Of a stretch of DNA of 64,000 bases, positions 1 through 64,000 are shown piece after piece. The first letter of the stretch is position 1, and the number at the start of each line of letters is the position of its first letter. The notes below the pieces were generated by a model, which did no database searches, was not told where the DNA came from, and worked only from the letters and a program-made list of their open reading frames with translations. Origin of the DNA: Kribbella monticola (GTDB taxonomy: Bacteria > Actinomycetota > Actinomycetes > Propionibacteriales > Kribbellaceae); NCBI RefSeq assembly GCF_003261635.1, contig NZ_QFXK01000001.1, forward strand, positions 1 through 64,000. Reading direction: 5' to 3'. Made by a program: the position numbers and the translations under genes.

Positions 1-105
1 CGCCCCCCGCACCCGCGCCCTCCGCACACGCGCCCTCCGCACACCCGCCCTCCGCACACGCGCCCTCCGCACCCGCGCCCCCCGCACACCCGCCCGCCGC
101 ACACC
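1..105. repeat. Seven tandem 15-bp units
   Basis: Seven consecutive 15-bp units of the form CGCCCTCCGCACACG, differing at a few positions, run from the window edge to about 105. The frame starting at base 1 stays open to a TGA at 220-222 and would read as repeats of Arg-Pro-Pro-His-Thr. The array could therefore be the tail of a rightward gene that begins outside the window, or simply a minisatellite. Nothing decides between these. Confidence 0.75.
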
Positions 106-203
106 GGGGCCGTCGCCCTTCCCCCGACCGACGCTCGCCGAACGCCGTCGCCCTTCGTGACAGCCGCCGGTTGCACCTCGGGTGGGCGGAATCCACCTCG
201 ACT

Positions 204-230
204 CCGCCTCGTCTGCTCTTGACGAGGCGG
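204..230. terminator. 10-bp hairpin upstream of the GH3 gene
   Basis: CCGCCTCGTC and GACGAGGCGG form a perfect 10-bp stem around a 7-nt loop. It lies just before the open frame of the left edge ends and overlaps the -35 of the GH3 promoter. It could terminate a gene entering from the left. There is no clear T-run, so this is weak. Confidence 0.3.
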
Positions 231-247
231 GTTCTTGCCCCGATAGT
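219..247 (+). promoter_or_regulatory. Promoter of the GH3 gene
   Basis: TTGACG (219-224), a 17-bp spacer and GATAGT (242-247) make a near-consensus housekeeping promoter. It starts transcription roughly 30 nt before the ATG at 283. Confidence 0.6.
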
Positions 248-260
248 CGAAGCGCTTCGA
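247..260. promoter_or_regulatory. LacI-type operator overlapping the GH3 transcription start
   Basis: TCGAAGCGCTTCGA is a perfect 14-bp palindrome with the central CG step and half-site style of LacI/GalR operators. It begins at the last base of the -10 and covers the expected start point, where a bound repressor would block initiation. No LacI gene lies in this window, so the regulator is unknown. Confidence 0.55.
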
Positions 261-282
261 TTCATCGCCGGAGGGAACCGCC

Positions 283-3234
283 ATGACCTATCGCCATCGA
301 CTTGGGGCCGCCCTGGTGGCGCTGCTGCTCGTCCCCGCCTTCCTGGTGGGCCAACCCGCCCGGGCTGAACCGCTGCCGGAGTTCCGCAACCCGGACCTGC
401 CGCTGAAAACCCGGGTGAACGACCTGACCAGCCGACTCACGCTGGACGAGAAGATCTCGCTGCTGCACCAGTACCAGCCCGCGATCCCGCGACTGGGGAT
501 CGCCTCATTCAAGACCGGTACCGAAGCGCTGCACGGCGTCGCCTGGCTGGGTAAGGCGACGGTGTTCCCGCAAGCTGTCGGCCTGGGCAGCACCTGGGAT
601 CCGAGCCTGATCAAGCGGGTCGGTTCGGCCGTCGGCGACGAGGCGCGAGCCTTCAACAAGATCGACCCGGCGAAGAACGGCCTGAACCTCTGGGCACCTG
701 TCGTCAACCAGTTGCGTGACCCGAGATGGGGCCGGAACGAGGAGGGGTACGCCGAGGATCCTCTGCTGACCAGCGAGATCGCCACGGCGTACGGGCGTGG
801 TCTGGAGGGCGATGACCCCCGCTACCTCAAGACCGCCCCGACCTTGAAGCACTTCGCCTCGTACAACGTCGAGACGGACCGCGCCGTAATCTCTGCGAGC
901 GTACGGCCGCGCGTGCTGCACGAGTACGAATACAAGGCGTTCCAGCCGGCCCTCACCGCAGGAGCCGCCACCGGCGTGATGGCGTCGTACAACCTGCTGA
1001 ACGGCAGGCCGACCCACGTGTCACCCGAGCTCGGCGAGACGGTGCGCTCCTGGTCGAAGGATGACCTGATGATCGTCGGGGACGCCGGGGGAGCGGGCAA
1101 CGTCAGTGGCCTGCAGGGCTACTACCCGACCGCCGCCGAGGGTGCGGCCGCTGCGATCAAGGCCGGCCTCGACAGTTTCACCGAGAACGACGCGAACGGC
1201 GGCCCGACCGTTGCCGCCGTCAAGGAGGCGCTGACCAAGGGCCTGCTCACCGAAGCTGATATCGACAAGCCCGTCCAGCACCTGCTCTCGGTCCGCTTCC
1301 GGCTGGGCGAGTTCGACCCGGCTGGGCGCAACCCGTACGAGAAGATCGGCCCGGACAGCATCGACACTCCGGCGCACCGCGAGCTCGCTCGCGAAGCCGC
1401 CCGCAAGCAGGTCGTACTGCTGGAGAACAAGCAGCAGGCGCTGCCGCTCGATGCAGCGAAGACCAAAGATGTCGCGGTGATCGGTCAGTTGGCCGACACC
1501 GTCTACGAGGACTGGTACTCGGGCACGATGCCGTACCGGATCACCCCGAGCGCAGGCATCGCCGAGCGCCTCGGCGCCGCCGGCACGGTCACCACCACCG
1601 AAGGCGTGGACCGGATCGCGCTCCGTTCAGTTGCCACCGGCAAGTATGTGACCGCACCGGCCGGAGCCACTGGTGGAGCTCTGACCGCCGACGCGGCGAC
1701 CGCGGGTGCTGCCCAGTCGCTGGACGTCTTCGACTGGGGCGGCGGGCGCCTGGCGTTGCGCGCGGCTGCCAACGGCAAGTATGTCTCGCGCAGCGGCAAC
1801 GGGTTGGCGAACGACCAGGACAAGCCCAACGGCTGGTTCGTACAGCAGCAGTTCGGCCTGGAGAAGCTTGCAGGAGGCAACTACGTACTCCGATACCGCG
1901 GCAACGAGGTCAAGGAGCCCTGGAACGGCCCCAACCAGTACATCGTTATCGACGCCGACGGGAAGCTCAGCATCGGTGCGGCCACCCAGGACACGGCGGC
2001 CCAGTTCAGCCGAGAGGTCCTCGTCAGCGGCACGGCCGCGGCGGTAGCTGCCGCGAAGAAGGCGGACACGGCGGTCGTAGTGGTCGGCAGTACTCCGTTC
2101 ATCAACGGCCGCGAGGACAACGATCGCCAAGACACTGCCCTGGCCGCCGGCCAGCAGGCGATCGTGAAGGCCGTCACCGCGGCCAACCCGAAAACCGTTG
2201 TAGTGCTGGAGTCCAGCTACCCGTTGACGGGTGACTGGACGCAGGCGAAGGCGGTCCTGTGGACCTCGCACGCGGGCCAGGAGACCGGTCACGCCTTGGC
2301 GGACGTGTTGTTCGGGGACTACTCGCCATCCGGCCGGCTTCCGCAGACGTGGTACCGCACGGACAAGGAGCTGCCCGCTCCGCTCGACTTCGACGTGATC
2401 AAGGCCGGCTGGACTTACCAGTACCACCGGGCGGCGCCGCTCTACCCGTTCGGCCACGGCCTGACCTATGGCACCTTCCGGTACTCCGGACTTCGGGTCA
2501 GCTCGCCGGTCATCCCGGCGAACGGACGGCTCAAGGTCACCGTCGACGTGACCAACACCAGCAAGACCGCGAGCGAGGAGGTTGTCCAGCTCTACACCTC
2601 TCAGCGCAACTCGCGAGTGGCCCAACCGATCAAGACGCTTCGCGGGTTCCAGCGATTGGCGTTCGCACCCAGCCAACGCCGTACCGTTTCCTTCGAGGTG
2701 AAGGCGAGTGACCTGGCGTTCTGGGACGTCACCCGGAACAAGTGGGTCGTCGAGTCCGCCCTCCAGGACATCCAGGTGGGCAGCTCATCGGCCGACATCA
2801 GAGCCCGTACGACGGTGGCCGTCCGCGGCGAGGTGATCCCGCCCCGGGACCTCAGCAAGGCCACGGCCGCCACCGATTTCGACGACTACTCGGGCATCGA
2901 ACTCATCGACGCCACGAAGGTCCGCGGCGACGCAGTCGGCAAGACGTCAGCAGGCGACTGGATCTCCTTCCAGCACGTCCAACTGGGTCACGGCGCCACC
3001 CAACTCCAGGCCACCGTCTCCCGCTCCGCAGCAGGAACCGGAAGGGTAGAACTCCACCTGGGAAGCCCCACCGGCCCCGTAGTCGGAACTCTCTCCGTCC
3101 CCGCCACCCCCGACCACTACAGCTGGACGACGACCACCACAGCCCTCAACCCTCACCAAACCCGCGGCATCCAAGACGTCTACCTCGTCTTCACCGCCCC
3201 CAACACCAACATCCGCAACCTCACCATCAGGTAG
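283..3234 (+). CDS. Secreted GH3 beta-glycosidase with beta-trefoil-like insert and C-terminal CBM
   Basis: Family 3 glycoside hydrolase of 983 aa, probably a beta-xylosidase or beta-glucosidase acting on plant oligosaccharides outside the cell. A signal peptide covers about residues 1-28. The GH3 N-domain holds the substrate-binding K189-H190 pair and the nucleophile D267 in the motif VGDAGG. The C-domain, with the acid/base candidate in GREDNDRQD, is interrupted by about residues 443-577. That segment has repeats of the GKYV type seen in fascin-like or ricin-like beta-trefoils. A fibronectin-III-like domain (about 740-815) and a CBM6/35-like jelly roll (about 845-983) follow. The ATG follows GGAGGGA. 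The gene is standalone, with its own promoter, operator and terminator. Exact substrate cannot be read from sequence. Confidence 0.9.
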   Translation: MTYRHRLGAALVALLLVPAFLVGQPARAEPLPEFRNPDLPLKTRVNDLTSRLTLDEKISLLHQYQPAIPRLGIASFKTGTEALHGVAWLGKATVFPQAVGLGSTWDPSLIKRVGSAVGDEARAFNKIDPAKNGLNLWAPVVNQLRDPRWGRNEEGYAEDPLLTSEIATAYGRGLEGDDPRYLKTAPTLKHFASYNVETDRAVISASVRPRVLHEYEYKAFQPALTAGAATGVMASYNLLNGRPTHVSPELGETVRSWSKDDLMIVGDAGGAGNVSGLQGYYPTAAEGAAAAIKAGLDSFTENDANGGPTVAAVKEALTKGLLTEADIDKPVQHLLSVRFRLGEFDPAGRNPYEKIGPDSIDTPAHRELAREAARKQVVLLENKQQALPLDAAKTKDVAVIGQLADTVYEDWYSGTMPYRITPSAGIAERLGAAGTVTTTEGVDRIALRSVATGKYVTAPAGATGGALTADAATAGAAQSLDVFDWGGGRLALRAAANGKYVSRSGNGLANDQDKPNGWFVQQQFGLEKLAGGNYVLRYRGNEVKEPWNGPNQYIVIDADGKLSIGAATQDTAAQFSREVLVSGTAAAVAAAKKADTAVVVVGSTPFINGREDNDRQDTALAAGQQAIVKAVTAANPKTVVVLESSYPLTGDWTQAKAVLWTSHAGQETGHALADVLFGDYSPSGRLPQTWYRTDKELPAPLDFDVIKAGWTYQYHRAAPLYPFGHGLTYGTFRYSGLRVSSPVIPANGRLKVTVDVTNTSKTASEEVVQLYTSQRNSRVAQPIKTLRGFQRLAFAPSQRRTVSFEVKASDLAFWDVTRNKWVVESALQDIQVGSSSADIRARTTVAVRGEVIPPRDLSKATAATDFDDYSGIELIDATKVRGDAVGKTSAGDWISFQHVQLGHGATQLQATVSRSAAGTGRVELHLGSPTGPVVGTLSVPATPDHYSWTTTTTALNPHQTRGIQDVYLVFTAPNTNIRNLTIR

Positions 3235-3240
3235 CTGACT

Positions 3241-3273
3241 CCCGGGTCGGGCACCCCCTCCGCCCGACCCGGG
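3241..3273 (+). terminator. Strong hairpin terminator after the GH3 gene
   Basis: CCCGGGTCGGGC and its exact complement form a 12-bp stem with a 9-nt loop, starting 6 nt after the GH3 stop and followed by ACCTTTA. Confidence 0.75.
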
Positions 3274-3403
3274 ACCTTTACGCCAGGGCGTTTCCTGATT
3301 TCGACATTGCTCGAAAACCTGGCTGGGCGGTTGGAGTTCCCCTTAGCGTCCTGTGCGGTGACCCGCCGCCCCCAGGCGGTGGGCAGCACACCTGGAGGAC
3401 TTC

Positions 3404-3910
3404 GTGGTCGGAAGACACAAGATTGCCGCGGCTGCCGGCGTACTGGCAGGTTTGTTCATCGTGGCAGCAACCGGGGCAGGCGCTCAGGCGCAGACAGTCG
3501 CTCCATCCACCGCACAGGTGGCGACCGCCCGTACAGATGGAGCGATCGTCATCCATGCACTCAAACCCACCGCGTCCACACGGACTGTAACCGCGGCGCC
3601 GTCGACCTACCCGGCTGTCGAGCGTGTGTTCATCTCCGGTGGCGCGGAAACGCTCTGCTACCCGGGCTATGCCTGCGCGGTCGTGCCGTACGGCAGTGGC
3701 TCGTATGTCTTCAAGTTCTTGCACTACGACGGCTACTCCCTGTCGCAGTGGAACGGGTTCGGATACATCATGAACAACCAGACAGGTAGCGCCGCAGCGC
3801 GCTGGGACAACCAGGTCGGTGGGGAACTCGGGTGTGTGGCGCCCCCGCTGAAGAGGTTCTTCAGTTGGGACCCGGTGTACCGCATCAGGCTCACCGCCGC
3901 AGCTTGCTGA
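3404..3910 (+). CDS. Secreted small cysteine-containing protein
   Basis: A 168-aa exported protein of unknown function. The GTG start sits 5 nt after GGAGGA. A basic n-region (VGRHK) and an Ala-rich hydrophobic stretch form a signal peptide of about 30 residues. The mature C-terminal half has four cysteines and aromatic-rich segments such as YVFKFLHYDGYS and WNGFGYIMNN. This pattern is reminiscent of crystallin-like or peptidase-inhibitor I36-like secreted actinobacterial proteins, but I cannot assign it firmly. It is a single gene between two hairpins, so probably monocistronic. Confidence 0.75.
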   Translation: MVGRHKIAAAAGVLAGLFIVAATGAGAQAQTVAPSTAQVATARTDGAIVIHALKPTASTRTVTAAPSTYPAVERVFISGGAETLCYPGYACAVVPYGSGSYVFKFLHYDGYSLSQWNGFGYIMNNQTGSAAARWDNQVGGELGCVAPPLKRFFSWDPVYRIRLTAAAC

Positions 3911-3937
3911 CCCGCGACTGACACGCTTCTCACGCTT

Positions 3938-3977
3938 CGAGCCAGGCCCCGTACCTTCCGGTGCGGAGCCTGGCTCG
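3938..3977 (+). terminator. Hairpin terminator
   Basis: CGAGCCAGGC and GCCTGGCTCG pair over 10 bp, with a second inner stem, 28 nt after the stop of the small secreted protein. Confidence 0.6.
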
Positions 3978-4164
3978 AGCAATGACCGGACTCATACCTT
4001 CTCGCGAGCGTGCCGACGCCGACCCGAGAACAGCGTCCATTACATCCGCCCGTGACGCCGCGCTCTGGAAAGTTGGTAGAAGGACTGATGTCCGGCCGCC
4101 GGGTGGCTCTGTCGGCCGGCGGTAGCAGTTGCCGGACGGACGGGGCGGGGGTGAGCTAGGTGCG

Positions 4165-4986
4165 TCAGGGCTTGGTGACCTCGATCTGGAACTCGTGCAC
4201 CCACTTGGACTCGTCGTCTGGGTCGAAGGCCAGGCAGACCTCGCGAGCGTAGCCGACGCTGCGGTAGCCGCTGTCGTCGATCCACCGGGCGAGGATCTGC
4301 ATGCTCTGGTCGGCATCGTTCATCGAGCCCTGGTGGACGATCGTCGCGGCGGTCGTCAGCTCGGGCAGGTCGACGACCCGGAAGTCGCCGTTGGCTGCCT
4401 GGTCCGGCTTGACGGTCACGGCGGCGTGGACGACGACAGCCTCGCCGTCGGTCTTCTCGTAGTACGCGACCGGCGGACCGTCCGGCTGGATGTTCGCTGC
4501 GCCTAGCCGCTCCCAGATCTGCCCGTACAGCGGCTGGATCACCGGCGTGACGTCGGGTCCTTCGTAGCTCGCCGCCACGGCCGACAGCTCGGCGACGCGG
4601 ACGGACGGGATCGTCTTCAGTACGACGTCGTCAGTGGACATGTGCCCCTCCTTCTCGATGATCCGGAGCCTCGTCTCGACCGCGTCGAGCCGGATCGCAT
4701 CCTCGGCCAGCCGCTCCGCCAGCTGGGCGCGGCGGAGCCGGAGCATGCCGCGCAGCTCCTCGGGCCCCACCTTCGCGTCGACGATGTCGCCGACCTGCTG
4801 GAGGGTGAAGCCGAGCTCCTTGAGCGCGACGATCCGGTTCAGCCTGCGCAGTTGGTCAGCGGTGTAGTACCGGTAGCTGGTTGCGCTGTCGACGCCGGCC
4901 GGTCGCAACAAGCCGATCGCGTCGTAGTGCCGCAGCATCCGCGTCGACACCCGACCGAAGGCGGCGAAGTCTCCGATGGTGAACAT
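4165..4986 (-). CDS. MerR-family regulator with GyrI-like effector domain
   Basis: A 273-aa transcriptional regulator of the BmrR/TipAL style. Residues 1-70 form the MerR winged helix (FTIGDFAAFGRVSTRMLRHY, then YRYY and LKELGFTLQQV), followed by a coiled coil to about 115. Residues 125-273 resemble the AraC/GyrI-like small-molecule-binding domain. No cysteine-based metal site is visible, so it probably senses an organic ligand rather than a metal. It has no adjacent co-directional target gene, and a dyad in its own upstream region suggests autoregulation. Confidence 0.88.
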   Translation of the reverse strand: MFTIGDFAAFGRVSTRMLRHYDAIGLLRPAGVDSATSYRYYTADQLRRLNRIVALKELGFTLQQVGDIVDAKVGPEELRGMLRLRRAQLAERLAEDAIRLDAVETRLRIIEKEGHMSTDDVVLKTIPSVRVAELSAVAASYEGPDVTPVIQPLYGQIWERLGAANIQPDGPPVAYYEKTDGEAVVVHAAVTVKPDQAANGDFRVVDLPELTTAATIVHQGSMNDADQSMQILARWIDDSGYRSVGYAREVCLAFDPDDESKWVHEFQIEVTKP

Positions 4987-5000
4987 GACTCAACGGTGAG

Positions 5001-5019
5001 CCTTGACACGGTGTGAAGG
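5001..5019 (-). promoter_or_regulatory. MerR-type operator upstream of the merR gene
   Basis: CCTTGACACGGTGTGAAGG is a 19-bp dyad with one mismatched pair, located 14 bp before the MerR start codon. On the minus strand TTGACC can serve as -35. Dyads of this size in a long spacer are typical MerR sites. Confidence 0.5.
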
Positions 5020-5023
5020 TCAA

Positions 5024-5306
5024 GCGGCCTCGCCGTTGCCGAACGGTTCACGGCTGCTTTGCCGGCGAACGCGGTGAGCCCTACCCCTTGAGGCCTTGCA
5101 CCGTGCCTCGAAGTCCAGTCAGGTCGCGCTGCCATGGGTGTGGGGTCGCTGGTGGCCAGCCGTCGGTGATGTCGGGCTGGTCTGGCAGGCGGTGCAGGCG
5201 GCAGTCAGATCCCCGCCTGTCACTCCCAGGTCCCCGAAGTGGACACAGAACATCCTGACAGCGGCATAAGACGAGGTGGGCCTGTTTGGCCGGATGATGG
5301 TTGACG
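5024..5306. other. Gene-free spacer between merR and tRNA
   Basis: I see no coding region, tRNA or convincing repeat in this 0.3-kb stretch. It contains the upstream region of the MerR gene and the downstream flank of the tRNA. Confidence 0.6.
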
Positions 5307-5309
5307 TGG

Positions 5310-5383
5310 TGGGGCGGGTGGGACTCGAACCCACGACCCAGGGATTATGAGTCCCCTGCTCTAACCGGCTGAGCTACCGCCCC
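5310..5383 (-). tRNA. tRNA with CAT anticodon (Met, or Ile2)
   Basis: The minus strand reads as a full cloverleaf: GGGGCGG acceptor, D arm with AGCTCAG, anticodon loop CTCATAA on a 5-bp stem, T arm GGGTTCGAGTCCC, acceptor CCGCCCC, discriminator A, and an encoded CCA (5307-5309). Anticodon CAT fits elongator Met or the lysidine-modified Ile2. The stem and loop alone do not settle which. The initiator is unlikely because the acceptor's first pair is matched. Confidence 0.92.
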
Positions 5384-5521
5384 GGGCGACGGGTGTGTCG
5401 GCGTCGCTGGGTGATGGTATCGGGTCGTGGTGGGAAACCAGGGACTGGTCAGGGTGATGACTGAGCTGTGGCGGGCTGTTGTCGGCGATGATGGGAGCTG
5501 GTCCTAGTGAAGGAGCGTTCG

Positions 5522-5665
5522 ATGGGCTGGTTCATCTTTTTGGTACTCGTGGTGGGCGCCGTGGCGGCGTACCGGTTCCGGGTGCCGTTGATCGCCAAGC
5601 TGACAGGTCAGCCGCAACACCGCATCCAGCGCGCAATCGACCGCCGCAAGGACGGCCGCAAGTAG
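5522..5665 (+). CDS. Small single-TM protein, 47 aa
   Basis: ATG at 5522 follows GAAGGAG with a 6-nt spacer. The product begins MGWFIFLVLVVGAVAAYRF, one membrane-spanning segment, and ends in a strongly basic tail (IQRAIDRRKDGRK). It probably sits in the cytoplasmic membrane with its tail inside. Codon choice is typical of the chromosome (mostly C or G in third positions). It lies between two tRNA genes on the other strand. Function unknown. Confidence 0.7.
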   Translation: MGWFIFLVLVVGAVAAYRFRVPLIAKLTGQPQHRIQRAIDRRKDGRK

Positions 5666-5798
5666 CCGTTGAAGAAGGTGCTGGGAGAGAGGGCGCCTGG
5701 ACAGGTACGGCGACGGTTCGAGCGCGAGCCGAGTTTGCAGGCCTGCAACAACAGGCCGGCTCCGGATGGGTCGGCCTGTGTAGGGCGGAGAATGACAG

Positions 5799-5825
5799 CA
5801 GGCCGACTCCGGTGGAGTCGGCCTG
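5799..5825 (-). terminator. Perfect 12-bp hairpin downstream of tRNA-Asn
   Basis: CAGGCCGACTCC, loop GGT, then its exact complement. It starts 12 nt beyond the 3' end of the tRNA-Asn gene on the minus strand and is also downstream of the 47-aa gene on the plus strand, so it may work in both directions. Confidence 0.6.
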
Positions 5826-5836
5826 TGGTGGTGTTG

Positions 5837-5909
5837 CTCCCGCGACTGGACTCGAACCAGTAACCTGCCGGTTAACAGCCGGCTGCTCTGCCAATTGAGC
5901 TACGCGGGA
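5837..5909 (-). tRNA. tRNA-Asn (GTT)
   Basis: The minus strand folds with acceptor TCCCGCG/CGCGGGA, D arm AGCTCAATTGGCAGAGC, anticodon stem GCCGG/CCGGC with loop CTGTTAA (anticodon GTT), and T arm CTGGTTCGAGTCCAG. Discriminator G, as expected for tRNA-Asn. Confidence 0.95.
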
Positions 5910-6023
5910 TCGGGGTGTTTCTTGCTTCCGATCCCTGAGGACCGGATTAGGTTAGCAGGCCCGGGGCGAACTACAAAAATGGGATTCCGGGCGTCTCGTT
6001 TCCAGGCTGAAACCGCTTCCGGG

Positions 6024-6566
6024 TCAGACTCCGAACTCGTCCCGTACGCCGGCCAGGGCCGCCTCGGCGCGGTCGAGCAGGCCGGGTTGGTCGGGCTCCA
6101 ATCCCTTGTCCAGAACGAAGTTCCACGCGATGGGCGCGTTCGTGTCGGCCGGGTTGCGGCGCCCGACGATCCGGACGCCCTTCTTACCGGCCAGCGGAAC
6201 GTGCCGCTGGATGACGACGCTGGCGTCGACACGTTCGCGGAGCAGTTGGCCGAAGCGGCCCGGGTCGTCGACGGGGAGATCGGTCGCGCGCAACGGCGTA
6301 CCGAACGTTGTTGTCTCGTAGACGTGCAGGATGGACTCCTCGGAGTTCCAGGAGGCGCGTTCGATGTGCTCCCAGCCGACGCGGCGTACTGCGGTCGTGC
6401 TCTCGGTCGGCAGGTAGACGGCGGCTCGAGTCCCCGCGACCCAGTGGCCGGTGGTCAGCTGGACAGCCGCCAGGATCTCTTCCTTGCCGCTGGTGGAGTG
6501 CCGCGCGGCGATCCGTACGGCGTCGGTGAGTTCGGTGGGCCAGGACGAGCGGCGAAGTCTGAGCAC
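6024..6566 (-). CDS. Conserved hypothetical protein, 180 aa
   Basis: An intracellular protein with no signal peptide or membrane segment. The N-terminal third has TSGKEEILAAVQLTTG and an HWVAGTRAAVYLPT strand. The middle has WNSEESILHVYE. The C-terminus has VDASVVIQRHVPLAGKKGVRIVGRR and a final helical segment. The strand pattern suggests a mixed alpha/beta fold. Homologues of this type occur widely as uncharacterised proteins in actinomycetes, from memory. It is divergent from the gene at 6741. No function can be assigned. Confidence 0.8.
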   Translation of the reverse strand: MLRLRRSSWPTELTDAVRIAARHSTSGKEEILAAVQLTTGHWVAGTRAAVYLPTESTTAVRRVGWEHIERASWNSEESILHVYETTTFGTPLRATDLPVDDPGRFGQLLRERVDASVVIQRHVPLAGKKGVRIVGRRNPADTNAPIAWNFVLDKGLEPDQPGLLDRAEAALAGVRDEFGV

Positions 6567-6722
6567 GTCCCCATGGTGTCAGCCCGTCGAAATCCCGCCC
6601 CGGCGGAGGCCTGTACACCCGCCGGCTGCTGATGTGCTCGGTCGGGATCCACGGCGCCAGTCGACGACGGCGGGGGAGTAGCCGACGCCGGCGGTTCGCT
6701 GCCGCCGTGACCAATCCACGAG

Positions 6723-6740
6723 AACAGGCGTTGTCCTGTT
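6723..6740. promoter_or_regulatory. Inverted repeat abutting the start at 6741
   Basis: AACAGG, six bases, CCTGTT: a perfect 18-bp inverted repeat ending at the base before the GTG start. It could be a repressor site or a small RNA hairpin. No ribosome-binding site is visible between it and the start codon. Confidence 0.35.
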
Positions 6741-7184
6741 GTGAACAAACACGGGGAAAACACTCAACCTGCTCACGCGGATCCCGGCCTGGCCGCGGCC
6801 GCGCTGGTGGTCTTCGCGCACCGGCACGAAGTGGTCCACCTGCTCTACTCGGCGGTCGACGAAGCAGATGCCGTACGGCGTATCGCCAACCTTCTCCAGA
6901 TCAGCGAGTCCGTCGTCGGCCAGGTGCTGTCCCAGCCGCTGGCCTGGATGCTGCCCCAGTCCCGCGCCGACCTCGAACTCGCCAGCACCAGCCCCGCGGC
7001 CCCCGAACTGGCCGCCACAAACCACGACCTGGCGACCACAACCCACGAGCTAGCGACCACCGGCCACGCCAGCACAAGCTCATCCAGCACGAGCTCATCC
7101 AGCACGAGCCCGTCGAGCACGAGCCAGTTGAGCGGGAGTCCGTCGGCCGCGGAGCTCGCGGCCGACGGACGGAGTACGGCTTAG
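6741..7184 (+). CDS. Small helical protein with Ser/Thr-rich repetitive tail
   Basis: A 147-aa protein of unknown function. Residues about 15-75 are helical (HEVVHLLYSAVDEADAVRRI followed by LLQISESVVGQVLSQPL). The segment faintly recalls the DNA gyrase A tower helices, where a dimerising helix precedes an L-S-E/V-L motif. This is only a resemblance. Residues about 80-135 are low complexity: first repeats of ELATT, then Ser-Thr runs from a repeated DNA unit. The start is GTG with no good ribosome-binding site, so a leaderless message is possible. Its 3' end overlaps the convergent gene by 4 bp. Confidence 0.6.
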   Translation: MNKHGENTQPAHADPGLAAAALVVFAHRHEVVHLLYSAVDEADAVRRIANLLQISESVVGQVLSQPLAWMLPQSRADLELASTSPAAPELAATNHDLATTTHELATTGHASTSSSSTSSSSTSPSSTSQLSGSPSAAELAADGRSTA

Positions 7185-7972
7185 TAGCCGGCGAAGACCT
7201 GGCGAAGGGTGTCCAGGCTGGCGGCGCCGGTGGTCTGGATACCTTCCGGCGTGTACTGCGGCCGCAGCCGTCCGGCCAGCAGTCGCAGCCAGGCTTCGGC
7301 CGGCAACGTCAACGTGCCATCGGCGTTGTCGGCCGGAGCGTTGTCGATGCTCACCGGATCGTTCAAATGGAGCGTCAGCTCAGAAGCCGGCTCGGACGTG
7401 GTGACCTGAATCACGGAGAACGAACCGTTGAGCGCGGCCGGCTTGCTGATCCAGCCGATCAGGTTGTTCGGACCTTCCAACAGTTCGACGACCGCTTCCG
7501 GCGCGACGGTGGCCTTCTCGTCCAGCCCTGCGCGAACGTCCCACGAGTGCAAGGCGAACTCGTTGAGCCGCATCCGACCGACGGTCGCCACATCAGCAGG
7601 CTCCGGCAGGTAGCCCAGCTCGATCCGCAGCTCCTCGCGCTGAGTCGCGTCGAGCGATTCGAAGAGCGCGATCAGGGTCTCGTTCTTCTCCACGAAGCCG
7701 TCCGCGCGCTCCTTGGGCGACATCGCGTTCCAGCGGTCCCAGACCGACTGGTTGTAGTCGCCACCGAGGGCGGGATTCCCGTCGAAGGCGGCGCGCACGG
7801 TCGACGTCATGATCTCCGCGCCGCTGCCGAGGTGGCTGAGCACCTGCGAGATGTCCCACTCGGCCGCACCCGACGGCCCGGTCAGCTCGGCGTCGCTGAG
7901 CTTCTCGACCACCTCAGCGAGGTCGTCGTACCCGGACCGTAGGGCGGCGATGACTGTATCGGCGTTGCTCAC
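7181..7972 (-). CDS. Maleylpyruvate isomerase-family (MDMPI) protein
   Basis: A 263-aa cytoplasmic protein of the mycothiol-dependent maleylpyruvate isomerase family. The N-terminal DinB-like four-helix bundle holds WDISQVLSHLGSGAEIM, where the His is a likely metal ligand, and later FALHSWDVRAGLD, which supplies another. The C-terminal about 90 residues form the second, SCP2-like domain of the family. Members use mycothiol as cofactor or transferase substrate, and most are of unknown specificity. ATG follows GAGGAGAACG. It lies 81 bp downstream of the M1 peptidase gene in the same direction and may be co-transcribed. Confidence 0.85.
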   Translation of the reverse strand: MSNADTVIAALRSGYDDLAEVVEKLSDAELTGPSGAAEWDISQVLSHLGSGAEIMTSTVRAAFDGNPALGGDYNQSVWDRWNAMSPKERADGFVEKNETLIALFESLDATQREELRIELGYLPEPADVATVGRMRLNEFALHSWDVRAGLDEKATVAPEAVVELLEGPNNLIGWISKPAALNGSFSVIQVTTSEPASELTLHLNDPVSIDNAPADNADGTLTLPAEAWLRLLAGRLRPQYTPEGIQTTGAASLDTLRQVFAGY

Positions 7973-8024
7973 AACGTTCTCCTCAGAATGATCACGCGGC
8001 AGACCCCCACGGGAGCAACCACCC

Positions 8025-8050
8025 GCTCGCCCGATCCATTCCTGGCGAGC
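8025..8050 (-). terminator. Weak hairpin after the M1 peptidase gene
   Basis: GCTCGCC and GGCGAGC pair over 7 bp with a 12-nt loop just beyond the M1 stop. There is no T-run. Confidence 0.3.
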
Positions 8051-8053
8051 ATG

Positions 8054-9475
8054 TCAAAGCGTCGGCTTGCCCGCCTGGTAGAGCCAGCTGTGGAAGAACG
8101 CGCCGAGATCGCGATGGGTCAGCCGCTCGACGAACCGGATGAAGGTCTGCGTCGAGACGTTGCCGTGCCGGTACGTCGTCGGCCACTGGTTGAGCACCTG
8201 GAAGAACGCGCGGTCGCCGATCTTCAGGCGGAGCGCCTGCAACGTCATCGCACCGCGGCTGTAGACCAGGTCGTCGAAGATCTGGTCGCGCCCCGGATCC
8301 GCCACCTTGCCGGTCCAGTCTTTCTCGCCGTTGTAGGCCTCTGTGAAGCTCTGTTTCACCGGTACGCCGTTGAACTTCTCCTGGTAGAGCCACTGCGAAT
8401 AGGTGGCGAAGCCTTCGTTGAGCCAGATATCCGACCAGTGCACCGGAGTCAGGCTGTCGCCGAACCACTGATGGCCGAGTTCGTGCGAGAGCAGGTCGCC
8501 GCTGACCTTGCTGGTGCGCTGGTCGTACACCGGTCTGCCCTGGGTCTCGAGGGCGTAGTGGACGCCGACGTCGGCGATGATGCCGCCGGTCGAGCCGAAC
8601 GGGTAGCGCCCGTACACCGACGACTCCCACTGGATGATCCGCGCCGTGGTCTGGTTTAGCACCTTGCCCTGACCAGCCACGGTGTCGATCGACTGACCGA
8701 TGGCCGTGATGTTCGGCAGGCCGGCCATCACGCTGCGGGTGACGTTGTACTTCCCGATCGCGAGCATGGCCAGTTCGCTGGCCATCGGCTGGTTCATGTG
8801 CCAGCGGAAGGTGGTCTGGCCTGCGTGCTTGGTGGTAGGTCCCGGTTCGCCATTGGCAAGCACGTTGAGTCCGGTCGGGACGGTGACGGTCTGGCTGTAC
8901 GTCGCCTTGTCGTCCGTCGTGTCGTTCACCGGATAGTAGGTGGCCGCGCCGATGGGCTGGTTGAGCGCGACCGCGCCGTCCTTGGTCGCGACCCAGCCGG
9001 AAATGCCCAGCGCCGGGTCGTCGATCTTCTGCGGGACGCCGGCGTAGGTCACGGAGACGGCAAACCTGCTGCCCCGGCGCAGGCCGTGCGCCGGCGTGAT
9101 CACCAACTCCTGCGCACCGCTGCGGGTGAAGGAGGCGGACCGCCCGTTGATCGAGAGCTTGCTGATCTTCAGCGGTCCCTGGAAATCGAGGTCGAAGCGG
9201 GAGAGGTTCTGGGTAGCCCGGGCGAGGATCGTCGTGGTCGCGTTGATCGCCTTGGTTTTGGGATCGAACGCGAGCCGGATGTCGTAGTGGCTGACGTCGT
9301 AGCCGCCGTTGCCCATGTCAGGGAAGTAAGGATCGCCCGCGCCGGCTGCACCGGGGGAGAACTGCGGCGCTCGTCCTGTCGCGGCGTTCGCCGCCGGGTT
9401 CGCCGTGGCCAGCAATCCGAGGGTCGCAACGCAACTGATCAACAGAAGACGGTGGCGATGGTCGGCACGTCCCAT
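8054..9475 (-). CDS. Secreted M1-family metallopeptidase
   Basis: A 473-aa zinc aminopeptidase-like enzyme. Residues 1-31 are a signal peptide ending near ANAA. The N-terminal beta domain (about 45-230) is followed by the thermolysin-like catalytic domain with H331-E332-x-x-H335 and the third ligand E354 in WLNEGFA. The usual exopeptidase GAMEN motif is replaced by VGVHYALETQGRP, so substrate preference may differ from classical aminopeptidase N. It is shorter than full M1 enzymes because the C-terminal domain is reduced to about 100 residues. ATG follows GGAGGAGTC. It acts outside the cell on peptides. Confidence 0.9.
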   Translation of the reverse strand: MGRADHRHRLLLISCVATLGLLATANPAANAATGRAPQFSPGAAGAGDPYFPDMGNGGYDVSHYDIRLAFDPKTKAINATTTILARATQNLSRFDLDFQGPLKISKLSINGRSASFTRSGAQELVITPAHGLRRGSRFAVSVTYAGVPQKIDDPALGISGWVATKDGAVALNQPIGAATYYPVNDTTDDKATYSQTVTVPTGLNVLANGEPGPTTKHAGQTTFRWHMNQPMASELAMLAIGKYNVTRSVMAGLPNITAIGQSIDTVAGQGKVLNQTTARIIQWESSVYGRYPFGSTGGIIADVGVHYALETQGRPVYDQRTSKVSGDLLSHELGHQWFGDSLTPVHWSDIWLNEGFATYSQWLYQEKFNGVPVKQSFTEAYNGEKDWTGKVADPGRDQIFDDLVYSRGAMTLQALRLKIGDRAFFQVLNQWPTTYRHGNVSTQTFIRFVERLTHRDLGAFFHSWLYQAGKPTL

Positions 9476-9561
9476 GACTCCTCCTTGGCATTCCTCAACG
9501 GCCGGCGTGATCAGTCAGCTACTGCCGGTGGACTGACCCACCCTACGACCGCTCGGTGAAC

Positions 9562-10173
9562 TCACAGGTGGTCGGCCAGACCGTCGAGGACGGCGCGAAC
9601 GCGGACCAGGTGCTCGGCGGCGACAGCCTCCGCATCCTCACCGGCCAGCACCCGCTGAACCGATGCGAGATGGACGGTCCGGTACGCCGCGACGGCGAGT
9701 GCCGCGGTGAGTTCGGGCTCGGGCACCCCCGTGTCTGCCATGGCTCGCGCCATCGCTCGTTCGAGGTGCTCGAGTCGTTCCCGGGCTCGCGTCTGCAGGG
9801 CCCGCGACTGCGCAACGAGTCGCCAGAACGGCGCGAACTCGGTCCGGATCGCCGACAAGGGATGTCCCTGCGAGGCCAGCGAGACCAGCAACTCGGCCAG
9901 CGCCGAGACTGCCGACCTACCGGCGGCCCGGTCGGTGATCGCGGCCACGACGAGGGCCTCCGCCTCGGGGTACCGGTCGAAGACCAGATCCTCCTTGCGC
10001 GGGAAGTGCGCGAACACGGTCGGCCGAGCCACATCGGCGGCTTCCGCGACCTCGGACACCGACACCTCGTCGAACCCGCGCGACAGGAACAAAGCGGTCG
10101 CGATGTCCGAGATCCTGGTCCGGACCTCGGTCTTCTTCCGTTCCCGGCGGCCGTGCCGCGGCTGCTCATCCAC
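9562..10173 (-). CDS. TetR-family regulator
   Basis: A 203-aa repressor-type regulator. I chose the GTG at 10173 (VDEQPRHGRRERKK) because upstream codons run through the promoter dyad. The helix-turn-helix is ISDIATALFLSRGFDEVSVSEVAEAADVARPTVFAHF (two segments of about 18). The rest is the helical ligand domain. It is divergent from the glycosidase-like gene at 10247, with a short palindrome between them. It therefore probably controls itself and that gene together with the following aldo/keto reductase. Confidence 0.88.
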   Translation of the reverse strand: MDEQPRHGRRERKKTEVRTRISDIATALFLSRGFDEVSVSEVAEAADVARPTVFAHFPRKEDLVFDRYPEAEALVVAAITDRAAGRSAVSALAELLVSLASQGHPLSAIRTEFAPFWRLVAQSRALQTRARERLEHLERAMARAMADTGVPEPELTAALAVAAYRTVHLASVQRVLAGEDAEAVAAEHLVRVRAVLDGLADHL

Positions 10174-10210
10174 GAGGGTCAGCCTACGGAACCCATACCC
10201 GGATAAAAAA

Positions 10211-10222
10211 TATACTGAGTAT
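10211..10222 (+). promoter_or_regulatory. Divergent promoter and operator between TetR gene and 10247 gene
   Basis: TATACT (10211-10216) is a consensus -10 for rightward transcription, and ATACTGAGTAT (10212-10222) is a perfect 11-bp palindrome overlapping it. This is the most A/T-rich spot of the neighbourhood and a natural TetR operator. Confidence 0.5.
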
Positions 10223-10246
10223 GAGTTGGCTGCTAGCCTGCTGAGC

Positions 10247-11263
10247 ATGCGCGCTCTTGGGGTGAACTACGACACCGGGCTGTCGTTCGACGGCCGATCC
10301 ACCCGCAACCACTTCGACGAGGACACGGTCCGCCGCGAGCTGCGGACCATCGCGGACGAACTGCATGCCCCCGCCGTCCGCGTCTCCGGCAACGACCTCG
10401 ACCGCCTCACGGTCGCGGGTGCCGCCGCCCTCGAAGCAGGCCTCGATCTCTGGTTCTCGCCGATTCCGATGGACCTGGCACCGGACGAGTTCATCGCTTT
10501 CCTCACCGACTGTGCCGCCCGCGCCGAAGAGCTGCGGCAGTACGAGCACGAAGTCGTCCTGGTCCTCGGGTGTGAACTCTCCATCTTCTGCAAGGGATTC
10601 GTCCCGGGCGAGACCAATGGTGACCGGATGGCGGTGATGACCGATCCGGCCACCTGGACCGACCCGGCCAAGCTGGCCGAACTGCACGCCGGCCTCGCTC
10701 GCTGGGGTGAGGTGCAACAACGCCTGGTCGCGGCGGCCCGCGAGGCGTTCGGTGGCCGGATCACCTATGCCGCGGGCCTGTGGGAGGACGTCGACTGGAG
10801 CCTCTACGACATCGTCGGCATCGACGCCTACCGCGACGCGCAGAACAAGGCGGCGTACGGCGAGGAGCTGGCCGCCCGGCTCAAGTGGGGGAAGCCGGTC
10901 GCCATCACCGAGTTCGGGTGTTGCACCTATAAGGGTGCCGGCGACCGCGGAGGGATCGGCTGGACGATCGTCGACCGATCGGTGCAGCCGCCGGCGATCG
11001 CGGGCGAGTTCGAGCGGCACGAGGACGAGCAGGTGAGCTATCTGTACGAGTTGGTCGAGGAGTTCGACCGGATCGAGTTGGCGGCGGCGTTCTGGTTCAG
11101 CTTCGCCGGGTACGAGTTGCCGCATCAGCCGGGTGATCCGCGACACGACCTCGACCTGGCGGCGTACGGGCTGGTGGCGATGAATCCCGACGGCACCAGT
11201 TGGCGACCCAAGCGGGTGTTCTCCGCGCTCGCGGAGCTCAACGCGGCCCGGACGGGGAACTGA
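10247..11263 (+). CDS. TIM-barrel glycosidase-like protein
   Basis: A 338-aa cytoplasmic protein with the look of a glycoside hydrolase clan-A barrel. LGVNYDTGLSFD opens the barrel. VLVLGCELSIF offers a candidate acid/base Glu. YDIVGIDAYRD and KPVAITEFGCCTY supply the late strands, with the Glu of ITEFG as candidate nucleophile. There is no signal peptide, so it would act on an imported or internal sugar. A longer open frame runs upstream, but the ATG at 10247 is 31 nt after the -10. It is followed after one base by an aldo/keto reductase gene, which suggests a two-gene operon under the divergent TetR regulator. Confidence 0.72.
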   Translation: MRALGVNYDTGLSFDGRSTRNHFDEDTVRRELRTIADELHAPAVRVSGNDLDRLTVAGAAALEAGLDLWFSPIPMDLAPDEFIAFLTDCAARAEELRQYEHEVVLVLGCELSIFCKGFVPGETNGDRMAVMTDPATWTDPAKLAELHAGLARWGEVQQRLVAAAREAFGGRITYAAGLWEDVDWSLYDIVGIDAYRDAQNKAAYGEELAARLKWGKPVAITEFGCCTYKGAGDRGGIGWTIVDRSVQPPAIAGEFERHEDEQVSYLYELVEEFDRIELAAAFWFSFAGYELPHQPGDPRHDLDLAAYGLVAMNPDGTSWRPKRVFSALAELNAARTGN

Positions 11264-11264
11264 G

Positions 11265-12212
11265 ATGGACTACACCAGGCTCGGCTCGACCGGGTTGTGG
11301 GTCTCGCGGATCTGCTTGGGCATGATGAGTTTCGGCACCGGTGGTGCCCGCGAGTGGCATCTCGGCGAGGACGCCGCCGAGCCGATCGTGCGGCAGGCCG
11401 TCGAGGCCGGCATCACGTTCTTCGACACTGCCGACGCGTATTCCAAGGGCACCGGCGAGGAGCTCACCGGCCGGTTGTTGCGGAAGCTCTTCGCGCGCCG
11501 CGAGGACTACGTGCTGGCCACGAAGGTCTACTACCCGACCGGGCCCGGGCCGAACGATCGCGGCCTGTCCCGCAAGCACATCCTCGACGCGATCGACGCT
11601 TCGCTTCGCCGGCTCGGCACCGACTATGTCGACCTGTACCAGATCCATCGCTGGGACGACGAGACGCCGATCGAGGAGACGATGGAGGCGCTCGCGGACG
11701 TAGTACGGGCTGGAAAGGCTCGGTATCTCGGGGCGTCGAGTATGGCCGCGTGGCAGTTCGCCAAGGCGCAGGGAGTCGCGCCGATTCCCTTTGTCTCCAT
11801 GCAGAACCACTACAACCTCGTGTACCGCGAGGAAGAGCGCGAGATGATCCCGCTCTGCATCGACCAGGGCGTCGGCGTGATCCCGTACAGCCCGCTCGCT
11901 CGCGGATTGCTGGCACGAGAAGCCGGTACTACGGCTCGCTCGGGCAGCGACCCCGTCGCCGACGACCTGTACGACGCCGGTGATCTCGAGGTCGTCGCGG
12001 CGGTCCGTGAACTCGCGAAGGAGCGTGGTGTCGCGCCCGCCCAGATCGCCCTCGCCTGGCTGCTCGGTGCGAACGGCGTGACCGCCCCGATCGTCGGCGC
12101 CACCAAACCGCGGCACGTCGAGGACGCCGTGACCGCCCTCGGAGTCACCCTGACGCCTGACGAACGGTCGCGCCTCGAAGCGCCGTACCGGCCGCACCGG
12201 GTGATCGCCTAA
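11265..12212 (+). CDS. Aldo/keto reductase
   Basis: A 315-aa NADPH-dependent oxidoreductase of the AKR barrel fold. The catalytic tetrad can be read: Asp in FFDTADAYSKG, Tyr three residues later, Lys in VLATKVYY and His in LYQIHRWDD. The cofactor region is GATKPRHVEDAV near the C-terminus. It is related to the YhdN/AKR11-like group that acts on small aldehydes or sugar derivatives. It starts one base after the stop of the glycosidase-like gene, so the two are translationally linked. Confidence 0.9.
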   Translation: MDYTRLGSTGLWVSRICLGMMSFGTGGAREWHLGEDAAEPIVRQAVEAGITFFDTADAYSKGTGEELTGRLLRKLFARREDYVLATKVYYPTGPGPNDRGLSRKHILDAIDASLRRLGTDYVDLYQIHRWDDETPIEETMEALADVVRAGKARYLGASSMAAWQFAKAQGVAPIPFVSMQNHYNLVYREEEREMIPLCIDQGVGVIPYSPLARGLLAREAGTTARSGSDPVADDLYDAGDLEVVAAVRELAKERGVAPAQIALAWLLGANGVTAPIVGATKPRHVEDAVTALGVTLTPDERSRLEAPYRPHRVIA

Positions 12213-12222
12213 CGTAGGTCGG

Positions 12223-13089
12223 GTGCGAGTAGCTACCTGGAATGTGAACTCGGTCAAGCAGCGGATGCCACGGTTGCTGGATTGGCTCGATGAGCGCCAG
12301 CCCGATGTGGTGTGCCTGCAGGAAACCAAGCTGGCCGACGACGCGTTCACCGCGTTGCTGGGCAAGGAGCTGACCGGTCGCGGCTACGAGACCGCCCTGT
12401 ACGGCGAGGTGCAGTGGAACGGCGTCGCTCTGCTCTCCAAGGTCGGGCTGGAGGACGTCGTCACCGGCATCGCGGGTGCGCCCGGGTTCCCCAATCCGGA
12501 GGCGCGAGCAGTCGCCGCGACATGTGGCGGGATCCGGATCCACTCGCTGTACGTGCCGAACGGGCGGACGCCGAACTCCGATCACTACCGCTACAAGCTC
12601 GCCTGGCTCGCCGCGCTGAAGGAGGTTGTCGCGGCAGGCCCTGCCGAGGCGATCGTCTGCGGTGACATGAACATCGCCCCGACCGACGCCGACGTCTTCG
12701 ATCCGGCGGCGTACGTCGGGTCGACGCACGTCACCGCGCCGGAGCGGCAGGCGCTGGCCGACCTGATGTCGACCGGGCTGCACGACGTCGTACGGGATCG
12801 CTGGCCGGATGAGCGTGTCTTCAGCTACTGGGACTACCGGGCCGGCATGTTCCACCAGGACCTCGGGATGCGGATCGACCTCGTCCTGGCCTCCGATCCG
12901 GTCGCCGAACGGGTCAAGGCAGCGTGGGTCGATCGCAAGGCCCGCAAGGGCACCGGCCCGAGTGACCACGCGCCGGTGATCGTCGATCTCGACACCGCGC
13001 CGGACGGCGACATCGGACCGGTCGTTCCGCCGCCGTCGGCTCCTCGGACGACCCGCAAACGCACCACGAAGTTGCCGCAGAACCGCTGA
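12223..13089 (+). CDS. xthA: Exodeoxyribonuclease III (AP endonuclease)
   Basis: A 288-aa DNA repair nuclease that cuts at abasic sites and degrades 3' ends, using a divalent metal. The ExoIII signature residues are present: ATWNVNS at the start, the metal ligand Glu in CLQETK, YVPNG, GDMNIAP and the C-terminal SDHAPV with the catalytic His. The last about 30 residues form a basic proline-rich tail (TTRKRTTKLPQNR) beyond the family core. The GTG start has no ribosome-binding site. TAACGT (12210-12215) lies 7 nt before it, as in leaderless messages. Confidence 0.95.
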   Translation: MRVATWNVNSVKQRMPRLLDWLDERQPDVVCLQETKLADDAFTALLGKELTGRGYETALYGEVQWNGVALLSKVGLEDVVTGIAGAPGFPNPEARAVAATCGGIRIHSLYVPNGRTPNSDHYRYKLAWLAALKEVVAAGPAEAIVCGDMNIAPTDADVFDPAAYVGSTHVTAPERQALADLMSTGLHDVVRDRWPDERVFSYWDYRAGMFHQDLGMRIDLVLASDPVAERVKAAWVDRKARKGTGPSDHAPVIVDLDTAPDGDIGPVVPPPSAPRTTRKRTTKLPQNR

Positions 13090-13134
13090 CTCGACGGGGT
13101 AGCTGGCCGGATCGGCCCGGCACATAATGTCGGG

Positions 13135-14283
13135 ATGCCGAACCGAGCCTTGGTGGCGCTGCTGGCAGCGACCCTGATCGTCAGCGCCTGTAACAACTCC
13201 GACGCGGAGGGTCCCCAGCAGGGCGATCCGGTGACCTGGACGAAGGTCGACCTGCCGGCCGGCGGGGAACCGGTGACGCTGACCCCCGACGGCGAGAAGC
13301 TGCTGATCGGCCTGCGGCACCGGGGCGCGAAAGTCGTTCCTGGCTTGACGATCCGCTCCGCCGACGGCAAATTGACGCCGATCCCGCTGAAGCCGACCAG
13401 CCCGTATGCCTTCGAAGCGATCTGGCAGTCGGTGGCGATCGACGGTACGACGATCCTCGCGCTGGGTGGAGCGGCCGGCGGAGCGCACTCAAACACCCGC
13501 TACACGGTCTGGACCGGGACGACTTCGGGAGTGGTGGAGAAGCCGCAGGAGTTCAACACGTTCGGCGGTCAGAATGCCGGTGGCGTGATCGGGGCCGTGT
13601 TGACGCCGAGCGGTGGCGCGCTGCTCGGCACGTGGGGGAGCGCGGTCTCGGGCCTCGACGCGGCGGTCTGGCTACCGGAAGGTGAGAAGAAGTGGGTCCG
13701 GCAGAACGTTGCCGGTACTGCGTTGCAGAGCTCCGCTGCTCTCCTGGTCGGTCCGACCTCCGGCACCGTCGCCGGGGACGACATCGTGCTGGGCGGCTCG
13801 CAGGTCAAGCTCGGGCCGAATCTCGTCGAACAGCATGCCGCACTGTGGCGTTCGAACCGGCTCAACCAAGGCTGGTCGCGGCTCGAGCTGCCCGAGGCCG
13901 GCACTCGCAGCGAGGTGCGGGCGATCACTTGCACCAAGACGACCTGCCTTGCCTCCGGGTACGTCGATGGCAAGCTCGCGATCTGGAAGATCGAGGGCGA
14001 CAAGGCCACGCGGTACCAGGGCGTGCCCCAAGTTGCCGTCGGCGACAAGGACCGGGTGCCGTCGGCCGTCGAGTCTGACGGCAAGCTGATCCAACTCGCT
14101 GCTGACGGCGGCAGGGTAAAGGTACTGATCGGCGACGACACCCAATGGACCGTCCGCGACGTGACCGGCCCGACTGAGCAAGTCGCGCAGACCGTGCTGG
14201 TCGCCGGCGCCCTTTACCTGCTGTCAGGCCCGGTCGGCGGCCCGCTCACCTTGTGGCGGGCCGAGATCGCTGCACTCCATTAG
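13135..14283 (+). CDS. Predicted lipoprotein, propeller-like
   Basis: A 382-aa exported protein with a lipobox LIVSAC, where Cys20 would be lipidated and anchor it outside the membrane. The mature part has recurring blades of the form AAVWLPEGEKKWVRQ, ALWRSNRLNQGWSRLELP and LAIWKIEGDK, suggesting a beta-propeller of uncertain blade number. No catalytic motif is seen. CATAAT at 13123-13128 lies 6 nt before the ATG and there is no ribosome-binding site, so the message is probably leaderless. Function unknown. Confidence 0.8.
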   Translation: MPNRALVALLAATLIVSACNNSDAEGPQQGDPVTWTKVDLPAGGEPVTLTPDGEKLLIGLRHRGAKVVPGLTIRSADGKLTPIPLKPTSPYAFEAIWQSVAIDGTTILALGGAAGGAHSNTRYTVWTGTTSGVVEKPQEFNTFGGQNAGGVIGAVLTPSGGALLGTWGSAVSGLDAAVWLPEGEKKWVRQNVAGTALQSSAALLVGPTSGTVAGDDIVLGGSQVKLGPNLVEQHAALWRSNRLNQGWSRLELPEAGTRSEVRAITCTKTTCLASGYVDGKLAIWKIEGDKATRYQGVPQVAVGDKDRVPSAVESDGKLIQLAADGGRVKVLIGDDTQWTVRDVTGPTEQVAQTVLVAGALYLLSGPVGGPLTLWRAEIAALH

Positions 14284-14311
14284 TTGCCCATAGCATCAGT
14301 TGCCCACGGCA

Positions 14312-14812
14312 TCAGCTCAGCAGCCCGCGGACGTACGCCGCCTGGCCTGCGTGTTGCAGGTCGTCGGAGAGGACGCTGACCAGTCGCACGCCGAGCGTGA
14401 CCGGTGGGTTCCACCTCTTGTCGACGACGCGGTCGAGGTCCTCGCCCGTCAGCGTCTTCAAGTAGTCGACCGAACGCGCGTGCACAGCGTCGTAGTACCC
14501 GGTGAGTTGGTCGGCCGAGAGTTGGACGGCCGCGACCTGGTCGGCGGAGTGCCCGTAGCCGGTGTCGGACGCGTCGAACGGCAGTCCGAGCCGCTCGTGC
14601 CAACCGTCGGCGGTGTAGACCTGCTCGTAGCCGCCCGCATCGGCCAGGTGATCGTCCTGGATCCGGGTCAGGTGCCAGACCAGCCAGGCGATCGAGTTGC
14701 CGCTGTCTTCCGGCCTGGTGCTCAGGGTCTTGTCGTCCAGGCCGTCGAGCAGGCCGTGCACGACTTCCTGGATCCGGCCGTAGGAATCGAGCAGCAGTTC
14801 GCTGGTGTTCAC
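14312..14812 (-). CDS. DinB-family (DUF664-like) protein
   Basis: A 166-aa four-helix-bundle protein. The motif WLVWHLTRIQDDHLAD contributes metal-ligand histidines, and SDDLQHAGQAAYVRG near the C-terminus supplies the third. Such actinobacterial proteins are thought to be mycothiol- or bacillithiol-dependent S-transferases. I chose the GTG at 14812 because GGAG lies 8-11 nt upstream. The longer frame from 14848 adds a basic stretch without support. It is convergent with the lipoprotein gene. Confidence 0.82.
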   Translation of the reverse strand: MNTSELLLDSYGRIQEVVHGLLDGLDDKTLSTRPEDSGNSIAWLVWHLTRIQDDHLADAGGYEQVYTADGWHERLGLPFDASDTGYGHSADQVAAVQLSADQLTGYYDAVHARSVDYLKTLTGEDLDRVVDKRWNPPVTLGVRLVSVLSDDLQHAGQAAYVRGLLS

Positions 14813-14943
14813 GGTTCTTCTCCTTCGGGTCATGCGATCGAAAACCACCGTAGCGCGACCTCCCGACAGTTCTGCGTCACCGGGTCGGAAGGCGGTTTAA
14901 GGTGGCAAGCGGTCCTCTGTCCCCGATCTCGAGGGAGCAAGCT

Positions 14944-15975
14944 GTGGAATACCGCACTCTGGGCAACAGCGGCACCATCGTGTCGACGTACGCGCTCGGC
15001 ACGATGACGTTCGGCAACGAAACCGACGAGGCGGGCGCGCACGAACAGCTCGACCGGTACGTCGAGGTTGGCGGCACCCTGATCGACACGGCCGACGTCT
15101 ACACCGCCGGCGCTTCGGAGAAGATCATCGGCCGCTGGCTGGCGACGAGCTCCGCGCGCAACACCGTCGTACTGGCTACCAAGGGTCGGTTCCCGACCGG
15201 TGACACAGCCAACGATGTCGGTACGTCGCGTCGCCATCTGCGGCGGGCGCTGGATGCGTCGCTGACCCGCCTCGGTGTCGACCACATCGACCTCTACCAG
15301 CTGCACGCGTGGGACCCGATCACGCCGTTGCAGGAGACGCTCGGCTTCCTCGAGGACGCGGTCCGGGCCGGCAAGATCTCCTACGGCGGGTTGTCGAACT
15401 TCACCGGCTGGCAGCTGCAGAAAGCGTGCGACCTGATCGACCGGCACGGCTGGTCGCCGCTGGTGACGCTGCAACCGCAGTACAACCTGCTGGTCCGGGA
15501 GATCGAGTGGGAGATCGTGCCGGCCGCGATCGAGAACAAGCTCGGCCTGTTGCCGTGGTCACCGCTCGGCGGTGGCTGGCTGACCGGCAAGTACTCGTTC
15601 GACGAGGAGCCGACCGGCGCGACGCGGCTCGGCGAAGATCCGAACCGCGGTGTCGAGTCGTGGCACCGGCGGAGCAAGAACCAGCGGGTCCGCGAGGTGG
15701 TCGACGCCGTCCGCCGGATTGCCGAGGCTCGCGGGATCTCGATGGCGCAGGTCGCGCTGGCCTGGCTGGTGGACCGGCCGGCGGTCACATCGGTGATCCT
15801 CGGCGCCCGGACGACGGAGCAACTGGACGACAACCTCGCGGCGGCCGACCTGCACCTCACCGACGAAGAGCGGGCGGCGCTGGACGAGGCGAGCGATCCG
15901 GGTGCGGCGGACTACCCGTACGGCGAACCGGGGCTGGCGCAGCGGGATCGCCCGATCGAAGGTGGCCGAGGCTGA
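14944..15975 (+). CDS. Aldo/keto reductase
   Basis: A 343-aa member of the AKR superfamily, related to the voltage-gated-potassium-channel-beta/AKR9-like group. Catalytic residues can be placed: Asp and Tyr in LIDTADVYTAG, Lys in VVLATKGRF and His in LYQLHAWDP. GARTTEQLDDNL forms part of the NADPH pocket. I chose the GTG at 14944 because GAGGGA precedes it by 7 nt. It is a single gene, divergent from the DinB-like gene. Substrate unknown. Confidence 0.9.
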   Translation: MEYRTLGNSGTIVSTYALGTMTFGNETDEAGAHEQLDRYVEVGGTLIDTADVYTAGASEKIIGRWLATSSARNTVVLATKGRFPTGDTANDVGTSRRHLRRALDASLTRLGVDHIDLYQLHAWDPITPLQETLGFLEDAVRAGKISYGGLSNFTGWQLQKACDLIDRHGWSPLVTLQPQYNLLVREIEWEIVPAAIENKLGLLPWSPLGGGWLTGKYSFDEEPTGATRLGEDPNRGVESWHRRSKNQRVREVVDAVRRIAEARGISMAQVALAWLVDRPAVTSVILGARTTEQLDDNLAAADLHLTDEERAALDEASDPGAADYPYGEPGLAQRDRPIEGGRG

Positions 15976-16056
15976 GTCTCGCGCCGTCCACCTGGCGGTG
16001 TTACTTTCCGGTGGTCTTTCAAGAACCGCAGTGCAACGGTTTCGAAGGAGAAAGTC

Positions 16057-17583
16057 ATGTCTGTCAGGAGTACCCGCCGGATTCCGCTCGTGGCCGCTCT
16101 GGGGTCGCTCGTCCTGCTCGGAGCCGCCGTCCCGGCGGTCGCGCTCGGCCATGACCAGAGCGTGCGGACGACGACACCGATCAAACACCTGGTGGTGATC
16201 TTCCAGGAGAACGTGTCGTTCGACCACTACTTCGCGACCTACCCGACCGCCGCCAACCCGGTCGGCGAGCCGCGCTTCACCGCCGCACCGGGCACGCCGA
16301 GCGTCAACGGGCTGAACACCCCGCTGCTCGCGCCCAACAACCCGAACTCGGTCCAGCCGTTCCGGCTCGGCCGCGACCAGGCGCAGACCTGCGACCAGGA
16401 CCACAACTACGCCGACGAGCAGAAGGCCGTGCACTCCGGCCTGATGGACCGGGTCGTCGAGACGGTCGGCCGGGGAGCCGGCACCTGCGCGGACTACGGG
16501 CACGGGATGGGCCTGGTGATGGGGTACTACGACGGCAACACCGTCACCGGGCTCTGGAACTACGCGCAGCGGTTCGCGATGAGCGACAACTCGTACGGAA
16601 CCAACTACGGTCCCTCGACGCCGGGCGCGATCAACCTGGTCTCCGGTCAGACGCACGGTTTCAGCGCCGACGCCGACGCCGTACCGGCTGCCAGCGGCAC
16701 GATGATCGGCGACCCGCAGCCGGCCGGGGACAAGTGCGACACCCGGGACAGCTCCGCGTCGGTCGACCCCAAGAACAAGAACGTCGGCGACCTGCTGAAC
16801 GCCAAGGGCGTGAGCTGGGGCTGGTTCCAGGGCGGCTTCGCCGACTGCAATGCCAGCCACACCGACGTCGGTGGCGTCACCAGCAAGGACTACATCCCGC
16901 ACCACGAGCCGTTCCAGTACTACGCGAGCACGGCCAACCTGCAGCACGTACGCCCGGCCTCGGTGAAGGAGATCGGGCACAACGGCCCGGCGAACCACCA
17001 GTACGACCTGACCGACTTCTGGGCTGCCGTGAACCACGGCAACATGCCAGCGGTCAGCTACCTGAAGGCGGCGGCGTACCAGGACGGTCACGCCGGCTAC
17101 TCCACGCCGCTCGACGAGCAGCACTTCGTGGTCGACACGATCAACAAGCTGCAGAAGTCGAAGGACTGGAAGAACACAGCTGTCGTCATCGCCTACGACG
17201 ACAGTGACGGCTGGTACGACCACCAGGTCGGCCCGGTCGTGAACCAGTCGAACGACCCGGCCCACGACGGGCTGACCGACGGCAACAACTGCGGCACCAA
17301 CCCGGCGCGGATCGCCGGCGGCTACCAGGACCGCTGCGGGTACGGACCCCGGCTGCCCTTACTCGTTGTTTCGCAGTACGCGAAGCAGAACTTCGTCGAC
17401 CACTCCACCACCGACCAGACCTCGGTACTGCGGTTCGTCGAGGAGAACTGGAACCTCGGCCAGGTCGGCAATTACTCCTTCGACGAGAAAGCCGGAAGTC
17501 TGAACAACCTGTTCGACTTCAGCCACCGCTCGCACGGCACTCTCCGGCTGGACCCGTCGACAGGTCAGCCGACCAAGCACTGA
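16057..17583 (+). CDS. Secreted phospholipase C / phosphoesterase-family protein
   Basis: A 508-aa exported enzyme of the bacterial phosphoesterase family that includes non-haemolytic phospholipases C and acid phosphatase AcpA. A signal peptide covers about residues 1-32, with twin arginines STRRIPL early. IKHLVVIFQENVSFDHYF is the family's first metal-binding motif. NSYGTNYGPSTPGAINL carries the conserved nucleophile region, and IAYDDSDGWYDHQVGP supplies the late metal-binding Asp/His. It hydrolyses phosphodiester or phosphomonoester bonds in lipids or related substrates outside the cell. ATG follows GAAGGAGAAAG. A bidirectional hairpin follows. Confidence 0.9.
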   Translation: MSVRSTRRIPLVAALGSLVLLGAAVPAVALGHDQSVRTTTPIKHLVVIFQENVSFDHYFATYPTAANPVGEPRFTAAPGTPSVNGLNTPLLAPNNPNSVQPFRLGRDQAQTCDQDHNYADEQKAVHSGLMDRVVETVGRGAGTCADYGHGMGLVMGYYDGNTVTGLWNYAQRFAMSDNSYGTNYGPSTPGAINLVSGQTHGFSADADAVPAASGTMIGDPQPAGDKCDTRDSSASVDPKNKNVGDLLNAKGVSWGWFQGGFADCNASHTDVGGVTSKDYIPHHEPFQYYASTANLQHVRPASVKEIGHNGPANHQYDLTDFWAAVNHGNMPAVSYLKAAAYQDGHAGYSTPLDEQHFVVDTINKLQKSKDWKNTAVVIAYDDSDGWYDHQVGPVVNQSNDPAHDGLTDGNNCGTNPARIAGGYQDRCGYGPRLPLLVVSQYAKQNFVDHSTTDQTSVLRFVEENWNLGQVGNYSFDEKAGSLNNLFDFSHRSHGTLRLDPSTGQPTKH

Positions 17584-17591
17584 CCAACTCG

Positions 17592-17618
17592 GTGGCGCCG
17601 GGCTCACCCCGGCGCCAC
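17592..17618. terminator. Bidirectional hairpin terminator
   Basis: GTGGCGCCGGG and CCCGGCGCCAC form a perfect 11-bp stem with a 5-nt loop. It sits between the convergent stops of the phosphoesterase and M50 genes. Confidence 0.7.
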
Positions 17619-17623
17619 TCGGG

Positions 17624-18331
17624 TCAGTTGGGCAGCAGACCGGACCAGACGACCCCGAGCGCAAGGCACGCGAGCGTCACCAGACCGAACGCGCCGACCC
17701 ACAACAACGCCGGTACGCCGGTCAGCCGGCGCAACTGGTCGGCATCGGAACTGCGGCCGCCACCGCCGCGCCGGGAATGCTGCAACTCGAGCACCGCGCG
17801 GGGCGCCGAGAGCAGCAGGAACCACGTGAGCAGATGAGCGAACGCTGACTGCACCGACGGCGAACCCCACCAGGACACCGCGAACACCACGGTGCCGAAG
17901 GCAACTACCGACCAGAGCCCGAAGAGGTTCCGGATCTGCAGCAGCAGAATCACCAGTGCCAGGAGGAGACCCCAGAGCAACGCCACGGCGTACCCGCGAC
18001 TCAGGACGAACGCAGCTGCCAGGCCGAACAACGCAGGTCCTGGGTAACCGGCCAGCAGAACCGCGATCATCCCCGGTCCCGTCGGCCGACCGCGCGAAAC
18101 GGTGACGCCGGAAGTGTCGGAGTGCAGCCTGATCCCGGCCAGCTTGCGCCCGACAACGAGCGCGATGATGCCGTGCGCACCCTCATGCGCGATCGTCACC
18201 ACCTGCCGCGTATGCCGCCACACCGGTCGCCACGCGATCAGCGCCAACGCAACCACCCCGGTAGCAACCACCACTTGCACCGATACGGCAGGCTGCGCCG
18301 AGGTGATGTTGTCCCAAACCTCACTCATCAC
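17624..18331 (-). CDS. M50-type membrane metallopeptidase
   Basis: A 235-aa integral membrane protein with about five to six hydrophobic segments. TIAHEGAHGI is the HExxH zinc motif within the first membrane region, as in site-2 proteases. RPTGPGMIAVLLAGYPGPALFG resembles the conserved glycine/proline loop of the actinobacterial M50B-like group. A second-site Asp is not obvious, so activity is unproven. It probably cleaves within or near the membrane. It is standalone and starts beside the repeat field. Confidence 0.8.
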   Translation of the reverse strand: MMSEVWDNITSAQPAVSVQVVVATGVVALALIAWRPVWRHTRQVVTIAHEGAHGIIALVVGRKLAGIRLHSDTSGVTVSRGRPTGPGMIAVLLAGYPGPALFGLAAAFVLSRGYAVALLWGLLLALVILLLQIRNLFGLWSVVAFGTVVFAVSWWGSPSVQSAFAHLLTWFLLLSAPRAVLELQHSRRGGGGRSSDADQLRRLTGVPALLWVGAFGLVTLACLALGVVWSGLLPN

Positions 18332-18367
18332 CCCATCCTCGCAGCCCTCCGGTCAACCCACGTACGA

Positions 18368-18933
18368 CGGCCCGCTTCGCGTCCTCCTCCGTCGGCCGCT
18401 CGACCCACCCACCCCGGTTCGGCGCTCCTCCGTCGCGGCTCGGTAGAAGCGTGGCGGGCCGGGAAGATTCTGCTGGTACTACGGCCCGCTTCGCGTCCTC
18501 CTTCGTCGGCCGCTCGTCCCACCCACCCCGGTTCGCCGCTCCTTCGTCGCGGCTCGAACCCCATACGCCGACCCGCTTCCCACCGCCGTACTACAACCCG
18601 CTTCGCCCCTCCTACGTCGGCTGCTCGACCCACCCCGAGACGCCGCTCCTACGCCACGGCTGGAAGGCGGGTGCCGTGGGCGGTCGCATGCGGGTTGTCG
18701 TTAGCCGATGACCGGCTTCGCATCAGGGTGGCGTACATCCAGCCAGGCAGTGTGCTGGATGTGCCGACTGCTGGCGACGGATTTGAGCGTAGCTCGCGCC
18801 CACCGAGCCGACCACTGCCGGTCTGGGGGAACACCAACCCGGCTAGAAAGCGTGCCGAGCCGACAGATTCTGCCGGGCTGCTGGTACGACGACCCGCTCC
18901 GCACCCTCTTTCGACGTCCGCCCTCCGAGTAGG
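18368..18933. repeat. Decayed direct repeats, period about 113 bp
   Basis: Three clear copies begin at about 18368, 18482 and 18594. They share CCCGCTTCGC, a GTCGGCCGCTCGACCCACCC segment and CGCTCCTCCGTCGCGGCTGG. A fourth, more decayed copy around 18861-18920 keeps AGATTCTG and GACCCGCT. Open frames cross the array, but codon usage is not coding-like. No gene is visible in this 0.6-kb stretch. Confidence 0.7.
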
Positions 18934-20097
18934 TCAGCTCCAAGGGATGTGGGCGACCACTCGTTCTCGGAGTTGTTCGCTCAGGAGCCATAGCTCGTTT
19001 GTCGCCGGCCAGTAGGAGAGGTTCTCTGTGTTTCGGGGTGCCTTTGTCCAGACGGTTGTGGAGCTGCCGCCCACTCCTCGGTGTAAGCAGCTTGGGTAGT
19101 CGACGCCGTCGCCGATGTTGTCTGCGTACTCCGGACACACCCCCGTGATCACGAACTTCCCCTCGTAAGACACCGCACCCTGCATCCCCCAGACCGGCGA
19201 GTCGAAAGCCTCCACCGCCTGGACCACGCCATCGACCGCACGCGGCAGGCCGGCGGCTTCGTCCAGCGGCCAGCGGACGATTCGGCCGCCGCCTCGGGTC
19301 GTGTGTTCGGCGGCGACGAAGGAACCACTGCCCGAGTGGTCGATACCGAGGCTCGCGAAGCAGGGTTTCGTGCCGGTGGTGTTGGCGCACCCACCACCGG
19401 CGTACCAATAGGCCCCGATCTGCGGCAGTGCGAACGCGTGCCAGAGCGCGTGGTATTTGCCGTCGGCACCTAATCCGACCTCGCCGGTCGACGTGTCGGT
19501 CCGCCAGATGTGGGAGAGGTCGAAGACCCGCAGTACGGAACCGCTCGTCGCGACCACGAGTTTGTTGCCGGACCAGAACATGCCGTGTCCGTGTCCCGCG
19601 ATCGCGGTGAAGTTGCCGTCGGAGGTCGGTTCGACGAGCAGAACATGCCGGTACTTGTACGTCGTCAGGTCGACGAACGACACCCGGATCGCGGTGTCGT
19701 TCGCGTTGTGCCAACTCGCCGCCACCACGCGCCGCCCACCTCCCGCGTCGCCCGAACCGGTGACGCCCTGCGGGATCCACACGTTCTCATCGTCGTCCTC
19801 ACCGTCCTGCCAGCAGAACCCCTTCGGATTCAGAGCGGCCGTCAGGTACGTCGAATGGCACAGCGCGCGCCCGGTCCGATTGGCAGCAGCCAGTACTTCG
19901 GTGACGCCGACCGGGGTGAGCCCGGGCTTCTGTTCGAGTGCCGTGACCCGGTCGCCGTACGTCGCGAACGTGTCTCCCGAGACCAGTTGGAACCCCGACG
20001 CGTCGATGCGCGGGAAGGACGCAGCAGCGTGCGCCGTCGGTGCTTGGCAAAGGCCGATCAACAGGGCGGCCGTCATCAGTGAACGTGTGATCCGCAT
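18934..20097 (-). CDS. Secreted propeller-like protein of unknown function
   Basis: A 387-aa exported protein with a signal peptide at residues 1-24 (cleavage after AHA). The mature protein contains motifs such as GHGHGMFWSGNKLVVATSG and HALWHAFALPQIGAYWYAGG. Late cysteines lie in CPEYADNIGDGVDYPSC, which could form a disulfide. The spacing of Trp and Gly-rich strands suggests a beta-propeller. Its regular mention of rendering-type strands gives no catalytic clue. It is divergent from the S41 protease gene. I do not recognise a named family. Confidence 0.78.
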   Translation of the reverse strand: MRITRSLMTAALLIGLCQAPTAHAAASFPRIDASGFQLVSGDTFATYGDRVTALEQKPGLTPVGVTEVLAAANRTGRALCHSTYLTAALNPKGFCWQDGEDDDENVWIPQGVTGSGDAGGGRRVVAASWHNANDTAIRVSFVDLTTYKYRHVLLVEPTSDGNFTAIAGHGHGMFWSGNKLVVATSGSVLRVFDLSHIWRTDTSTGEVGLGADGKYHALWHAFALPQIGAYWYAGGGCANTTGTKPCFASLGIDHSGSGSFVAAEHTTRGGGRIVRWPLDEAAGLPRAVDGVVQAVEAFDSPVWGMQGAVSYEGKFVITGVCPEYADNIGDGVDYPSCLHRGVGGSSTTVWTKAPRNTENLSYWPATNELWLLSEQLRERVVAHIPWS

Positions 20098-20230
20098 GCG
20101 CTCGATCGTTGTTCACCGCCGAGGCGTTGGCCATCAGGACAACCGCGTGCCGAGCCGTTGACATCGCCCAGGCCGCGACGGACGGTAGTGGCATCGCGGC
20201 CCAGGGGAGGGGCTGCATTTTGGGGGAGTC

Positions 20231-22324
20231 ATGCCTGGACCACGCAAGACCGCTGCCAAGAAGACGACAGCGAAGAAGACCGCCGCAAAGAAGACCGCCG
20301 CAAAGAAGACCGCCGCAAACAAGACCGCGGCAAAGAAGACCACTGCGAAGAAGTCCGCGGCAAAGAAGGCAGCCGCAAACAGGATCGTTGCAAACAAGAG
20401 CGCCGCCGCAAAGAAGGCCGCCGCGCCCGCGGAACAAGCTGCGACCGTCCCATTGCCGCAGTTTCTCGCGTCGGCGGGGACGTTGACGCTCGACCAGCGG
20501 AAACTGCTGGTCGACCAGGCGCTGGTGCTGCTCGAGCAGAACTACGTGCATCTGCCGGAGAAGGTCGCGATGCACGCCGTGAATCCGCTGCAGCGGCTGC
20601 GCGTCATGCGGGCCCGGATGGAGCGCCGTACCGCAGAGTCGATGGAAGCCGAATGGATGTTCCACCGGGAGATGTCCAGCATCTTCCATTCGGTCCGCGA
20701 CCTGCACACCAACTACCTGCTGCCGGCGCCGTTCGCGGGCAAGATCGCCTACCTGCCGTTCATGATCGAGAAGTGCTACGACACGACCGGCGAGCACTAC
20801 CTGATCACCACCATCGTCACCGGCTACAGCGCTCCGCAGTTCGGCCCGGGCGTCGAGGTGACGCATTGGAACGGTACGCCGATCGCGCGCGCCGTCGCGC
20901 TCAACGGAGCCCAGTTCGCGGGCAGCAACGACGCCGCGAACCTCGCCCGCGGTCTCGAATCCTTGACCCTGCGGCCGTTGGTGATCCAGGCGCCGCCGGA
21001 CGAGGACTGGGTCACCTTGAGCTATGTCGGCCTCGACGGTTCCGCCCAGGAACTGCGTGAGCAATGGAAGGTGACCACCAACCTGCCACCGATGACGAAC
21101 CTGGACGCGGTCACCCCGGCGTCGGCCTCGATGGGTCTCGACCTCGACTCCGACGAGAAGGCGCGCGCCAAGAAGGCGCTCTACGTTCGTGAGGTGGTCG
21201 ACCTCGAACAAGGCCAGACGTCGGCCGAACTCACGAAGCCCGTCGCGGTCGGCGGCGCGGACCTGGCGACTACGATGCCGGGCGTCTTCCGGGCCCGCGA
21301 GGTCGTCACCGCGCACGGCACCTTCGGTCACCTGCGCATCTTCACCTTCAGTGTCCCGGACCCGATCGCGTTCCGCGACGAGTTCGTCCGGCTCGCGGCG
21401 GCGCTGCCCCAGAACGGGCTGATCGTCGACGTCCGCGACAACGGCGGCGGGCACATCTACGCCAGCGAGTTCACCTTGCAGACGATGACGCCGCGGTACA
21501 TCTCGCCCGAGCCGGTCCAGTTCATCAGTACGCCGCTCAACCTGCGGCTGTGCCGGCGCCACAAGGACAACCCGGCCGGTATCGACCTCGGACCATGGTT
21601 CGACTCACTCGACCTCGCCACCGAGACCGGCGCGGCGTTCTCCGCCGCGAAGCCGATCACACCCGAGGACGGTGCGAACGAGATCGGCCAGACGTACTAC
21701 GGCCCGGTCGTCCTCGTCACCGACGCGAGGGTGTACTCCGCGACCGACATCTTCGCGGCCGGCTTCGCCGATCACCGGGTCGGCAAGATCCTCGGCGTCG
21801 ACGACAACACCGGCGCCGGTGGAGCGAACGTGTGGACCCACGGGTTGCTCACCACCTTGCTGAACGAGCCCGCGCCACCGGACGCTAGTTCGCCGTACCA
21901 GGCGCTGCCCAACGGCGCGAACATGCGGGTCGCGATCCGCCGCACCCTGCGGGTCGGCGAATTGTCCGGTACGCCGGTCGAGGACCTCGGCGTACGGCCC
22001 GACGCCACCCACAAGATGACCCGCGCCGACCTGCTCGAAGGCAACGTCGACCTGCTCGACGCCGCCGGCGCCCTGCTCGCGGCGATGCCGATCAGGCGCC
22101 TCGGGGTGACGGTCTCACTGGCCGGTACCACGTTGACGGTCGGCCTCGACGTGGACGGTATCGACCGTGTCGACGTGTACCTCGGCGACCGCCCGATCAG
22201 CTCGGAGGACCTGGCCGCTGACCCGGTCAACGTGACCGTCCCCGACGTCACCGCCGGCCAGCTCCTGCGCGCCGACGGCTACTCCGGAGGTGAACTGGTC
22301 GCGTCACGACGCGTCACCGTCTGA
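20231..22324 (+). CDS. S41-family protease with histone-like Lys/Ala N-terminal tail
   Basis: A 697-aa protein with no signal peptide. Residues about 5-68 are repeats of AAKK and TAAKK, like the C-tail of actinobacterial HU/HupB or histone H1-like proteins and expected to bind nucleic acid. Residues about 75-330 are a helical domain and a PDZ-like region (GPGVEVTHWNGTPIA). The S41 catalytic domain has LIVDVRDNGGGHIY and VYSATDIFAAGF with candidate nucleophile S503. A C-terminal beta domain lies at about 600-697. ATG follows GGGGGAG. The combination implies an intracellular protease held on the nucleoid, an inference from composition only. Confidence 0.85.
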   Translation: MPGPRKTAAKKTTAKKTAAKKTAAKKTAANKTAAKKTTAKKSAAKKAAANRIVANKSAAAKKAAAPAEQAATVPLPQFLASAGTLTLDQRKLLVDQALVLLEQNYVHLPEKVAMHAVNPLQRLRVMRARMERRTAESMEAEWMFHREMSSIFHSVRDLHTNYLLPAPFAGKIAYLPFMIEKCYDTTGEHYLITTIVTGYSAPQFGPGVEVTHWNGTPIARAVALNGAQFAGSNDAANLARGLESLTLRPLVIQAPPDEDWVTLSYVGLDGSAQELREQWKVTTNLPPMTNLDAVTPASASMGLDLDSDEKARAKKALYVREVVDLEQGQTSAELTKPVAVGGADLATTMPGVFRAREVVTAHGTFGHLRIFTFSVPDPIAFRDEFVRLAAALPQNGLIVDVRDNGGGHIYASEFTLQTMTPRYISPEPVQFISTPLNLRLCRRHKDNPAGIDLGPWFDSLDLATETGAAFSAAKPITPEDGANEIGQTYYGPVVLVTDARVYSATDIFAAGFADHRVGKILGVDDNTGAGGANVWTHGLLTTLLNEPAPPDASSPYQALPNGANMRVAIRRTLRVGELSGTPVEDLGVRPDATHKMTRADLLEGNVDLLDAAGALLAAMPIRRLGVTVSLAGTTLTVGLDVDGIDRVDVYLGDRPISSEDLAADPVNVTVPDVTAGQLLRADGYSGGELVASRRVTV

Positions 22325-22382
22325 GGTTGCAGCTTGATGTCAGCCGGCGGTCGACACTGCCTCTGCGGGCTATGGTCTGCGG

Positions 22383-23312
22383 GTGAACCGGACACGGGGG
22401 CGGAAGCTGATCGCCGGCGGCGCTGCATTGCTTGCCTTCGGCATCATCGCGGTGGGTGCGATCAGCTGGGACCGCCATCAGGGCGGACAGGCCGACCCAG
22501 AAGCATCCGTCGCAGCGGCCGAGGCATCAGAGGCGGCCAAGGCACGCGCTGCCCTGCCCAGTACTACGCCGTCGTCCGCCGATCCGACCGCTGACGACGT
22601 CGCGTCGGCCCCGCCGCAGCCCGCGCAGCTGACCAACAACCCGCTCTACCGGGTCGGCAAGCTGCCGGCCACGGGTTGCATCCAGCCGGAGCAGGAGCCC
22701 ACTTCGGTTGCCAATGTCCGGGCCTTCGAGACCGAACTTCTCCGTTGTCTGAACCGGGCCTGGGCGCCGGTGATCCGCAAAGCCGGCTTCAGGTTCAAGC
22801 CGCCGAAGCTGGTCGTGGTGAAGGGAAGGTCGCCGTCGTCGCCCTGCGATGTCGACGACAGCGACGGCTACTACTGCGGCGACACGATCTACGTCGACGC
22901 GACCGCCTTTCTCGACGGCTGGCAGGACAACCCGGGCGAGACGCTGGCCTACCTCACGTTCCTGCTCGGCCACGAGTACGGGCATCACCTCCAGGCGCTC
23001 ACCGGGATCCTCAAAGCCGAATACCAGTGGCAACTGCCGCTCAACGGCATCGACCTCTCCCTCCAGGGCAGCCGGCGCGTCGAACTCCAGGCGAACTGCC
23101 TGAGCGGCGTCTCTCTCGGCGCCGAGCAGGACACCTACCTGATCGGCGACGAGGACCTGACCGACTGGCAGGCCGTCGTCCGGAACTTCATCGACCCCAA
23201 GCGCGACCACGGCAGCACCGAAAACGCCGCCACCTGGAGCCTCGCCGGGTACACCACCCCCGACCCCAGAACCTGCAACACCTTCACCGCCCCCACTCCC
23301 CAGGTCGCCTGA
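22383..23312 (+). CDS. Membrane-anchored neutral zinc metallopeptidase (YpfJ-like)
   Basis: A 309-aa protein with an N-terminal membrane anchor (residues about 8-28) followed by an Ala/Pro-rich linker. The catalytic part carries H197-E198-Y-G-H201 in LLGHEYGHHLQ, with VELQANCLSG downstream, as in the putative neutral zinc metallopeptidases of the YpfJ group. Paired cysteines in CDVDDSDGYYC suggest an extracytoplasmic location. The GTG at 22383 has no ribosome-binding site. TATGGT (22371-22376) lies 6 nt upstream, a leaderless pattern. Confidence 0.82.
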   Translation: MNRTRGRKLIAGGAALLAFGIIAVGAISWDRHQGGQADPEASVAAAEASEAAKARAALPSTTPSSADPTADDVASAPPQPAQLTNNPLYRVGKLPATGCIQPEQEPTSVANVRAFETELLRCLNRAWAPVIRKAGFRFKPPKLVVVKGRSPSSPCDVDDSDGYYCGDTIYVDATAFLDGWQDNPGETLAYLTFLLGHEYGHHLQALTGILKAEYQWQLPLNGIDLSLQGSRRVELQANCLSGVSLGAEQDTYLIGDEDLTDWQAVVRNFIDPKRDHGSTENAATWSLAGYTTPDPRTCNTFTAPTPQVA

Positions 23313-23512
23313 CCTCCACCCCGGCCCAAGCCGACAAGGTGTGAGCATCTTCATATCATTCGCAACTATCACTATATTGCGATAATTTGGAAGAGTCCTG
23401 CGTGTGCGGGATCACAAGCGAAAACGAATGACCGTTCTTGCGGACCGATGAGATTCGGCGGAACAGTTGGTCTATAGAGAACAGGCATTCGGTTTCTTGG
23501 AGGGGGTTGCGG

Positions 23513-24406
23513 ATGGCACAAGTTCACATAGGGCCGGTCGAGCGGGGGGTTCGGGATGACAAGCCGCCGGACGAAGGTCGCCGCCATCTGCGCTTGGTGC
23601 CATGTCCCCGAGACGCACCGCGAGCCAAGCTCTGGCGCGTTCTCCGTGAAGTGCTGTTCGTGGCGTTCCTGTTCGGTGCCTACAACCTCGGTCGATACCT
23701 CTCAATGGGCCACGCCGGGGAAGCGTTCGCTCACGCCCACCGCCTGATCCAATTGCAGTCGCAGCTCGGTCTTCCGAGTGAAGCGAGCGTCCAGCGAGCA
23801 GCTCTGCACGTCCCCGACCTGGCACAAACGGCCAACCGGTACTACGAGTTCGTTCACTTCCCGTTGACCGCGCTCGTGCTGCTGTGGTTGATGATCCGCC
23901 GCGCCGCGCAGTACCCGAAGGCTCGTTGGGCGCTGGCCTCGCTGACTGGACTGGCCTTGATCGGGCACCTCGTTTTCCCGCTGGCACCGCCGCGGATGAT
24001 GCCGGGCTGGATCGATACCGGCGCTTTGCTGGGGCAATCCGTGTACGGTCCGGACGCCCAGAGCGGTCTGGCCAACCAGTTCGCCGCGATGCCGAGTCTG
24101 CATGTCGGCTGGGCGTTGATGGTGGCCGTCTTCATGATTCGCGCCACCCGTTCGCGGTGGCGATGGTTGTGGATCGCACATCCGGTGCTGACGTTCACCG
24201 TCGTCGTGGTGACGGCGAACCACTACTGGTCGGACGGCCTCATCGCGATCACCCTCGCCGTACCACTGCTCATCGTCTTCCGGCCGAAGCAATTCAAACC
24301 GAACGGGCGGGTACGCCGGGACAGCGCACCCGCCCTGCTCGGGGCGACCGATCAGTCGGCCGGGGTGGTGGCCGTGGCCAGCTCCTCGTCCGCGCGGACC
24401 AGGTAG
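23513..24406 (+). CDS. PAP2-superfamily membrane phosphatase / lipid phosphotransferase
   Basis: A 297-aa multi-pass membrane protein. I chose ATG at 23513 because GGAGGGGG lies 5-9 nt upstream. Five to six hydrophobic segments carry the PAP2 active-site motifs: PSLHVGW (second motif, with catalytic His) and VVTANHYWSDG (third motif). The HYxxD variant is typical of the inositol-phosphoceramide-synthase/AUR1-like branch. It probably dephosphorylates or transfers head groups on lipids at the outer membrane face. Its last 55 bp overlap the convergent SulP gene. The A/T-rich 200 bp upstream (23313-23512) should hold its promoter. Confidence 0.88.
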   Translation: MAQVHIGPVERGVRDDKPPDEGRRHLRLVPCPRDAPRAKLWRVLREVLFVAFLFGAYNLGRYLSMGHAGEAFAHAHRLIQLQSQLGLPSEASVQRAALHVPDLAQTANRYYEFVHFPLTALVLLWLMIRRAAQYPKARWALASLTGLALIGHLVFPLAPPRMMPGWIDTGALLGQSVYGPDAQSGLANQFAAMPSLHVGWALMVAVFMIRATRSRWRWLWIAHPVLTFTVVVVTANHYWSDGLIAITLAVPLLIVFRPKQFKPNGRVRRDSAPALLGATDQSAGVVAVASSSSARTR

Positions 24407-26565
24407 GGCTCGCGGTCGAGCACGAGCCGGGCCGCGGCCGCACCGATGTCGAACCAGAGCCCGACCAGTTCCAGCCGGCCTTCGCTCTCGGCCCGCTGCA
24501 CGCAGTCGAAACTCCGCAGGTTCTCCAGTTGCACCGCCACGTTGGTGACAGACAACTTGTCCGCGGCCGACAACTTGACCCCGGTCACCGGGTCGGCGAT
24601 CTCCGGAGCCCGAGCGGACCGGCGTACGGATGCGTCCAGGTGGCGAAGCCAGTTCTTCAGCGCTGAGCCTTCGTCCGGTACGCCGTCGAGCGCGGCCGCC
24701 GCCGCGCCGCAGTGGGAGTGACCGCAGACCACGATCGAGGCGACGCCGAGCACTTCGACGGCGTACTCGATGGTTGCCGCGACGGACGAGCTGTTCGAGC
24801 CGTACGGCGGGACGAGGTTGCCCACGTTCCGCACGCAGAACTGGTCGCCCGGTCCGGTCGTGGTGATCAGGTTCGGCACGATCCGCGAATCGGCGCAGGT
24901 GATGAACAGCTGGGTCGGACGTTGCCCGTCCGCCGCGAGCTTCGCCAGTATCGGCCGGATCGGGTCAGCCGACGCCTCGAACTCCCGAATGCCGTCGAGC
25001 ATCGAGATCCGCTGATCCGGCTCGAGCACCACCTGACCGTGCTGCCACGGGTGCAACCAGCGCGACCGCGTCGACTCGCCGTGCAGCGCCGCCCGGAACG
25101 CCGCTCGGTTGAGCTCGACCGAACCGCCGCGCGCGAGGTGCCCGCGTCGCCAGTCCTCGATCGCCTCGTACGCCGCGTGGTCGAGGTGGTCGACCTGAAG
25201 CTCCACCCGGACGGGCGTGCCGACCGGGATCGTCCGCAACGTGCGAACCAGCGAAGCCACTCCGAGAAAGACGAGCGCGCCGCGGATTCGCACGACCCAC
25301 ACTCCATCCTCTTCGGTCGCGGTGACAGTGGCCCGGGCGAGCCGCAAGAGCACTCGGACAAGGGCTAGTGCAAGCCCCGCGAGCACCCCCTCGGCCAGAC
25401 CGAGAACGGCTACCCCGGCCGCGGTCACGACGTACACGAGGAGTTCATCGTGGCGTCGCAGTGTGCGGATGTGGGCGAGCTGAACCAGGCGAAGACCGGT
25501 GACGAGCAGTACGCCGGCCAGTGCGGCCATCGGGATGAGCTCCAGCATCGCGCCGGCGGCGAGCACGAACACCGCGATCCAGACACCGTGCAGGACCGCC
25601 GACGCCCGAGTGCGCGCTCCAGCGGCAACATTGGTCGAACTGCGCACGATGACTCCGGTCACCGGCATCCCGCCGAGGGCGCCGGAGACCGCGTTCGCCA
25701 TGCCCTGACCGATCAGCTCGCGATCGAGGTTGGTGCGTCGGCCGCGATGAAGCTTGTCCACGGCAACGGCAGAGAGCAACGACTCGACGCTGGCGACCAG
25801 GGCAACCGTCAGCACTGCGGTGGCGATCTGCAGCGCGCCGCCCTCGGGCAGCACCGGGACGATCAACTCCTGTAGCGGAGCACTCGGCAGGTCGACCCGG
25901 GTGACGTCGATCTTGAGCATCGCGGCCAGCGCAGTGACGACGACCACCGCGACCAGCGGCGCCGGAACGATCCTTGCCTTCGGCAACCTTGGCCAGAGCA
26001 GGAGGAGCAGTACGGTCAGTACGCCGACCAGTACCGCGCCGGGATGATGGGCCACCAGTTGCGCGGGAAGCCCGGCCACGTTGGCGATCAGGGAACTCTG
26101 CGCCCGGCCACCGAGCACCACGTGCAACTGCTGAACCGCGATGGTCACACCGATGCCCGCCAGCATGCCGTGCACGACAGCCGGGGACAACGACAGTGCG
26201 AGCCGGCCGATCCGGGTGATGCCGAGCAGGATCTGCAGGAGACCGGCTGCGCAGGTGATGGCCGCGGTGGCGGCCCAGCCGAACTGGGTGACCAGTCCGG
26301 CGACGACAACGGTGAGGCCGGCGGCAGGACCGCTGACCTGCAAGGGGGATCCGCCGAAGGTTCCGGCGATGATCCCACCGACAACGGCGGCCACCAGGCC
26401 CGCGATCAGCGGGGCTCCGGAAGCGGCGGCGATTCCCAGTGAGAGGGGGATCGCGATCAGGAAGACCACCAGCGAGGCTGGTAGGTCATGACGAAGAATG
26501 AGGTGCCACGAGCCGCGCTCGGGCGGCGAGTGGGCATGGGAATCGGAAGTGGTCATGGTCGGCAC
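24352..26565 (-). CDS. SulP-family anion transporter fused to beta-carbonic anhydrase
   Basis: A 737-aa fusion. Residues about 20-400 are the SulP membrane domain (10-12 segments, with SLGIAAASGAPLIAGL and TFGGSPLQVSGPAAGLTVVV). About 410-490 is a STAS-like domain. From about 535 is a beta-class carbonic anhydrase with FITCADSR and CGHSHCGA, which supply the Cys, Asp, His and Cys of the zinc site. The fusion would hydrate CO2 next to a bicarbonate or sulfate carrier. I chose the GTG at 26565, which follows GGAGGAC closely. An ATG three codons on (26556) is an alternative. The 3' end overlaps the convergent PAP2 gene. Confidence 0.92.
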   Translation of the reverse strand: MPTMTTSDSHAHSPPERGSWHLILRHDLPASLVVFLIAIPLSLGIAAASGAPLIAGLVAAVVGGIIAGTFGGSPLQVSGPAAGLTVVVAGLVTQFGWAATAAITCAAGLLQILLGITRIGRLALSLSPAVVHGMLAGIGVTIAVQQLHVVLGGRAQSSLIANVAGLPAQLVAHHPGAVLVGVLTVLLLLLWPRLPKARIVPAPLVAVVVVTALAAMLKIDVTRVDLPSAPLQELIVPVLPEGGALQIATAVLTVALVASVESLLSAVAVDKLHRGRRTNLDRELIGQGMANAVSGALGGMPVTGVIVRSSTNVAAGARTRASAVLHGVWIAVFVLAAGAMLELIPMAALAGVLLVTGLRLVQLAHIRTLRRHDELLVYVVTAAGVAVLGLAEGVLAGLALALVRVLLRLARATVTATEEDGVWVVRIRGALVFLGVASLVRTLRTIPVGTPVRVELQVDHLDHAAYEAIEDWRRGHLARGGSVELNRAAFRAALHGESTRSRWLHPWQHGQVVLEPDQRISMLDGIREFEASADPIRPILAKLAADGQRPTQLFITCADSRIVPNLITTTGPGDQFCVRNVGNLVPPYGSNSSSVAATIEYAVEVLGVASIVVCGHSHCGAAAAALDGVPDEGSALKNWLRHLDASVRRSARAPEIADPVTGVKLSAADKLSVTNVAVQLENLRSFDCVQRAESEGRLELVGLWFDIGAAAARLVLDREPYLVRADEELATATTPAD

Positions 26566-26701
26566 GGGTCCTCCGGCGTCGGTGCTAACGGCATCTGAAC
26601 GTCGAAACAAAGGGTGTCGATCTGACTACTGATAGTACTGACCGGATCAAGCCCGCACGAGCGCCAATTCCAATTCGTTGCCTGCGGCCCCTTGGATGGC
26701 T

Positions 26702-27109
26702 CTATCCGGCGCTGAACAGAACCCGCCGGGCATGGTCGGTGTCGAGATACTCCCGGACGGCAACGATCTGCCCGTCGCGAACGGTGAAGACGCCCCCGCA
26801 CCGGTTGTCGTACGTCGCACCGGACAGCGCGGTCGCCTGAGCTGTCCACTCGGCGAACACCTGGTCGCCGTCGGCGAGAATGTTGACCAGCTTGATCACC
26901 ACCGGAGCGTCGGCAGCGAAGAGTTTGCCCGCGGCCGCGCCGAGGAAGTCGTTGATCACCACATCCCGCCCACGCCACGTACCGGACAGCGGCAGGTCTC
27001 CCGGATACGTCCATTCGACGTCGGGGGAGAAGCTGGCCTCGATGGTCGGCAGATCGCCCGCCGCCACTGCCTCGACGTACCGGGTCACGACGGTCTTCGG
27101 GTCCTTCAT
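26702..27109 (-). CDS. SnoaL/NTF2-like protein
   Basis: A 135-aa protein of the cone-shaped NTF2-like fold. It has the typical N-terminal helices (VVTRYVEAVAAGDLPTIEA), a DVEWTYPGDLPLSG segment and C-terminal strands DNRCGGVFTVRDGQIVAVREYLD. Proteins of this group act as small isomerases, cyclases or dehydratases, or simply bind ligands. Specificity is not readable. Its start codon overlaps the stop of the upstream dehydrogenase gene by 4 bp (ATGA), so both are translated from one message. Confidence 0.88.
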   Translation of the reverse strand: MKDPKTVVTRYVEAVAAGDLPTIEASFSPDVEWTYPGDLPLSGTWRGRDVVINDFLGAAAGKLFAADAPVVIKLVNILADGDQVFAEWTAQATALSGATYDNRCGGVFTVRDGQIVAVREYLDTDHARRVLFSAG

Positions 27110-28017
27110 CGTTGTTCCTTCCTGATCATCAGTACTGCGTTGCCACGGATCCGCCGGTCGCGGAGTTCGTCGAGTACGACGTCGGTCTCCGACCAGTCCG
27201 CGATCCGCCCGAGCTCCGAATGCAGCCGGCCGGTCGCCACCAGTCGCACCAGGGTCGCCAGATCGGGGCCGTCCGCCGGCTCGGAGTCGTAGTGGAAGTG
27301 CTTGATCGAAGCCGCCTCGGGCCCGGCGAAGAAGTCGAAGAAGTCGATCCGCGGCGCCTCCCGGCTCGCCTGGCCGAACCAGATCAGCGTCCCACCTGGC
27401 CGCAGCTTCGACAGCGCGACCGGCAGGCTGCTGCCACCGACCGACTCCAGCACCAGATCGAAGGGTCCGCGCGCATCGCTCACGTCGTACGCCAGCGCCT
27501 CTGCGCCGAGTTCCAGGAGCCGCGCGCCGCGCTCGGGGGACGAGACGACGGCGGTGATCTCGGCCCCGGCCGCCAGTTCGGTGAAGTAGTGTCCGACCCC
27601 GCCGGACGCACCGGTCAGCAGGATGCGCCGGCCGACGACGCTTCCCGCAGTACGCAGGAGCCGGAGCGCGGTCAACCCAGCCAGCGGCAACGCAGCGGCC
27701 TGCTTGAACGAAACAGCATCAGGCAGTACTGCGACCTGCTGCGCCCGTACTGCGGCACGCTCGGCCCAGCCCGAGTGCGGTAGATGCGCGACGACTCTCG
27801 TGCCGACGGCAGGACCGTCTTCGGTCGTCCGGATCACCGACCCGGCAACATCCTTGCCCGGCCGCCACCCGGGTCGATCCGTCTCCAGCTGGAACGTCTC
27901 GCCTCGATTGACCGAGAACGCGGCGACCTCGATCAACACCTCCCCGGGCCCGGCCGAAACCTCCTCCACTTCGCCGAACGAGACCTTCCCAGGTCCTACC
28001 GGCACCACTGCGTACAC
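27106..28017 (-). CDS. Medium-chain (quinone-oxidoreductase-like) dehydrogenase
   Basis: A 303-aa zinc-independent MDR enzyme, NADPH-dependent. The N-terminal GroES-like domain (about 1-115) contains PGKDVAGSVI. The Rossmann part has LLTGASGGVGHYFTELA for the cofactor. Strand-order residues LVLESVGGSS follow. No structural zinc cysteines are present, consistent with quinone/enone reductases. It forms a two-gene unit with the NTF2-like protein and is divergent from the HxlR regulator at 28108, a common arrangement for redox-responsive control. Confidence 0.88.
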   Translation of the reverse strand: MYAVVPVGPGKVSFGEVEEVSAGPGEVLIEVAAFSVNRGETFQLETDRPGWRPGKDVAGSVIRTTEDGPAVGTRVVAHLPHSGWAERAAVRAQQVAVLPDAVSFKQAAALPLAGLTALRLLRTAGSVVGRRILLTGASGGVGHYFTELAAGAEITAVVSSPERGARLLELGAEALAYDVSDARGPFDLVLESVGGSSLPVALSKLRPGGTLIWFGQASREAPRIDFFDFFAGPEAASIKHFHYDSEPADGPDLATLVRLVATGRLHSELGRIADWSETDVVLDELRDRRIRGNAVLMIRKEQR

Positions 28018-28107
28018 CGAACTCCTCCTTCACTAGACTCGGCAACGAAGCTACGGGCCCTGAATCGGGTCGTGGAAGACGGCACTTTCTACTGCTAAAG
28101 GCACCAA

Positions 28108-28488
28108 ATGGATACCGACCAGGTCAGCGGCAGGTGGGACGCCACCAAGGGCGCCTGCCCGACGCGTCAGGTCCTCGGCCGGATCGGTGACACCTGGACG
28201 ATGCTCGTGATCAGCACGCTGGAGAGCCGGGGCACGCTGCGCTCGGGTGAACTGAAGGCGGCGATCGAGGGGATCACGCAGAAGATGCTCACCCAGACCC
28301 TGCGCCACCTGGAGCGCGATGGCGTCGTACGGCGTGACGTAGTTCCTACTGTGCCGATCACCGTCACGTATACGCTGACGCCGCTGGGCGTGAGCCTGAG
28401 CGCGGCGGTCGCCACCATGCGCACCTGGGCCTACACACACATGGACGACATCGTTGCTGCCCGCAACGAATTCGACGAGGGGCACTAG
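28108..28488 (+). CDS. HxlR-family regulator
   Basis: A 126-aa winged-helix regulator. ACPTRQVLGRIGDTWTMLVI contains the early Cys often used for thiol or aldehyde sensing. ITQKMLTQTLRHLERDGVV is the recognition helix, and VTYTLTPLGVSL the wing. It is divergent from the dehydrogenase pair and shares its stop base with the start of the following SDR gene (TAGTG). It probably controls both transcripts. Confidence 0.9.
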   Translation: MDTDQVSGRWDATKGACPTRQVLGRIGDTWTMLVISTLESRGTLRSGELKAAIEGITQKMLTQTLRHLERDGVVRRDVVPTVPITVTYTLTPLGVSLSAAVATMRTWAYTHMDDIVAARNEFDEGH

Positions 28489-29261
28489 TGGATCTGCAAC
28501 TGACCGGCCGGACCGCTGTTGTCACCGGGGCGAGCAAGGGGATCGGGCTGGCGTGTGCGGAGGCGCTGGCCTGGGAGGGCGCGGAGGTGATCGCGATCTC
28601 CCGCAACGCGGAGAATCTCGCGGCGGCCAAGGAACAGCTGGCCGCCAAGGGTCTGGCGCTCAACGTCGTCGCGGCAGATCTGACCGATGCCCACGCGACC
28701 AAGGTCGTCTTCGAGCGGATCGGGGCGGTCGACGTGCTGATCAACAGTGCCGGCGCGGCCCGGCGGACGCCGGTCGACGAGCTGAGCAGCCAGACCTTGC
28801 ACGCGGCGATGGAAGCGAAGTACTTCACCTACATGCACGCGATCGACGCCGTGATTCGCGGGATGGCCGAGCGTGGCAGCGGCGCGATCGTGAACGTGGT
28901 CGGTCAGGGTGGGCGTCAGGCCAACGAACTGCACATCGGCGGCGGCGCGGCGAACGCGGCACTGATGCTCGCTTCCGTCGGCTACGCGAAGGCGTACGCC
29001 GGCCGCGGCGTCCGGGTGAACGTGATCAACCCGGGGATGACGCTGACCGGTCGTGTCGACGAGGGCCTGGAGGCCGCGGTGCGTTCGACCGGCCGGCCCA
29101 AGGAAGAACTGCTCGCCGAGATGGTCCAGAGCATCCCGATGGGTCGCGCGGGCGAGCCGGCGGAGGTCGCCAACGTCGCGACCTTCCTCGCCTCACCGCG
29201 GGCGAGCTATGTCACCGGAGCCGTCATCACCATGGACGGCGCCGGCACGTCAGCCATCTGA
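28488..29261 (+). CDS. SDR-family protein lacking the canonical Tyr/Lys
   Basis: A 257-aa short-chain dehydrogenase fold. TGASKGIG (residues 13-20) binds the nucleotide, and NSAGAAR and IVNVVGQGG occupy the usual positions. At the site of the YxxxK motif the sequence is HIGGGAANAALM: by alignment to the SKAAL-type helix, G152 replaces Tyr and N156 replaces Lys. Such SDRs exist and may use other residues or only bind cofactor. The GTG start overlaps the HxlR stop by one base. The 3' end overlaps the convergent DUF427 gene by 12 bp. Confidence 0.85.
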   Translation: MDLQLTGRTAVVTGASKGIGLACAEALAWEGAEVIAISRNAENLAAAKEQLAAKGLALNVVAADLTDAHATKVVFERIGAVDVLINSAGAARRTPVDELSSQTLHAAMEAKYFTYMHAIDAVIRGMAERGSGAIVNVVGQGGRQANELHIGGGAANAALMLASVGYAKAYAGRGVRVNVINPGMTLTGRVDEGLEAAVRSTGRPKEELLAEMVQSIPMGRAGEPAEVANVATFLASPRASYVTGAVITMDGAGTSAI

Positions 29262-29999
29262 GGGTGGGATCCCGCCGGAGAACGCCGTTCGCGGGCGCGG
29301 GACCGCTTGACCGTCGATGGTGATGTCGACCCGCTCGTTGAAGAACGCGATCAGTCCGGCGATCGGCAACAGCGCAGCCGTCGGGAAGTCGTAGCTCCAG
29401 GCGAGATCGGGATGCTTGCCCACTGACCAGTACCCCGTCGTGCGGCCCTTGTAAGGGCAGGCGGTCCTGGTCTCGCTAGGCGTCAGGTGCTCGAAGTTCA
29501 CGGCGAGCCGGGGGAAGTAGTACCGCGGCGGCAACCCGGTCTCGAAGACGATCACGGTCGACGACGACTCGGCGAGCACCAGCCCGTCCCGTTCCACCTT
29601 GACCGACCGCGACGACCTGATCGCATCGCACCGGCTGTACGGGTCGCGGGGATGGACGAAGACCTCTTCCTCTTCCTCGAACCAACTGTCCATCGCGTCC
29701 CAGTCGAAGCGCACCAGCCCGGCGGCCACCCCGTCGTCGTACACGCGAGCCTGACCTTTCCCGGCCGTGTGCACCCGGGCCTTGCCCCGATCGTGCTGCT
29801 CTGTCTCACCCGTATCGACCAGTACGCCGTCCGCCACGTCCGCCAGCGGCACGTAGTACTGGGGATAGGGCGGGAACTCCCACAGGTACTTCGCGTCAAG
29901 CGTGTCGAGGACGACCCGGCCGCCCAGCGTCGCGCGGATCCGCCGCGGCACCGGTTCCACGTGATCGATCCGCCCGACCACTTCGGGGTATCCGCTCAT
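29250..29999 (-). CDS. Double DUF427-domain protein
   Basis: A 249-aa cytoplasmic protein containing two DUF427-type beta domains. The first is at about residues 5-95 and carries VLDTLDAKYLWEFPPYPQYY. The second is at about 125-225 and carries SRSVKVERDGLVLAESS, TGLPPRYYFP and CPYKGRTTGYWS. An acidic EEEEEVFVHPRDPYSR linker joins them. DUF427 proteins have no confirmed activity. I chose the ATG at 29999 over one at 30020, because the latter lies in the terminator hairpin of the upstream gene. Confidence 0.85.
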   Translation of the reverse strand: MSGYPEVVGRIDHVEPVPRRIRATLGGRVVLDTLDAKYLWEFPPYPQYYVPLADVADGVLVDTGETEQHDRGKARVHTAGKGQARVYDDGVAAGLVRFDWDAMDSWFEEEEEVFVHPRDPYSRCDAIRSSRSVKVERDGLVLAESSSTVIVFETGLPPRYYFPRLAVNFEHLTPSETRTACPYKGRTTGYWSVGKHPDLAWSYDFPTAALLPIAGLIAFFNERVDITIDGQAVPRPRTAFSGGIPPSDG

Positions 30000-30019
30000 C
30001 TGCCCACCATAAGCGCGCA

Positions 30020-30063
30020 ACGTCCGAAGTACCGAGGGTCAGGGCCCTCGGTACTTCGGACGT
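30020..30063 (-). terminator. Perfect 19-bp hairpin terminator
   Basis: ACGTCCGAAGTACCGAGGG and its exact complement surround a 6-nt loop, 6 nt after the GH27 stop. It separates GH27 from the DUF427 gene. Confidence 0.8.
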
Positions 30064-30068
30064 AAGCG

Positions 30069-32159
30069 TCAGACGGTGATCCAGTCAATGTCGGCGATGT
30101 AGCCGTTCGGGTTGCTCACCTTGATCGAGTTGGAGCCGGCCTGGAGCTTCACCGGCAGGTAGACCACCTGTGGCGTACCCCAGTCGTTGTCGCCGAGACC
30201 GTGGTAGTTCACCCAGTAGGTGTCGGCGTCGTTGATCGTCAGCATGCTCTGCCGGCTGGTGTCGCCGTCGGTGTGGGCGATCTTGACCAGGTACGTCCCG
30301 GTCGTCGGCACCGTGATGCCGTTCAGCGTCACGGACGCGTCGTACCCGATGTTGCCGATCTTCTGCCCACCCGAGCACAGCGTGCACCCATTGGCGCTCG
30401 CGTTGCCGGTCAGCGTGCTCGTCGATGCCTCCGCCTCGTACCGGGTCGGCCCACCCGACTTCGCAGTCAGCATCGTGACCGGCGCGCTCGCCTCCGACGA
30501 CTTGCCGCCGTCGACACCCTTGACCTCGAACGTGTACTGCGTCTGCGGAAGCAACCCGGTGACCACGACACTGGTCGACGCACTCGTCGCCACCTGCTTG
30601 CCGTTCGCGTAGACCTTGTACGACGTGGCGCCGGTGCTCGGCCGCCAGTTCAGGGTCACCGTCGTCCGGCTGACGTCGGTCGCCTTGACGTTGGCCGGCT
30701 TCGAGACCGCGCCGAGGTTGTTCGGGTAGATCTTGTACAGCTTCGACCCGTGGGCAGGCAACGTGGCGCTCACCTGGCCGCTGACGTCGCTGGTGTTGCT
30801 GCCGGCCCAGACGTCTCGCACCTTGGCCTTGCCGGTGATGCCCAGCTCGTCGAACCGGCCGGCCACGGTGGCCGGGCTGTCGGCGAGGTTGAAAAGGCCG
30901 ACCGTGACACTGCCGTCGGCGTTCTTCGCGTACCACGTCTGCTGCAACTGGTTCTGGTTCAGCGGCCGGGCCGGTACGCCGGCCTGGTCGATCGCGATCA
31001 CCTCGCGATTCGTCAGCAGCCTCAGCCCGTACGCGTCGAGCTTGGTCAGGTCGTCACCGGCGAACAACGGCGCCGAGTTGATCGCCCAGAACGTCATGTA
31101 CGTCTGGCGCTCGGTCTCGTTGACGCCGTCCATCGCGCCGACGCCCACGTTCAGCGCGTCGAGGTTGTTCCAGTGTCCCGGTCCGGCGTCGTCGACCCAC
31201 TGCGCGACGTCCCACCAGCGCTGCACCACCGAGCCGGTCCAGCGGACGATGGTGTCGCAGTAGCACTCGACGTCGGTGTCGATCCGCCAGCCGTTCGAGT
31301 TCGCCTTCCAGGTGTCGGCGTACCGGTGGCTGAGGGACCACGACAACGTGTACTGCATCGGGCGGCCGGCGTTCTGGACCGCGCGCCACCAGGACTCCAC
31401 GTCCTCGGTGTTGTTGTGGTTCGGGTCGTCCGGAGCGCCCTTCCAGGAGCCGGGACCGACGCCGTCCATCTTGATGAAGTCGACACCCCAGCTCGCGAAG
31501 GTCTTCGCGATCGAGTCGGCGTACTTCTGCGCGCAGGGGCTGGCGTAGTTGATCTTGTACGCCTGGTCCCAGCCGTTGGTCGTGCGCAGGTCGGGGTAGA
31601 CGATGTCGCGGGTGAAGCAGCCGGGCGCGTCGTAGATCGGTGTGTTGCCGTCGCGGTAGACGTCGAAGCCGAGACCGACGACGGTGTAGATGCCGAACTT
31701 CAGCCCGAGCTGGTGAATGTCGTCGCCGAGCGCCTTCATCCCGCGCGGGAAGCGGGCGGGATTGGCGACAGGGCGGCCGTACTCGTCGCCGCCGAGTTGC
31801 CAGCCGGCGTCCACGTTGACGTACTCGTAGCCGTACGGCTTCAGCTTGGTCGCCAGCGCGTGCGCCTGGGTGAGGATGTTCTTCTCGCTGATGAAGCAGC
31901 CGGGGCCGTCCGGGTTCACCCCGGGATAGTTGGTGGACTGCAGACTCCAACTGCTCCACCCCATGTACGGCTTGGCCGCAACCTGTGGATAGCTGGCAGG
32001 CACTGGCGTCTTGGCGGCGGGGATGCCGGCGCTGGCTGGGGCGATCGCGGCTGCCGATACCAGGGCGGCAGCTGCGAGAGCGGCGACGCCGGTACGCCGG
32101 CGGGCGCGGGTTCGGCGTACGGGCGGGGGTTGCGGGGCGGCAGTAGGGCGGACTGACAT
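30069..32159 (-). CDS. Secreted GH27 alpha-galactosidase with FnIII and CBM
   Basis: A 696-aa exported glycosidase removing alpha-galactose from polysaccharides. A long signal peptide ends near residue 44 (ASAG). The GH27 barrel (about 60-390) opens with PYMGWSSWSLQ and contains VNVDAGWQ. The nucleophile Asp lies in FIKMDGVG and the acid/base Asp in GWRIDTDVECYCD. A C-terminal beta domain is followed by fibronectin III (about 475-560). A CBM6/35-like module (about 570-696) has RYEAEAS and ends in IADIDWITV. ATG follows GGAGGAA. The promoter and a dyad lie directly upstream. Confidence 0.93.
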   Translation of the reverse strand: MSVRPTAAPQPPPVRRTRARRRTGVAALAAAALVSAAAIAPASAGIPAAKTPVPASYPQVAAKPYMGWSSWSLQSTNYPGVNPDGPGCFISEKNILTQAHALATKLKPYGYEYVNVDAGWQLGGDEYGRPVANPARFPRGMKALGDDIHQLGLKFGIYTVVGLGFDVYRDGNTPIYDAPGCFTRDIVYPDLRTTNGWDQAYKINYASPCAQKYADSIAKTFASWGVDFIKMDGVGPGSWKGAPDDPNHNNTEDVESWWRAVQNAGRPMQYTLSWSLSHRYADTWKANSNGWRIDTDVECYCDTIVRWTGSVVQRWWDVAQWVDDAGPGHWNNLDALNVGVGAMDGVNETERQTYMTFWAINSAPLFAGDDLTKLDAYGLRLLTNREVIAIDQAGVPARPLNQNQLQQTWYAKNADGSVTVGLFNLADSPATVAGRFDELGITGKAKVRDVWAGSNTSDVSGQVSATLPAHGSKLYKIYPNNLGAVSKPANVKATDVSRTTVTLNWRPSTGATSYKVYANGKQVATSASTSVVVTGLLPQTQYTFEVKGVDGGKSSEASAPVTMLTAKSGGPTRYEAEASTSTLTGNASANGCTLCSGGQKIGNIGYDASVTLNGITVPTTGTYLVKIAHTDGDTSRQSMLTINDADTYWVNYHGLGDNDWGTPQVVYLPVKLQAGSNSIKVSNPNGYIADIDWITV

Positions 32160-32204
32160 GTGTTCCTCCGTCGCGTCCGAGATCTGGGGGAGCGGACGGT
32201 GCCG

Positions 32205-32238
32205 AGCCTAGGTGCGCTTAATTTACAACGTCAAGTAA
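32205..32238 (-). promoter_or_regulatory. Promoter of GH27 with operator-like dyad
   Basis: On the minus strand TTGACG (32234-32229), 18 bp, then TAGGCT (32210-32205). The TTAC and GTAA half-sites at 32223-32226 and 32235-32238 flank the -35. The TTACAACG half-site also occurs as CGTTGTAA upstream of the GH2 gene. Confidence 0.5.
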
Positions 32239-32380
32239 CAGCCGTTGGTAACTGCCCGTAGTGCTGTGACTCAACTGCGACACAACTGACATCAACATTG
32301 CGACCACCGGGCTCCGTCATACCCCGTGTAAGTGAGGCGCGGCCCGGGAGGCGGGCCCGCTCGTATGGGAGGGGTAAACC

Positions 32381-33919
32381 ATCAACACTTCAAGGAAATT
32401 CGGCCGTACCGCGATCGCCGTCGCGGGTGCCGCGGCACTGGTGGCCGCGGCCGCCGGCGCCGCCGGTGCCGCAACATCCGGCCCGGACAAGGCAACCGCT
32501 GGAGCCGCCGCGACGCCGGCGCTCAAGTTGGTTGCCGGAAGCAATGATGTCACGCTGGACCGGATCCCGGACTACGGCGTGATGATGGACTTCGGGACGC
32601 ACGTGGTCGCCGGCCAGAAGCCGGTCGAGATCCGCGCCACCCGCAAGTCGTACGGCGACCCGATCGTCGCCAAGCAGTACGTCGGCGGGTATCCCGTCTC
32701 GTTGCCGAAGGGCTCGGTCACGGACTGGTCGGGGCTCAGCAAGTTCCTGCATGTCACGCTGACCGACGCGACCGGCAAGAAGGTGCTCGACCGCGACCAG
32801 GCCTTCTGCCTCAACGGTGAGGGCTCCCGGACCCGGCCGGACGCGCCCGACACCTCGCCGTACCCGTCGGAATGCAGTGCGAACCCGTTCACGCTCGGCG
32901 CGGTCTGGGGGCTGCAGGCCGGCTGGTCGGCGAACACCTACAACTACTACGACGAACAGGCTCCGACCGACCTGCCGGTCGGCAAGTACACCGCCAAGAT
33001 CAGCATCAACAAGCAGTACCGCGACTACTTCAAGATCGGTACGGCGGACTCCGCCGTCACGCTCAACGTCACGATTCAGGACGAGCAGGGTTGCGACCCG
33101 GGTCACGGCGTTGTCCGAGGCTGCAAGTCGAAGGTCGCCCAGTCGCTCAAGCCGGGCACCATGAAGAGCGCCGCGCTGACTCCGAACGCCAAGCGGCCGA
33201 CCGGTAAGGCGAGCGTGCCGAAGGGCCCGAAGCCGGACCTGCGTCCGCTGCCGGCCTGGCAGATCACGGTCGCCCCCGGCGACGAAGGCCCGAGTGCCCA
33301 GCGCGACTACCTGTCGTTCGCAGCGAACGTGTGGAACGCCGGTCCGTCCAAGCTGGTCCTCGACGGCTTCCGTCAGCAAGGCAAGGATCTGATGGACGCC
33401 TACCAGTACTTCTACGACGCCAACGGCAAGCAGGTCGGCTACCAGAACACCGGGACGATGGAATGGGACGCCCGGGAAGGCCACAACCACTGGCACTTCA
33501 CCGACTTCGCCCGCTACAGCCTGCTGTCCAGCAACCAGACCGAGGTCGTCCGCAGCCAGAAGGAAGCCTTCTGCCTGGCCGCGACCGACTCGATCGACTA
33601 CACGGTCAAGAACGCCGAGTGGCACCCGCAGAACACCGACCTGCACACCGCGTGCGGCAACCACGGTTCACTGTCGGTCCGCGAGGTTCTCGACGTCGGC
33701 TCCGGTGACACCTACATCCAGTCGCTCCCGGGCCAGTCGTTCGACGTGACCGACCTCAAGAACGGCACGTACTACGTGCAGGTGGTCGCCAACCCGGAGA
33801 ACCGCCTGTTCGAGTCCAACACCAAGAACAACGTGTCGCTGCGCAAGGTCATCCTGGGCGGCACCCCGCACCACCGCACCGTCAAGGTCCCGCCGGTCCA
33901 GTTGGTCGACGCGCCCTGA
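32381..33919 (+). CDS. Secreted lysyl-oxidase-family protein, apparent ATC start
   Basis: A 512-aa exported protein of the lysyl oxidase family, copper-dependent amine oxidases. The copper site is GHNHWHFTDF, with three His alternating. The C-terminal domain contains YYVQVVANPENRLFESN. The frame is closed by TAA at 32375. GGGAGGGG lies 6 nt before an ATC codon (32381) and the codons after it spell a proper signal peptide (NTSRKFGRTAIAVAGAAAL). The first ordinary start in frame is GTG at 32441, inside that signal peptide and without a ribosome-binding site. So ATC is either a rare start or a mutated or misread ATG. Confidence 0.82.
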   Translation: MNTSRKFGRTAIAVAGAAALVAAAAGAAGAATSGPDKATAGAAATPALKLVAGSNDVTLDRIPDYGVMMDFGTHVVAGQKPVEIRATRKSYGDPIVAKQYVGGYPVSLPKGSVTDWSGLSKFLHVTLTDATGKKVLDRDQAFCLNGEGSRTRPDAPDTSPYPSECSANPFTLGAVWGLQAGWSANTYNYYDEQAPTDLPVGKYTAKISINKQYRDYFKIGTADSAVTLNVTIQDEQGCDPGHGVVRGCKSKVAQSLKPGTMKSAALTPNAKRPTGKASVPKGPKPDLRPLPAWQITVAPGDEGPSAQRDYLSFAANVWNAGPSKLVLDGFRQQGKDLMDAYQYFYDANGKQVGYQNTGTMEWDAREGHNHWHFTDFARYSLLSSNQTEVVRSQKEAFCLAATDSIDYTVKNAEWHPQNTDLHTACGNHGSLSVREVLDVGSGDTYIQSLPGQSFDVTDLKNGTYYVQVVANPENRLFESNTKNNVSLRKVILGGTPHHRTVKVPPVQLVDAP

Positions 33920-33925
33920 TCCCTG

Positions 33926-33958
33926 TCGCCGGCAGGCACCTGGGGGGCCTGCCGGCGA
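33926..33958. terminator. Bidirectional hairpin terminator
   Basis: TCGCCGGCAGGC and GCCTGCCGGCGA pair over 12 bp with a 9-nt loop, between the convergent lysyl-oxidase and MFS genes. Confidence 0.7.
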
Positions 33959-34002
33959 TCGGTACTAGTGGTGGCTTACGTCTGTGGCGCTGAGGCTTGC
34001 GT

Positions 34003-35529
34003 CTAGTGGTGCTGGGGCTTGCGCCTCGTACGCCGGGGGCGCGGGGCCGGGTCGCCGCCTCGGTGATGCCTTCTGACCAACGGGAACGGCCGGTCGATCC
34101 GAGGTGCCGCGGGCCGGGCGAGCCGGACGGGGACCTGCTCGAGGCCCAGCCGGACCGATGGTTGCAGCCACGGCGAACGCGGCGAGCGGTGAACGACCAC
34201 CCGGAAGCGCCCGGCCCGGGCGAGAGTGATGCCGATGGCAACCGTCGCGGTGGCCGGGATCAGCCCGGCCAGCAGCAGACCGGTCCGCGCACCCCAGTGT
34301 TCGGCGATCCAGCCGACCGTCGGCCCGCCGATCGCGCCGCCGCCGATGAAGACCAGGTTGTAGATGCCGGCCACCCGGCCGCGGAGCCCGTCGGGCGTGG
34401 TCAGTTGCACCATCGACTGGGCGGCGGTGAGGAACATCAGTGTGGCCATCCCGAGCGCGCACAGCAGCGGCAGGAAGGTCCACAACGAGGGCTGGATCGC
34501 GGCCACCATCTCGGTGATCGCCAGGATGGAGGCGATCCCGACCAGGTTCCGCAACCGGGTCGGACGGATCCGCCGGGCCGACAACAGCGCCCCAGCGAGG
34601 GATCCCACGGCGACGACGGAGTTCAGTACGCCGTACCCGGTGGCGCCGGTGTGGAAGACCACCTTGGCGAACGCGGTCAGCGTCACCGGCAGGCTGATCG
34701 TGAACATCCCGAAGATGCCGACCAGGACGACGGCCCAGCGGACGGCGGGCTCGTGGAAGGCGTACCGGACGCCGTCGCGCAGGCCGTCGCGGATCCGGAT
34801 GCCCGCGCTCGCCTTGCGGGACGCGTTCAGGCCGGGCATCTCGTGCTCGCGCATCATCAGCAGCGCGGAGATCGAGCCGAAGAACGTCACGGCGTTCAGC
34901 GCGAACGCCCAGCCGGTGCCGATGGCACCGATCATCGCCCCGCCGAGCGCCGGGCCGATCAGGCCTCCGAGCTGGAACGTGGACGAGACCATGCTGATCG
35001 CGTTGCGGAGCCGCTCGCGGCCGACCAGTTCGGTCACGAACGACTGCCGGGTCGGGTTGTCGACGGCGGTGGCCAGGCCGAGGATCAGCGCGAGCGTGTA
35101 GACCTGCCAGACCTGCACTCCGCCGGTCAGGGCGAGAACGGCGAGAATCCCGGCGAGGGTGCCCATCGTGGACTGGGTGACCAGCAGGATCTTGCGCTTC
35201 GGGAAGCGGTCCGCGATCACTCCGCCGTACAGGCCGAGCAGGAGGGTCGGGAGGAACTGCAGTGCCGTGGTGATGCCGACGGCGGTGGCGCTGCCGGTCA
35301 GCGTCAGCACCAGCCAGTCCTGCGCGATGCGCTGGACCCAGCCGCCGGTCGAGCTGACGAACAGGCCGCTGACCAGCAGACGGAAGTTGCGGACCTGCAG
35401 AGCGCTGAAGGTGTCTTTCAAGCCCGGCCGGCGCTGAGTGGCCGGGAGCTCGTCGACGGGAGTTCGGGTGTCGCGATGGGTGTGGAAGTCGGGGACGTGA
35501 TGGACAGAACCGGTGGCCCGGGTGGTCAA
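34003..35529 (-). CDS. MFS exporter (EntS/MFS_3-like)
   Basis: A 508-aa membrane transporter with about 12 hydrophobic segments between residues 45 and 420. The loop motif GGVIADRFPKRK is the MFS signature between helices 2 and 3. It resembles the enterobactin-exporter/macrolide-efflux branch, so it probably pumps out a small molecule. The C-terminal tail (about 80 residues) is basic, proline-rich and presumably cytoplasmic. The start is TTG at 35529 with AGGGA upstream. It is divergent from a LysR regulator, its probable controller. Confidence 0.87.
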   Translation of the reverse strand: MTTRATGSVHHVPDFHTHRDTRTPVDELPATQRRPGLKDTFSALQVRNFRLLVSGLFVSSTGGWVQRIAQDWLVLTLTGSATAVGITTALQFLPTLLLGLYGGVIADRFPKRKILLVTQSTMGTLAGILAVLALTGGVQVWQVYTLALILGLATAVDNPTRQSFVTELVGRERLRNAISMVSSTFQLGGLIGPALGGAMIGAIGTGWAFALNAVTFFGSISALLMMREHEMPGLNASRKASAGIRIRDGLRDGVRYAFHEPAVRWAVVLVGIFGMFTISLPVTLTAFAKVVFHTGATGYGVLNSVVAVGSLAGALLSARRIRPTRLRNLVGIASILAITEMVAAIQPSLWTFLPLLCALGMATLMFLTAAQSMVQLTTPDGLRGRVAGIYNLVFIGGGAIGGPTVGWIAEHWGARTGLLLAGLIPATATVAIGITLARAGRFRVVVHRSPRSPWLQPSVRLGLEQVPVRLARPAAPRIDRPFPLVRRHHRGGDPAPRPRRTRRKPQHH

Positions 35530-35623
35530 GAGTCATCCCTACGCAGTGGGCTGTCAGGGGAGGTCTCTTCCATCCTCAACGTTGGAGAGCTGGTTCCGAC
35601 AGCGAATTACTCCTATTAGTCTT

Positions 35624-35638
35624 ATTGCGTCCTGCAAT
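35624..35638 (+). promoter_or_regulatory. LysR box (ATTGC-N5-GCAAT)
   Basis: A perfect 15-bp interrupted palindrome of the T-N11-A type used by LysR regulators, in the divergent region between the MFS and LysR genes and 14 bp before the LysR start. Confidence 0.65.
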
Positions 35639-35652
35639 GAAAGGGTGGGCCT

Positions 35653-36528
35653 GTGGCTTACGATCCGGACCAGTTGCGTACGTTCCTCGCCGTTGCCCAG
35701 TCGCTGAGTTTCACGCAGGCGGCGGAGCGGTTGGGGATCCGCCAGCCGACCGTCAGCCAGCACGTCCGCAAGCTGGAGCTCGCCGTGGGGCGTCCGCTGT
35801 TCGTCCGCGACACCCGGACGGTGACGCTGACCGCCGACGGCGAGGCGATGGCCGGGTTCGCCCGGACGATCCTGGCCGCGCACGAGGAAGCGGTCGGGTA
35901 TTTCACCGGATCGGAGTTGCGCGGGCGGTTGCGGTTCGGGGTGACCGACGACCTGGCGCTGACGCCGCTGCCGCGGATCCTGCGTGACTTCCGCCAGCTG
36001 TACCCGCGGATCGATCTCGAACTGACCGTTGCCCAGAGCCCCAATCTGCTCCGCCGGGTCGAGTCCGGTCACCTCGACCTGGCCTACGTGAAGCACACGG
36101 CGGGCGCGGGCTCCGAACTGAACGGCAGGCTGGTCCGCCGGGACCCGCTGGTTTGGGCCGGCATCTCGGGCACGCGGATCGCACCCGACGGCCCGGTCCC
36201 GTTGGTGGCGTACCAGGCACCCAGCCTCAGCCGCTCACTCGGCGTACAGACTCTCGAGCAGGCCGGCCGGTCGTGCCGGATCACGTGCATCGTGCGAGGC
36301 GTCAACGGCGTACTGGCGGCGGTTCGGGCCGGGCTCGGGATTGCGATCTTCGCGCGCAGCCTGATGCCGGTCGACCTGGTCGAGCCGCCGCCGAGCGCGG
36401 GGCTGCCGGAGTTGCCGGCGATCGATTTGGTGCTGATCACGAATCCCCGCGCCGCCAAGGAGCCGGCCGAAGCGCTCACCGCAGCCATCCTCGGCAGCAA
36501 CGCCCCACTGAAACCGCAGCCGAGCTAG
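35653..36528 (+). CDS. LysR-family regulator
   Basis: A 291-aa regulator. The winged helix is at residues 5-65 (LRTFLAVAQSLSFTQAAERLG then RQPTVSQHVRKLE). The periplasmic-binding-like effector domain runs from about 90 to 280 (LRGRLRFGVTDDLAL). The last residues are proline-rich. The GTG start is 14 bp after its T-N11-A box. It is divergent from the MFS exporter, which is the likely target. The inducer is unknown. Confidence 0.92.
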   Translation: MAYDPDQLRTFLAVAQSLSFTQAAERLGIRQPTVSQHVRKLELAVGRPLFVRDTRTVTLTADGEAMAGFARTILAAHEEAVGYFTGSELRGRLRFGVTDDLALTPLPRILRDFRQLYPRIDLELTVAQSPNLLRRVESGHLDLAYVKHTAGAGSELNGRLVRRDPLVWAGISGTRIAPDGPVPLVAYQAPSLSRSLGVQTLEQAGRSCRITCIVRGVNGVLAAVRAGLGIAIFARSLMPVDLVEPPPSAGLPELPAIDLVLITNPRAAKEPAEALTAAILGSNAPLKPQPS

Positions 36529-36570
36529 CCCGCCGGCGGGCCCCGGATGACGGAAGCCGCGGCCCGAGCC

Positions 36571-36621
36571 AGCTGGGCAGCGCGTCGCCGCCGTCGTGCT
36601 AGCTGGTCAGCGCGTCGCCGC
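36571..36621. repeat. 30-bp-offset direct repeat at the end of the UbiA gene
   Basis: AGCTGGGCAGCGCGTCGCCGC (36571-36591) repeats with one change at 36601-36621. The second copy encodes the last codons of the UbiA-like protein, so the first is a duplicated gene end left in the spacer. Confidence 0.55.
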
Positions 36622-37417
36622 GGATGACCAGGGTGACGATCGCGACGGCCGCCACGGCGAGGGTGACCAGAAAGGGCGCGTTCTTCCAGGCGACGATCGC
36701 GACCAGCAGGCCTGCGTTGACGGCCAGGGTGATCCAGCCGATTGCGCCGATCGGGCCGTCCGGCGCGATCACCAGCAGGGCCGTGGCGACCGCGAGCGGC
36801 AGCGGCGCCAGCACCCGGGCGGCTTCCCCGAGCCGCTGCGGCCAGCCCCGGACACCGGTGGCGAGGTCGTCCGCGAGATCCGGTACGACGTTTGCCAGAT
36901 GGGCACCGACACCCAGGAGCGCGCCGGCGGCGGTGGCCCACCACGGCGCCCAGGTGTCCGCGGTACCGAGGGTCACGAAGGACGGCAGCAGGCCGAACGC
37001 GACGGCGTACGGGAACCAGGAGATTCGGGTGGACTTCAGTTTCAGGTTGTACGCCCAGGCAGCTGCCACGGCGACGAGATGGACCAGTCCCGCGAGCAGT
37101 CCGCTGGCCAGCGACAGCGGCACGCAGGCGATCGCCATCACGACCGCGCCGATGCCGACCGTCCGGCGACTCACCAGTCCGAGCACGATCGGTTTGTCTT
37201 TCCGGGCCACACTGGTGTCGCGGGTTGCGTCAATCGCGTCATTGCTCCAGCCGATCGAGAGGTGGCCGGTGAGGATTGCTGCGGCGACTAGGAAGCAGCC
37301 GGCGGCGTTGCGGCCGGCCGACCAGGCGACCACCGTGATCAAGGTGGTGACGGCGACGGTCGGACCCGGATGGGATGCCATCCCCAGACCCTTGAGGGTG
37401 CGCGCGAGGCTGCTCAC
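36599..37417 (-). CDS. UbiA-family prenyltransferase
   Basis: A 272-aa membrane prenyltransferase that attaches an isoprenoid chain to an aromatic or polyketide acceptor. The first Asp-rich motif is NDAIDATRDTSVARKDKP, and the second is PDLADDLATG; both bind Mg-pyrophosphate. Seven to eight hydrophobic segments are present. I give the GTG at 37417; an ATG at 37381 with AAGGG upstream is an equally possible start. It is divergent from the polyketide synthase gene across 18 bp (or 54 bp with the ATG), so both share regulatory DNA. It probably modifies or supplies the product of that operon. Confidence 0.85.
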   Translation of the reverse strand: MSSLARTLKGLGMASHPGPTVAVTTLITVVAWSAGRNAAGCFLVAAAILTGHLSIGWSNDAIDATRDTSVARKDKPIVLGLVSRRTVGIGAVVMAIACVPLSLASGLLAGLVHLVAVAAAWAYNLKLKSTRISWFPYAVAFGLLPSFVTLGTADTWAPWWATAAGALLGVGAHLANVVPDLADDLATGVRGWPQRLGEAARVLAPLPLAVATALLVIAPDGPIGAIGWITLAVNAGLLVAIVAWKNAPFLVTLAVAAVAIVTLVIRGDALTS

Positions 37418-37435
37418 CGGAGCAACGATGCCACG

Positions 37436-38482
37436 ATGACCCGGATCGCCGCGGCACAGGCCGCGTTCCCGCCCCACCGGTACGAACAGCACGAGCTCAC
37501 CGACGCCTTCGCCGAGATCTGCCTGCCCGACGGCAAGGGGCACGCCCTGCTGCGCCGGTTGCATGAGAACGCCGGCGTCTCCCATCGACACCTGGCGCTG
37601 CCACTGGAGCAGTACGCCGTACTGAAGGACTTCGGCGAAGCCAACGATGCGTGGATCTCGGTGGCGGTCGACCTCGGTGCGGCTGCCGTCTCGGAGGCGC
37701 TGGCAGCGGCGGGCTTGTCCGTGTCGGACGTCGATGTGCTGATGTTCACCACGGTCACCGGGGTGGCCGCGCCATCGATCGACGCGCGGGTCGCGATGCG
37801 GCTCGGGCTGCGGGAGGACGTCAAGCGGCTGCCGTTGTTCGGACTCGGCTGCGTCGGGGGAGCGGCGGGGATCGCCCGCCTGCACGACTACTTGCTGGCC
37901 TGGCCGACGCACGTCGCAGTACTGCTGTCGGTGGAGTTGTGTTCGTTGACCCTGCAGCGGGACGACTCGTCGTTGCCCAATCTGGTCGGTGGCGCGTTGT
38001 TCGGGGACGGCGCTGCTGCGGTGGTGCTGACCGGTTCGGACCACCCGGCTGCTGCCGGGCCTTCGGTGGTGGCGACCCGGAGCCGGTTGTATCCGGACTC
38101 CGAGCGGGTGATGGGCTGGGACGTCGGGTCGGGTGGGTTCCGGATCGTGCTCGGTGCGGACGTGCCGGACGTGGTGCGCAAGTACCTCGGTGGGGACGTC
38201 GGGGCATTCCTCGGCGACCACGGGTTGACCGTGCCCGAGATCGGGACCTGGGTGTCTCATCCCGGCGGCCCGAAGGTTCTGGAGGCGGTGTCGGAGACGC
38301 TCGGGTTGCGGCCCGGCGCGCTCGACGTGACCTGGAGATCGCTGGACGCCGTTGGCAACTTGTCGTCATCGTCGGTCCTGCACGTGCTCGGTGACACCCT
38401 GCGGCTGGATCCTTCAGGTATGGGCGTCCTGCTGGCGATGGGCCCCGGTTTCTGTTCCGAGCTCGTCCTGCTGGAGTGGTGA
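37436..38482 (+). CDS. Type III polyketide synthase (SrsA-like)
   Basis: A 348-aa chalcone/stilbene-synthase-fold enzyme that extends an acyl-CoA with malonyl-CoA to an alkylresorcinol, pyrone or similar ring. The triad can be placed: C139 in LFGLGCVGG, H275 in WVSHPGGPK and N308 in VGNLSSSS. FGDGAAAVV and the GPGF loop near the C-terminus are conserved. ATG at 37436 was chosen because longer frames run into the divergent gene. The stop overlaps the next start (TGATG). The order synthase, ICMT-like methyltransferase, FAD hydroxylase matches the srsABC phenolic-lipid operon of Streptomyces griseus. Confidence 0.92.
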   Translation: MTRIAAAQAAFPPHRYEQHELTDAFAEICLPDGKGHALLRRLHENAGVSHRHLALPLEQYAVLKDFGEANDAWISVAVDLGAAAVSEALAAAGLSVSDVDVLMFTTVTGVAAPSIDARVAMRLGLREDVKRLPLFGLGCVGGAAGIARLHDYLLAWPTHVAVLLSVELCSLTLQRDDSSLPNLVGGALFGDGAAAVVLTGSDHPAAAGPSVVATRSRLYPDSERVMGWDVGSGGFRIVLGADVPDVVRKYLGGDVGAFLGDHGLTVPEIGTWVSHPGGPKVLEAVSETLGLRPGALDVTWRSLDAVGNLSSSSVLHVLGDTLRLDPSGMGVLLAMGPGFCSELVLLEW

Positions 38483-39009
38483 TGTCAACGTCGTTGTGGC
38501 TGTACGTCGTACTGATCGTGCTGGTCGGCCTGGAACGTGTCGCGGAGCTGGTGGTGTCGCTGCGCAACGCCCGGTGGAGCTTCGAGCGGGGCGGGGTGGA
38601 GACCGGCAAGGGGCACTACCCGTTCATGGTCGTGCTGCACACCGGGTTCCTGGCGGGCTGTCTGGTCGAGGCGATCGTCGCGGACCGGCCGTTCATTCCG
38701 GCCCTGGGGTGGACGATGCTTGCCGTGGTGCTGCTTGCACAGGGGTTGCGGTGGTGGTGCATCACGGTGCTCGGCCATCAGTGGAACACCCGCGTGATCG
38801 TCGTACCGGGATTGTCATTGGTTGCCGCCGGCCCCTATCGGTGGATCCGTCATCCGAACTACGTCGCGGTGGTGGCTGAGGGGATCGCCCTGCCGCTGGT
38901 GCATACGGCCTGGATCACGGCGGTGGTGTTCCTCGTGCTGAACATCCCGCTGCTGACCGTCCGGATCCGCGCCGAAGAGGCTGCGCTGGACGGTGCGCTG
39001 ACGAAGTGA
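38482..39009 (+). CDS. ICMT-like methyltransferase (SrsB-like)
   Basis: A 175-aa membrane protein with about four hydrophobic segments. GPYRWIRHPNYVAVVAEGIALPL is close to the isoprenylcysteine carboxyl methyltransferase SAM-binding signature (RHPxY). It shares its first base with the synthase stop and overlaps the next gene by 4 bp. In the srs pathway the homologue O-methylates the alkylresorcinol ring, and the same role is likely here. Confidence 0.9.
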   Translation: MSTSLWLYVVLIVLVGLERVAELVVSLRNARWSFERGGVETGKGHYPFMVVLHTGFLAGCLVEAIVADRPFIPALGWTMLAVVLLAQGLRWWCITVLGHQWNTRVIVVPGLSLVAAGPYRWIRHPNYVAVVAEGIALPLVHTAWITAVVFLVLNIPLLTVRIRAEEAALDGALTK

Positions 39010-40022
39010 TCGACCTTCTCGTCGCGGGGGCCGGTCCGGCCGGTGCGGCAACCGCGATCCGGGCCGCGCTCGCGGGGCTGTCGGTCGTCGTGGTCGAACC
39101 GCGCAAAGGGCCGATCGACAAGGCCTGCGGCGAAGGGATCGCGCACAGTGCGGTCGAATATCTGCAGCGGCTCGGCGTTCGTCTGGAAGGCCGGCCGTTC
39201 GCCGGGATCCGGTATCTGGATTCCTCGCATTGTGTCGACGCCCGCTTCCGGGCCGGCCCGGGACTCGGCGTACGGCGTACGGTGCTGCAGGCCGCCCTGC
39301 TGGATCGCCTTGCTGCGCTGGAGGTTCCGGTCATCGCGAGCCGGGTCGACGCGATCAGTCAGAACGCTTCGTCGGTCACTGCGGCCGGGCTCACCGCCCG
39401 CTATTTGGCGGCTGCCGATGGGTTGCATTCACCGACCCGGCGTCAACTCGGGTTGGGAATGGAAAGGTCGGGGGAGGTACGGCGAGGGCTGCGGCGGCAT
39501 TTCTCGACTGCGCCTTGGACCGAGCTTGTGGAGGTCTATTGGTCGCCGCTCGGCGAGGCTTATGTGACGCCGGTGGCGGACGACCTCGTCGGTGTCGCTG
39601 TGTTGACTTCGGCCCGGGGGTCTTTCGATTCCCATCTCGAGGCGTTTCCTGCTTTGAAGCGCCGGCTGGAGGGTGCTTTGCCGGCTTCCGAGGTGATGGG
39701 TGCGGGGCCGCTGCGTCAGCGGGTGCGTAGTCGCGTCGCGGGTCGAGTGATGCTGGTCGGCGACGCGGCCGGATATGTCGATGCGCTGACCGGCGAAGGG
39801 ATCGCCGTGGCCTTGCGTACCTCCGCGGAACTGGTGCGCTGTGTGGTCGAGGATCGTCCCGCGGCGTACGACGCGGCCTGGCGACGGGTTTCGCGAGAGG
39901 CTCGTTTCCTCACCGCATCGTTGCTGTGGGCCCGCAACAGGTCGTTGCTCACTCCCCGCATCGTGCCGGCGGCGGCTGTCCTGCCTGGGCTCTACGGCGC
40001 GATCGTCAACCGGCTGGCTTGA
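39006..40022 (+). CDS. FAD-dependent hydroxylase (SrsC-like)
   Basis: A 338-aa flavoprotein monooxygenase of the geranylgeranyl-reductase/aromatic-hydroxylase group. LVAGAGPAGAATAIRAA (residues about 5-21) binds ADP. DGLHSPTRRQLG is the second nucleotide contact. MLVGDAAGYVDALTGEGI is the GD motif with the conserved tail. It is probably cytoplasmic and acts on the ring made by the upstream synthase, as SrsC does in phenolic lipid quinone formation. The GTG start overlaps the methyltransferase stop (GTGA). Confidence 0.9.
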   Translation: MIDLLVAGAGPAGAATAIRAALAGLSVVVVEPRKGPIDKACGEGIAHSAVEYLQRLGVRLEGRPFAGIRYLDSSHCVDARFRAGPGLGVRRTVLQAALLDRLAALEVPVIASRVDAISQNASSVTAAGLTARYLAAADGLHSPTRRQLGLGMERSGEVRRGLRRHFSTAPWTELVEVYWSPLGEAYVTPVADDLVGVAVLTSARGSFDSHLEAFPALKRRLEGALPASEVMGAGPLRQRVRSRVAGRVMLVGDAAGYVDALTGEGIAVALRTSAELVRCVVEDRPAAYDAAWRRVSREARFLTASLLWARNRSLLTPRIVPAAAVLPGLYGAIVNRLA

Positions 40023-40070
40023 TGCCGGTTGTCTTATGCCGGTTGTCTGCTGCCGCCGGAAAACGCGCGG

Positions 40071-40100
40071 GCCCGGCGATCGCTCAGACAATCGCCGGGC
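40071..40100 (+). terminator. 10-bp hairpin after the phenolic-lipid-type operon
   Basis: GCCCGGCGAT and ATCGCCGGGC form a perfect stem with a 10-nt loop, 49 nt after the last stop. It is followed at once by the three constant-loop hairpins. Confidence 0.6.
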
Positions 40101-40109
40101 CACGCGGTG

Positions 40110-40202
40110 CCCGAGCATCCTGGTGAAAAGCTCGGGCGTTCGTCCCAGCATCCTGGTGAAATGCTGGGACGGTTTGCCTCAGCATCCTGGTGAAAAGCTG
40201 AG
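40110..40202. repeat. Three tandem hairpins with one conserved loop
   Basis: Hairpin 1 (40110-40136) has stem CCCGAGC/GCTCGGG. Hairpin 2 (40141-40171) has CGTCCCAGCA/TGCTGGGACG. Hairpin 3 (40178-40202) has CTCAGC/GCTGAG. Each encloses the same ATCCTGGTGAAA core. Stems differ but are each self-complementary, so structure is kept while sequence changes. The array lies between convergent transcripts, so it belongs to the 3' end of one or both. The 300-bp spacer holds no gene. Confidence 0.75.
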
Positions 40203-40335
40203 ACAAGTCCGTCAGGTGATCGAGTCTGCTGTGCGAGCGACCCGGCCTCCCTTGTGACCTCAACAATTCCATCCGGATGTTGCTCAACGATTGCCGGAAT
40301 ATGAAGCCTTGTTACCCAGGCCTGTGGCGTAGGTC

Positions 40336-41883
40336 TCAGTGCTCGGTCCGGACGGCGGCGATCTGGAGCTGGAGAGCGAGCCGTTCGCGCGGATCGGACA
40401 GGTCGAGCGTCGCGATCTCGCCGATCCGCTTCATCCGGTGCCGCAGGGTGTTCGGGTGCAGGTGGAGTTGCTTGGCCGCTTGCTGCGGCTGGCCGGGGTA
40501 GTTGAGCCAGGCCTGCAAGGTGTCGACGAAGTCGGTGTCGTGCTCGATGTCGTGCCTCAGGAGCGTGGCCAGCGGACCGTCCAGTTTGGTCGTATCCAGC
40601 GAGGTGACGGCCCGGTGCACGGTCAGCAGGTGCCAGGCCTGCTCGACACGAATGGCCGGCCCCGGCGCGGCTCCACGGCGTACGAGGCCTAGGAGCTCGA
40701 CTGCCTCCGCCCTGGAGCTCGGGAGGTCTGCGGGGCCACGTGCGCGGCCGCCTGCGGCCGCCGTAGTACCGGGGGCGTCTTTGACCAGGTCGACCATGAG
40801 TCGGCGCAACCAGCGCCACGACCCGGGTCCGTCCGCGTCTGTGACGACCGCTAGGACCGTGCCGTCGAGATCGGCCAGCTGTGGCTCGCTCCACCCGTGC
40901 CGGCGACCCGTCGACTCCCAGAGGTCGAGCTGCTGCGGTACGTCGTACCCGCTGGGGGAGCCGAGTGCTACGACGCGCCACGGTGGCGGTGGGAGGCGTA
41001 CGTCGACAGTGGTGTCCGGTGAGAACTGTCTGAGGACAGTGCGCAGACGGTCGATGGCACTGCGCCTCGCGACGTCGGCTTGAGCCCGGAGCCGCAGGAG
41101 GTGCAGTGCGAGGACAGAGGCCGCGTTGCTCAGTTCGGCGGTCACCTCGTCGCTGACCGGCCCGTCGACCACCGCCCAGATGGACCCGAGCCACTCACCC
41201 CCGGCCCGGACCGGTACGACGAGGCGCGGGCGGATGCCGTTGGGGCCGTTCGGGACCAGGAACGGCTCGCTCGACCTCGCCAGGCGGCGGAAGATCCCGC
41301 GGGCGCGGAAGTGCGCGATGACCTCGGCAGGGACCCGACGGCCGACGATCGTGGAGACGCGGGTGGGGTCGGTGAGGTCCTGACCGGAGGAGTACGCCAG
41401 TACGCGGCTCTGGTTGTCCTCGATGGTCACTGGAGCGTCCACGATCGCTGCTGCGGCGTCTGCGAGTGCGAAAAGCTCTTGGTGTACTCCGGCGTCACCG
41501 GCGACGGGGGAGTCGGGTGCTGCCGCTCTGTCGATCACGCCGCGCAGTAGCCAGACGACGTGGGCCCAGGTGACGCTCGGCTGGAGTGCGACGAGCGTGA
41601 TGAGCCACCGCTCGGCTGTCGCGACCACCAGGGGATCCCTGGCGAGGGCGGCCCGTAGTACGACTCCTGACGCGTTGCCGGCGGCGCAGCGCTCCAGGAG
41701 CTCGACGGCGTCCTCGGCGTCACGTAGGCCCAGACCGAGTACCAGGTCGCCGGGTTGACCGGTCGCCGCCTCCTGCGGGTCGGCGAGGAAGACATCGCGG
41801 ACCTCGTCGTCCCCGTGGCCGCGGACGACGACTTCGAACAGAGCCGGTCCGACGGCAACGACCAGGTCAGGCGCAGTGATCAT
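40336..41883 (-). CDS. PucR-family regulator
   Basis: A 515-aa one-component regulator. The N-terminal about 180 residues are the PucR/CdaR-like ligand region, followed by a GGDEF-like degenerate segment. The C-terminal HTH is WLNYPGQPQQAAKQLHLHPN with NTLRHRMKRIGEI. It is divergent from a DadA-like dehydrogenase with strong palindromes between, so it probably activates that gene in response to an amino acid. PucR regulators control purine and amino-acid catabolism in other bacteria. Confidence 0.88.
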   Translation of the reverse strand: MITAPDLVVAVGPALFEVVVRGHGDDEVRDVFLADPQEAATGQPGDLVLGLGLRDAEDAVELLERCAAGNASGVVLRAALARDPLVVATAERWLITLVALQPSVTWAHVVWLLRGVIDRAAAPDSPVAGDAGVHQELFALADAAAAIVDAPVTIEDNQSRVLAYSSGQDLTDPTRVSTIVGRRVPAEVIAHFRARGIFRRLARSSEPFLVPNGPNGIRPRLVVPVRAGGEWLGSIWAVVDGPVSDEVTAELSNAASVLALHLLRLRAQADVARRSAIDRLRTVLRQFSPDTTVDVRLPPPPWRVVALGSPSGYDVPQQLDLWESTGRRHGWSEPQLADLDGTVLAVVTDADGPGSWRWLRRLMVDLVKDAPGTTAAAGGRARGPADLPSSRAEAVELLGLVRRGAAPGPAIRVEQAWHLLTVHRAVTSLDTTKLDGPLATLLRHDIEHDTDFVDTLQAWLNYPGQPQQAAKQLHLHPNTLRHRMKRIGEIATLDLSDPRERLALQLQIAAVRTEH

Positions 41884-41901
41884 GAAGTTATTGTGCGCTG
41901 A

Positions 41902-41948
41902 GCACTGTCATTTCACGCATCAATGGTGCGATCGCACCATGACAGTGC
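41902..41948. promoter_or_regulatory. Nested palindromes between PucR and DadA-like genes
   Basis: ATGGTGCGATCGCACCAT (41923-41940) is a perfect 18-bp palindrome. GCACTGTCAT (41902-41911) and ATGACAGTGC (41939-41948) are exact complements flanking it. Likely PucR binding sites for both transcripts. Confidence 0.6.
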
Positions 41949-41973
41949 CTCGGCGCGGCGGCACCATCGATAC

Positions 41974-43242
41974 ATGGTCGCTGCTGGTTCTTCCACACAC
42001 ATCGTCCCCGACCGGGTCGCCATCGTCGGCGCCGGCATGGTCGGCCTCGCCACCGCCTGGTTCCTGCAGGAGCGTGGCATCGAGGTCACCGTGCTCGACC
42101 GCCAGGGCGTCGCCGCCGGGGCCTCCTGGGGCAATGCCGGCTGGCTGACTCCCGGCCTCGCCACCCCGCTGCCGGAACCGGCCGTCCTCAAATACGGCGT
42201 CCGTGCGGTGCTGAGCCCCTCCTCGCCGGTCTACGTACCGCCGACTGCGAGCCCCCGACTGCTGTCGTTCCTGACGCGGTTCGCTCGCAACAGCACCGCC
42301 GGACGCTGGAAGACCGCGATGGAGTCCCTCGTCCCGATCAACCGCCAGGCGCTCGGCGCCTTCGACCTGCTGGCCAAGGCCGGCGTCGAGGCGGAGACCT
42401 ACGAGGCGAAGTCCTTCCTCGCCGCGTACCGCACCGAGGCCGAGCGGACCGTGCTGCTGGACGAGATCGAGCACATCCACGCGGCCGGCCAGGGCATCGA
42501 GTTCGAGGCGATCACCGGCGACGACGCCCGCGAGATCGAGCCGTCGCTGTCCGACGAGATCGGCGCGGCCATCCGGCTGCACGGCCAGCGCTTCATCAAC
42601 CCCGGTGAGTACGTCCAGATGCTCGCCGACTCGGTCGTCGCCCGCGGCGGCAAGATCGTCACCGACGCCAACGTCTCGGACATCGTCGACGAGATCCGCG
42701 GCGTCCGCATCGTCACCGCCGACGGCGAGAGCGAGGCGTACGACGCCGTCGTGATGGCAACCGGTGCCTGGCTCGGCGACCTGGCCCGCCGCTTCGGCGT
42801 ACGGACCGTCGTCCAGGCGGGGCGCGGGTACAGCTTCAGCGTCCCGATGGCGCACGTGCCGGCCGGCCCGGTGTACTTCCCGGCGCAGCGGATCGCCTGT
42901 ACGCCGCTCGGCGACCGCCTCCGCGTCGCCGGGATGATGGAGTTCCGCAAGGCCGACGCGGCGCTCGACCCGCGCCGGATCGACGCGATCGTCGAGGCCG
43001 CCCGCCCCCTGCTCCGCGACGCGGACCTGGACGCCCGCACCGACGAGTGGGTCGGCCCACGCCCCTGTACTCCGGACGGCCTGCCCCTGATCGGCGCGAC
43101 CGCCTCACCCCGAGTCTTCGCCGCCGGCGGTCACGGCATGTGGGGCATCACCCTCGGCCCCATCACCGGCCAACTCCTGGCCGAAACCATCACCACCGGC
43201 ACCACCCCCAACGAACTAACCCCCTTCAACCCCCTCCGCTGA
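41974..43242 (+). CDS. DadA-like D-amino-acid dehydrogenase (FAD)
   Basis: A 422-aa FAD oxidoreductase of the DAO family. VAIVGAGMVGLATAWFLQERG (two motifs of about 20) binds the ADP part, LDRQGVAAGASWGNAGWLTPG follows, and AAGGHGMWGITLGP is the C-terminal FAD signature. It oxidatively deaminates D-amino acids, or possibly hydroxyproline or another N-substituted amino acid, passing electrons to the membrane. The ATG at 41974 follows the promoter region; an earlier GTG frame from 41923 lies inside the palindrome and is unlikely. PucR at 40336 is the probable regulator. Confidence 0.9.
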   Translation: MVAAGSSTHIVPDRVAIVGAGMVGLATAWFLQERGIEVTVLDRQGVAAGASWGNAGWLTPGLATPLPEPAVLKYGVRAVLSPSSPVYVPPTASPRLLSFLTRFARNSTAGRWKTAMESLVPINRQALGAFDLLAKAGVEAETYEAKSFLAAYRTEAERTVLLDEIEHIHAAGQGIEFEAITGDDAREIEPSLSDEIGAAIRLHGQRFINPGEYVQMLADSVVARGGKIVTDANVSDIVDEIRGVRIVTADGESEAYDAVVMATGAWLGDLARRFGVRTVVQAGRGYSFSVPMAHVPAGPVYFPAQRIACTPLGDRLRVAGMMEFRKADAALDPRRIDAIVEAARPLLRDADLDARTDEWVGPRPCTPDGLPLIGATASPRVFAAGGHGMWGITLGPITGQLLAETITTGTTPNELTPFNPLR

Positions 43243-43252
43243 CCCCCTCCAT

Positions 43253-43430
43253 TGACCGCGGGACCGGGCGCCTTCCTCCGGCTCCAACCCACACCGCTGA
43301 CCGCGGGACCGGGCGCCTCCTCCGGCTCCAACCCAGACCGCTGACCGCGCGACCGGGCGCCTCCTGCGGATCCAACCCAGACCGCTGACCGCGGGACCGG
43401 GCGCCTTCCTCCGCTGACCTCGGGGCCGGC
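43253..43430. repeat. 44-45-bp tandem repeats
   Basis: Units begin with TGACCGCGGGACCGGGCGCC at 43253, 43298, 43342 and 43386, with spacings 45, 44 and 44, and a truncated fifth at 43415. The repeats follow directly after the DadA-like gene. No coding potential is evident in 43243-43876. Confidence 0.75.
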
Positions 43431-43618
43431 TCTGGTCTCGCACTTCGACCGCTTCACCAGCAATCCCCGGCTCGGCCCTGCGCTCGTGCTCTCGGCCGAT
43501 CCACCACGACCCCCCGGTCGGCTGGCTGCTGACAACCCCCTGTCCCAGCCGGCCGGGACCGATCGACCCGCCTTGACTGGCGGGGTAGCCGCACCGGGCC
43601 GCGGGGGCCTGATGCGGC

Positions 43619-43683
43619 GAGAGCGTGGCTCCCCGAATCTGCCCGTCCCTGCGCGGCGCGAAGATTCCGGGAGCCACGCTCTC
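43619..43683. other. 22-bp inverted repeat
   Basis: The arms 43619-43640 and 43662-43683, GAGAGCGTGGCTCCC followed by CGAATCT versus its complement, match at 21 of 22 positions around a 21-nt loop. Too long for an ordinary terminator. Could be a remnant of a small mobile element or an RNA structure. Confidence 0.55.
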
Positions 43684-43710
43684 GAGCAATCACCCCCGGC
43701 CCACAGACCA

Positions 43711-43752
43711 GCAGGGCAGTTGCACACGATGCGCCATGTGCGACTGCCCTGC
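43711..43752 (+). terminator. 16-bp hairpin with T-run
   Basis: GCAGGGCAGTTGCACA pairs with TGTGCGACTGCCCTGC except one wobble, and TGTTTT follows on the plus strand. It is placed to stop rightward transcripts about 470 nt beyond the DadA-like gene. Confidence 0.6.
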
Positions 43753-43772
43753 TGTTTTATCCGCTTGTCTGC

Positions 43773-43882
43773 AGCTGCAAGTGCTACTGCAACTGCTGCC
43801 GTTGCTCCTGCTGCTGCTGGTGGTGCTGCTGGTGCTGGTGCTAGTGCTAGTGCTAGTGCTAGTGCTAGTGCTAGTGCTAGTG
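43773..43882. repeat. CTG-rich tract and (CTAGTG)7 array at the thioredoxin stop
   Basis: A CTG-rich stretch leads into seven exact CTAGTG copies (43841-43882). On the minus strand each is CACTAG. The last copy supplies the TAG stop of the thioredoxin gene (43877-43879). Confidence 0.8.
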
Positions 43883-44266
43883 CGTGTGCGGCTCGGTGCC
43901 GTGCTCGGCCTCGTGGGCCGCGATCTGGGCACGGACCTCGTCCATGTCGACCGCGCGAAGCTGCCCGATCAGGTCCTCCAGCGCGGCGGCCGGAAGCGCG
44001 CCCGGCTGGGAGTACAGCACCACGCCGTCACGAACGGCCATCAACGTCGGGATGGAACTGATCTGGAACGCCTGCGCCAATTCGACCTGCGCCTCGGTGT
44101 CCACCTTGCCGAAGGTGATGTCCTCGTGCTTCTCGGACGACTTCTCGAACACCGGTCCGAACATCTTGCACGGACCACACCACTCCGCCCAGAAATCCAC
44201 CAGGACGAGCCCGTCGGAACCGACGACCTCGTCGAAGTTCTGCTGGGACAGCTCGACCGTTGCCAC
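43877..44266 (-). CDS. trxA: Thioredoxin
   Basis: A 129-aa thioredoxin that reduces disulfides of cytoplasmic proteins. WAEWCGPCKM holds the redox-active pair, and SSIPTLMAVRDG the conserved cis-Pro. The last about 20 residues (AQIAAHEAEHGTEPHTH) form a charged C-terminal extension beyond the core fold. Start ATG follows GGAGGTTGTAG. The stop lies in a hexanucleotide array, and the upstream 0.8 kb is repeat-rich, so its promoter must lie between the start and the satellite. It could be a secondary rather than the main thioredoxin. Confidence 0.93.
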   Translation of the reverse strand: MATVELSQQNFDEVVGSDGLVLVDFWAEWCGPCKMFGPVFEKSSEKHEDITFGKVDTEAQVELAQAFQISSIPTLMAVRDGVVLYSQPGALPAAALEDLIGQLRAVDMDEVRAQIAAHEAEHGTEPHTH

Positions 44267-44440
44267 TACAACCTCCGGAAGTTAGACGACTACCCCCACC
44301 ACAACACCACACCCCCGCCCCCTGTTCCCGCCACGCCCCCACCTCGCGCTACAGGCCCATCAAGACGTCCCACGCCAGACGGGCAGCACCCCGTCAGCTG
44401 CGCCACTCCCGCGCGCCAACGCCTCCCCTCCAGCCACGCC

Positions 44441-44868
44441 CGACTTGCCGCCCCCGCTTCAGCCGGCCCGCCGACTTGCCGCCCCGCTTCAGGCGGCCCG
44501 CCGACCTGCCGCCGCGCTTCAGGCGGCCACGCGCGCCCTACCGCTTCGCGTCAGCCACGCCGACCTGCCGCCCCGGTTCAGGCGGCCACGCCCGACCTGC
44601 CGCTCGTCTTGAGCAGGCGCCGGCCTCGGCTCCGCTCAGCCCGCGCCCTCCCTACCGCTTCGCGTCAGCCACGCCGACCTGCCGCCCCGGTTCAGGCGGC
44701 CACGCCCGACCTGCCGCTCGTCTTGAGCAGGCGCCGGCCTCGGCTCCGCTCAGCCCGCGCCCTCCCTACCGCTTCGCGTCAGCCACGCCGACCTGCCGCC
44801 CCGGTTCAGGCGGCCACGCCCGACCTGCCGCTCGTCTTGAGCAGGCGCCGGCCTCTCCGCTCAGCCAG
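44441..44868. repeat. Satellite with a 114-bp unit
   Basis: Shorter units of about 30 bp beginning CGACTTGCCG (44441, 44472, 44502) run into a 114-bp unit starting CCGCTTCGCGTCAGCCACGC at 44541, 44655 and 44769. The first two 114-bp copies look identical; the third is altered near its end. Open frames cross it in phase (38 codons per unit) but the reading has no protein character. The rest of 44267-45069 shows no gene. Confidence 0.8.
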
Positions 44869-45069
44869 CGCCCTAGCACCGCTCAGCCGGCGCACGCCTG
44901 CCTGGTCAGCCTTCGTCTTCCCCTGTCGCCCATGAGCCGGGCAGCTCAGGGTAGGCCCGGCTTGCCCGGGGCAACCCGCTCGCAGTGGCAACCCGGCCGT
45001 CGACGCGAAGGGACCTTCGGCGTCGGCGACCGGGCGTACGTAGTACAGGAGGTGTTTGAAGCGGATGAA

Positions 45070-45945
45070 CTACCAGGGCATGGAGATGAAGGGGGAGCTG
45101 TAGTCGTCGACTTCTTCGAGGATCGAGGCGGCCGCCTCGGGGGTGATGTCGGCGCGCTCCTTCTCGGCGGTGATCATCTGTTGCAGCAGCCGCGTCTCGC
45201 CGGCGGTTGCCAGGCCGGTGATCTCCGGATGCCCGTTCAGCAGCCAGGCCGTGGCCGCCGAGATGTAGCGCTGTTCGTCGAACGGCCGGTACCAGGTGTC
45301 GTACGTCTTCTCCTCGCCGTCCTGCCAGTTCCGCCGGGCGATCATCTTGATCGTCATCAGGGCGGCGTCCGATGCCCGGACGGCTTCCACCAACTCGGCG
45401 TAGTCGTCGGCGTACTGCGGATCGGTCGACAACCGGTAGTTCAGCGGCGTCAGCACGCTGTCGAAATCGAACCGGCGCAGCCCTTCGCGGTGCACCGACG
45501 GCGCGGCCGCGGTGTGCCCGGTGATACCGATCGCGCGCACCAGGCCCTCCTCCTTGGCCCGGATCGCCGCCTCCAGCGAGCCACCCTTGCCGGTGACCAG
45601 GTCGAGGTTCTCCAGATCGCAGACCGCGTGCATCTGGATCAGGTCGACGTGGTCGGTCTGCAGCCGCTCCAGCGACCGGTTGATCTCGGTCCACGCCTCG
45701 TCGTACGTGCGCCGACCGGTCTTCGTGGCCAGGAAGATCCGGTCCCGCATCTCCGCCATCCGCGGTCCGAGCCGCAGCTCCGCGTCGCCGTAGTCGGCAG
45801 CCACGTCGAAGTGGTTGATGCCGGCATCGAGCGCGAGCTGGATCGAGGCATCCGCCACGTCCTGGTCGACCCCGCCGAGCGCCGCCGCGCCATAAATCAG
45901 TACCGAGCTTTGGTGTTCGAGCCGCCCGAGCCGCCGAGTCTCCAT
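45070..45945 (-). CDS. Aldo/keto reductase
   Basis: A 291-aa AKR-barrel protein. HFDVAADYGDAELRLG carries the catalytic Asp and Tyr, IFLATKTGRR the Lys and LIQMHAVCDLE the His. Close to the group of short AKRs of unknown substrate found in actinomycetes. TAGGCT on the minus strand (45986-45981), about 35 nt before the ATG, is a possible -10. Single gene, not linked to the thioredoxin. Confidence 0.88.
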   Translation of the reverse strand: METRRLGRLEHQSSVLIYGAAALGGVDQDVADASIQLALDAGINHFDVAADYGDAELRLGPRMAEMRDRIFLATKTGRRTYDEAWTEINRSLERLQTDHVDLIQMHAVCDLENLDLVTGKGGSLEAAIRAKEEGLVRAIGITGHTAAAPSVHREGLRRFDFDSVLTPLNYRLSTDPQYADDYAELVEAVRASDAALMTIKMIARRNWQDGEEKTYDTWYRPFDEQRYISAATAWLLNGHPEITGLATAGETRLLQQMITAEKERADITPEAAASILEEVDDYSSPFISMPW

Positions 45946-46168
45946 GCCAGTCCTTCCGTGGGGATCTGTGATCGTTCAAAAGCCTAGTACTTCGCCCCCT
46001 CGCCACGGCAAGGTTTTCCACAGGCTGGGCACGGGAATCGGTTACTATGCGTGATCAGTTGGTGCGGTCCGCTTACCATGTTGTTCGCACGGATTTTCGA
46101 AGCTGTCGGGTCCGTATGGCAGGGTGTGCGCAGCCTGATCGAAGCGGGTCGGGCATGAGAGAGGAGCT
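45946..46168. other. Upstream region of the secretion operon
   Basis: Intergenic stretch holding the AKR promoter on one strand and, by position, the promoter of the secretion operon on the other. TACTAT at 46043-46048 is a possible -10. I see no convincing gene or conserved RNA. Confidence 0.4.
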
Positions 46169-46342
46169 ATGGCGACGGTACCGAAGGTGTCACGCTTCGA
46201 ACCGAGGTGTGCATCTGTGCGCGAGTGGGGTAACAGTATGGCTGCGGGGAGCGATCTAGCATCCGGATCCTGGCCTCAGGACTCCCGGAGGACAGTTGCT
46301 TGCCGTATTCTCCCGGCTACTGTCCGCGTAACTGCTGTCTGA
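46169..46342 (+). CDS. Possible small leader protein, 57 aa
   Basis: ATG at 46169 is preceded by GAGGAG at a 3-nt spacing. The frame runs 57 codons to TGA at 46340-46342, 13 bp before the TcpC-like gene. The product (start MATVPKVSRFEPRCASVREW) has no membrane segment and contains two cysteines. Codon bias is weaker than in the neighbours. It could be a leader peptide, a genuine small subunit or chance. Confidence 0.35.
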   Translation: MATVPKVSRFEPRCASVREWGNSMAAGSDLASGSWPQDSRRTVACRILPATVRVTAV

Positions 46343-46355
46343 GGGGCGGGTAGCG

Positions 46356-47630
46356 ATGAGTTGGTGGCGAACGTTGCTGAATCTGCCGCCAAAAGGTGAG
46401 CACTGGGCGGACCAGCGGCGCACGAAGCAAAGCCGTCCGAAGAAGGCGGGCAAAGGACGCCCGCAGAACACCGCACCGGAGTGGTGGGCCCACCCCGATG
46501 GACCGGTGTCGCCGACGCCTCGGCAGGCACAGGGTGTAGCGGCGCAGTACAGCGCTCCGCCGCCGGATGCGGGTGGAGTCATGGCGCCTCCTCGGCGACC
46601 CCAGCAGCCGCCCGCCCACCGCAGTACGACGGCGCCCGGCCAACCGGCTCAGCAAGGCCCGCGCCCGCCGGAGCGGCTTCGGCAGAGATCACCGCACGGC
46701 GCCCACGCCGCCCCAATGCCACTGCAGGCGCCTCTCGAGCCGAATCAGACACCCTGGTCGACCGAGCCGGAATCCTCGTTCTCGACCTGGGCACGGCGCT
46801 TTTTCCGCGGCCTGGTGGTTGCCGTGCTGTTGCTCGCTGCGATCTCGGGTGTGCGGTCTTGGATCCGGCCTGACAGAACCCCCTCGACCGTGGTGAGCGG
46901 CCAGTCGGGCTATCCCGCCAACGAGGCCCGGGCGATCGCGACCCGCTTCGCCGTCTCGTACCTGAACTGGGACGAGGACAACCCCGACGCCAGGCCGCAG
47001 CAGCTCAGCGTGGACCTCGCGGCCGGCCTCGACGCGCGCGGTGGCTGGAACGGCCGCGGTAAACAGACCGCCAACGCGGCGTACGCGGGGGAGGTCACCG
47101 TCGATCCGGGTGGCGTCGCGGCAGTTGTCGACGTCCGGGTGCAGGTGCGCCCGTTCACCCGCAGCGGCCGCAACTGGGTCGGCGGCCAGTACAGCTGGCG
47201 CCGCGTCTCGGTGCCAGTGGCCCGTACGGCGTCGCGCGTGGTCGTCAGCGGAGCGCCGACCTTCATGCCCGACGACCGGGCCGCACTACCGGACAACATG
47301 CCCGAGGCGGCCGCGCCGGACGACGACTTGACCGCGGCAACCCTGAAGGACGCGGAAGCGTTCTTCAGCGCGTACGCCGAATCGGACACCAAGGTGGCCG
47401 CGGTGACCGCGCCGGGCGTGACCATTCGCAGCCTGGGCGGAACGGTCAAGCTGGACCAGTTGAAGGACTGGCAGGTCTACATCGGAAACGACGACGAGCG
47501 AAAAGCCACCGCCGCCGTCACCTGGGACGGTACTGGGGACACCACCCTCGACCAGACCTACACGCTCACGCTGCGGCGCACGGTCGCCGTGAACGGAGCA
47601 CAACGATGGCAAGTGGCTGCCGTCGGATGA
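46356..47630 (+). CDS. TcpC/VirB8-like conjugal transfer membrane protein
   Basis: A 424-aa bitopic membrane protein. The first about 145 residues are basic and then proline/glutamine-rich, cytoplasmic. A single membrane segment lies at about 150-168 (FFRGLVVAVLLLAAISGVR). The exported part has two NTF2-like domains, as in TcpC of plasmid pCW3 and ConC-type VirB8 homologues. These proteins scaffold a type IV secretion channel. It opens the operon 46356-56625. The ATG is chosen from the AGGGGCGGG upstream. Confidence 0.75.
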   Translation: MSWWRTLLNLPPKGEHWADQRRTKQSRPKKAGKGRPQNTAPEWWAHPDGPVSPTPRQAQGVAAQYSAPPPDAGGVMAPPRRPQQPPAHRSTTAPGQPAQQGPRPPERLRQRSPHGAHAAPMPLQAPLEPNQTPWSTEPESSFSTWARRFFRGLVVAVLLLAAISGVRSWIRPDRTPSTVVSGQSGYPANEARAIATRFAVSYLNWDEDNPDARPQQLSVDLAAGLDARGGWNGRGKQTANAAYAGEVTVDPGGVAAVVDVRVQVRPFTRSGRNWVGGQYSWRRVSVPVARTASRVVVSGAPTFMPDDRAALPDNMPEAAAPDDDLTAATLKDAEAFFSAYAESDTKVAAVTAPGVTIRSLGGTVKLDQLKDWQVYIGNDDERKATAAVTWDGTGDTTLDQTYTLTLRRTVAVNGAQRWQVAAVG

Positions 47631-47655
47631 CCACCGTTACAAGGGAGATGCCGCA

Positions 47656-47943
47656 ATGATGACTCACCAACTGGCCGCGAGCGTGGTGGAGCTCGTCGTG
47701 CCGCTCGCCGACCCCAACGTCCCGACAGGCGCGGATTTCAAGGACTGGGTCCTGGTCATCGCGGGGAACATCTTCATCGCCATCCTCGTCCTGCGCGCGA
47801 TCGGGCACTACTTCAAGCGGGAGTGGGGCGAGCTGTTCGGCCACATCGCCGCGGGCGTCCTGGTCGGCGGCTTGATCTATGCCAACAACCAGACGATCAA
47901 CGTGCTCAAGGGCTTCTGGGGATTGCTGTCCGGAGGTAATTGA
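47656..47943 (+). CDS. Small two-TM protein of secretion operon
   Basis: A 95-aa protein with two hydrophobic segments (WVLVIAGNIFIAILVLRAI and LFGHIAAGVLVGGLIYA) and a short N-terminal extracytoplasmic part. In position and size it matches TcpD-like or pilin-like VirB2 proteins of Gram-positive type IV systems, though sequence alone does not prove it. ATG follows AAGGGAG. The stop overlaps the next start (TGATG). Confidence 0.75.
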   Translation: MMTHQLAASVVELVVPLADPNVPTGADFKDWVLVIAGNIFIAILVLRAIGHYFKREWGELFGHIAAGVLVGGLIYANNQTINVLKGFWGLLSGGN

Positions 47944-48503
47944 TGCGCGTCGGCCGGACCCTGACCCACCACTTCGAGATCGAGACCCGGCAGTACGACC
48001 TGCTCGGGATCGACCTCGGAGAAGGCGCCCGTCGCCGGATGATCATCTTCGGTGCGGTGATCATCATCGCCTGGATCGCTTTGCTGGTGCCCTTCATCGG
48101 GGTGCCCAAGAAGCCGACCGTCAGCCTGTACGTCGTACCGCCGTTCGTGATCACCGCGTTCGGCTGGCGCGCGGGCAAGCACCACGAACGCCGCCGCCGC
48201 GTGACCGAGTGGGCGCTCGCCGTCCGCTACGCGTTGCGCTCCCACCGCCCGATCATCGGACTCGGCGCCCGGGCCGCCGACAAGACGGAGTACCTGCCAT
48301 GGCGTGAGCGCATCGCGACCCAGAAGGTGGCCAACCTGGCGAGAGCCAGGGTGACGCCGGAATGGGATCGCGAGGTCGTGGTCGACATCGATCCCCAGGT
48401 CCGCGCGGGAGCGGACATCACGGTGAGCCAGCGTGCTCGCCTGCTGGGGGCGGATTACGTCCAGAAGGTCAGCCGCAGGACACCGTCGGGGAAGAGGCAC
48501 TGA
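47943..48503 (+). CDS. TcpE-family membrane protein
   Basis: A 186-aa protein with two adjacent membrane segments (RRMIIFGAVIIIAWIALLV and PFVITAFGW) and a long basic cytoplasmic tail. The layout and position just before the VirB4 ATPase match TcpE (ConD-like) proteins, which help dock the ATPase to the membrane. Start and stop overlap the flanking genes by one base each, so the operon is tightly translationally coupled. Confidence 0.82.
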   Translation: MRVGRTLTHHFEIETRQYDLLGIDLGEGARRRMIIFGAVIIIAWIALLVPFIGVPKKPTVSLYVVPPFVITAFGWRAGKHHERRRRVTEWALAVRYALRSHRPIIGLGARAADKTEYLPWRERIATQKVANLARARVTPEWDREVVVDIDPQVRAGADITVSQRARLLGADYVQKVSRRTPSGKRH

Positions 48504-51455
48504 TGAAGATCGCTGACAAGTTCCTGAACCTGGTCGGGATCGGCCGGGACCGTGGCCTGCCACCGCCCCGGCTGGTGGCCATCGCCGACGGTCTGCTGGT
48601 GACCGAGCGCAGCGCCGAGGCGTGGTTCCTGATCTCGGTCGCGAACACCGACCTGGCCACCGAGGCCGAGCAGGATGCCGCCCTCGACGCCGCGGTGAGT
48701 GCCGCCGCGACGATCCTCGGCGACCGGCTCAGCCACCTGAAGGTCGTCTGGGGCCGCTCGACCGGTCAGGACTACCTCGACAGCGTGGCCGGCCACTACC
48801 GGCTCGGCGACCACGAGGCCTGGGCCCAGACCCGCGCCGACCGCATCGACGAGATGCGGATGCCGGAGCGGTACGTCGCGCTCGGCGTGCACCTCAGCGA
48901 TCGGGACCCGCGCGCCACCGCGCAGGTCCGCGGCTCCATCAGCGACGCCCTCGGTACGACGTCGTGGCGCGTCAGCGCGCGCGAACTCGCGCACCTGGAC
49001 GAGCGCGTCCGCAAGCTCGGCCGCCAGCTCGGCTCCACCGTCTGGCGCGCCCACACCGCACCCGCCGAGGTGATCTCCTGGCTGATCAGCCGCGAGATGC
49101 ACCGCGGAGCCGTCGCCGCGCCGCGCCGTGGCTTGATCACCGGCGCCTCGCTGGCCCGGCTGACGTCCGGCCGGGTCGTGCCGTACACCGACCACCTGCG
49201 CATCTACGACGCCCGCGGCCAGATCGCGGCGTACACGACCGTGCTCGCGATGACCGACTTCCCCGAGGAGCTGGAGACCCCAGGCGCCGGGGAATGGCTG
49301 CGGACGCTGAGCGAGATCAAGGCGATCGACGACGACGGCGACGAGATCGACGTGACCGTCGAGGCGTCCGTGCGGTTCCGGGTGCTGACCAAGAAGACCG
49401 CGCGGCACCTGGTCGACGAGACCCGCAAGAGCGCCAAGGAGCAGCGGCGCTCGGCTGCCAAGGGCACCGCCGAGGAGACGGCCGACGAGATCGTCGAGAC
49501 CGAGCGGATCATGCGCGAGGTCAAGCGCGACATCAACCGGTCCGGCCTGACGCTGGTCGAGGATCACCCACGACTGCTGGTCAGCGCGGATACGCGCGAA
49601 GACCTCGAGACCTATGTCGACGCGGTCGTCGCGCACTATGCCGACCGCGGTATCACTGTGGCCGCCGGCGCCGACGAGCAGCGCGATCTCTGGCTGGAAT
49701 CGCTGCCAGGCGACCAGCTCCGGGTGCCGGATCTCGGCCACGTCCGCGAATCGACCGCATTCTTCGGCTCCTGGTTCTGGGGCGGCGCCTCGATCGGCGA
49801 CGCGACCGGCCCGGCGATCGGTTACCTGACCGGCTCCACGCCCGGCCTGGTCCGCTTCGACGCCGCTGCTGGTTCGGCCCTTGGCGACGCGACGACGACT
49901 TTGTTCCTCGGCCGCTCGGGTCGAGGCAAGACGACGGCCGCGATGCTCGGTGGTCTGGACTCGGCCTTCGCCGGCGCCTGGGTTCCTCTTCTGGATTTGA
50001 AGGGCGACGCGGCCGGTGTTTCGGCAGTGGCCGCGGAGTACGGCGTACCGACTGCTGTCATCGAGATCACGGCCCAGTTCTCCGGGGCGGCCGACCTCCT
50101 TCGTGTGCTGCCCGTCGACGACGCGTTGTTGCAGGCGCCTTCGCAGTTGATGCTTCTGCTCCCGCCACATCTGCGTGGTGCCGCCGAAGCTCCCGTGATG
50201 GCGGCGACCCGCGCCGAGATCCAGTCGCCCGACCCGTCGTCGTGGGGCGTCATCCAACGCCTCTGCGCCTCCGAATCCGAGACCACCCGCACGGTCGGCT
50301 TCGCCCTGCGCGACCTGGTCGAGACGGGCCTCGGCTCGGTCGTCGCCGGCCCACCCTCGGGCCTGTCCTCCTTGACCACGAACCCGGGCCTCTGGGTAGT
50401 CCAGATGCCGGGCCTCACCCTGCCCTCGCCCGAATCGGCCCCGGAATCGTGGTCCCCGATCGAACGCGTCGGCATGGCCTGCCTCCGCGGCTGCCTCGCC
50501 TGGATGGTCCGTACGACGGGTCGCCGTGAGTTCCGCGGCCGCTCCAAGGTCGTCATCGTGCCCGAGGTCCACCTGCTCACCAAGACCCCCGACGGCGCTT
50601 CGTTCCTCGACTACATCGCCCGGGTCGGCCGTGCGCTCGGCGCCTCCCTCGTCCTGGACACCCAGGACCCGGCGTCGATCCTGAAACTCCCCGGCCTGGT
50701 CGAGCAGATCACCACGCTCTTCGCCTTCAGCCTGCGCTCCCGCGAACAGGTGGACTCACTCCTCGAGCTCCTGGGTCGCCCGCAGACCCCGCCGTACCAG
50801 ACCCTCGTCCGCGGCATCAACACCGCCGCCAACGGCAAGAGCATCCGCCACGGCCACTGCATCATGCGCGACCGCTGGGACGAGGTAGCCACGGTCCAGA
50901 TCGACATCCCGAGCCAACGCGTAGCCGACCTCCTGCGTACCACCCCGGAGTCGGAACACGACCTCGAACCCACCGTCCCGATCGCCGCCCCGTACGAAAA
51001 CCCAGACCCCTTCGCAGACGACTACGAGGATCTCGACGACGCCCTGGAACCAGCAGCCCAAGCCCACGCCCAAGCAGCCGCCCACACCCAGGAACCGATC
51101 CAGGACGACCCGCTCCCGTCGGTGCCGGTCGTAGAGACCTCAAGCCACCACGCCCCACCCACGCCACCTCCCCCCGCCGTGTCTTCCCCCACCCCCCAGG
51201 TAGCCCAACAAAACGGCGCAGCCCCCGCCCCCGCAGCCCCCAACGGCTCCGCAGCGCCCTCTAACGGCTCCACATCCCCCTCGAACGCCTCCCCAGTCCC
51301 GCACCCACTCCGGCCGCTACGACGAGCCCATCGGCCCCGACGAGGTCTACGACCAAGAAGCCGACGAAGCCGCCTACAACGAGGCGATGTACCCCTCCAC
51401 CCCAGACGACGACCCAACCCCCACCAGCTCCCCCAAAAAGGAGCACGTCGCATGA
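48503..51455 (+). CDS. VirB4-like secretion ATPase, apparent 3' frameshift
   Basis: A cytoplasmic ATPase of about 983 codons powering type IV secretion. The N-terminal VirB4 domain spans about 1-430. Walker A is GRSGRGKT with K476; the Walker B region is VVIVPEVH (P687-E688), lacking the usual Asp. From about 890 a Pro/Ala/Ser tail follows. Up to about 51300 the gene reads in the start-codon frame. From 51309 to the TGA at 51453-51455 the coding frame is shifted +1, giving an acidic end (GRYDEPIGPDEVYDQ to KKEHVA). By hand, 41 of 48 codons end in G/C there, against 22 of 48 in the original frame. So one extra base lies between about 51280 and 51308. Confidence 0.85.
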
Positions 51456-53452
51456 GGTCCCCGCGCAGACTCCGTACTGCGCTGACGACCGTGGCTGTGA
51501 GCACCATCCTCTTCTGCCAAACAGCCCTGGCCGCCGACCCCAACACCGGCCCCACCAACCCCACCGGCTTCGCCGACCTCCTCCCCACCCCCGACCTAAC
51601 CCACGGCGACACCAGAACCCTCTTCGAGCAATACAGCCCGATGGTCTACGGCCTCGATTTCGACACAAGCATTCGCGATCCGTTAGAGGCTGTTTTCAAC
51701 GGTTATGCACATCTGGTGATGATGTACATCGTCGCTATCACTAGGGGTGCCATCTCAGTGGGCTGGTGGCTTTTCTCCTTCACCGACATCAAGCCTCTGA
51801 CAGAGGCGACGTCCACGACGATCGGCGCTACCAGCACGCAACTGGTCGGCTGGCTGCTACCTTCTGCGCTCGCATTCGGTGCGATCGCGGCGTATGCACA
51901 ACGTCGGAGTAGTGGAAGTGCGTTGGGACAATTGGTCTGGGTGTTGGTCGCGGGTGTGCTGAGCATCAGCTTTGCGCTCGCTCCAGCGACCTGGCTCAAA
52001 GGAGTGGATGGAGCCCGGCAATTGGGGGCGGGCGCGGTGATGAGCGCCTCATCCGACGCAATGGGCCCCACCATGCAGAGTCCAATCGCCTGGCCCGAGC
52101 CAGGATTCAGCGGCACATCGCGCGATACCCTTCTCAGGAAATCCGCTGACGCCAGTTGGCGTGGGTTTGCCGTTACGCCGTGGTGCATTGCTGAGTTCGG
52201 GTCCTTGGCGGCCTGTCAGCGATACGGCAAGGGCATGCTGGATGCGGGCACGGACTCAGACGCGCGGAAGAAGTACGTCGACACGGTGGTGACTCCGGCG
52301 GAAGGCGGCGGTGACGCGGCGACCGTGAAATGGACCAAGGGGGACAATGCCTTCGGTCGTGTGGGAGTTGTCATGCTGGCGGCTATCGCTGCCACGCTCT
52401 TCGCGTTTTTGAACATCGCATTGGCGTTCACGGCGTTGATGGCATTCGTGGGATGCTTGTTGTTATTGGTGGTCGGTGTGTTTTTCGCATGCTTGTGGAT
52501 CATTCCGGGCCGTCCTCGCCAATGGGGATTGAACTGGTTCGAAGCACTCATCGGTCTGGTCCTGCAGTCATTCCTGGCGATGCTTGTCTTCGGTACCGCT
52601 CTGACTTTGGTGACGGCCGTGTTCAGCCTGAGCGGCACGCTCGGATGGTTGCCGGTGAGTGGTCTGGCAATCGCCGTTCTGATCGCGGGCTTCCGACTGC
52701 GTCGGCTTTTGGACAATCTGACCACGATGATGAGGCCCGGTGCGGGCAGCATCATGCTCGGGGGGCTTGCGCGTAGGGGTGCGACTGGAGCCGTTCGCCG
52801 GATGCTCGGTGCATTGAGCAGCCGAAGCTCCGCGCCGTCGATAGCCGAACGCAGTCGGGAAAGGAACGCTCCGAGTGAGGGAGGAACCCAGCGGGTTTCG
52901 TCGGTGCGGGTCTACCGGCAGGCACCTGCGGCGGGTGTGCTGGCTCGTGCGGGTTCGGGGAGCAGTCCTCACGAGCTGACGACCGGAGCCGAACGTCGGA
53001 GAGCTGATGGTGGCGCGGGGGCAGTTGGTGGAATGGCTCCCGGTCAGCACACCGGTGGAGAGCCTGTACGCGGAGCCGGCGCAAGCTCGACGCGGACGAC
53101 CTCGGCGCTGAACTTGGCCAGGGCTCGGACTCAGTCGAGAACCGAAGGCCGCCGGACCATCTCGGTCTCGGCTGCCGGCGCCGCTCCGGCGGCCGCGGCC
53201 GGAGGTGGGTCGGCCAAGGGTGGGTCAGCAGACGCACCCAAGGGACGTCACTCCCGGCGGCCTCAACCCAGTACTGCCAGCGACGTTCGGTACGAGCCAC
53301 GGATCAGCACCCCGTCGGCCAGCCTTCGGGAAGGGCCGCCGAAGGCTCCGCGTGTCCGGCGCCGCTCGCCCGGGCAGCAACAGCGTCGCTTCCGGGAGTA
53401 CTCCTCCTTCACCAAAGACGGCGTAACCGTCCACGTGCCGGCGCGCAGGTGA
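51452..53452 (+). CDS. VirB6/TrbL-like polytopic membrane protein
   Basis: A 666-aa secretion-channel component. Residues 1-29 form a signal peptide (AKA-like cleavage near TALAAD). About six to eight hydrophobic segments lie between 80 and 440 (LVGWLLPSALAFGAIAAYA, VGVVMLAAIAATLFAFLNIA, LLLLVVGVFFACLWIIPG). The last 210 residues are Arg/Ser/Ala-rich and disordered. ATG at 51452 follows AAAGGAG and overlaps the VirB4 stop (ATGA). It is in the same frame as the upstream VirB4 frame, so a fused translation is also open. Lower codon bias in its membrane part than in neighbours. Confidence 0.8.
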   Translation: MRSPRRLRTALTTVAVSTILFCQTALAADPNTGPTNPTGFADLLPTPDLTHGDTRTLFEQYSPMVYGLDFDTSIRDPLEAVFNGYAHLVMMYIVAITRGAISVGWWLFSFTDIKPLTEATSTTIGATSTQLVGWLLPSALAFGAIAAYAQRRSSGSALGQLVWVLVAGVLSISFALAPATWLKGVDGARQLGAGAVMSASSDAMGPTMQSPIAWPEPGFSGTSRDTLLRKSADASWRGFAVTPWCIAEFGSLAACQRYGKGMLDAGTDSDARKKYVDTVVTPAEGGGDAATVKWTKGDNAFGRVGVVMLAAIAATLFAFLNIALAFTALMAFVGCLLLLVVGVFFACLWIIPGRPRQWGLNWFEALIGLVLQSFLAMLVFGTALTLVTAVFSLSGTLGWLPVSGLAIAVLIAGFRLRRLLDNLTTMMRPGAGSIMLGGLARRGATGAVRRMLGALSSRSSAPSIAERSRERNAPSEGGTQRVSSVRVYRQAPAAGVLARAGSGSSPHELTTGAERRRADGGAGAVGGMAPGQHTGGEPVRGAGASSTRTTSALNLARARTQSRTEGRRTISVSAAGAAPAAAAGGGSAKGGSADAPKGRHSRRPQPSTASDVRYEPRISTPSASLREGPPKAPRVRRRSPGQQQRRFREYSSFTKDGVTVHVPARR

Positions 53453-53458
53453 TGGTCG

Positions 53459-54394
53459 ATGGCACGCAGACGGCGCGATGCACCCGACCGTCGGGAGGGA
53501 TCCAACAGCAGGCCGGGGAATCGCGCCAACAGAGGTGAATCGGCCGGCGACTACGACCGGACCTCGGATCGCCCTCGCCCTCAGGCTCCCGACGGTTGGC
53601 GCTCATTGATGAGCACCGACTACGACTACCCGGATGATCTGGACGAGCTCGACAGCCGGAGCCGGCGGCGAGCCAAGAAGAATTGGCGGCGCGATGACCA
53701 CGCGCAGCGGATGGACTGGCTTCGAAGTCAGCGCCAGGCTGAACCGACAAGTCCGGTAGCGGTCATTGCGGTCGTCGTCCTCTTGGCAATCGTTATTCTC
53801 GGGCTGGGCGGAGGTCTGCCACGGCTTCTCGGCGGTGACGATTCCTCGGACAAGAAGCCGGTGGGCCTGCTCACTCCTGGCGGACCTGTCGTGCTTCCGA
53901 CAGTGCCGGCATCGAGTCGGACGGGCTCCGACCTCCCGAGCGGGGCTCCGTCGTCGGTACAAACGACACCACCCCCGGAGACGAGGCGACCTGGTGCTGA
54001 GGTAACCGCCAAGGCGTCTGAGGTCGTTGGTGCCTGGGCGCGCGAGTTTTATACCCGCGATCCTGCTGCCGAGACCTATGCGGCGCTGGTTGCGAAATGT
54101 GCCAAATACACGACACCCGAAGTCGCCGCCAGCTTCAGCTCGGCCGGCGATCCCACCTACGAGGCCCTCAAGAAGGACGCTGGAAAGTCGACCGTGCTGG
54201 CGGCATCCGTGAGCGCTCCACAGCCGGATGCTGCGCCGGTCGACACGCCGACCAGAATCACCCGTTTCGTCAAGGTCACCATCAACGTCACGGGCAAGAG
54301 CGCGCAGCGATTCGACCTACCGCTCCTCATCACCGTGGTAAGTCAGAACGACCAGTGGCTCATCAGCGACGTATCGGGCGGGACCGGTCCATGA
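53459..54394 (+). CDS. Single-TM exported secretion-operon protein (VirB8-like fold possible)
   Basis: A 311-aa protein, mostly polar and basic at the N-terminus (RRRRDAPDRREG), with one membrane segment at about 98-120 (VAVIAVVVLLAIVILGLGG). The exported C-terminal domain of about 120 residues (ARKWAREFYT-like helix, then strands ending in WLISDVSGG) has the shape of NTF2/VirB8-like domains. Six bases separate it from the VirB6-like gene. Likely a channel scaffold; not certain. Confidence 0.7.
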   Translation: MARRRRDAPDRREGSNSRPGNRANRGESAGDYDRTSDRPRPQAPDGWRSLMSTDYDYPDDLDELDSRSRRRAKKNWRRDDHAQRMDWLRSQRQAEPTSPVAVIAVVVLLAIVILGLGGGLPRLLGGDDSSDKKPVGLLTPGGPVVLPTVPASSRTGSDLPSGAPSSVQTTPPPETRRPGAEVTAKASEVVGAWAREFYTRDPAAETYAALVAKCAKYTTPEVAASFSSAGDPTYEALKKDAGKSTVLAASVSAPQPDAAPVDTPTRITRFVKVTINVTGKSAQRFDLPLLITVVSQNDQWLISDVSGGTGP

Positions 54395-54413
54395 GCGCCG
54401 TGCGGGAGGTCTG

Positions 54414-55547
54414 ATGTTCGACGAGCGCGATTTGGGCCGGGCTGTCACGTTCGCCAATAGGGGCATTTTCCTGAAGGCGACAGGGGTGCTCGCATTGGTA
54501 GGTGTCGTGAGTCTGCTGATGCTTGCCCCCTTCGGAGGCGCCAGTACGTCGCAGGCCGCTTGTTCGCCCTTGGCACCAGGCCAGGGTGGCGACCCGAATC
54601 CTGGCGGGTCGCTGCGAGACACCCAGATAGCGTTCGCGAAAATCATCGACGAAGTAGCTGTTCATCGTGGCCTGCCTGGTCAGGCGACCCTGGTAGCACT
54701 GATGACGGCTCTGCAGGAATCGCAGCTTCAGAACCTGACCTACGGCAGCGCGGATTCCGTCGGGTTGTTTCAGCAGCGGCCCTCGACCGGCTGGGGCGAC
54801 CGGGACCAGATCTTGAAGCCTCGCTATGCGGCAAACGCGTTCTTCGGCGGGGCGGCAGCGCCGAGCCCGCCTGGACTGGTCGACATCGACGGATGGCCGC
54901 AGATGTCCTACAACGACGCGGCTCAAGCCGTCCAGGCCTCAGGACATCCGGATCTGTACGCGCAGCACGAACAAGAGGCGAAGGACATCGCGGCAGCCGC
55001 CGGCATCGACCTGAACCGATCAGGAGATCCGTACGCCGGCCGGGCTGGCGGCGCCCCACCGAACGAAGGCAACGAGAATCTCGCCGAGGACGAATGCGGG
55101 CAGGGGCTGGTCGCGGGACGACCGGTTAATGGGGTCTGGCCGGAACAGGACGCGACCGTGACGGACCCGACTGGGACCGGCGGGATGGTCACTCCGCGAA
55201 CGGCGGCGTGGGTGGCGCAGGCGCAGAAGACCCTCGGAGCCCTCAGCATGACTTGCTGGGATGCGCACGCTTGGAATCCCACCAGCGACCATCCGAAGGG
55301 GCGAGCCTGTGACGTGATGGTCGGCGCTGATGCGCGGCGCTCCCCGGCGGCGAAGGCGCGCGGAGACCAGATCGCGAATTGGGCGATCCAGACCGCTGGG
55401 CAAACCGGAGTTCATTACGTGATCTGGTACGGCAAGATCTGGTCTGCGCGGCGCGGCACCTGGATTCCGTACAACGGCGGTGGCGTATACAACCCAACCG
55501 ATGCGACCGGTGGGCACTACGACCATGTTCACGTCTCGCTCTGGTGA
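54414..55547 (+). CDS. Two-domain peptidoglycan hydrolase of secretion operon
   Basis: A 377-aa exported protein with an N-terminal membrane anchor (about 20-45). The first domain is a soluble lytic transglycosylase-like fold: MTALQESQLQNLTYGSADS with a candidate catalytic Glu, then VGLFQQRPSTGWG. The second (about 245-377) matches the VanY/ARB_07466-like peptidase fold: SDHPKGRACDVMVG and YDHVHVSLW supply metal-binding His/Asp. Such two-headed enzymes (like CwlT of ICEBs1) open the wall for a type IV channel. It starts 19 bp after the preceding stop. Confidence 0.83.
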   Translation: MFDERDLGRAVTFANRGIFLKATGVLALVGVVSLLMLAPFGGASTSQAACSPLAPGQGGDPNPGGSLRDTQIAFAKIIDEVAVHRGLPGQATLVALMTALQESQLQNLTYGSADSVGLFQQRPSTGWGDRDQILKPRYAANAFFGGAAAPSPPGLVDIDGWPQMSYNDAAQAVQASGHPDLYAQHEQEAKDIAAAAGIDLNRSGDPYAGRAGGAPPNEGNENLAEDECGQGLVAGRPVNGVWPEQDATVTDPTGTGGMVTPRTAAWVAQAQKTLGALSMTCWDAHAWNPTSDHPKGRACDVMVGADARRSPAAKARGDQIANWAIQTAGQTGVHYVIWYGKIWSARRGTWIPYNGGGVYNPTDATGGHYDHVHVSLW

Positions 55548-55602
55548 CGAGAACCGTAAGTTTCTCCAGTGTCGATCTCCCGCCCGAGGAAGCGAGTGTG
55601 CA

Positions 55603-56625
55603 ATGACCGGCCCGTATGATCCGAACGATCACAACGGCCCCGCGGGCGAAAACCCGTGGCAACCAACAGAACCCCCGTACGGCCCGCCGAACCCCCTTCC
55701 GCCGCCACCCAGGGCGCAGTTGCCGTCGGACGCCGGAGGTCGGTCTGAGCCACGGGGGCGGGTCGAGATCTCCGCGGCAACGGCACTCTTCTCGGCTGTG
55801 CCGTGGTTCTTCTGGAGTTTCGTAGTCGTCTCATGGCTGGCAGGGATTGTCGGCTTCGGGTGGGGCTGGATCATCGTCCTGCTCTGGGTGTTGTCCGGCG
55901 CCGTGGTCTTTCTTCGGCCAGTCGAAGACCTTGTCGCTCGTTACCTGTTCAGATTGCGCAAGCCGACACTGGTCGAGCAACAACGGCTCATGCCGGTCTG
56001 GCAGCAGGCGACTGGACGTGCTGGTGTCGATGGGACCAAGTACTTCTTATGGGTACAGGAGTCGGACGAAGTCAACGCAAGTCCTACTCCCGGTCACACG
56101 GTCGCGGTCACCAGGTGGGCGCTTTATACATTGCCTGGCTCGCATCTGGAAGCAGTTCTCGCGCACGAACTCAGTCACCATTTAGGTGGTCGCACCTGGT
56201 TGAGCCTGCTCAGCTTCTGGTATTCGATCCCCGCCCGCTGCGCCTTGATCGCGGCGCGGGCGATTATGCGGCTGATGAGGGCAGTCCCAGCGGTCGGTTG
56301 CGCTATTGGGGGCTTCCTCCTGATCGCGTACGTCGGCATTCTTCTCGCCGTACTGACTTTCGGTAAAAGCCTCACGTTCCCGCTGCTCTTCTTGACTCCG
56401 TTCGTCGCTCCACCGATTCTTGCTTGGCTGAGCCGACGAGATGTCAAGCAGGCGGATCGGCGGGCTGCGGCTATGGGGTATGGGGCGACGTTGGTGCAGG
56501 TGTTCTACGGGTGGCAGATGCAGCATCAGCAGACGTTGGGGCGGGAAGGCAGCCGGCGGTCGCAGTTGATGTCCAGTACGCCGTCCGTGGTAGAGCGCGT
56601 TCAGGCGCTGGAGGGTAGTCGCTGA
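55603..56625 (+). CDS. M48-family membrane metallopeptidase
   Basis: A 340-aa membrane protease. The first about 65 residues are proline/glycine-rich (PYGPPNPLPPPP), then two membrane segments lead to the catalytic region with H188-E189-L-S-H192 and a further pair of segments. M48 enzymes of the HtpX type degrade or process membrane proteins. ATG at 55603 chosen from GAGGAAG upstream. It sits 55 bp after the hydrolase gene and is probably the last gene of the operon. Whether it serves the secretion machine is an inference from position. Confidence 0.82.
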   Translation: MTGPYDPNDHNGPAGENPWQPTEPPYGPPNPLPPPPRAQLPSDAGGRSEPRGRVEISAATALFSAVPWFFWSFVVVSWLAGIVGFGWGWIIVLLWVLSGAVVFLRPVEDLVARYLFRLRKPTLVEQQRLMPVWQQATGRAGVDGTKYFLWVQESDEVNASPTPGHTVAVTRWALYTLPGSHLEAVLAHELSHHLGGRTWLSLLSFWYSIPARCALIAARAIMRLMRAVPAVGCAIGGFLLIAYVGILLAVLTFGKSLTFPLLFLTPFVAPPILAWLSRRDVKQADRRAAAMGYGATLVQVFYGWQMQHQQTLGREGSRRSQLMSSTPSVVERVQALEGSR

Positions 56626-56694
56626 TAAGCGCACATACGCGCTAGTGGCTGCGGTTTCGGCTTGCTTTTGCAGGCTTGTGGTTCGGGGGAGTGG

Positions 56695-57798
56695 CTAGAG
56701 GTATTTGATCTCAGTGGCCGCGGTCGACGGCGTGGCGAAGGTTAGTAGGTGTTCGGCTTCGGTGGAGATTGCGGTGCGGGCCGGCCTGGTCAGTTTGGTG
56801 AGGGGTTCGATTTCCAGGGTGGCGGATTTCTTGCCCTGCCGTATGAGTTTCCACATTGCGGTTACTCGGCCGTCGTGGAGGACTGCGCCTCGGGTGAGGA
56901 CCTCTTGGAGGAGGCGTTCGCGGAGGGGGTCGGAGAGCCAGCGGGTTCGGTTGGTGTGGGAGAGGAGGAGGTTGTCGTATTCGGGGAGGAAGCGGGTGGG
57001 GACCTCGAGGTCTTCTGGGGGGAGGTCGATGGTGGGGAGGTCGAAGAGTTCTCGGGAGGTGGCGGCGTCTGTGTAGGTGCGGAGTTGGGGGCGTAGGCGG
57101 TCGAAGACTTCGGTGAGGTGGGTGAGGCCGGACCAGGATTGGGCGTCGGCGACCGAGGCGGGGCCGTAGGCGGCGAGGTAGCGGAGGACGAGGTTGTCGA
57201 TCGACGGGGTTGGGGTCACGTCTGAGCCGAGCCAGAGGGCGGCGGTCGACATGGTGGGGTTGCCGGACTTGCCCCAGACGCCGCGGGGTGGGATCTGGAT
57301 AGTGGGGAGCAGGCAGCGTACGGCGTGGGCCAGGGATGGGGCGTCGCGGTTGGGCCAGAGGGGCTGGAGGTGTTCGCGGAGTTCGGCTGCCGTGGCGGGG
57401 GAGGTGGCCAGGCGGGCGGCGCCGGCGGCGAGGACGGCATCCATGTCGAGGCCCTCGAGGCGTTTGCGGCCGTAGGTCTGGTTGGCGAAGACCTCCCGTT
57501 CGAGACGGGGCTGGACCAGCGGCCGGATCGCCAGGAAGTCGCGCGAAGACATCAGGTGGATCGTTGCCCTCATCATCGAGCCGCGGACCGCCTGCCGGTT
57601 CTCCAGCAGCGAGGCCAGTTCGGAGGTCTCGAAGGAAGCCAGCCGCGACCACAGGCCGACGTACGGCGAGAGGGGGACCTGGGCCTGCATGCCGACGAGG
57701 TGCTCCACCGCTTCGAGTGCGGTGGCGGTACGGCGTTCGGTCAGCCACTGTCTCTCCAGCGTGGCACGGTTCAGGGCGCGCAGACTCAGCTTCGTCAT
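56695..57798 (-). CDS. AlkZ-like winged-helix DNA glycosylase family protein
   Basis: A 367-aa protein of the HTH_42 family. VGMQAQVPLSPYVGLWSR contains Q38-x-Q40, the catalytic motif of AlkZ-type DNA glycosylases (QxQ) that excise bulky or crosslinked alkyl bases. LEIEPLTKLTRPARTAI and earlier winged-helix segments fill the fold. The ATG at 57798 follows GAGGAGAGG. The gene stands alone, with no biosynthetic cluster for an alkylating antibiotic adjacent, so it would be a housekeeping or horizontally spread self-protection gene. Activity is inferred from the family. Confidence 0.8.
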   Translation of the reverse strand: MTKLSLRALNRATLERQWLTERRTATALEAVEHLVGMQAQVPLSPYVGLWSRLASFETSELASLLENRQAVRGSMMRATIHLMSSRDFLAIRPLVQPRLEREVFANQTYGRKRLEGLDMDAVLAAGAARLATSPATAAELREHLQPLWPNRDAPSLAHAVRCLLPTIQIPPRGVWGKSGNPTMSTAALWLGSDVTPTPSIDNLVLRYLAAYGPASVADAQSWSGLTHLTEVFDRLRPQLRTYTDAATSRELFDLPTIDLPPEDLEVPTRFLPEYDNLLLSHTNRTRWLSDPLRERLLQEVLTRGAVLHDGRVTAMWKLIRQGKKSATLEIEPLTKLTRPARTAISTEAEHLLTFATPSTAATEIKYL

Positions 57799-58052
57799 GG
57801 CCGATCCTCTCCTCAGGTCTGCAGCAAACTCTAGGAAAGGTTCAGGCCAGATCCTGTCCTCTACTCGCCACCCAAGCAGACGCGAGCAGGCCCATGCAGG
57901 GCGCAAGCAGGCGCAAGCAGACAACTAGATGTTTTCCCTTGCCCCGTCAGAATGACGCGAAGTTTTGCTTCCCAGCAGGGTGTCCGGCGAACTAGTGTCG
58001 CGACGGATCGTAGTCGTACCACCACGGTCGTCCACCATGGGAGGGAATGCGC

Positions 58053-59543
58053 ATGACCAAGCACCTGCGCCGCCGGCAGGCGGTCGCGGCCATGACTGCC
58101 ACAGCGGCGGTCCTGGCACTCGGGATGTCGTTCACCAGCGCAGCGGGGGCCGCGCCGGCGAAGGGCACCAGCACTGTCGCAGTGCCGGCCAACCTGAAGC
58201 TGATCAAGACCAAGACATCCCTGCTCGGCAAGCACTACTGGTACCAGCAGACCTTCAAGGGCCTGCCCGTGATCAACGGGTACTACGCCCAGCACACAGA
58301 CAAGTCGGGCAAGGTCGTCCAGACGAACGACGGCCGCGACGCCGTACCGGATTCGCTCGACGTGAGCGCAAAGGTGCCCGCGGCAACGGCGACCCAGTCG
58401 GCCAACACCGTCGTAACGGCGCGCGCCGCCCGGAGCCGGATCGCGGCACCGAACAAGAACGGTACGCCGACGCCGACCGCCACTCAGGGCGCCGCCCAGC
58501 TGGCTGTCATCGGTGGCCCGAATGCCCGGCTGGTCTGGAACGTCACGTCGCGCTCGAGCGAAGGTGTCAGCCGTTCGCTGGTCGACGCCAAGTCGGGCGC
58601 CGTCGTGGACTCGAAGGTGATCAGCCACAACGCCGACGGCAAGGGCTCGGTGTTCGACCCGAACCCGGTCGTCACGCTGAAGAACGAGAACCTGACCGAC
58701 CAGAACGACCAGAACCAGGACGCGCTGTTCCTGGCGCAGAAGAACGTCATCCTGCGCAACCTGGACGGGTCGGGCAAGCTCAACGGCACCTATGTGAACA
58801 TCAAGGAGGCCAAGGGCGGCCTCGCGTCGAGCAAGACGAACACCTTCGTCTACCAGCGGCACAGCGACAAGTTCGAGCAGGTCGAGGCGTACTACCAGGT
58901 CAACCAGACCCAGGAGTACATCCACTCGCTCGGCTTCAAGGACGTGAACAACGAGTCGCAGGACTTCTCGATCAACACGTTCGCCGGTGACAACTCGTTC
59001 TACGACCCGTCGACTGACATGATCACGATGGGCGAGGGTGGCGTCGACGACGCCGAGGACGCCGAGGTGATCTGGCACGAGTACGGTCACGCGATCCAGG
59101 ACGACGTCGTCCCGGGCTTCGGCGAGTCCGAGCAGGCGGGAGCGATCGGCGAGGGCTTCGGCGACTACTGGGCCGTGCAGCAGTCCATCCCGGTCAGCAA
59201 GGGGTACGACATCCCCTGCGTGATGGACTGGGACTCCACGTCGTACACGGACGGGCCGAAGCACTGCCTGCGTCGTACGGACACGGGCAAGACCACCGAC
59301 GACATCGACGGTGAGGTGCACGACGACGGCGAGATCTGGTCGAACGCGCTCTGGGACATCCAGAAGTCGCTCGGCCGGACCAAGGCCAACAAGGTGATCC
59401 TGCAGGGCACGTTCTTCTACGCGCCGGACACCTCGTTCGCCGACGCTGCCCGGGTGACCGTGCAGTCCGCTCGCCTGCTCTACGGCAAGGCGGCCGCCGA
59501 CCAGGTGACCACCGCCTTCAAGGCACGCAAGATCCTGTCCTAG
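58053..59543 (+). CDS. Secreted M36-type (fungalysin-like) metallopeptidase
   Basis: A 496-aa exported zinc protease. A signal peptide (about 1-34) is followed by an FTP propeptide-like domain, which keeps the enzyme inactive. The catalytic part has H342-E343-Y-G-H346 and the third-ligand region AIGEGFGDYWA. It digests proteins outside the cell. ATG 58053 is chosen because GGGAGGG ends 7 nt upstream; an ATG six bases earlier is too close. Confidence 0.92.
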   Translation: MTKHLRRRQAVAAMTATAAVLALGMSFTSAAGAAPAKGTSTVAVPANLKLIKTKTSLLGKHYWYQQTFKGLPVINGYYAQHTDKSGKVVQTNDGRDAVPDSLDVSAKVPAATATQSANTVVTARAARSRIAAPNKNGTPTPTATQGAAQLAVIGGPNARLVWNVTSRSSEGVSRSLVDAKSGAVVDSKVISHNADGKGSVFDPNPVVTLKNENLTDQNDQNQDALFLAQKNVILRNLDGSGKLNGTYVNIKEAKGGLASSKTNTFVYQRHSDKFEQVEAYYQVNQTQEYIHSLGFKDVNNESQDFSINTFAGDNSFYDPSTDMITMGEGGVDDAEDAEVIWHEYGHAIQDDVVPGFGESEQAGAIGEGFGDYWAVQQSIPVSKGYDIPCVMDWDSTSYTDGPKHCLRRTDTGKTTDDIDGEVHDDGEIWSNALWDIQKSLGRTKANKVILQGTFFYAPDTSFADAARVTVQSARLLYGKAAADQVTTAFKARKILS

Positions 59544-59554
59544 CAAGAGCCGAG

Positions 59555-59590
59555 GCTCATGCGCCCACTGGCTACTGTGGGCGCATGAGC
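59555..59590 (+). promoter_or_regulatory. Perfect 14-bp hairpin spanning the SDR start codon
   Basis: GCTCATGCGCCCAC, loop TGGCTACT, then its exact complement, whose last bases contain the ATG at 59585. TACTGT (59573-59578) is a possible -10 for a leaderless message. It may also terminate the M36 transcript. Confidence 0.5.
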
Positions 59591-60493
59591 TGGAGCACTG
59601 CGGATATCCCTGACCTGACCGGGCGCCGCGCCCTCGTCACCGGCGCGACCAGCGGACTCGGCTACGAGACCGCGCTCGAGCTTCTGCGGCACGGCGCCGA
59701 GGTGATCCTCGCCGCGCGCAATCCGGAGAAGTCGGCCCGAGCGGCCGCGGATCTGAAGGCAACCACGGGACAGACGCCCGAAGTACTCGAGCTCGATCTC
59801 TCCGATCTGACGAGCGTCGCCAAGGCCGCCGCGCAGCTCACCGAGCCGCTCGACCTGCTGGTCAACAACGCGGGCGTGATGGCGACGCCGTACCGGCAGA
59901 CCGTCGACGGGTTCGAGTTGCAGTTCGGCACCAACCACCTCGGGCACTTCGCGCTCACTGCCCAGCTCCTGCCGCTGCTGATGCGAGCCGACCGGCCGAG
60001 AGTCATCACCGTCAGCTCGTTCATGCACAAGTCGGTGCGGGGGATCAGTCAGGGCGACTTCCGGGCCGCGAACGGCTACCGGAAATGGGACTCGTACAGC
60101 AAGTCCAAACTCGCCAACCTGCTCTTCATGCTCGAGCTCGACCGGCGTGCCCGCGCCGCCGGATCCAGCCTGCTGAGCGCCGGCGCACACCCCGGCTACG
60201 CCTCGACCAATCTCCAGACGGCAGGCGCCGGGCTCGACGGCGTCACGCTGGAGTCGCGACTCCTGGGCCTCGGCACCAAGCTCGTCGCTCAGTCCGCGGC
60301 GGCGGGAGCAATGCCGACCTTGTACGCCGCGACGCTGCCCGGCCTACCGCCTGGCTCGTACGTCGGCCCGTCGTTCCTCGAGTTCCGCGGCGCACCCAAG
60401 ATCGTCCGCCCGACCAGAACGGCGCAGGATCCGGAGCTGGCGCGGCGGCTGTGGGCCTGGTCGGTCGAAGCCACCGGACTCGACTTGTTCTGA
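59585..60493 (+). CDS. SDR-family oxidoreductase (retinol-dehydrogenase-like)
   Basis: A 302-aa short-chain dehydrogenase. TGATSGLGYETA (residues about 19-30) binds NAD(P), DLLVNNAGVMATP is the NNAG motif, VSSFMHKS supplies the catalytic Ser and WDSYSKSKLAN the Tyr/Lys. The C-terminal part resembles the RDH/WWOX-like group. No canonical ribosome-binding site precedes the ATG, which lies in a hairpin. Substrate unknown. Confidence 0.9.
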   Translation: MSWSTADIPDLTGRRALVTGATSGLGYETALELLRHGAEVILAARNPEKSARAAADLKATTGQTPEVLELDLSDLTSVAKAAAQLTEPLDLLVNNAGVMATPYRQTVDGFELQFGTNHLGHFALTAQLLPLLMRADRPRVITVSSFMHKSVRGISQGDFRAANGYRKWDSYSKSKLANLLFMLELDRRARAAGSSLLSAGAHPGYASTNLQTAGAGLDGVTLESRLLGLGTKLVAQSAAAGAMPTLYAATLPGLPPGSYVGPSFLEFRGAPKIVRPTRTAQDPELARRLWAWSVEATGLDLF

Positions 60494-60579
60494 CGCAAAG
60501 TATCCAGCTAGTGACAGGCCGGCACAGAGGTGGTTACCCTTCGGTAAAACCGCCCAGTAACACCAGTCGGAGGTCACCG

Positions 60580-62163
60580 ATGCGCAGACTCGTGATCGCC
60601 CTCGCCCTGATCGCCGCGAGCGTCGGTCTGGCCCCGATCCCAGCCGAAGCCGCACCAGGGTTCAGTACGGCGTACCAGCGCATCCCCGGCGCAGGTGGGA
60701 CCGAGCTCGGTGCCGTCGTGCTCACCCCGACTGGCCAGGGTGCGGGGCCGTTCCCGCTCGTGGTGATGCCGTCGAGCTGGGGTGTGCCGAACGTCGAGTA
60801 CGTCGGTCAGGGCAGCAAGCTGGCGACGGCAGGATTCCAGGTGATCTCGTACTCCAGCCGCGGGTTCTGGGACTCGGCCGGCGGGATCGACATAGCGGGG
60901 CCGCCGACCGTCGCCGACGTCAGCGACGTGATCGACTGGGCCGGCGAGCACACTCCCGCGGACACCTCGCGGGTCGCCGCGGTCGGTATCTCGTACGGCG
61001 CCGGCGTTTCGCTGCTCGCCTCGGCACAGGACCCGCGGATCAAAGCCGTCGGGGCGATGAGCGGCTGGGCGGACCTGATCGCCTCGCTGAACCCGCACGA
61101 CACGGTCAATCTCCAGTCGGTCGCGGCGCTCCTTGCCCTTGGCAACCTCACCGGCAGGCCGGGTCCGGAGATGCAGTCGCTGCAGACCAAATTCGTCGGC
61201 GGCGACTTCGACGGGGCGATCGCGGAGGCCGAGGCGATCGCGCCGGTCCGGTCCGCCGCGACCATGGTGGACAAGATCAACGCCAACCATCCAGCCGTCT
61301 TCCTGGCGAACGCCTTCGAGGACTCGATCTTCCCGCCGACGCAGTACACGGACTTCTTCACGCGGCTGACCGGGCCGAAGCGGCTGCTCTTCGCGCACGG
61401 CGACCATGCGACGCCCGAGGTGACCGGTGCGATCGGCCTGCCGAACGAGGTCTGGGACGAGCTGGCCCCGTGGCTCCGGCATTTCCTGACCGGCGCAGAC
61501 AACGGGGCCGATCAAGAAGCACCCGTACAACTCAAGTCCCAGCGAGGCGTCTGGCGGAGCTACCCGAACTGGGCAGCCGTCGGCACACCGCGTACGTCGT
61601 ACTTGTCGAAGCCGGCCGGGTTGTCGAGGACCGGCGCGCTGCAGGGGAGTGCCGCGACTGGCTGGTCCAACGCCATCGGGGCGGGCGTTCCCACCGTGGC
61701 GGACAGCGGCGTCGCGATCTTGTCCGGCGCTTTGCAGGGTCTGCTCTCGATCCCCACCGGTGTCGCGATGCCCTTGGTGGACAGGAGTTTCGCCGGAGTC
61801 TGGTCGGGGCCGACGTACAGCTCGAGGACCGTGGTGAACGGATCGCCGCGATTGCATGTGACGGTGACGCCGAGCGGCGCCAACACGTCGCTGTTTGCCT
61901 ACCTGTACGACGTCGACGCGCTCGGCGGTGGATCGCTCATCTCGCACAAGCCGTTCACCCTGCGCGCGGTGACTCCCGGAGTGGCGCGCGAGGTGGACAT
62001 GCGGCTCGAGGCAACCAGTTGGGAGGTGCCGGCAGGACATCACTTGGTCCTGGTCGTCGACACGGTCGACCCGCGGTATCTCGGCCGGAGCTCGCTGGGG
62101 ACCACGGTGCGCTTCAGCTCACCGGCGGGCGATCCCGCCTGGTTGAGCGTACCTGTTGCGTAG
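60580..62163 (+). CDS. Secreted CocE/NonD-type alpha/beta hydrolase
   Basis: A 527-aa exported hydrolase of the X-Pro dipeptidyl-peptidase/CocE superfamily. A signal peptide covers 1-23. The alpha/beta core carries the nucleophile Ser in VGISYGAGVSL, a late Asp in NAFEDSIFPP and the His in FAHGDHATPE. A C-terminal jelly roll (about 390-527) is typical of the family. It cleaves acyl or peptide bonds outside the cell. ATG follows GGAGG at 60569-60573. Confidence 0.88.
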   Translation: MRRLVIALALIAASVGLAPIPAEAAPGFSTAYQRIPGAGGTELGAVVLTPTGQGAGPFPLVVMPSSWGVPNVEYVGQGSKLATAGFQVISYSSRGFWDSAGGIDIAGPPTVADVSDVIDWAGEHTPADTSRVAAVGISYGAGVSLLASAQDPRIKAVGAMSGWADLIASLNPHDTVNLQSVAALLALGNLTGRPGPEMQSLQTKFVGGDFDGAIAEAEAIAPVRSAATMVDKINANHPAVFLANAFEDSIFPPTQYTDFFTRLTGPKRLLFAHGDHATPEVTGAIGLPNEVWDELAPWLRHFLTGADNGADQEAPVQLKSQRGVWRSYPNWAAVGTPRTSYLSKPAGLSRTGALQGSAATGWSNAIGAGVPTVADSGVAILSGALQGLLSIPTGVAMPLVDRSFAGVWSGPTYSSRTVVNGSPRLHVTVTPSGANTSLFAYLYDVDALGGGSLISHKPFTLRAVTPGVAREVDMRLEATSWEVPAGHHLVLVVDTVDPRYLGRSSLGTTVRFSSPAGDPAWLSVPVA

Positions 62164-62250
62164 CGTGCAACTCAGATTGTATGTCTTGCCACATCGCTCC
62201 GGGTGGGCCACTGTGTGTGGTCGAACCGGCACACACCTCGGAGGATGTTC

Positions 62251-63357
62251 ATGGGTACGAGCCGCCGTCGTTTCCTCGGACTCACCGCCGCTGCCGTCGG
62301 CAGTGCCGCAGTGGGAGTCACGCCAGCCGGAGCGAGTTGCCGGGAGAGCGGGACGCTCTATCTCGGCACCTACACCTCGGCGGACGGCGGCGGCACCGGG
62401 ATCGGACTCGCGACGTACGACGGCACCACCGGGGCGATCACGTCCACTGGCTCGCTGACCGGCGTACAGGATCCGTCCTTCCTGGTGATGGCTTCGTCCG
62501 GTCGATTCCTCTATGCCGTGAACGAGCAGACGAGTGGAGGCGTCACCGCGGTCGCGGTGGATGCCCCCGGCAAGTTGCGGGTGCTGAATCGCCAGCCCAA
62601 CGGCGGTTCCGGGCCTTGCCATCTCGCGCTGGTTGCCAACGGCAAGTACTTGCTGAGCGCCAACTACGGCTCGGGTGATGTCGCGGTTCACCCTGTCCGC
62701 GCTGACGGCAGCCTCGGCGCGCGGACAGATCTGGTGAAGCACGTCGGAGCGACTCCACATGCGCACCAGGTGGTGCAGGATCCAACCGGCCGGTACATCC
62801 TCGCCGTCGACCTCGGCACCGACTCGATCTACACGTCCACGCTGTCAGCGACCGGCAAGCTCATCCAGAAGTCGCAGGCCAAGGTTGCGACCGGCGCCGG
62901 CCCGCGGCACCTCGCGTTCCACCCCAACGGCCACTACGCGTACGTCGCCAACGAGGTGAACAGCACCATCACGGTCTGCCGGTACGACGGAACGACCGGC
63001 AAGCTCACCCCGGGTGCCAGCCAGCCCACGGTGCCGGCCGGATCGCCGCAGAACTACCCCGGCGAGGTGATCGTGTCGCCGGACGGCCGCTTCGTCTACC
63101 TCACCAACCGCGGCCACAACAGCGTCGCGGTCTTCGCTGTCGAAGCGGCCGGCGCCTCGCTTCGCCTACTGGCGACGCCGTCGTGCGGCGGCAATTGGCC
63201 GCGCCACTGTGTCCTCGACCGCACCGGCACGTTGCTGTTCGTCGCCAACCAGAACTCGGGCAACGTCACCACCTTCCACGTCGACGTGCAGACCGGCGCG
63301 CTCACCAGGGCGTCGGACTTCAGCACACCGATTCCCGTCTGCGTTCTGCCGGCCTGA
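62251..63357 (+). CDS. Secreted lactonase-fold (7-propeller) protein, Tat substrate
   Basis: A 368-aa beta-propeller of the 6-phosphogluconolactonase/PgL-like (YkgB/YvrE) family. The N-terminus TSRRRFLGLTAAAVGS is a twin-arginine signal, so it is exported folded. Blade motifs repeat with DGRFVYLTNR, GKYLLSANYG and GHYAYVANEV. In the family the cytosolic enzymes hydrolyse lactones; the exported member here may act on another lactone or simply bind. ATG 62251 follows GGAGG with a 7-nt spacer. Confidence 0.88.
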   Translation: MGTSRRRFLGLTAAAVGSAAVGVTPAGASCRESGTLYLGTYTSADGGGTGIGLATYDGTTGAITSTGSLTGVQDPSFLVMASSGRFLYAVNEQTSGGVTAVAVDAPGKLRVLNRQPNGGSGPCHLALVANGKYLLSANYGSGDVAVHPVRADGSLGARTDLVKHVGATPHAHQVVQDPTGRYILAVDLGTDSIYTSTLSATGKLIQKSQAKVATGAGPRHLAFHPNGHYAYVANEVNSTITVCRYDGTTGKLTPGASQPTVPAGSPQNYPGEVIVSPDGRFVYLTNRGHNSVAVFAVEAAGASLRLLATPSCGGNWPRHCVLDRTGTLLFVANQNSGNVTTFHVDVQTGALTRASDFSTPIPVCVLPA

Positions 63358-63363
63358 CAGCGT

Positions 63364-63406
63364 CCGACATCCGCTGCCCTCGCGCGGGTGGCGGATGTTC
63401 GGTTTT
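63364..63406 (+). terminator. Hairpin with T-run after the propeller gene
   Basis: CCGACATCCGC and GCGGATGTTCGG pair with one bulge across a 16-nt loop. The arm is followed by TTTT (63403-63406). Confidence 0.65.
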
Positions 63407-63476
63407 GGGTGAGCTCTTGCGTTTCTGTGAGCCTCGGCTTTGAATAACGTGCGTGTCCGTTCGATCACGCTTCGTC

Positions 63477-63492
63477 ATGACAGCGTTGTAAT
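63477..63492 (+). promoter_or_regulatory. Operator-like site upstream of GH2
   Basis: ATGACAGCGTTGTAAT, imperfect dyad with the CGTTGTAA half-site that also occurs in the GH27 upstream region. It lies 39 bp before the GH2 start. Confidence 0.35.
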
Positions 63493-63530
63493 GGACTCGA
63501 CCTTTCTCCGCCCACGAAAGGGACGCACAG

Positions 63531-64000
63531 ATGAGCCGATCGACCTCGATGCGACGAGTGGCCGCGGTCGCGGTGGCAGGTCTCCTCGCCGCCACCGCAC
63601 TCGCGGCCGGCAGTTCCACCGCGGCGCCGCCACCGGACGCCGCAGTACCGGTAGGTGGCTGGCACGCCGGGACGCCGCCACTGAGTACGCCGTGGACGGC
63701 TGAGGTGTCGCCGAGCAATGCGTTGCCGGAGTACCCACGTCCGCAGCTCACCCGGCCGCAATGGCAGAACCTCAACGGATTGTGGGAGTTCGCGGCCGCC
63801 GCGACCGGAGAAGCGCCGCCGATCGGGAAGACACTGGCCGAAAAGGTGCTGGTGCCGTACCCGATCGAGTCGGCGCTGTCCGGTGTGCAGCGGCACGAGG
63901 ACCGAATGTGGTACCGGCGGACCTTCACCGTGCCGGACAACTGGAAGAACAAGCGGCTGCTGTTGCACTTCGGCGCGGTCGACTACGACGCGAAGGTCTG
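63531..64000 (+). CDS. Secreted GH2 glycosidase (5' end)
   Basis: The first 156 codons of an exported family 2 glycoside hydrolase; the gene continues past the window edge. A signal peptide spans about 1-30 (MSRSTSMRRVAAVAVAGL, then AAAP). WQNLNGLWEF and YRRTFTVPDNW with LLLHFGAVDYDAKV are the sugar-binding jelly-roll motifs that open GH2 enzymes such as beta-galactosidases and beta-mannosidases. ATG follows AAAGGGACG. Specificity cannot be read because the catalytic domain lies outside. Confidence 0.85.
   Translation, partial: MSRSTSMRRVAAVAVAGLLAATALAAGSSTAAPPPDAAVPVGGWHAGTPPLSTPWTAEVSPSNALPEYPRPQLTRPQWQNLNGLWEFAAAATGEAPPIGKTLAEKVLVPYPIESALSGVQRHEDRMWYRRTFTVPDNWKNKRLLLHFGAVDYDAKV

Follow-up and report, generated by a model that had tools for sequence, protein, structure and literature searches.

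A genus-specific structured element of Kribbella built from tandem hairpins with a shared loop

CsrB and RsmZ carry repeated hairpins that present one loop motif to titrate a protein, and RNAs of this type are defined by GGA in their loops. LhrC exposes loops with one short shared seed, and repeats of the REP/BIME type are defined by numerous copies scattered through each genome. In actinobacteria, little is known about small RNAs and the proteins that partner them. According to passages of its published description, sX13 of Xanthomonas has three stems with C-rich loops and acts, independently of Hfq, on G-rich motifs near start codons; the same passages describe staphylococcal UCCC-loop RNAs, whose loops share one short seed (PMC3771888). 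Excerpts on the ANTAR-target RNAs of actinobacteria give dual stem-loops with hexanucleotide loops carrying A1 and G4 (PMC8164766), and an excerpt on Ms1 RNA gives HAD-hydrolase type genes as its flanks (PMC9130861).

Here, we analyze a row of hairpins within a 64,000-nucleotide stretch of the Kribbella monticola genome (the window). Judged from its sequences, the element is, with a probability of roughly 0.6, a Kribbella-specific noncoding RNA gene composed of two or three hairpin modules, each presenting the same 9-nt loop. Its length would be about 140-210 nt. Searches in E-value mode of window positions 39000-41000 and six further loci returned no Rfam family at its gathering score. The nearest family is sX13 (RF02232), aligned over the full model on the minus strand of a single locus (L061) at 30.4 bits against a cut-off of 50; it was matched neither in the window at E up to 5 nor in the five other loci at E up to 0.5. 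We therefore take the resemblance as one of architecture, not membership. Among the papers listed by literature searches that did not cover subscription papers, none describes the Kribbella element, which is no proof of absence; of the listed papers that contain the loop letters, none concerns a bacterial RNA by its title.

Tandem hairpins in the window

The element lies between an operon of type III PKS, ICMT, and FAD-oxygenase genes (37370-40022) and a PucR-type gene, which confirms the intergenic site given in an earlier note on this DNA. The last operon gene encodes a FAD-dependent oxygenase-like protein (FAD_binding_3; 39006-40022, plus strand), and the PucR-type regulator (HTH_30; 40336-41883, minus strand) is convergent with it. 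The three tandem hairpins reported in that note, with identical loops and differing, self-complementary stems, are real: exact copies of ATCCTGGTGAAA lie at 40117-40128, 40150-40161, and 40184-40195. This 12-mer forms the tip of each hairpin and has no other exact copy in the 8.03-Mb genome. A further 27 sites match it with one mismatch; 26 of them have at most four of eight flanking pairs and were rejected as additional copies, and the remaining one has six of eight flanking pairs with a broken closing pair.

Unit 1 (40109-40137) carries the loop CCTGGTGAA at 40119-40127, which reads UUCACCAGG on the minus strand. Unit 2 (40142-40170) and unit 3 (40176-40204) hold their loops at 40152-40160 and 40186-40194. 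The unit stems are GCCCGAGC/GCTCGGGC, TCCCAGCA/TGCTGGGA, and CTCAGC/GCTGAG, with an A.A mismatch next outward of the closing pair in two of the three units. The loop had been given as 12 nt long; it is indeed conserved, but the invariant part, CCTGGTGAA, spans 9 nt, as the flanking T and A pair with each other. Together they close the loop, and this pair covaries among species (T-A in 72, C-G in 15, and G-C in 3 of 90 units). The array occupies 40110-40202 as first described, but the full element runs past both sides of that interval.

Hairpin 0 (40070-40101) has an 11-bp stem and the loop CGCTCAGACA, and it would be terminator-like at the 3′ end of an RNA read on the minus strand, where a run of four T follows it (40060-40063). 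Its 32-mer is identical in 17 of the 38 genus genomes, and the loop letters are kept in 33 of 38 (exceptions G007, G028, G022, G024, and G031). Folding of the region is markedly stable on both strands, with z = -5.4 for the plus strand (40050-40215) and z = -8.0 for the minus strand (40105-40210); 0 of 200 shuffles fold equally well in either case.

Conservation and distribution

The 38 genomes contain 90 intact units, three in each of 15 genomes, two in 22, and one in G010, whose second unit is broken. All 90 carry the CCTGGTGAA loop, a count that itself selects on this loop; a relaxed search permitting up to three loop mismatches recovered no unit with a variant loop, its six non-exact placements all lying elsewhere. 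Covariation was assessed on 40 distinct units of 42, two units of G031 being out of register and left out. Within this set, 97.2% of stem cells are paired versus 76.7% after shuffling, and slid controls, with the partner moved by one base, pair at 45% or less. Seven of eight stem pairs have changed on both sides with pairing kept. The covariation score is 0.665 versus 0.285 for shuffled units (0 of 500 shuffles), while the number of further pair types, one of five covariation measures, is lower than in the shuffles (10 versus 13.2). The proposal that structure and loop are the conserved part is thereby upheld, with one loop in 90 units and stems kept as pairs. An invariant loop on covarying stems looks like a structured RNA with a loop-specific function.

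Two details accompany this pattern. The closing pair is uniform across a genome's units in 28 of 37 multi-unit genomes, and homogenization of the units is only a possibility because a T-A closing pair is the common state. The loop core, CCUGG, is self-complementary except at a U.U mismatch, which makes loop-loop kissing conceivable, whether from module to module or from molecule to molecule. A coding repeat was also considered and rejected: by eye, the reading frames through the block lack codon-like variation, the ATGTTGCC frame varying at codon positions 1 and 2 and being fixed at position 3. A 138-aa ORF is nevertheless among the mechanical ORFs that run across the units.

Below the loop, stem pair 3 is C-G in 87 of 90 units, and pair 4 has G on the plus 5′ side in 90 of 90. 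These near-invariant pairs, together with a loop-to-loop spacing of 32-38 nt and a module number of one to three, would suit an RNA from either strand that titrates a putative RNA-binding protein recognizing the loop and both pairs, several modules sequestering several protein copies, as CsrB does with CsrA. CsrA itself (PF02599) is, however, absent from the window's genome, the one genome searched (0 of 1, versus 3 of 14 control genomes positive). The base after AGG on the minus strand is variable (A 72, G 15, and C 3 of 90), so GGA is not required in these loops. Titration, which is a sub-case of the best explanation such that the two confidences overlap, is put forward as a tentative account; protein-binding RNA repeats, suggested in the earlier note, are possible.

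A whole-element covariance model, built from the window's element and those of three relatives, matches all 38 genus genomes, the window's own included, at E ≤ 7.5e-9. Recurrence in Kribbella-like genomes, which the earlier note had anticipated, is thus borne out, as all 38 carry the element. The three relatives came from a 19-base pattern and belong to Kribbella catacumbae, Kribbella sp. VKM Ac-2568, and a strain labeled Streptomyces sp. SID13031; they share a three-plus-one hairpin layout and are not counted as additional to the 38. That exact 19-mer scan, run on a named genome collection, gave eight places, comprising these three Kribbella-type elements and five single unrelated matches. 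Despite its Streptomyces label, the SID13031 genome, which carries a Kribbella element, probably belongs to Kribbella by taxonomy.

Each genus genome has one strong element match, except for G012 with two identical ones. The G012 region is present twice (L055 and L077), identical over 920 bases, in a genome with 7% estimated contamination, possibly through assembly duplication. Weaker secondary whole-element matches within the genus range from E 4e-4 to 0.08, and several are the same locus on the opposite strand. Widening the search to the family added no genome to the 38 of the genus. In an order sample of 245 genomes, all 38 genus genomes match, along with 3 of the 207 others (G161, G092, and G168) at E 8e-4 to 5e-3, which lack tandem units by eye and were rejected as relatives. 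The single-unit model, run against a class sample of 296 genomes, found the window's own genome and nine weak matches in other genera, likewise rejected, as each is one hairpin with no tandem unit by eye. No convincing relative was thus found among the 207 other-genus genomes of the order or in the 296-genome class sample. The covariance-model search that the earlier note had proposed revealed an element recurring genus-wide and, in the order and class samples covered, does not support a family across actinobacteria. A plasmid collection gave two short matches.

Within the genus, the single-unit model was run on 13 genomes and matched all 13, reaching E ≤ 1.5e-7 at the element locus only (the G012 locus twice). 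Five weaker unit matches occur elsewhere, two in G006 and three in G024 and G019 (E 0.03-0.08); both of those in G006 are single hairpins after a gene end. A G006 site at C11:542281-542309 (L098, minus strand) combines the loop CCTGGTGAG with a stem resembling GCCCCAGC/GCTGGGGC at E 3e-5, and is either a stray copy or a chance match.

With strong unit matches confined to one locus in the 13 genus genomes searched, the suggestion of a REP-like dispersed element is not supported. The same confinement weighs against a broader DNA-level role, as a cruciform or single-stranded hairpin for a recombinase, a REP-like sequence, or clustered DNA protein sites. Such a role would fit inverted repeats that share an asymmetric centre, but synteny is kept across the genus and a double-stranded DNA site needs no stem covariation; we regard it as very improbable. 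Matches in 38 of 38 genus genomes, one shared loop, stems that change in pairs, no convincing relative in the order and class samples, and no Rfam family at its gathering score mark this as a structured element specific to the genus rather than a dispersed repeat or plain terminator.

Strand, candidate promoter, and neighboring genes

A conserved 39-nt block, GTAACAAGGCTTCATATTCCGGCAATCGTTGAGCAACAT (40277-40315, minus strand), is separated by 20 nt from the PucR-type gene's stop codon. It contains a candidate promoter, TTCATA (40305-40300) and CAACAT (40282-40277) separated by 17 nt, whose hexamers were picked after viewing the alignment. The pattern TTCAYA-N17-CAACAT is present in 34 of 38 genomes, G031 included, and fails in G003, G019, G004, and G001; a consensus scan of 39950-40400 reported no promoter and no terminator. 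BLAST places the block beside the hairpins in 37 of 38 genus genomes, and the diverged copy in G031 is recognizable by eye. Searched alone against the rest of the order sample, the block gave one 25-base match (E 0.006). In 35 of 38 genomes, the block also contains direct repeats, GGCAAY and RGCAAC, ~11 bp apart, which overlap the candidate promoter and may be a binding site for a regulator. An extra hairpin, CTGACA-loop-TGTCAG, sits between the last unit and the block in 14 of 22 two-unit genomes and in no others.

In a minus-strand reading, the block precedes the hairpins and hairpin 0 falls at the 3′ end. Transcription would start in the block, from a promoter within it, pass through the modules with loop UUCACCAGG, and end at hairpin 0, a course that these sequence features make likely; the RNA gene would then extend from 40060 to 40271. 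The fold is the more stable one on the minus strand in 37 of 38 genomes, and in 29 of 38 with the loops replaced by A's. The 16 nt after hairpin 0 on this strand hold a mean of 4.1 T, with a run of at least three in 19 of 38 genomes, versus 1.5 T and 2 of 38 at the plus-side counterpart, which runs into unit 1 and is not a clean control. Positions further out on the minus strand past hairpin 0 hold means of 2.9 and 2.1 T, with such runs in 3 and 1 of 38 genomes, respectively. The weak sX13 match also falls on the minus strand.

Wobble pairs give a mixed, contradictory picture of the strand. Among the 720 cells of the 8-bp stems read on the plus strand, there are 13 G.T, versus 1 A.C and 19 other mismatches, and the G.T wobbles recur at pair 4 through at least seven parsimony changes (3 + 4), which favors a plus-strand RNA. 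By contrast, the C.A seen at position 9 of 47 of 90 units would wobble (U.G) on the minus strand only, and 10 genomes show A.C in hairpin 0 versus one or two with G.T.

On the plus strand, the CCUGGUGAA-loop modules could be a 3′-UTR module or a processed 3′-end small RNA of the upstream gene, for which, besides the recurrent G.T pairs, the position of the oxygenase gene speaks, since in 33 of 38 genomes only 3-153 nt separate its end from the element. Its end is not directly upstream in the other five (G019, G004, G001, G031, and G037), which nevertheless keep the element. Moreover, the stretch preceding hairpin 0 shows little sign of conservation by eye (0.53 over its first 10 nt), the block would become a 3′ tail without an evident role or terminator, and the minus fold is the more stable in nearly all genomes. 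We consider a plus-strand origin doubtful.

The exceptional neighborhoods differ in kind. A DUF305 gene separates oxygenase and element in G019, and the intervening gene in G004 and G001 has a C-terminus similar to that of the G019 DUF305 gene. No oxygenase end is recognized beside the element in G037. The G031 element is flanked on both sides, by an Exo_endo_phos gene toward the oxygenase and by a 156-aa ORF with no Pfam match toward PucR. Assignment to the 3′ UTR of the operon, as originally proposed, is consequently unlikely, and neither neighbor probably has the element as its 3′ UTR, because it persists in some genomes where extra genes adjoin it. Element and block stay when the adjoining genes change and therefore behave as their own unit. 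At L076:3554-3643 in G031, a long near-perfect inverted repeat matches mir-8515 on both strands at 41 bits, below the cut-off, and is surely not a microRNA.

This persistence also bears on a cluster of transcription terminators or mRNA 3′ stabilizers serving two convergent genes. The gene arrangement, the stable GC-rich hairpins, and the terminator-like hairpin 0 agree with such a cluster, but terminators need no conserved loop, yet the loops here are identical while the stems vary; the scan, moreover, finds no hairpin with a T tract, and the element is kept when its neighbors are not. We find this explanation improbable.

Candidate function and comparison with known RNAs

In the noncoding RNA gene that we favor, function would rest on multivalency, the identical loops acting as repeated docking sites for one conserved partner. 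Multivalent docking to one partner is the most parsimonious reading and would explain why the loop is fixed, why the stems need only pair, and why module number is free to vary. The partner may be a set of mRNAs, contacted through loop seeds as in sX13, or an RNA-binding protein, for which the RNA would be a sponge as is CsrB; our analysis puts base-pairing with mRNAs slightly ahead of protein titration. Whether the element founds a new, Kribbella-confined RNA family, a multivalent loop array for a putative RNA-binding protein or mRNA set with a loop of neither the C-rich nor the GGA class, we rate as an even chance.

A target search of 13 genomes gave 129 matches to GGAG-N1-12-CCTGGTGAA and 142 to TTCACCAGG-N1-11-ATG. 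These numbers exceed the reversed-pattern controls, as codon usage alone would give. The 11 of 271 sites inspected, mostly recurrent strings, included none recognizable as a conserved complementary site close to a start codon; their conservation requires no target role because they lie in long open frames (L120 less clearly). With a loop that is the same in all 90 intact units while the stems covary, the element is an almost ideal bait; the loop is the likely binding site, and a pull-down or loop swap could therefore identify the partner directly. The element would offer a defined RNA handle in a genus whose natural products are under study.

Among described systems, sX13 is alike in forming a row of stable stem-loops with like apical motifs. 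Its loops are CCCC, whereas the Kribbella loop is CCTGGTGAA on the plus strand and UUCACCAGG or TTCACCAGG on the minus strand, and sX13 belongs to another phylum and, in the passages of its description cited above, to another locus (polA; PMC3771888). The excerpted ANTAR-target RNAs are likewise tandem stem-loops with conserved loop positions (PMC8164766), unlike which the Kribbella element has a 9-nt loop between covarying pairs, two or three units (three in 15 of 38 genomes), and a convergent intergenic site.

Compared with LhrC and the staphylococcal UCCC-loop RNAs, the element has another seed, and no target for its loop emerged from the inspected sites. Many dispersed copies per genome set REP/BIME repeats apart from the Kribbella units, whose strong matches fall at one locus in every genome searched. 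Intrinsic terminators combine a stem with a T tract, of which the 39950-40400 scan found none, a T run of at least three following hairpin 0 on the minus strand in half of the genomes. CsrB and RsmZ come near in their repeated hairpins and differ in the GGA of their loops, which the Kribbella loops do not require. Set beside these systems, the Kribbella element looks, from its sequence, like an undescribed RNA gene with a repeated putative binding site.
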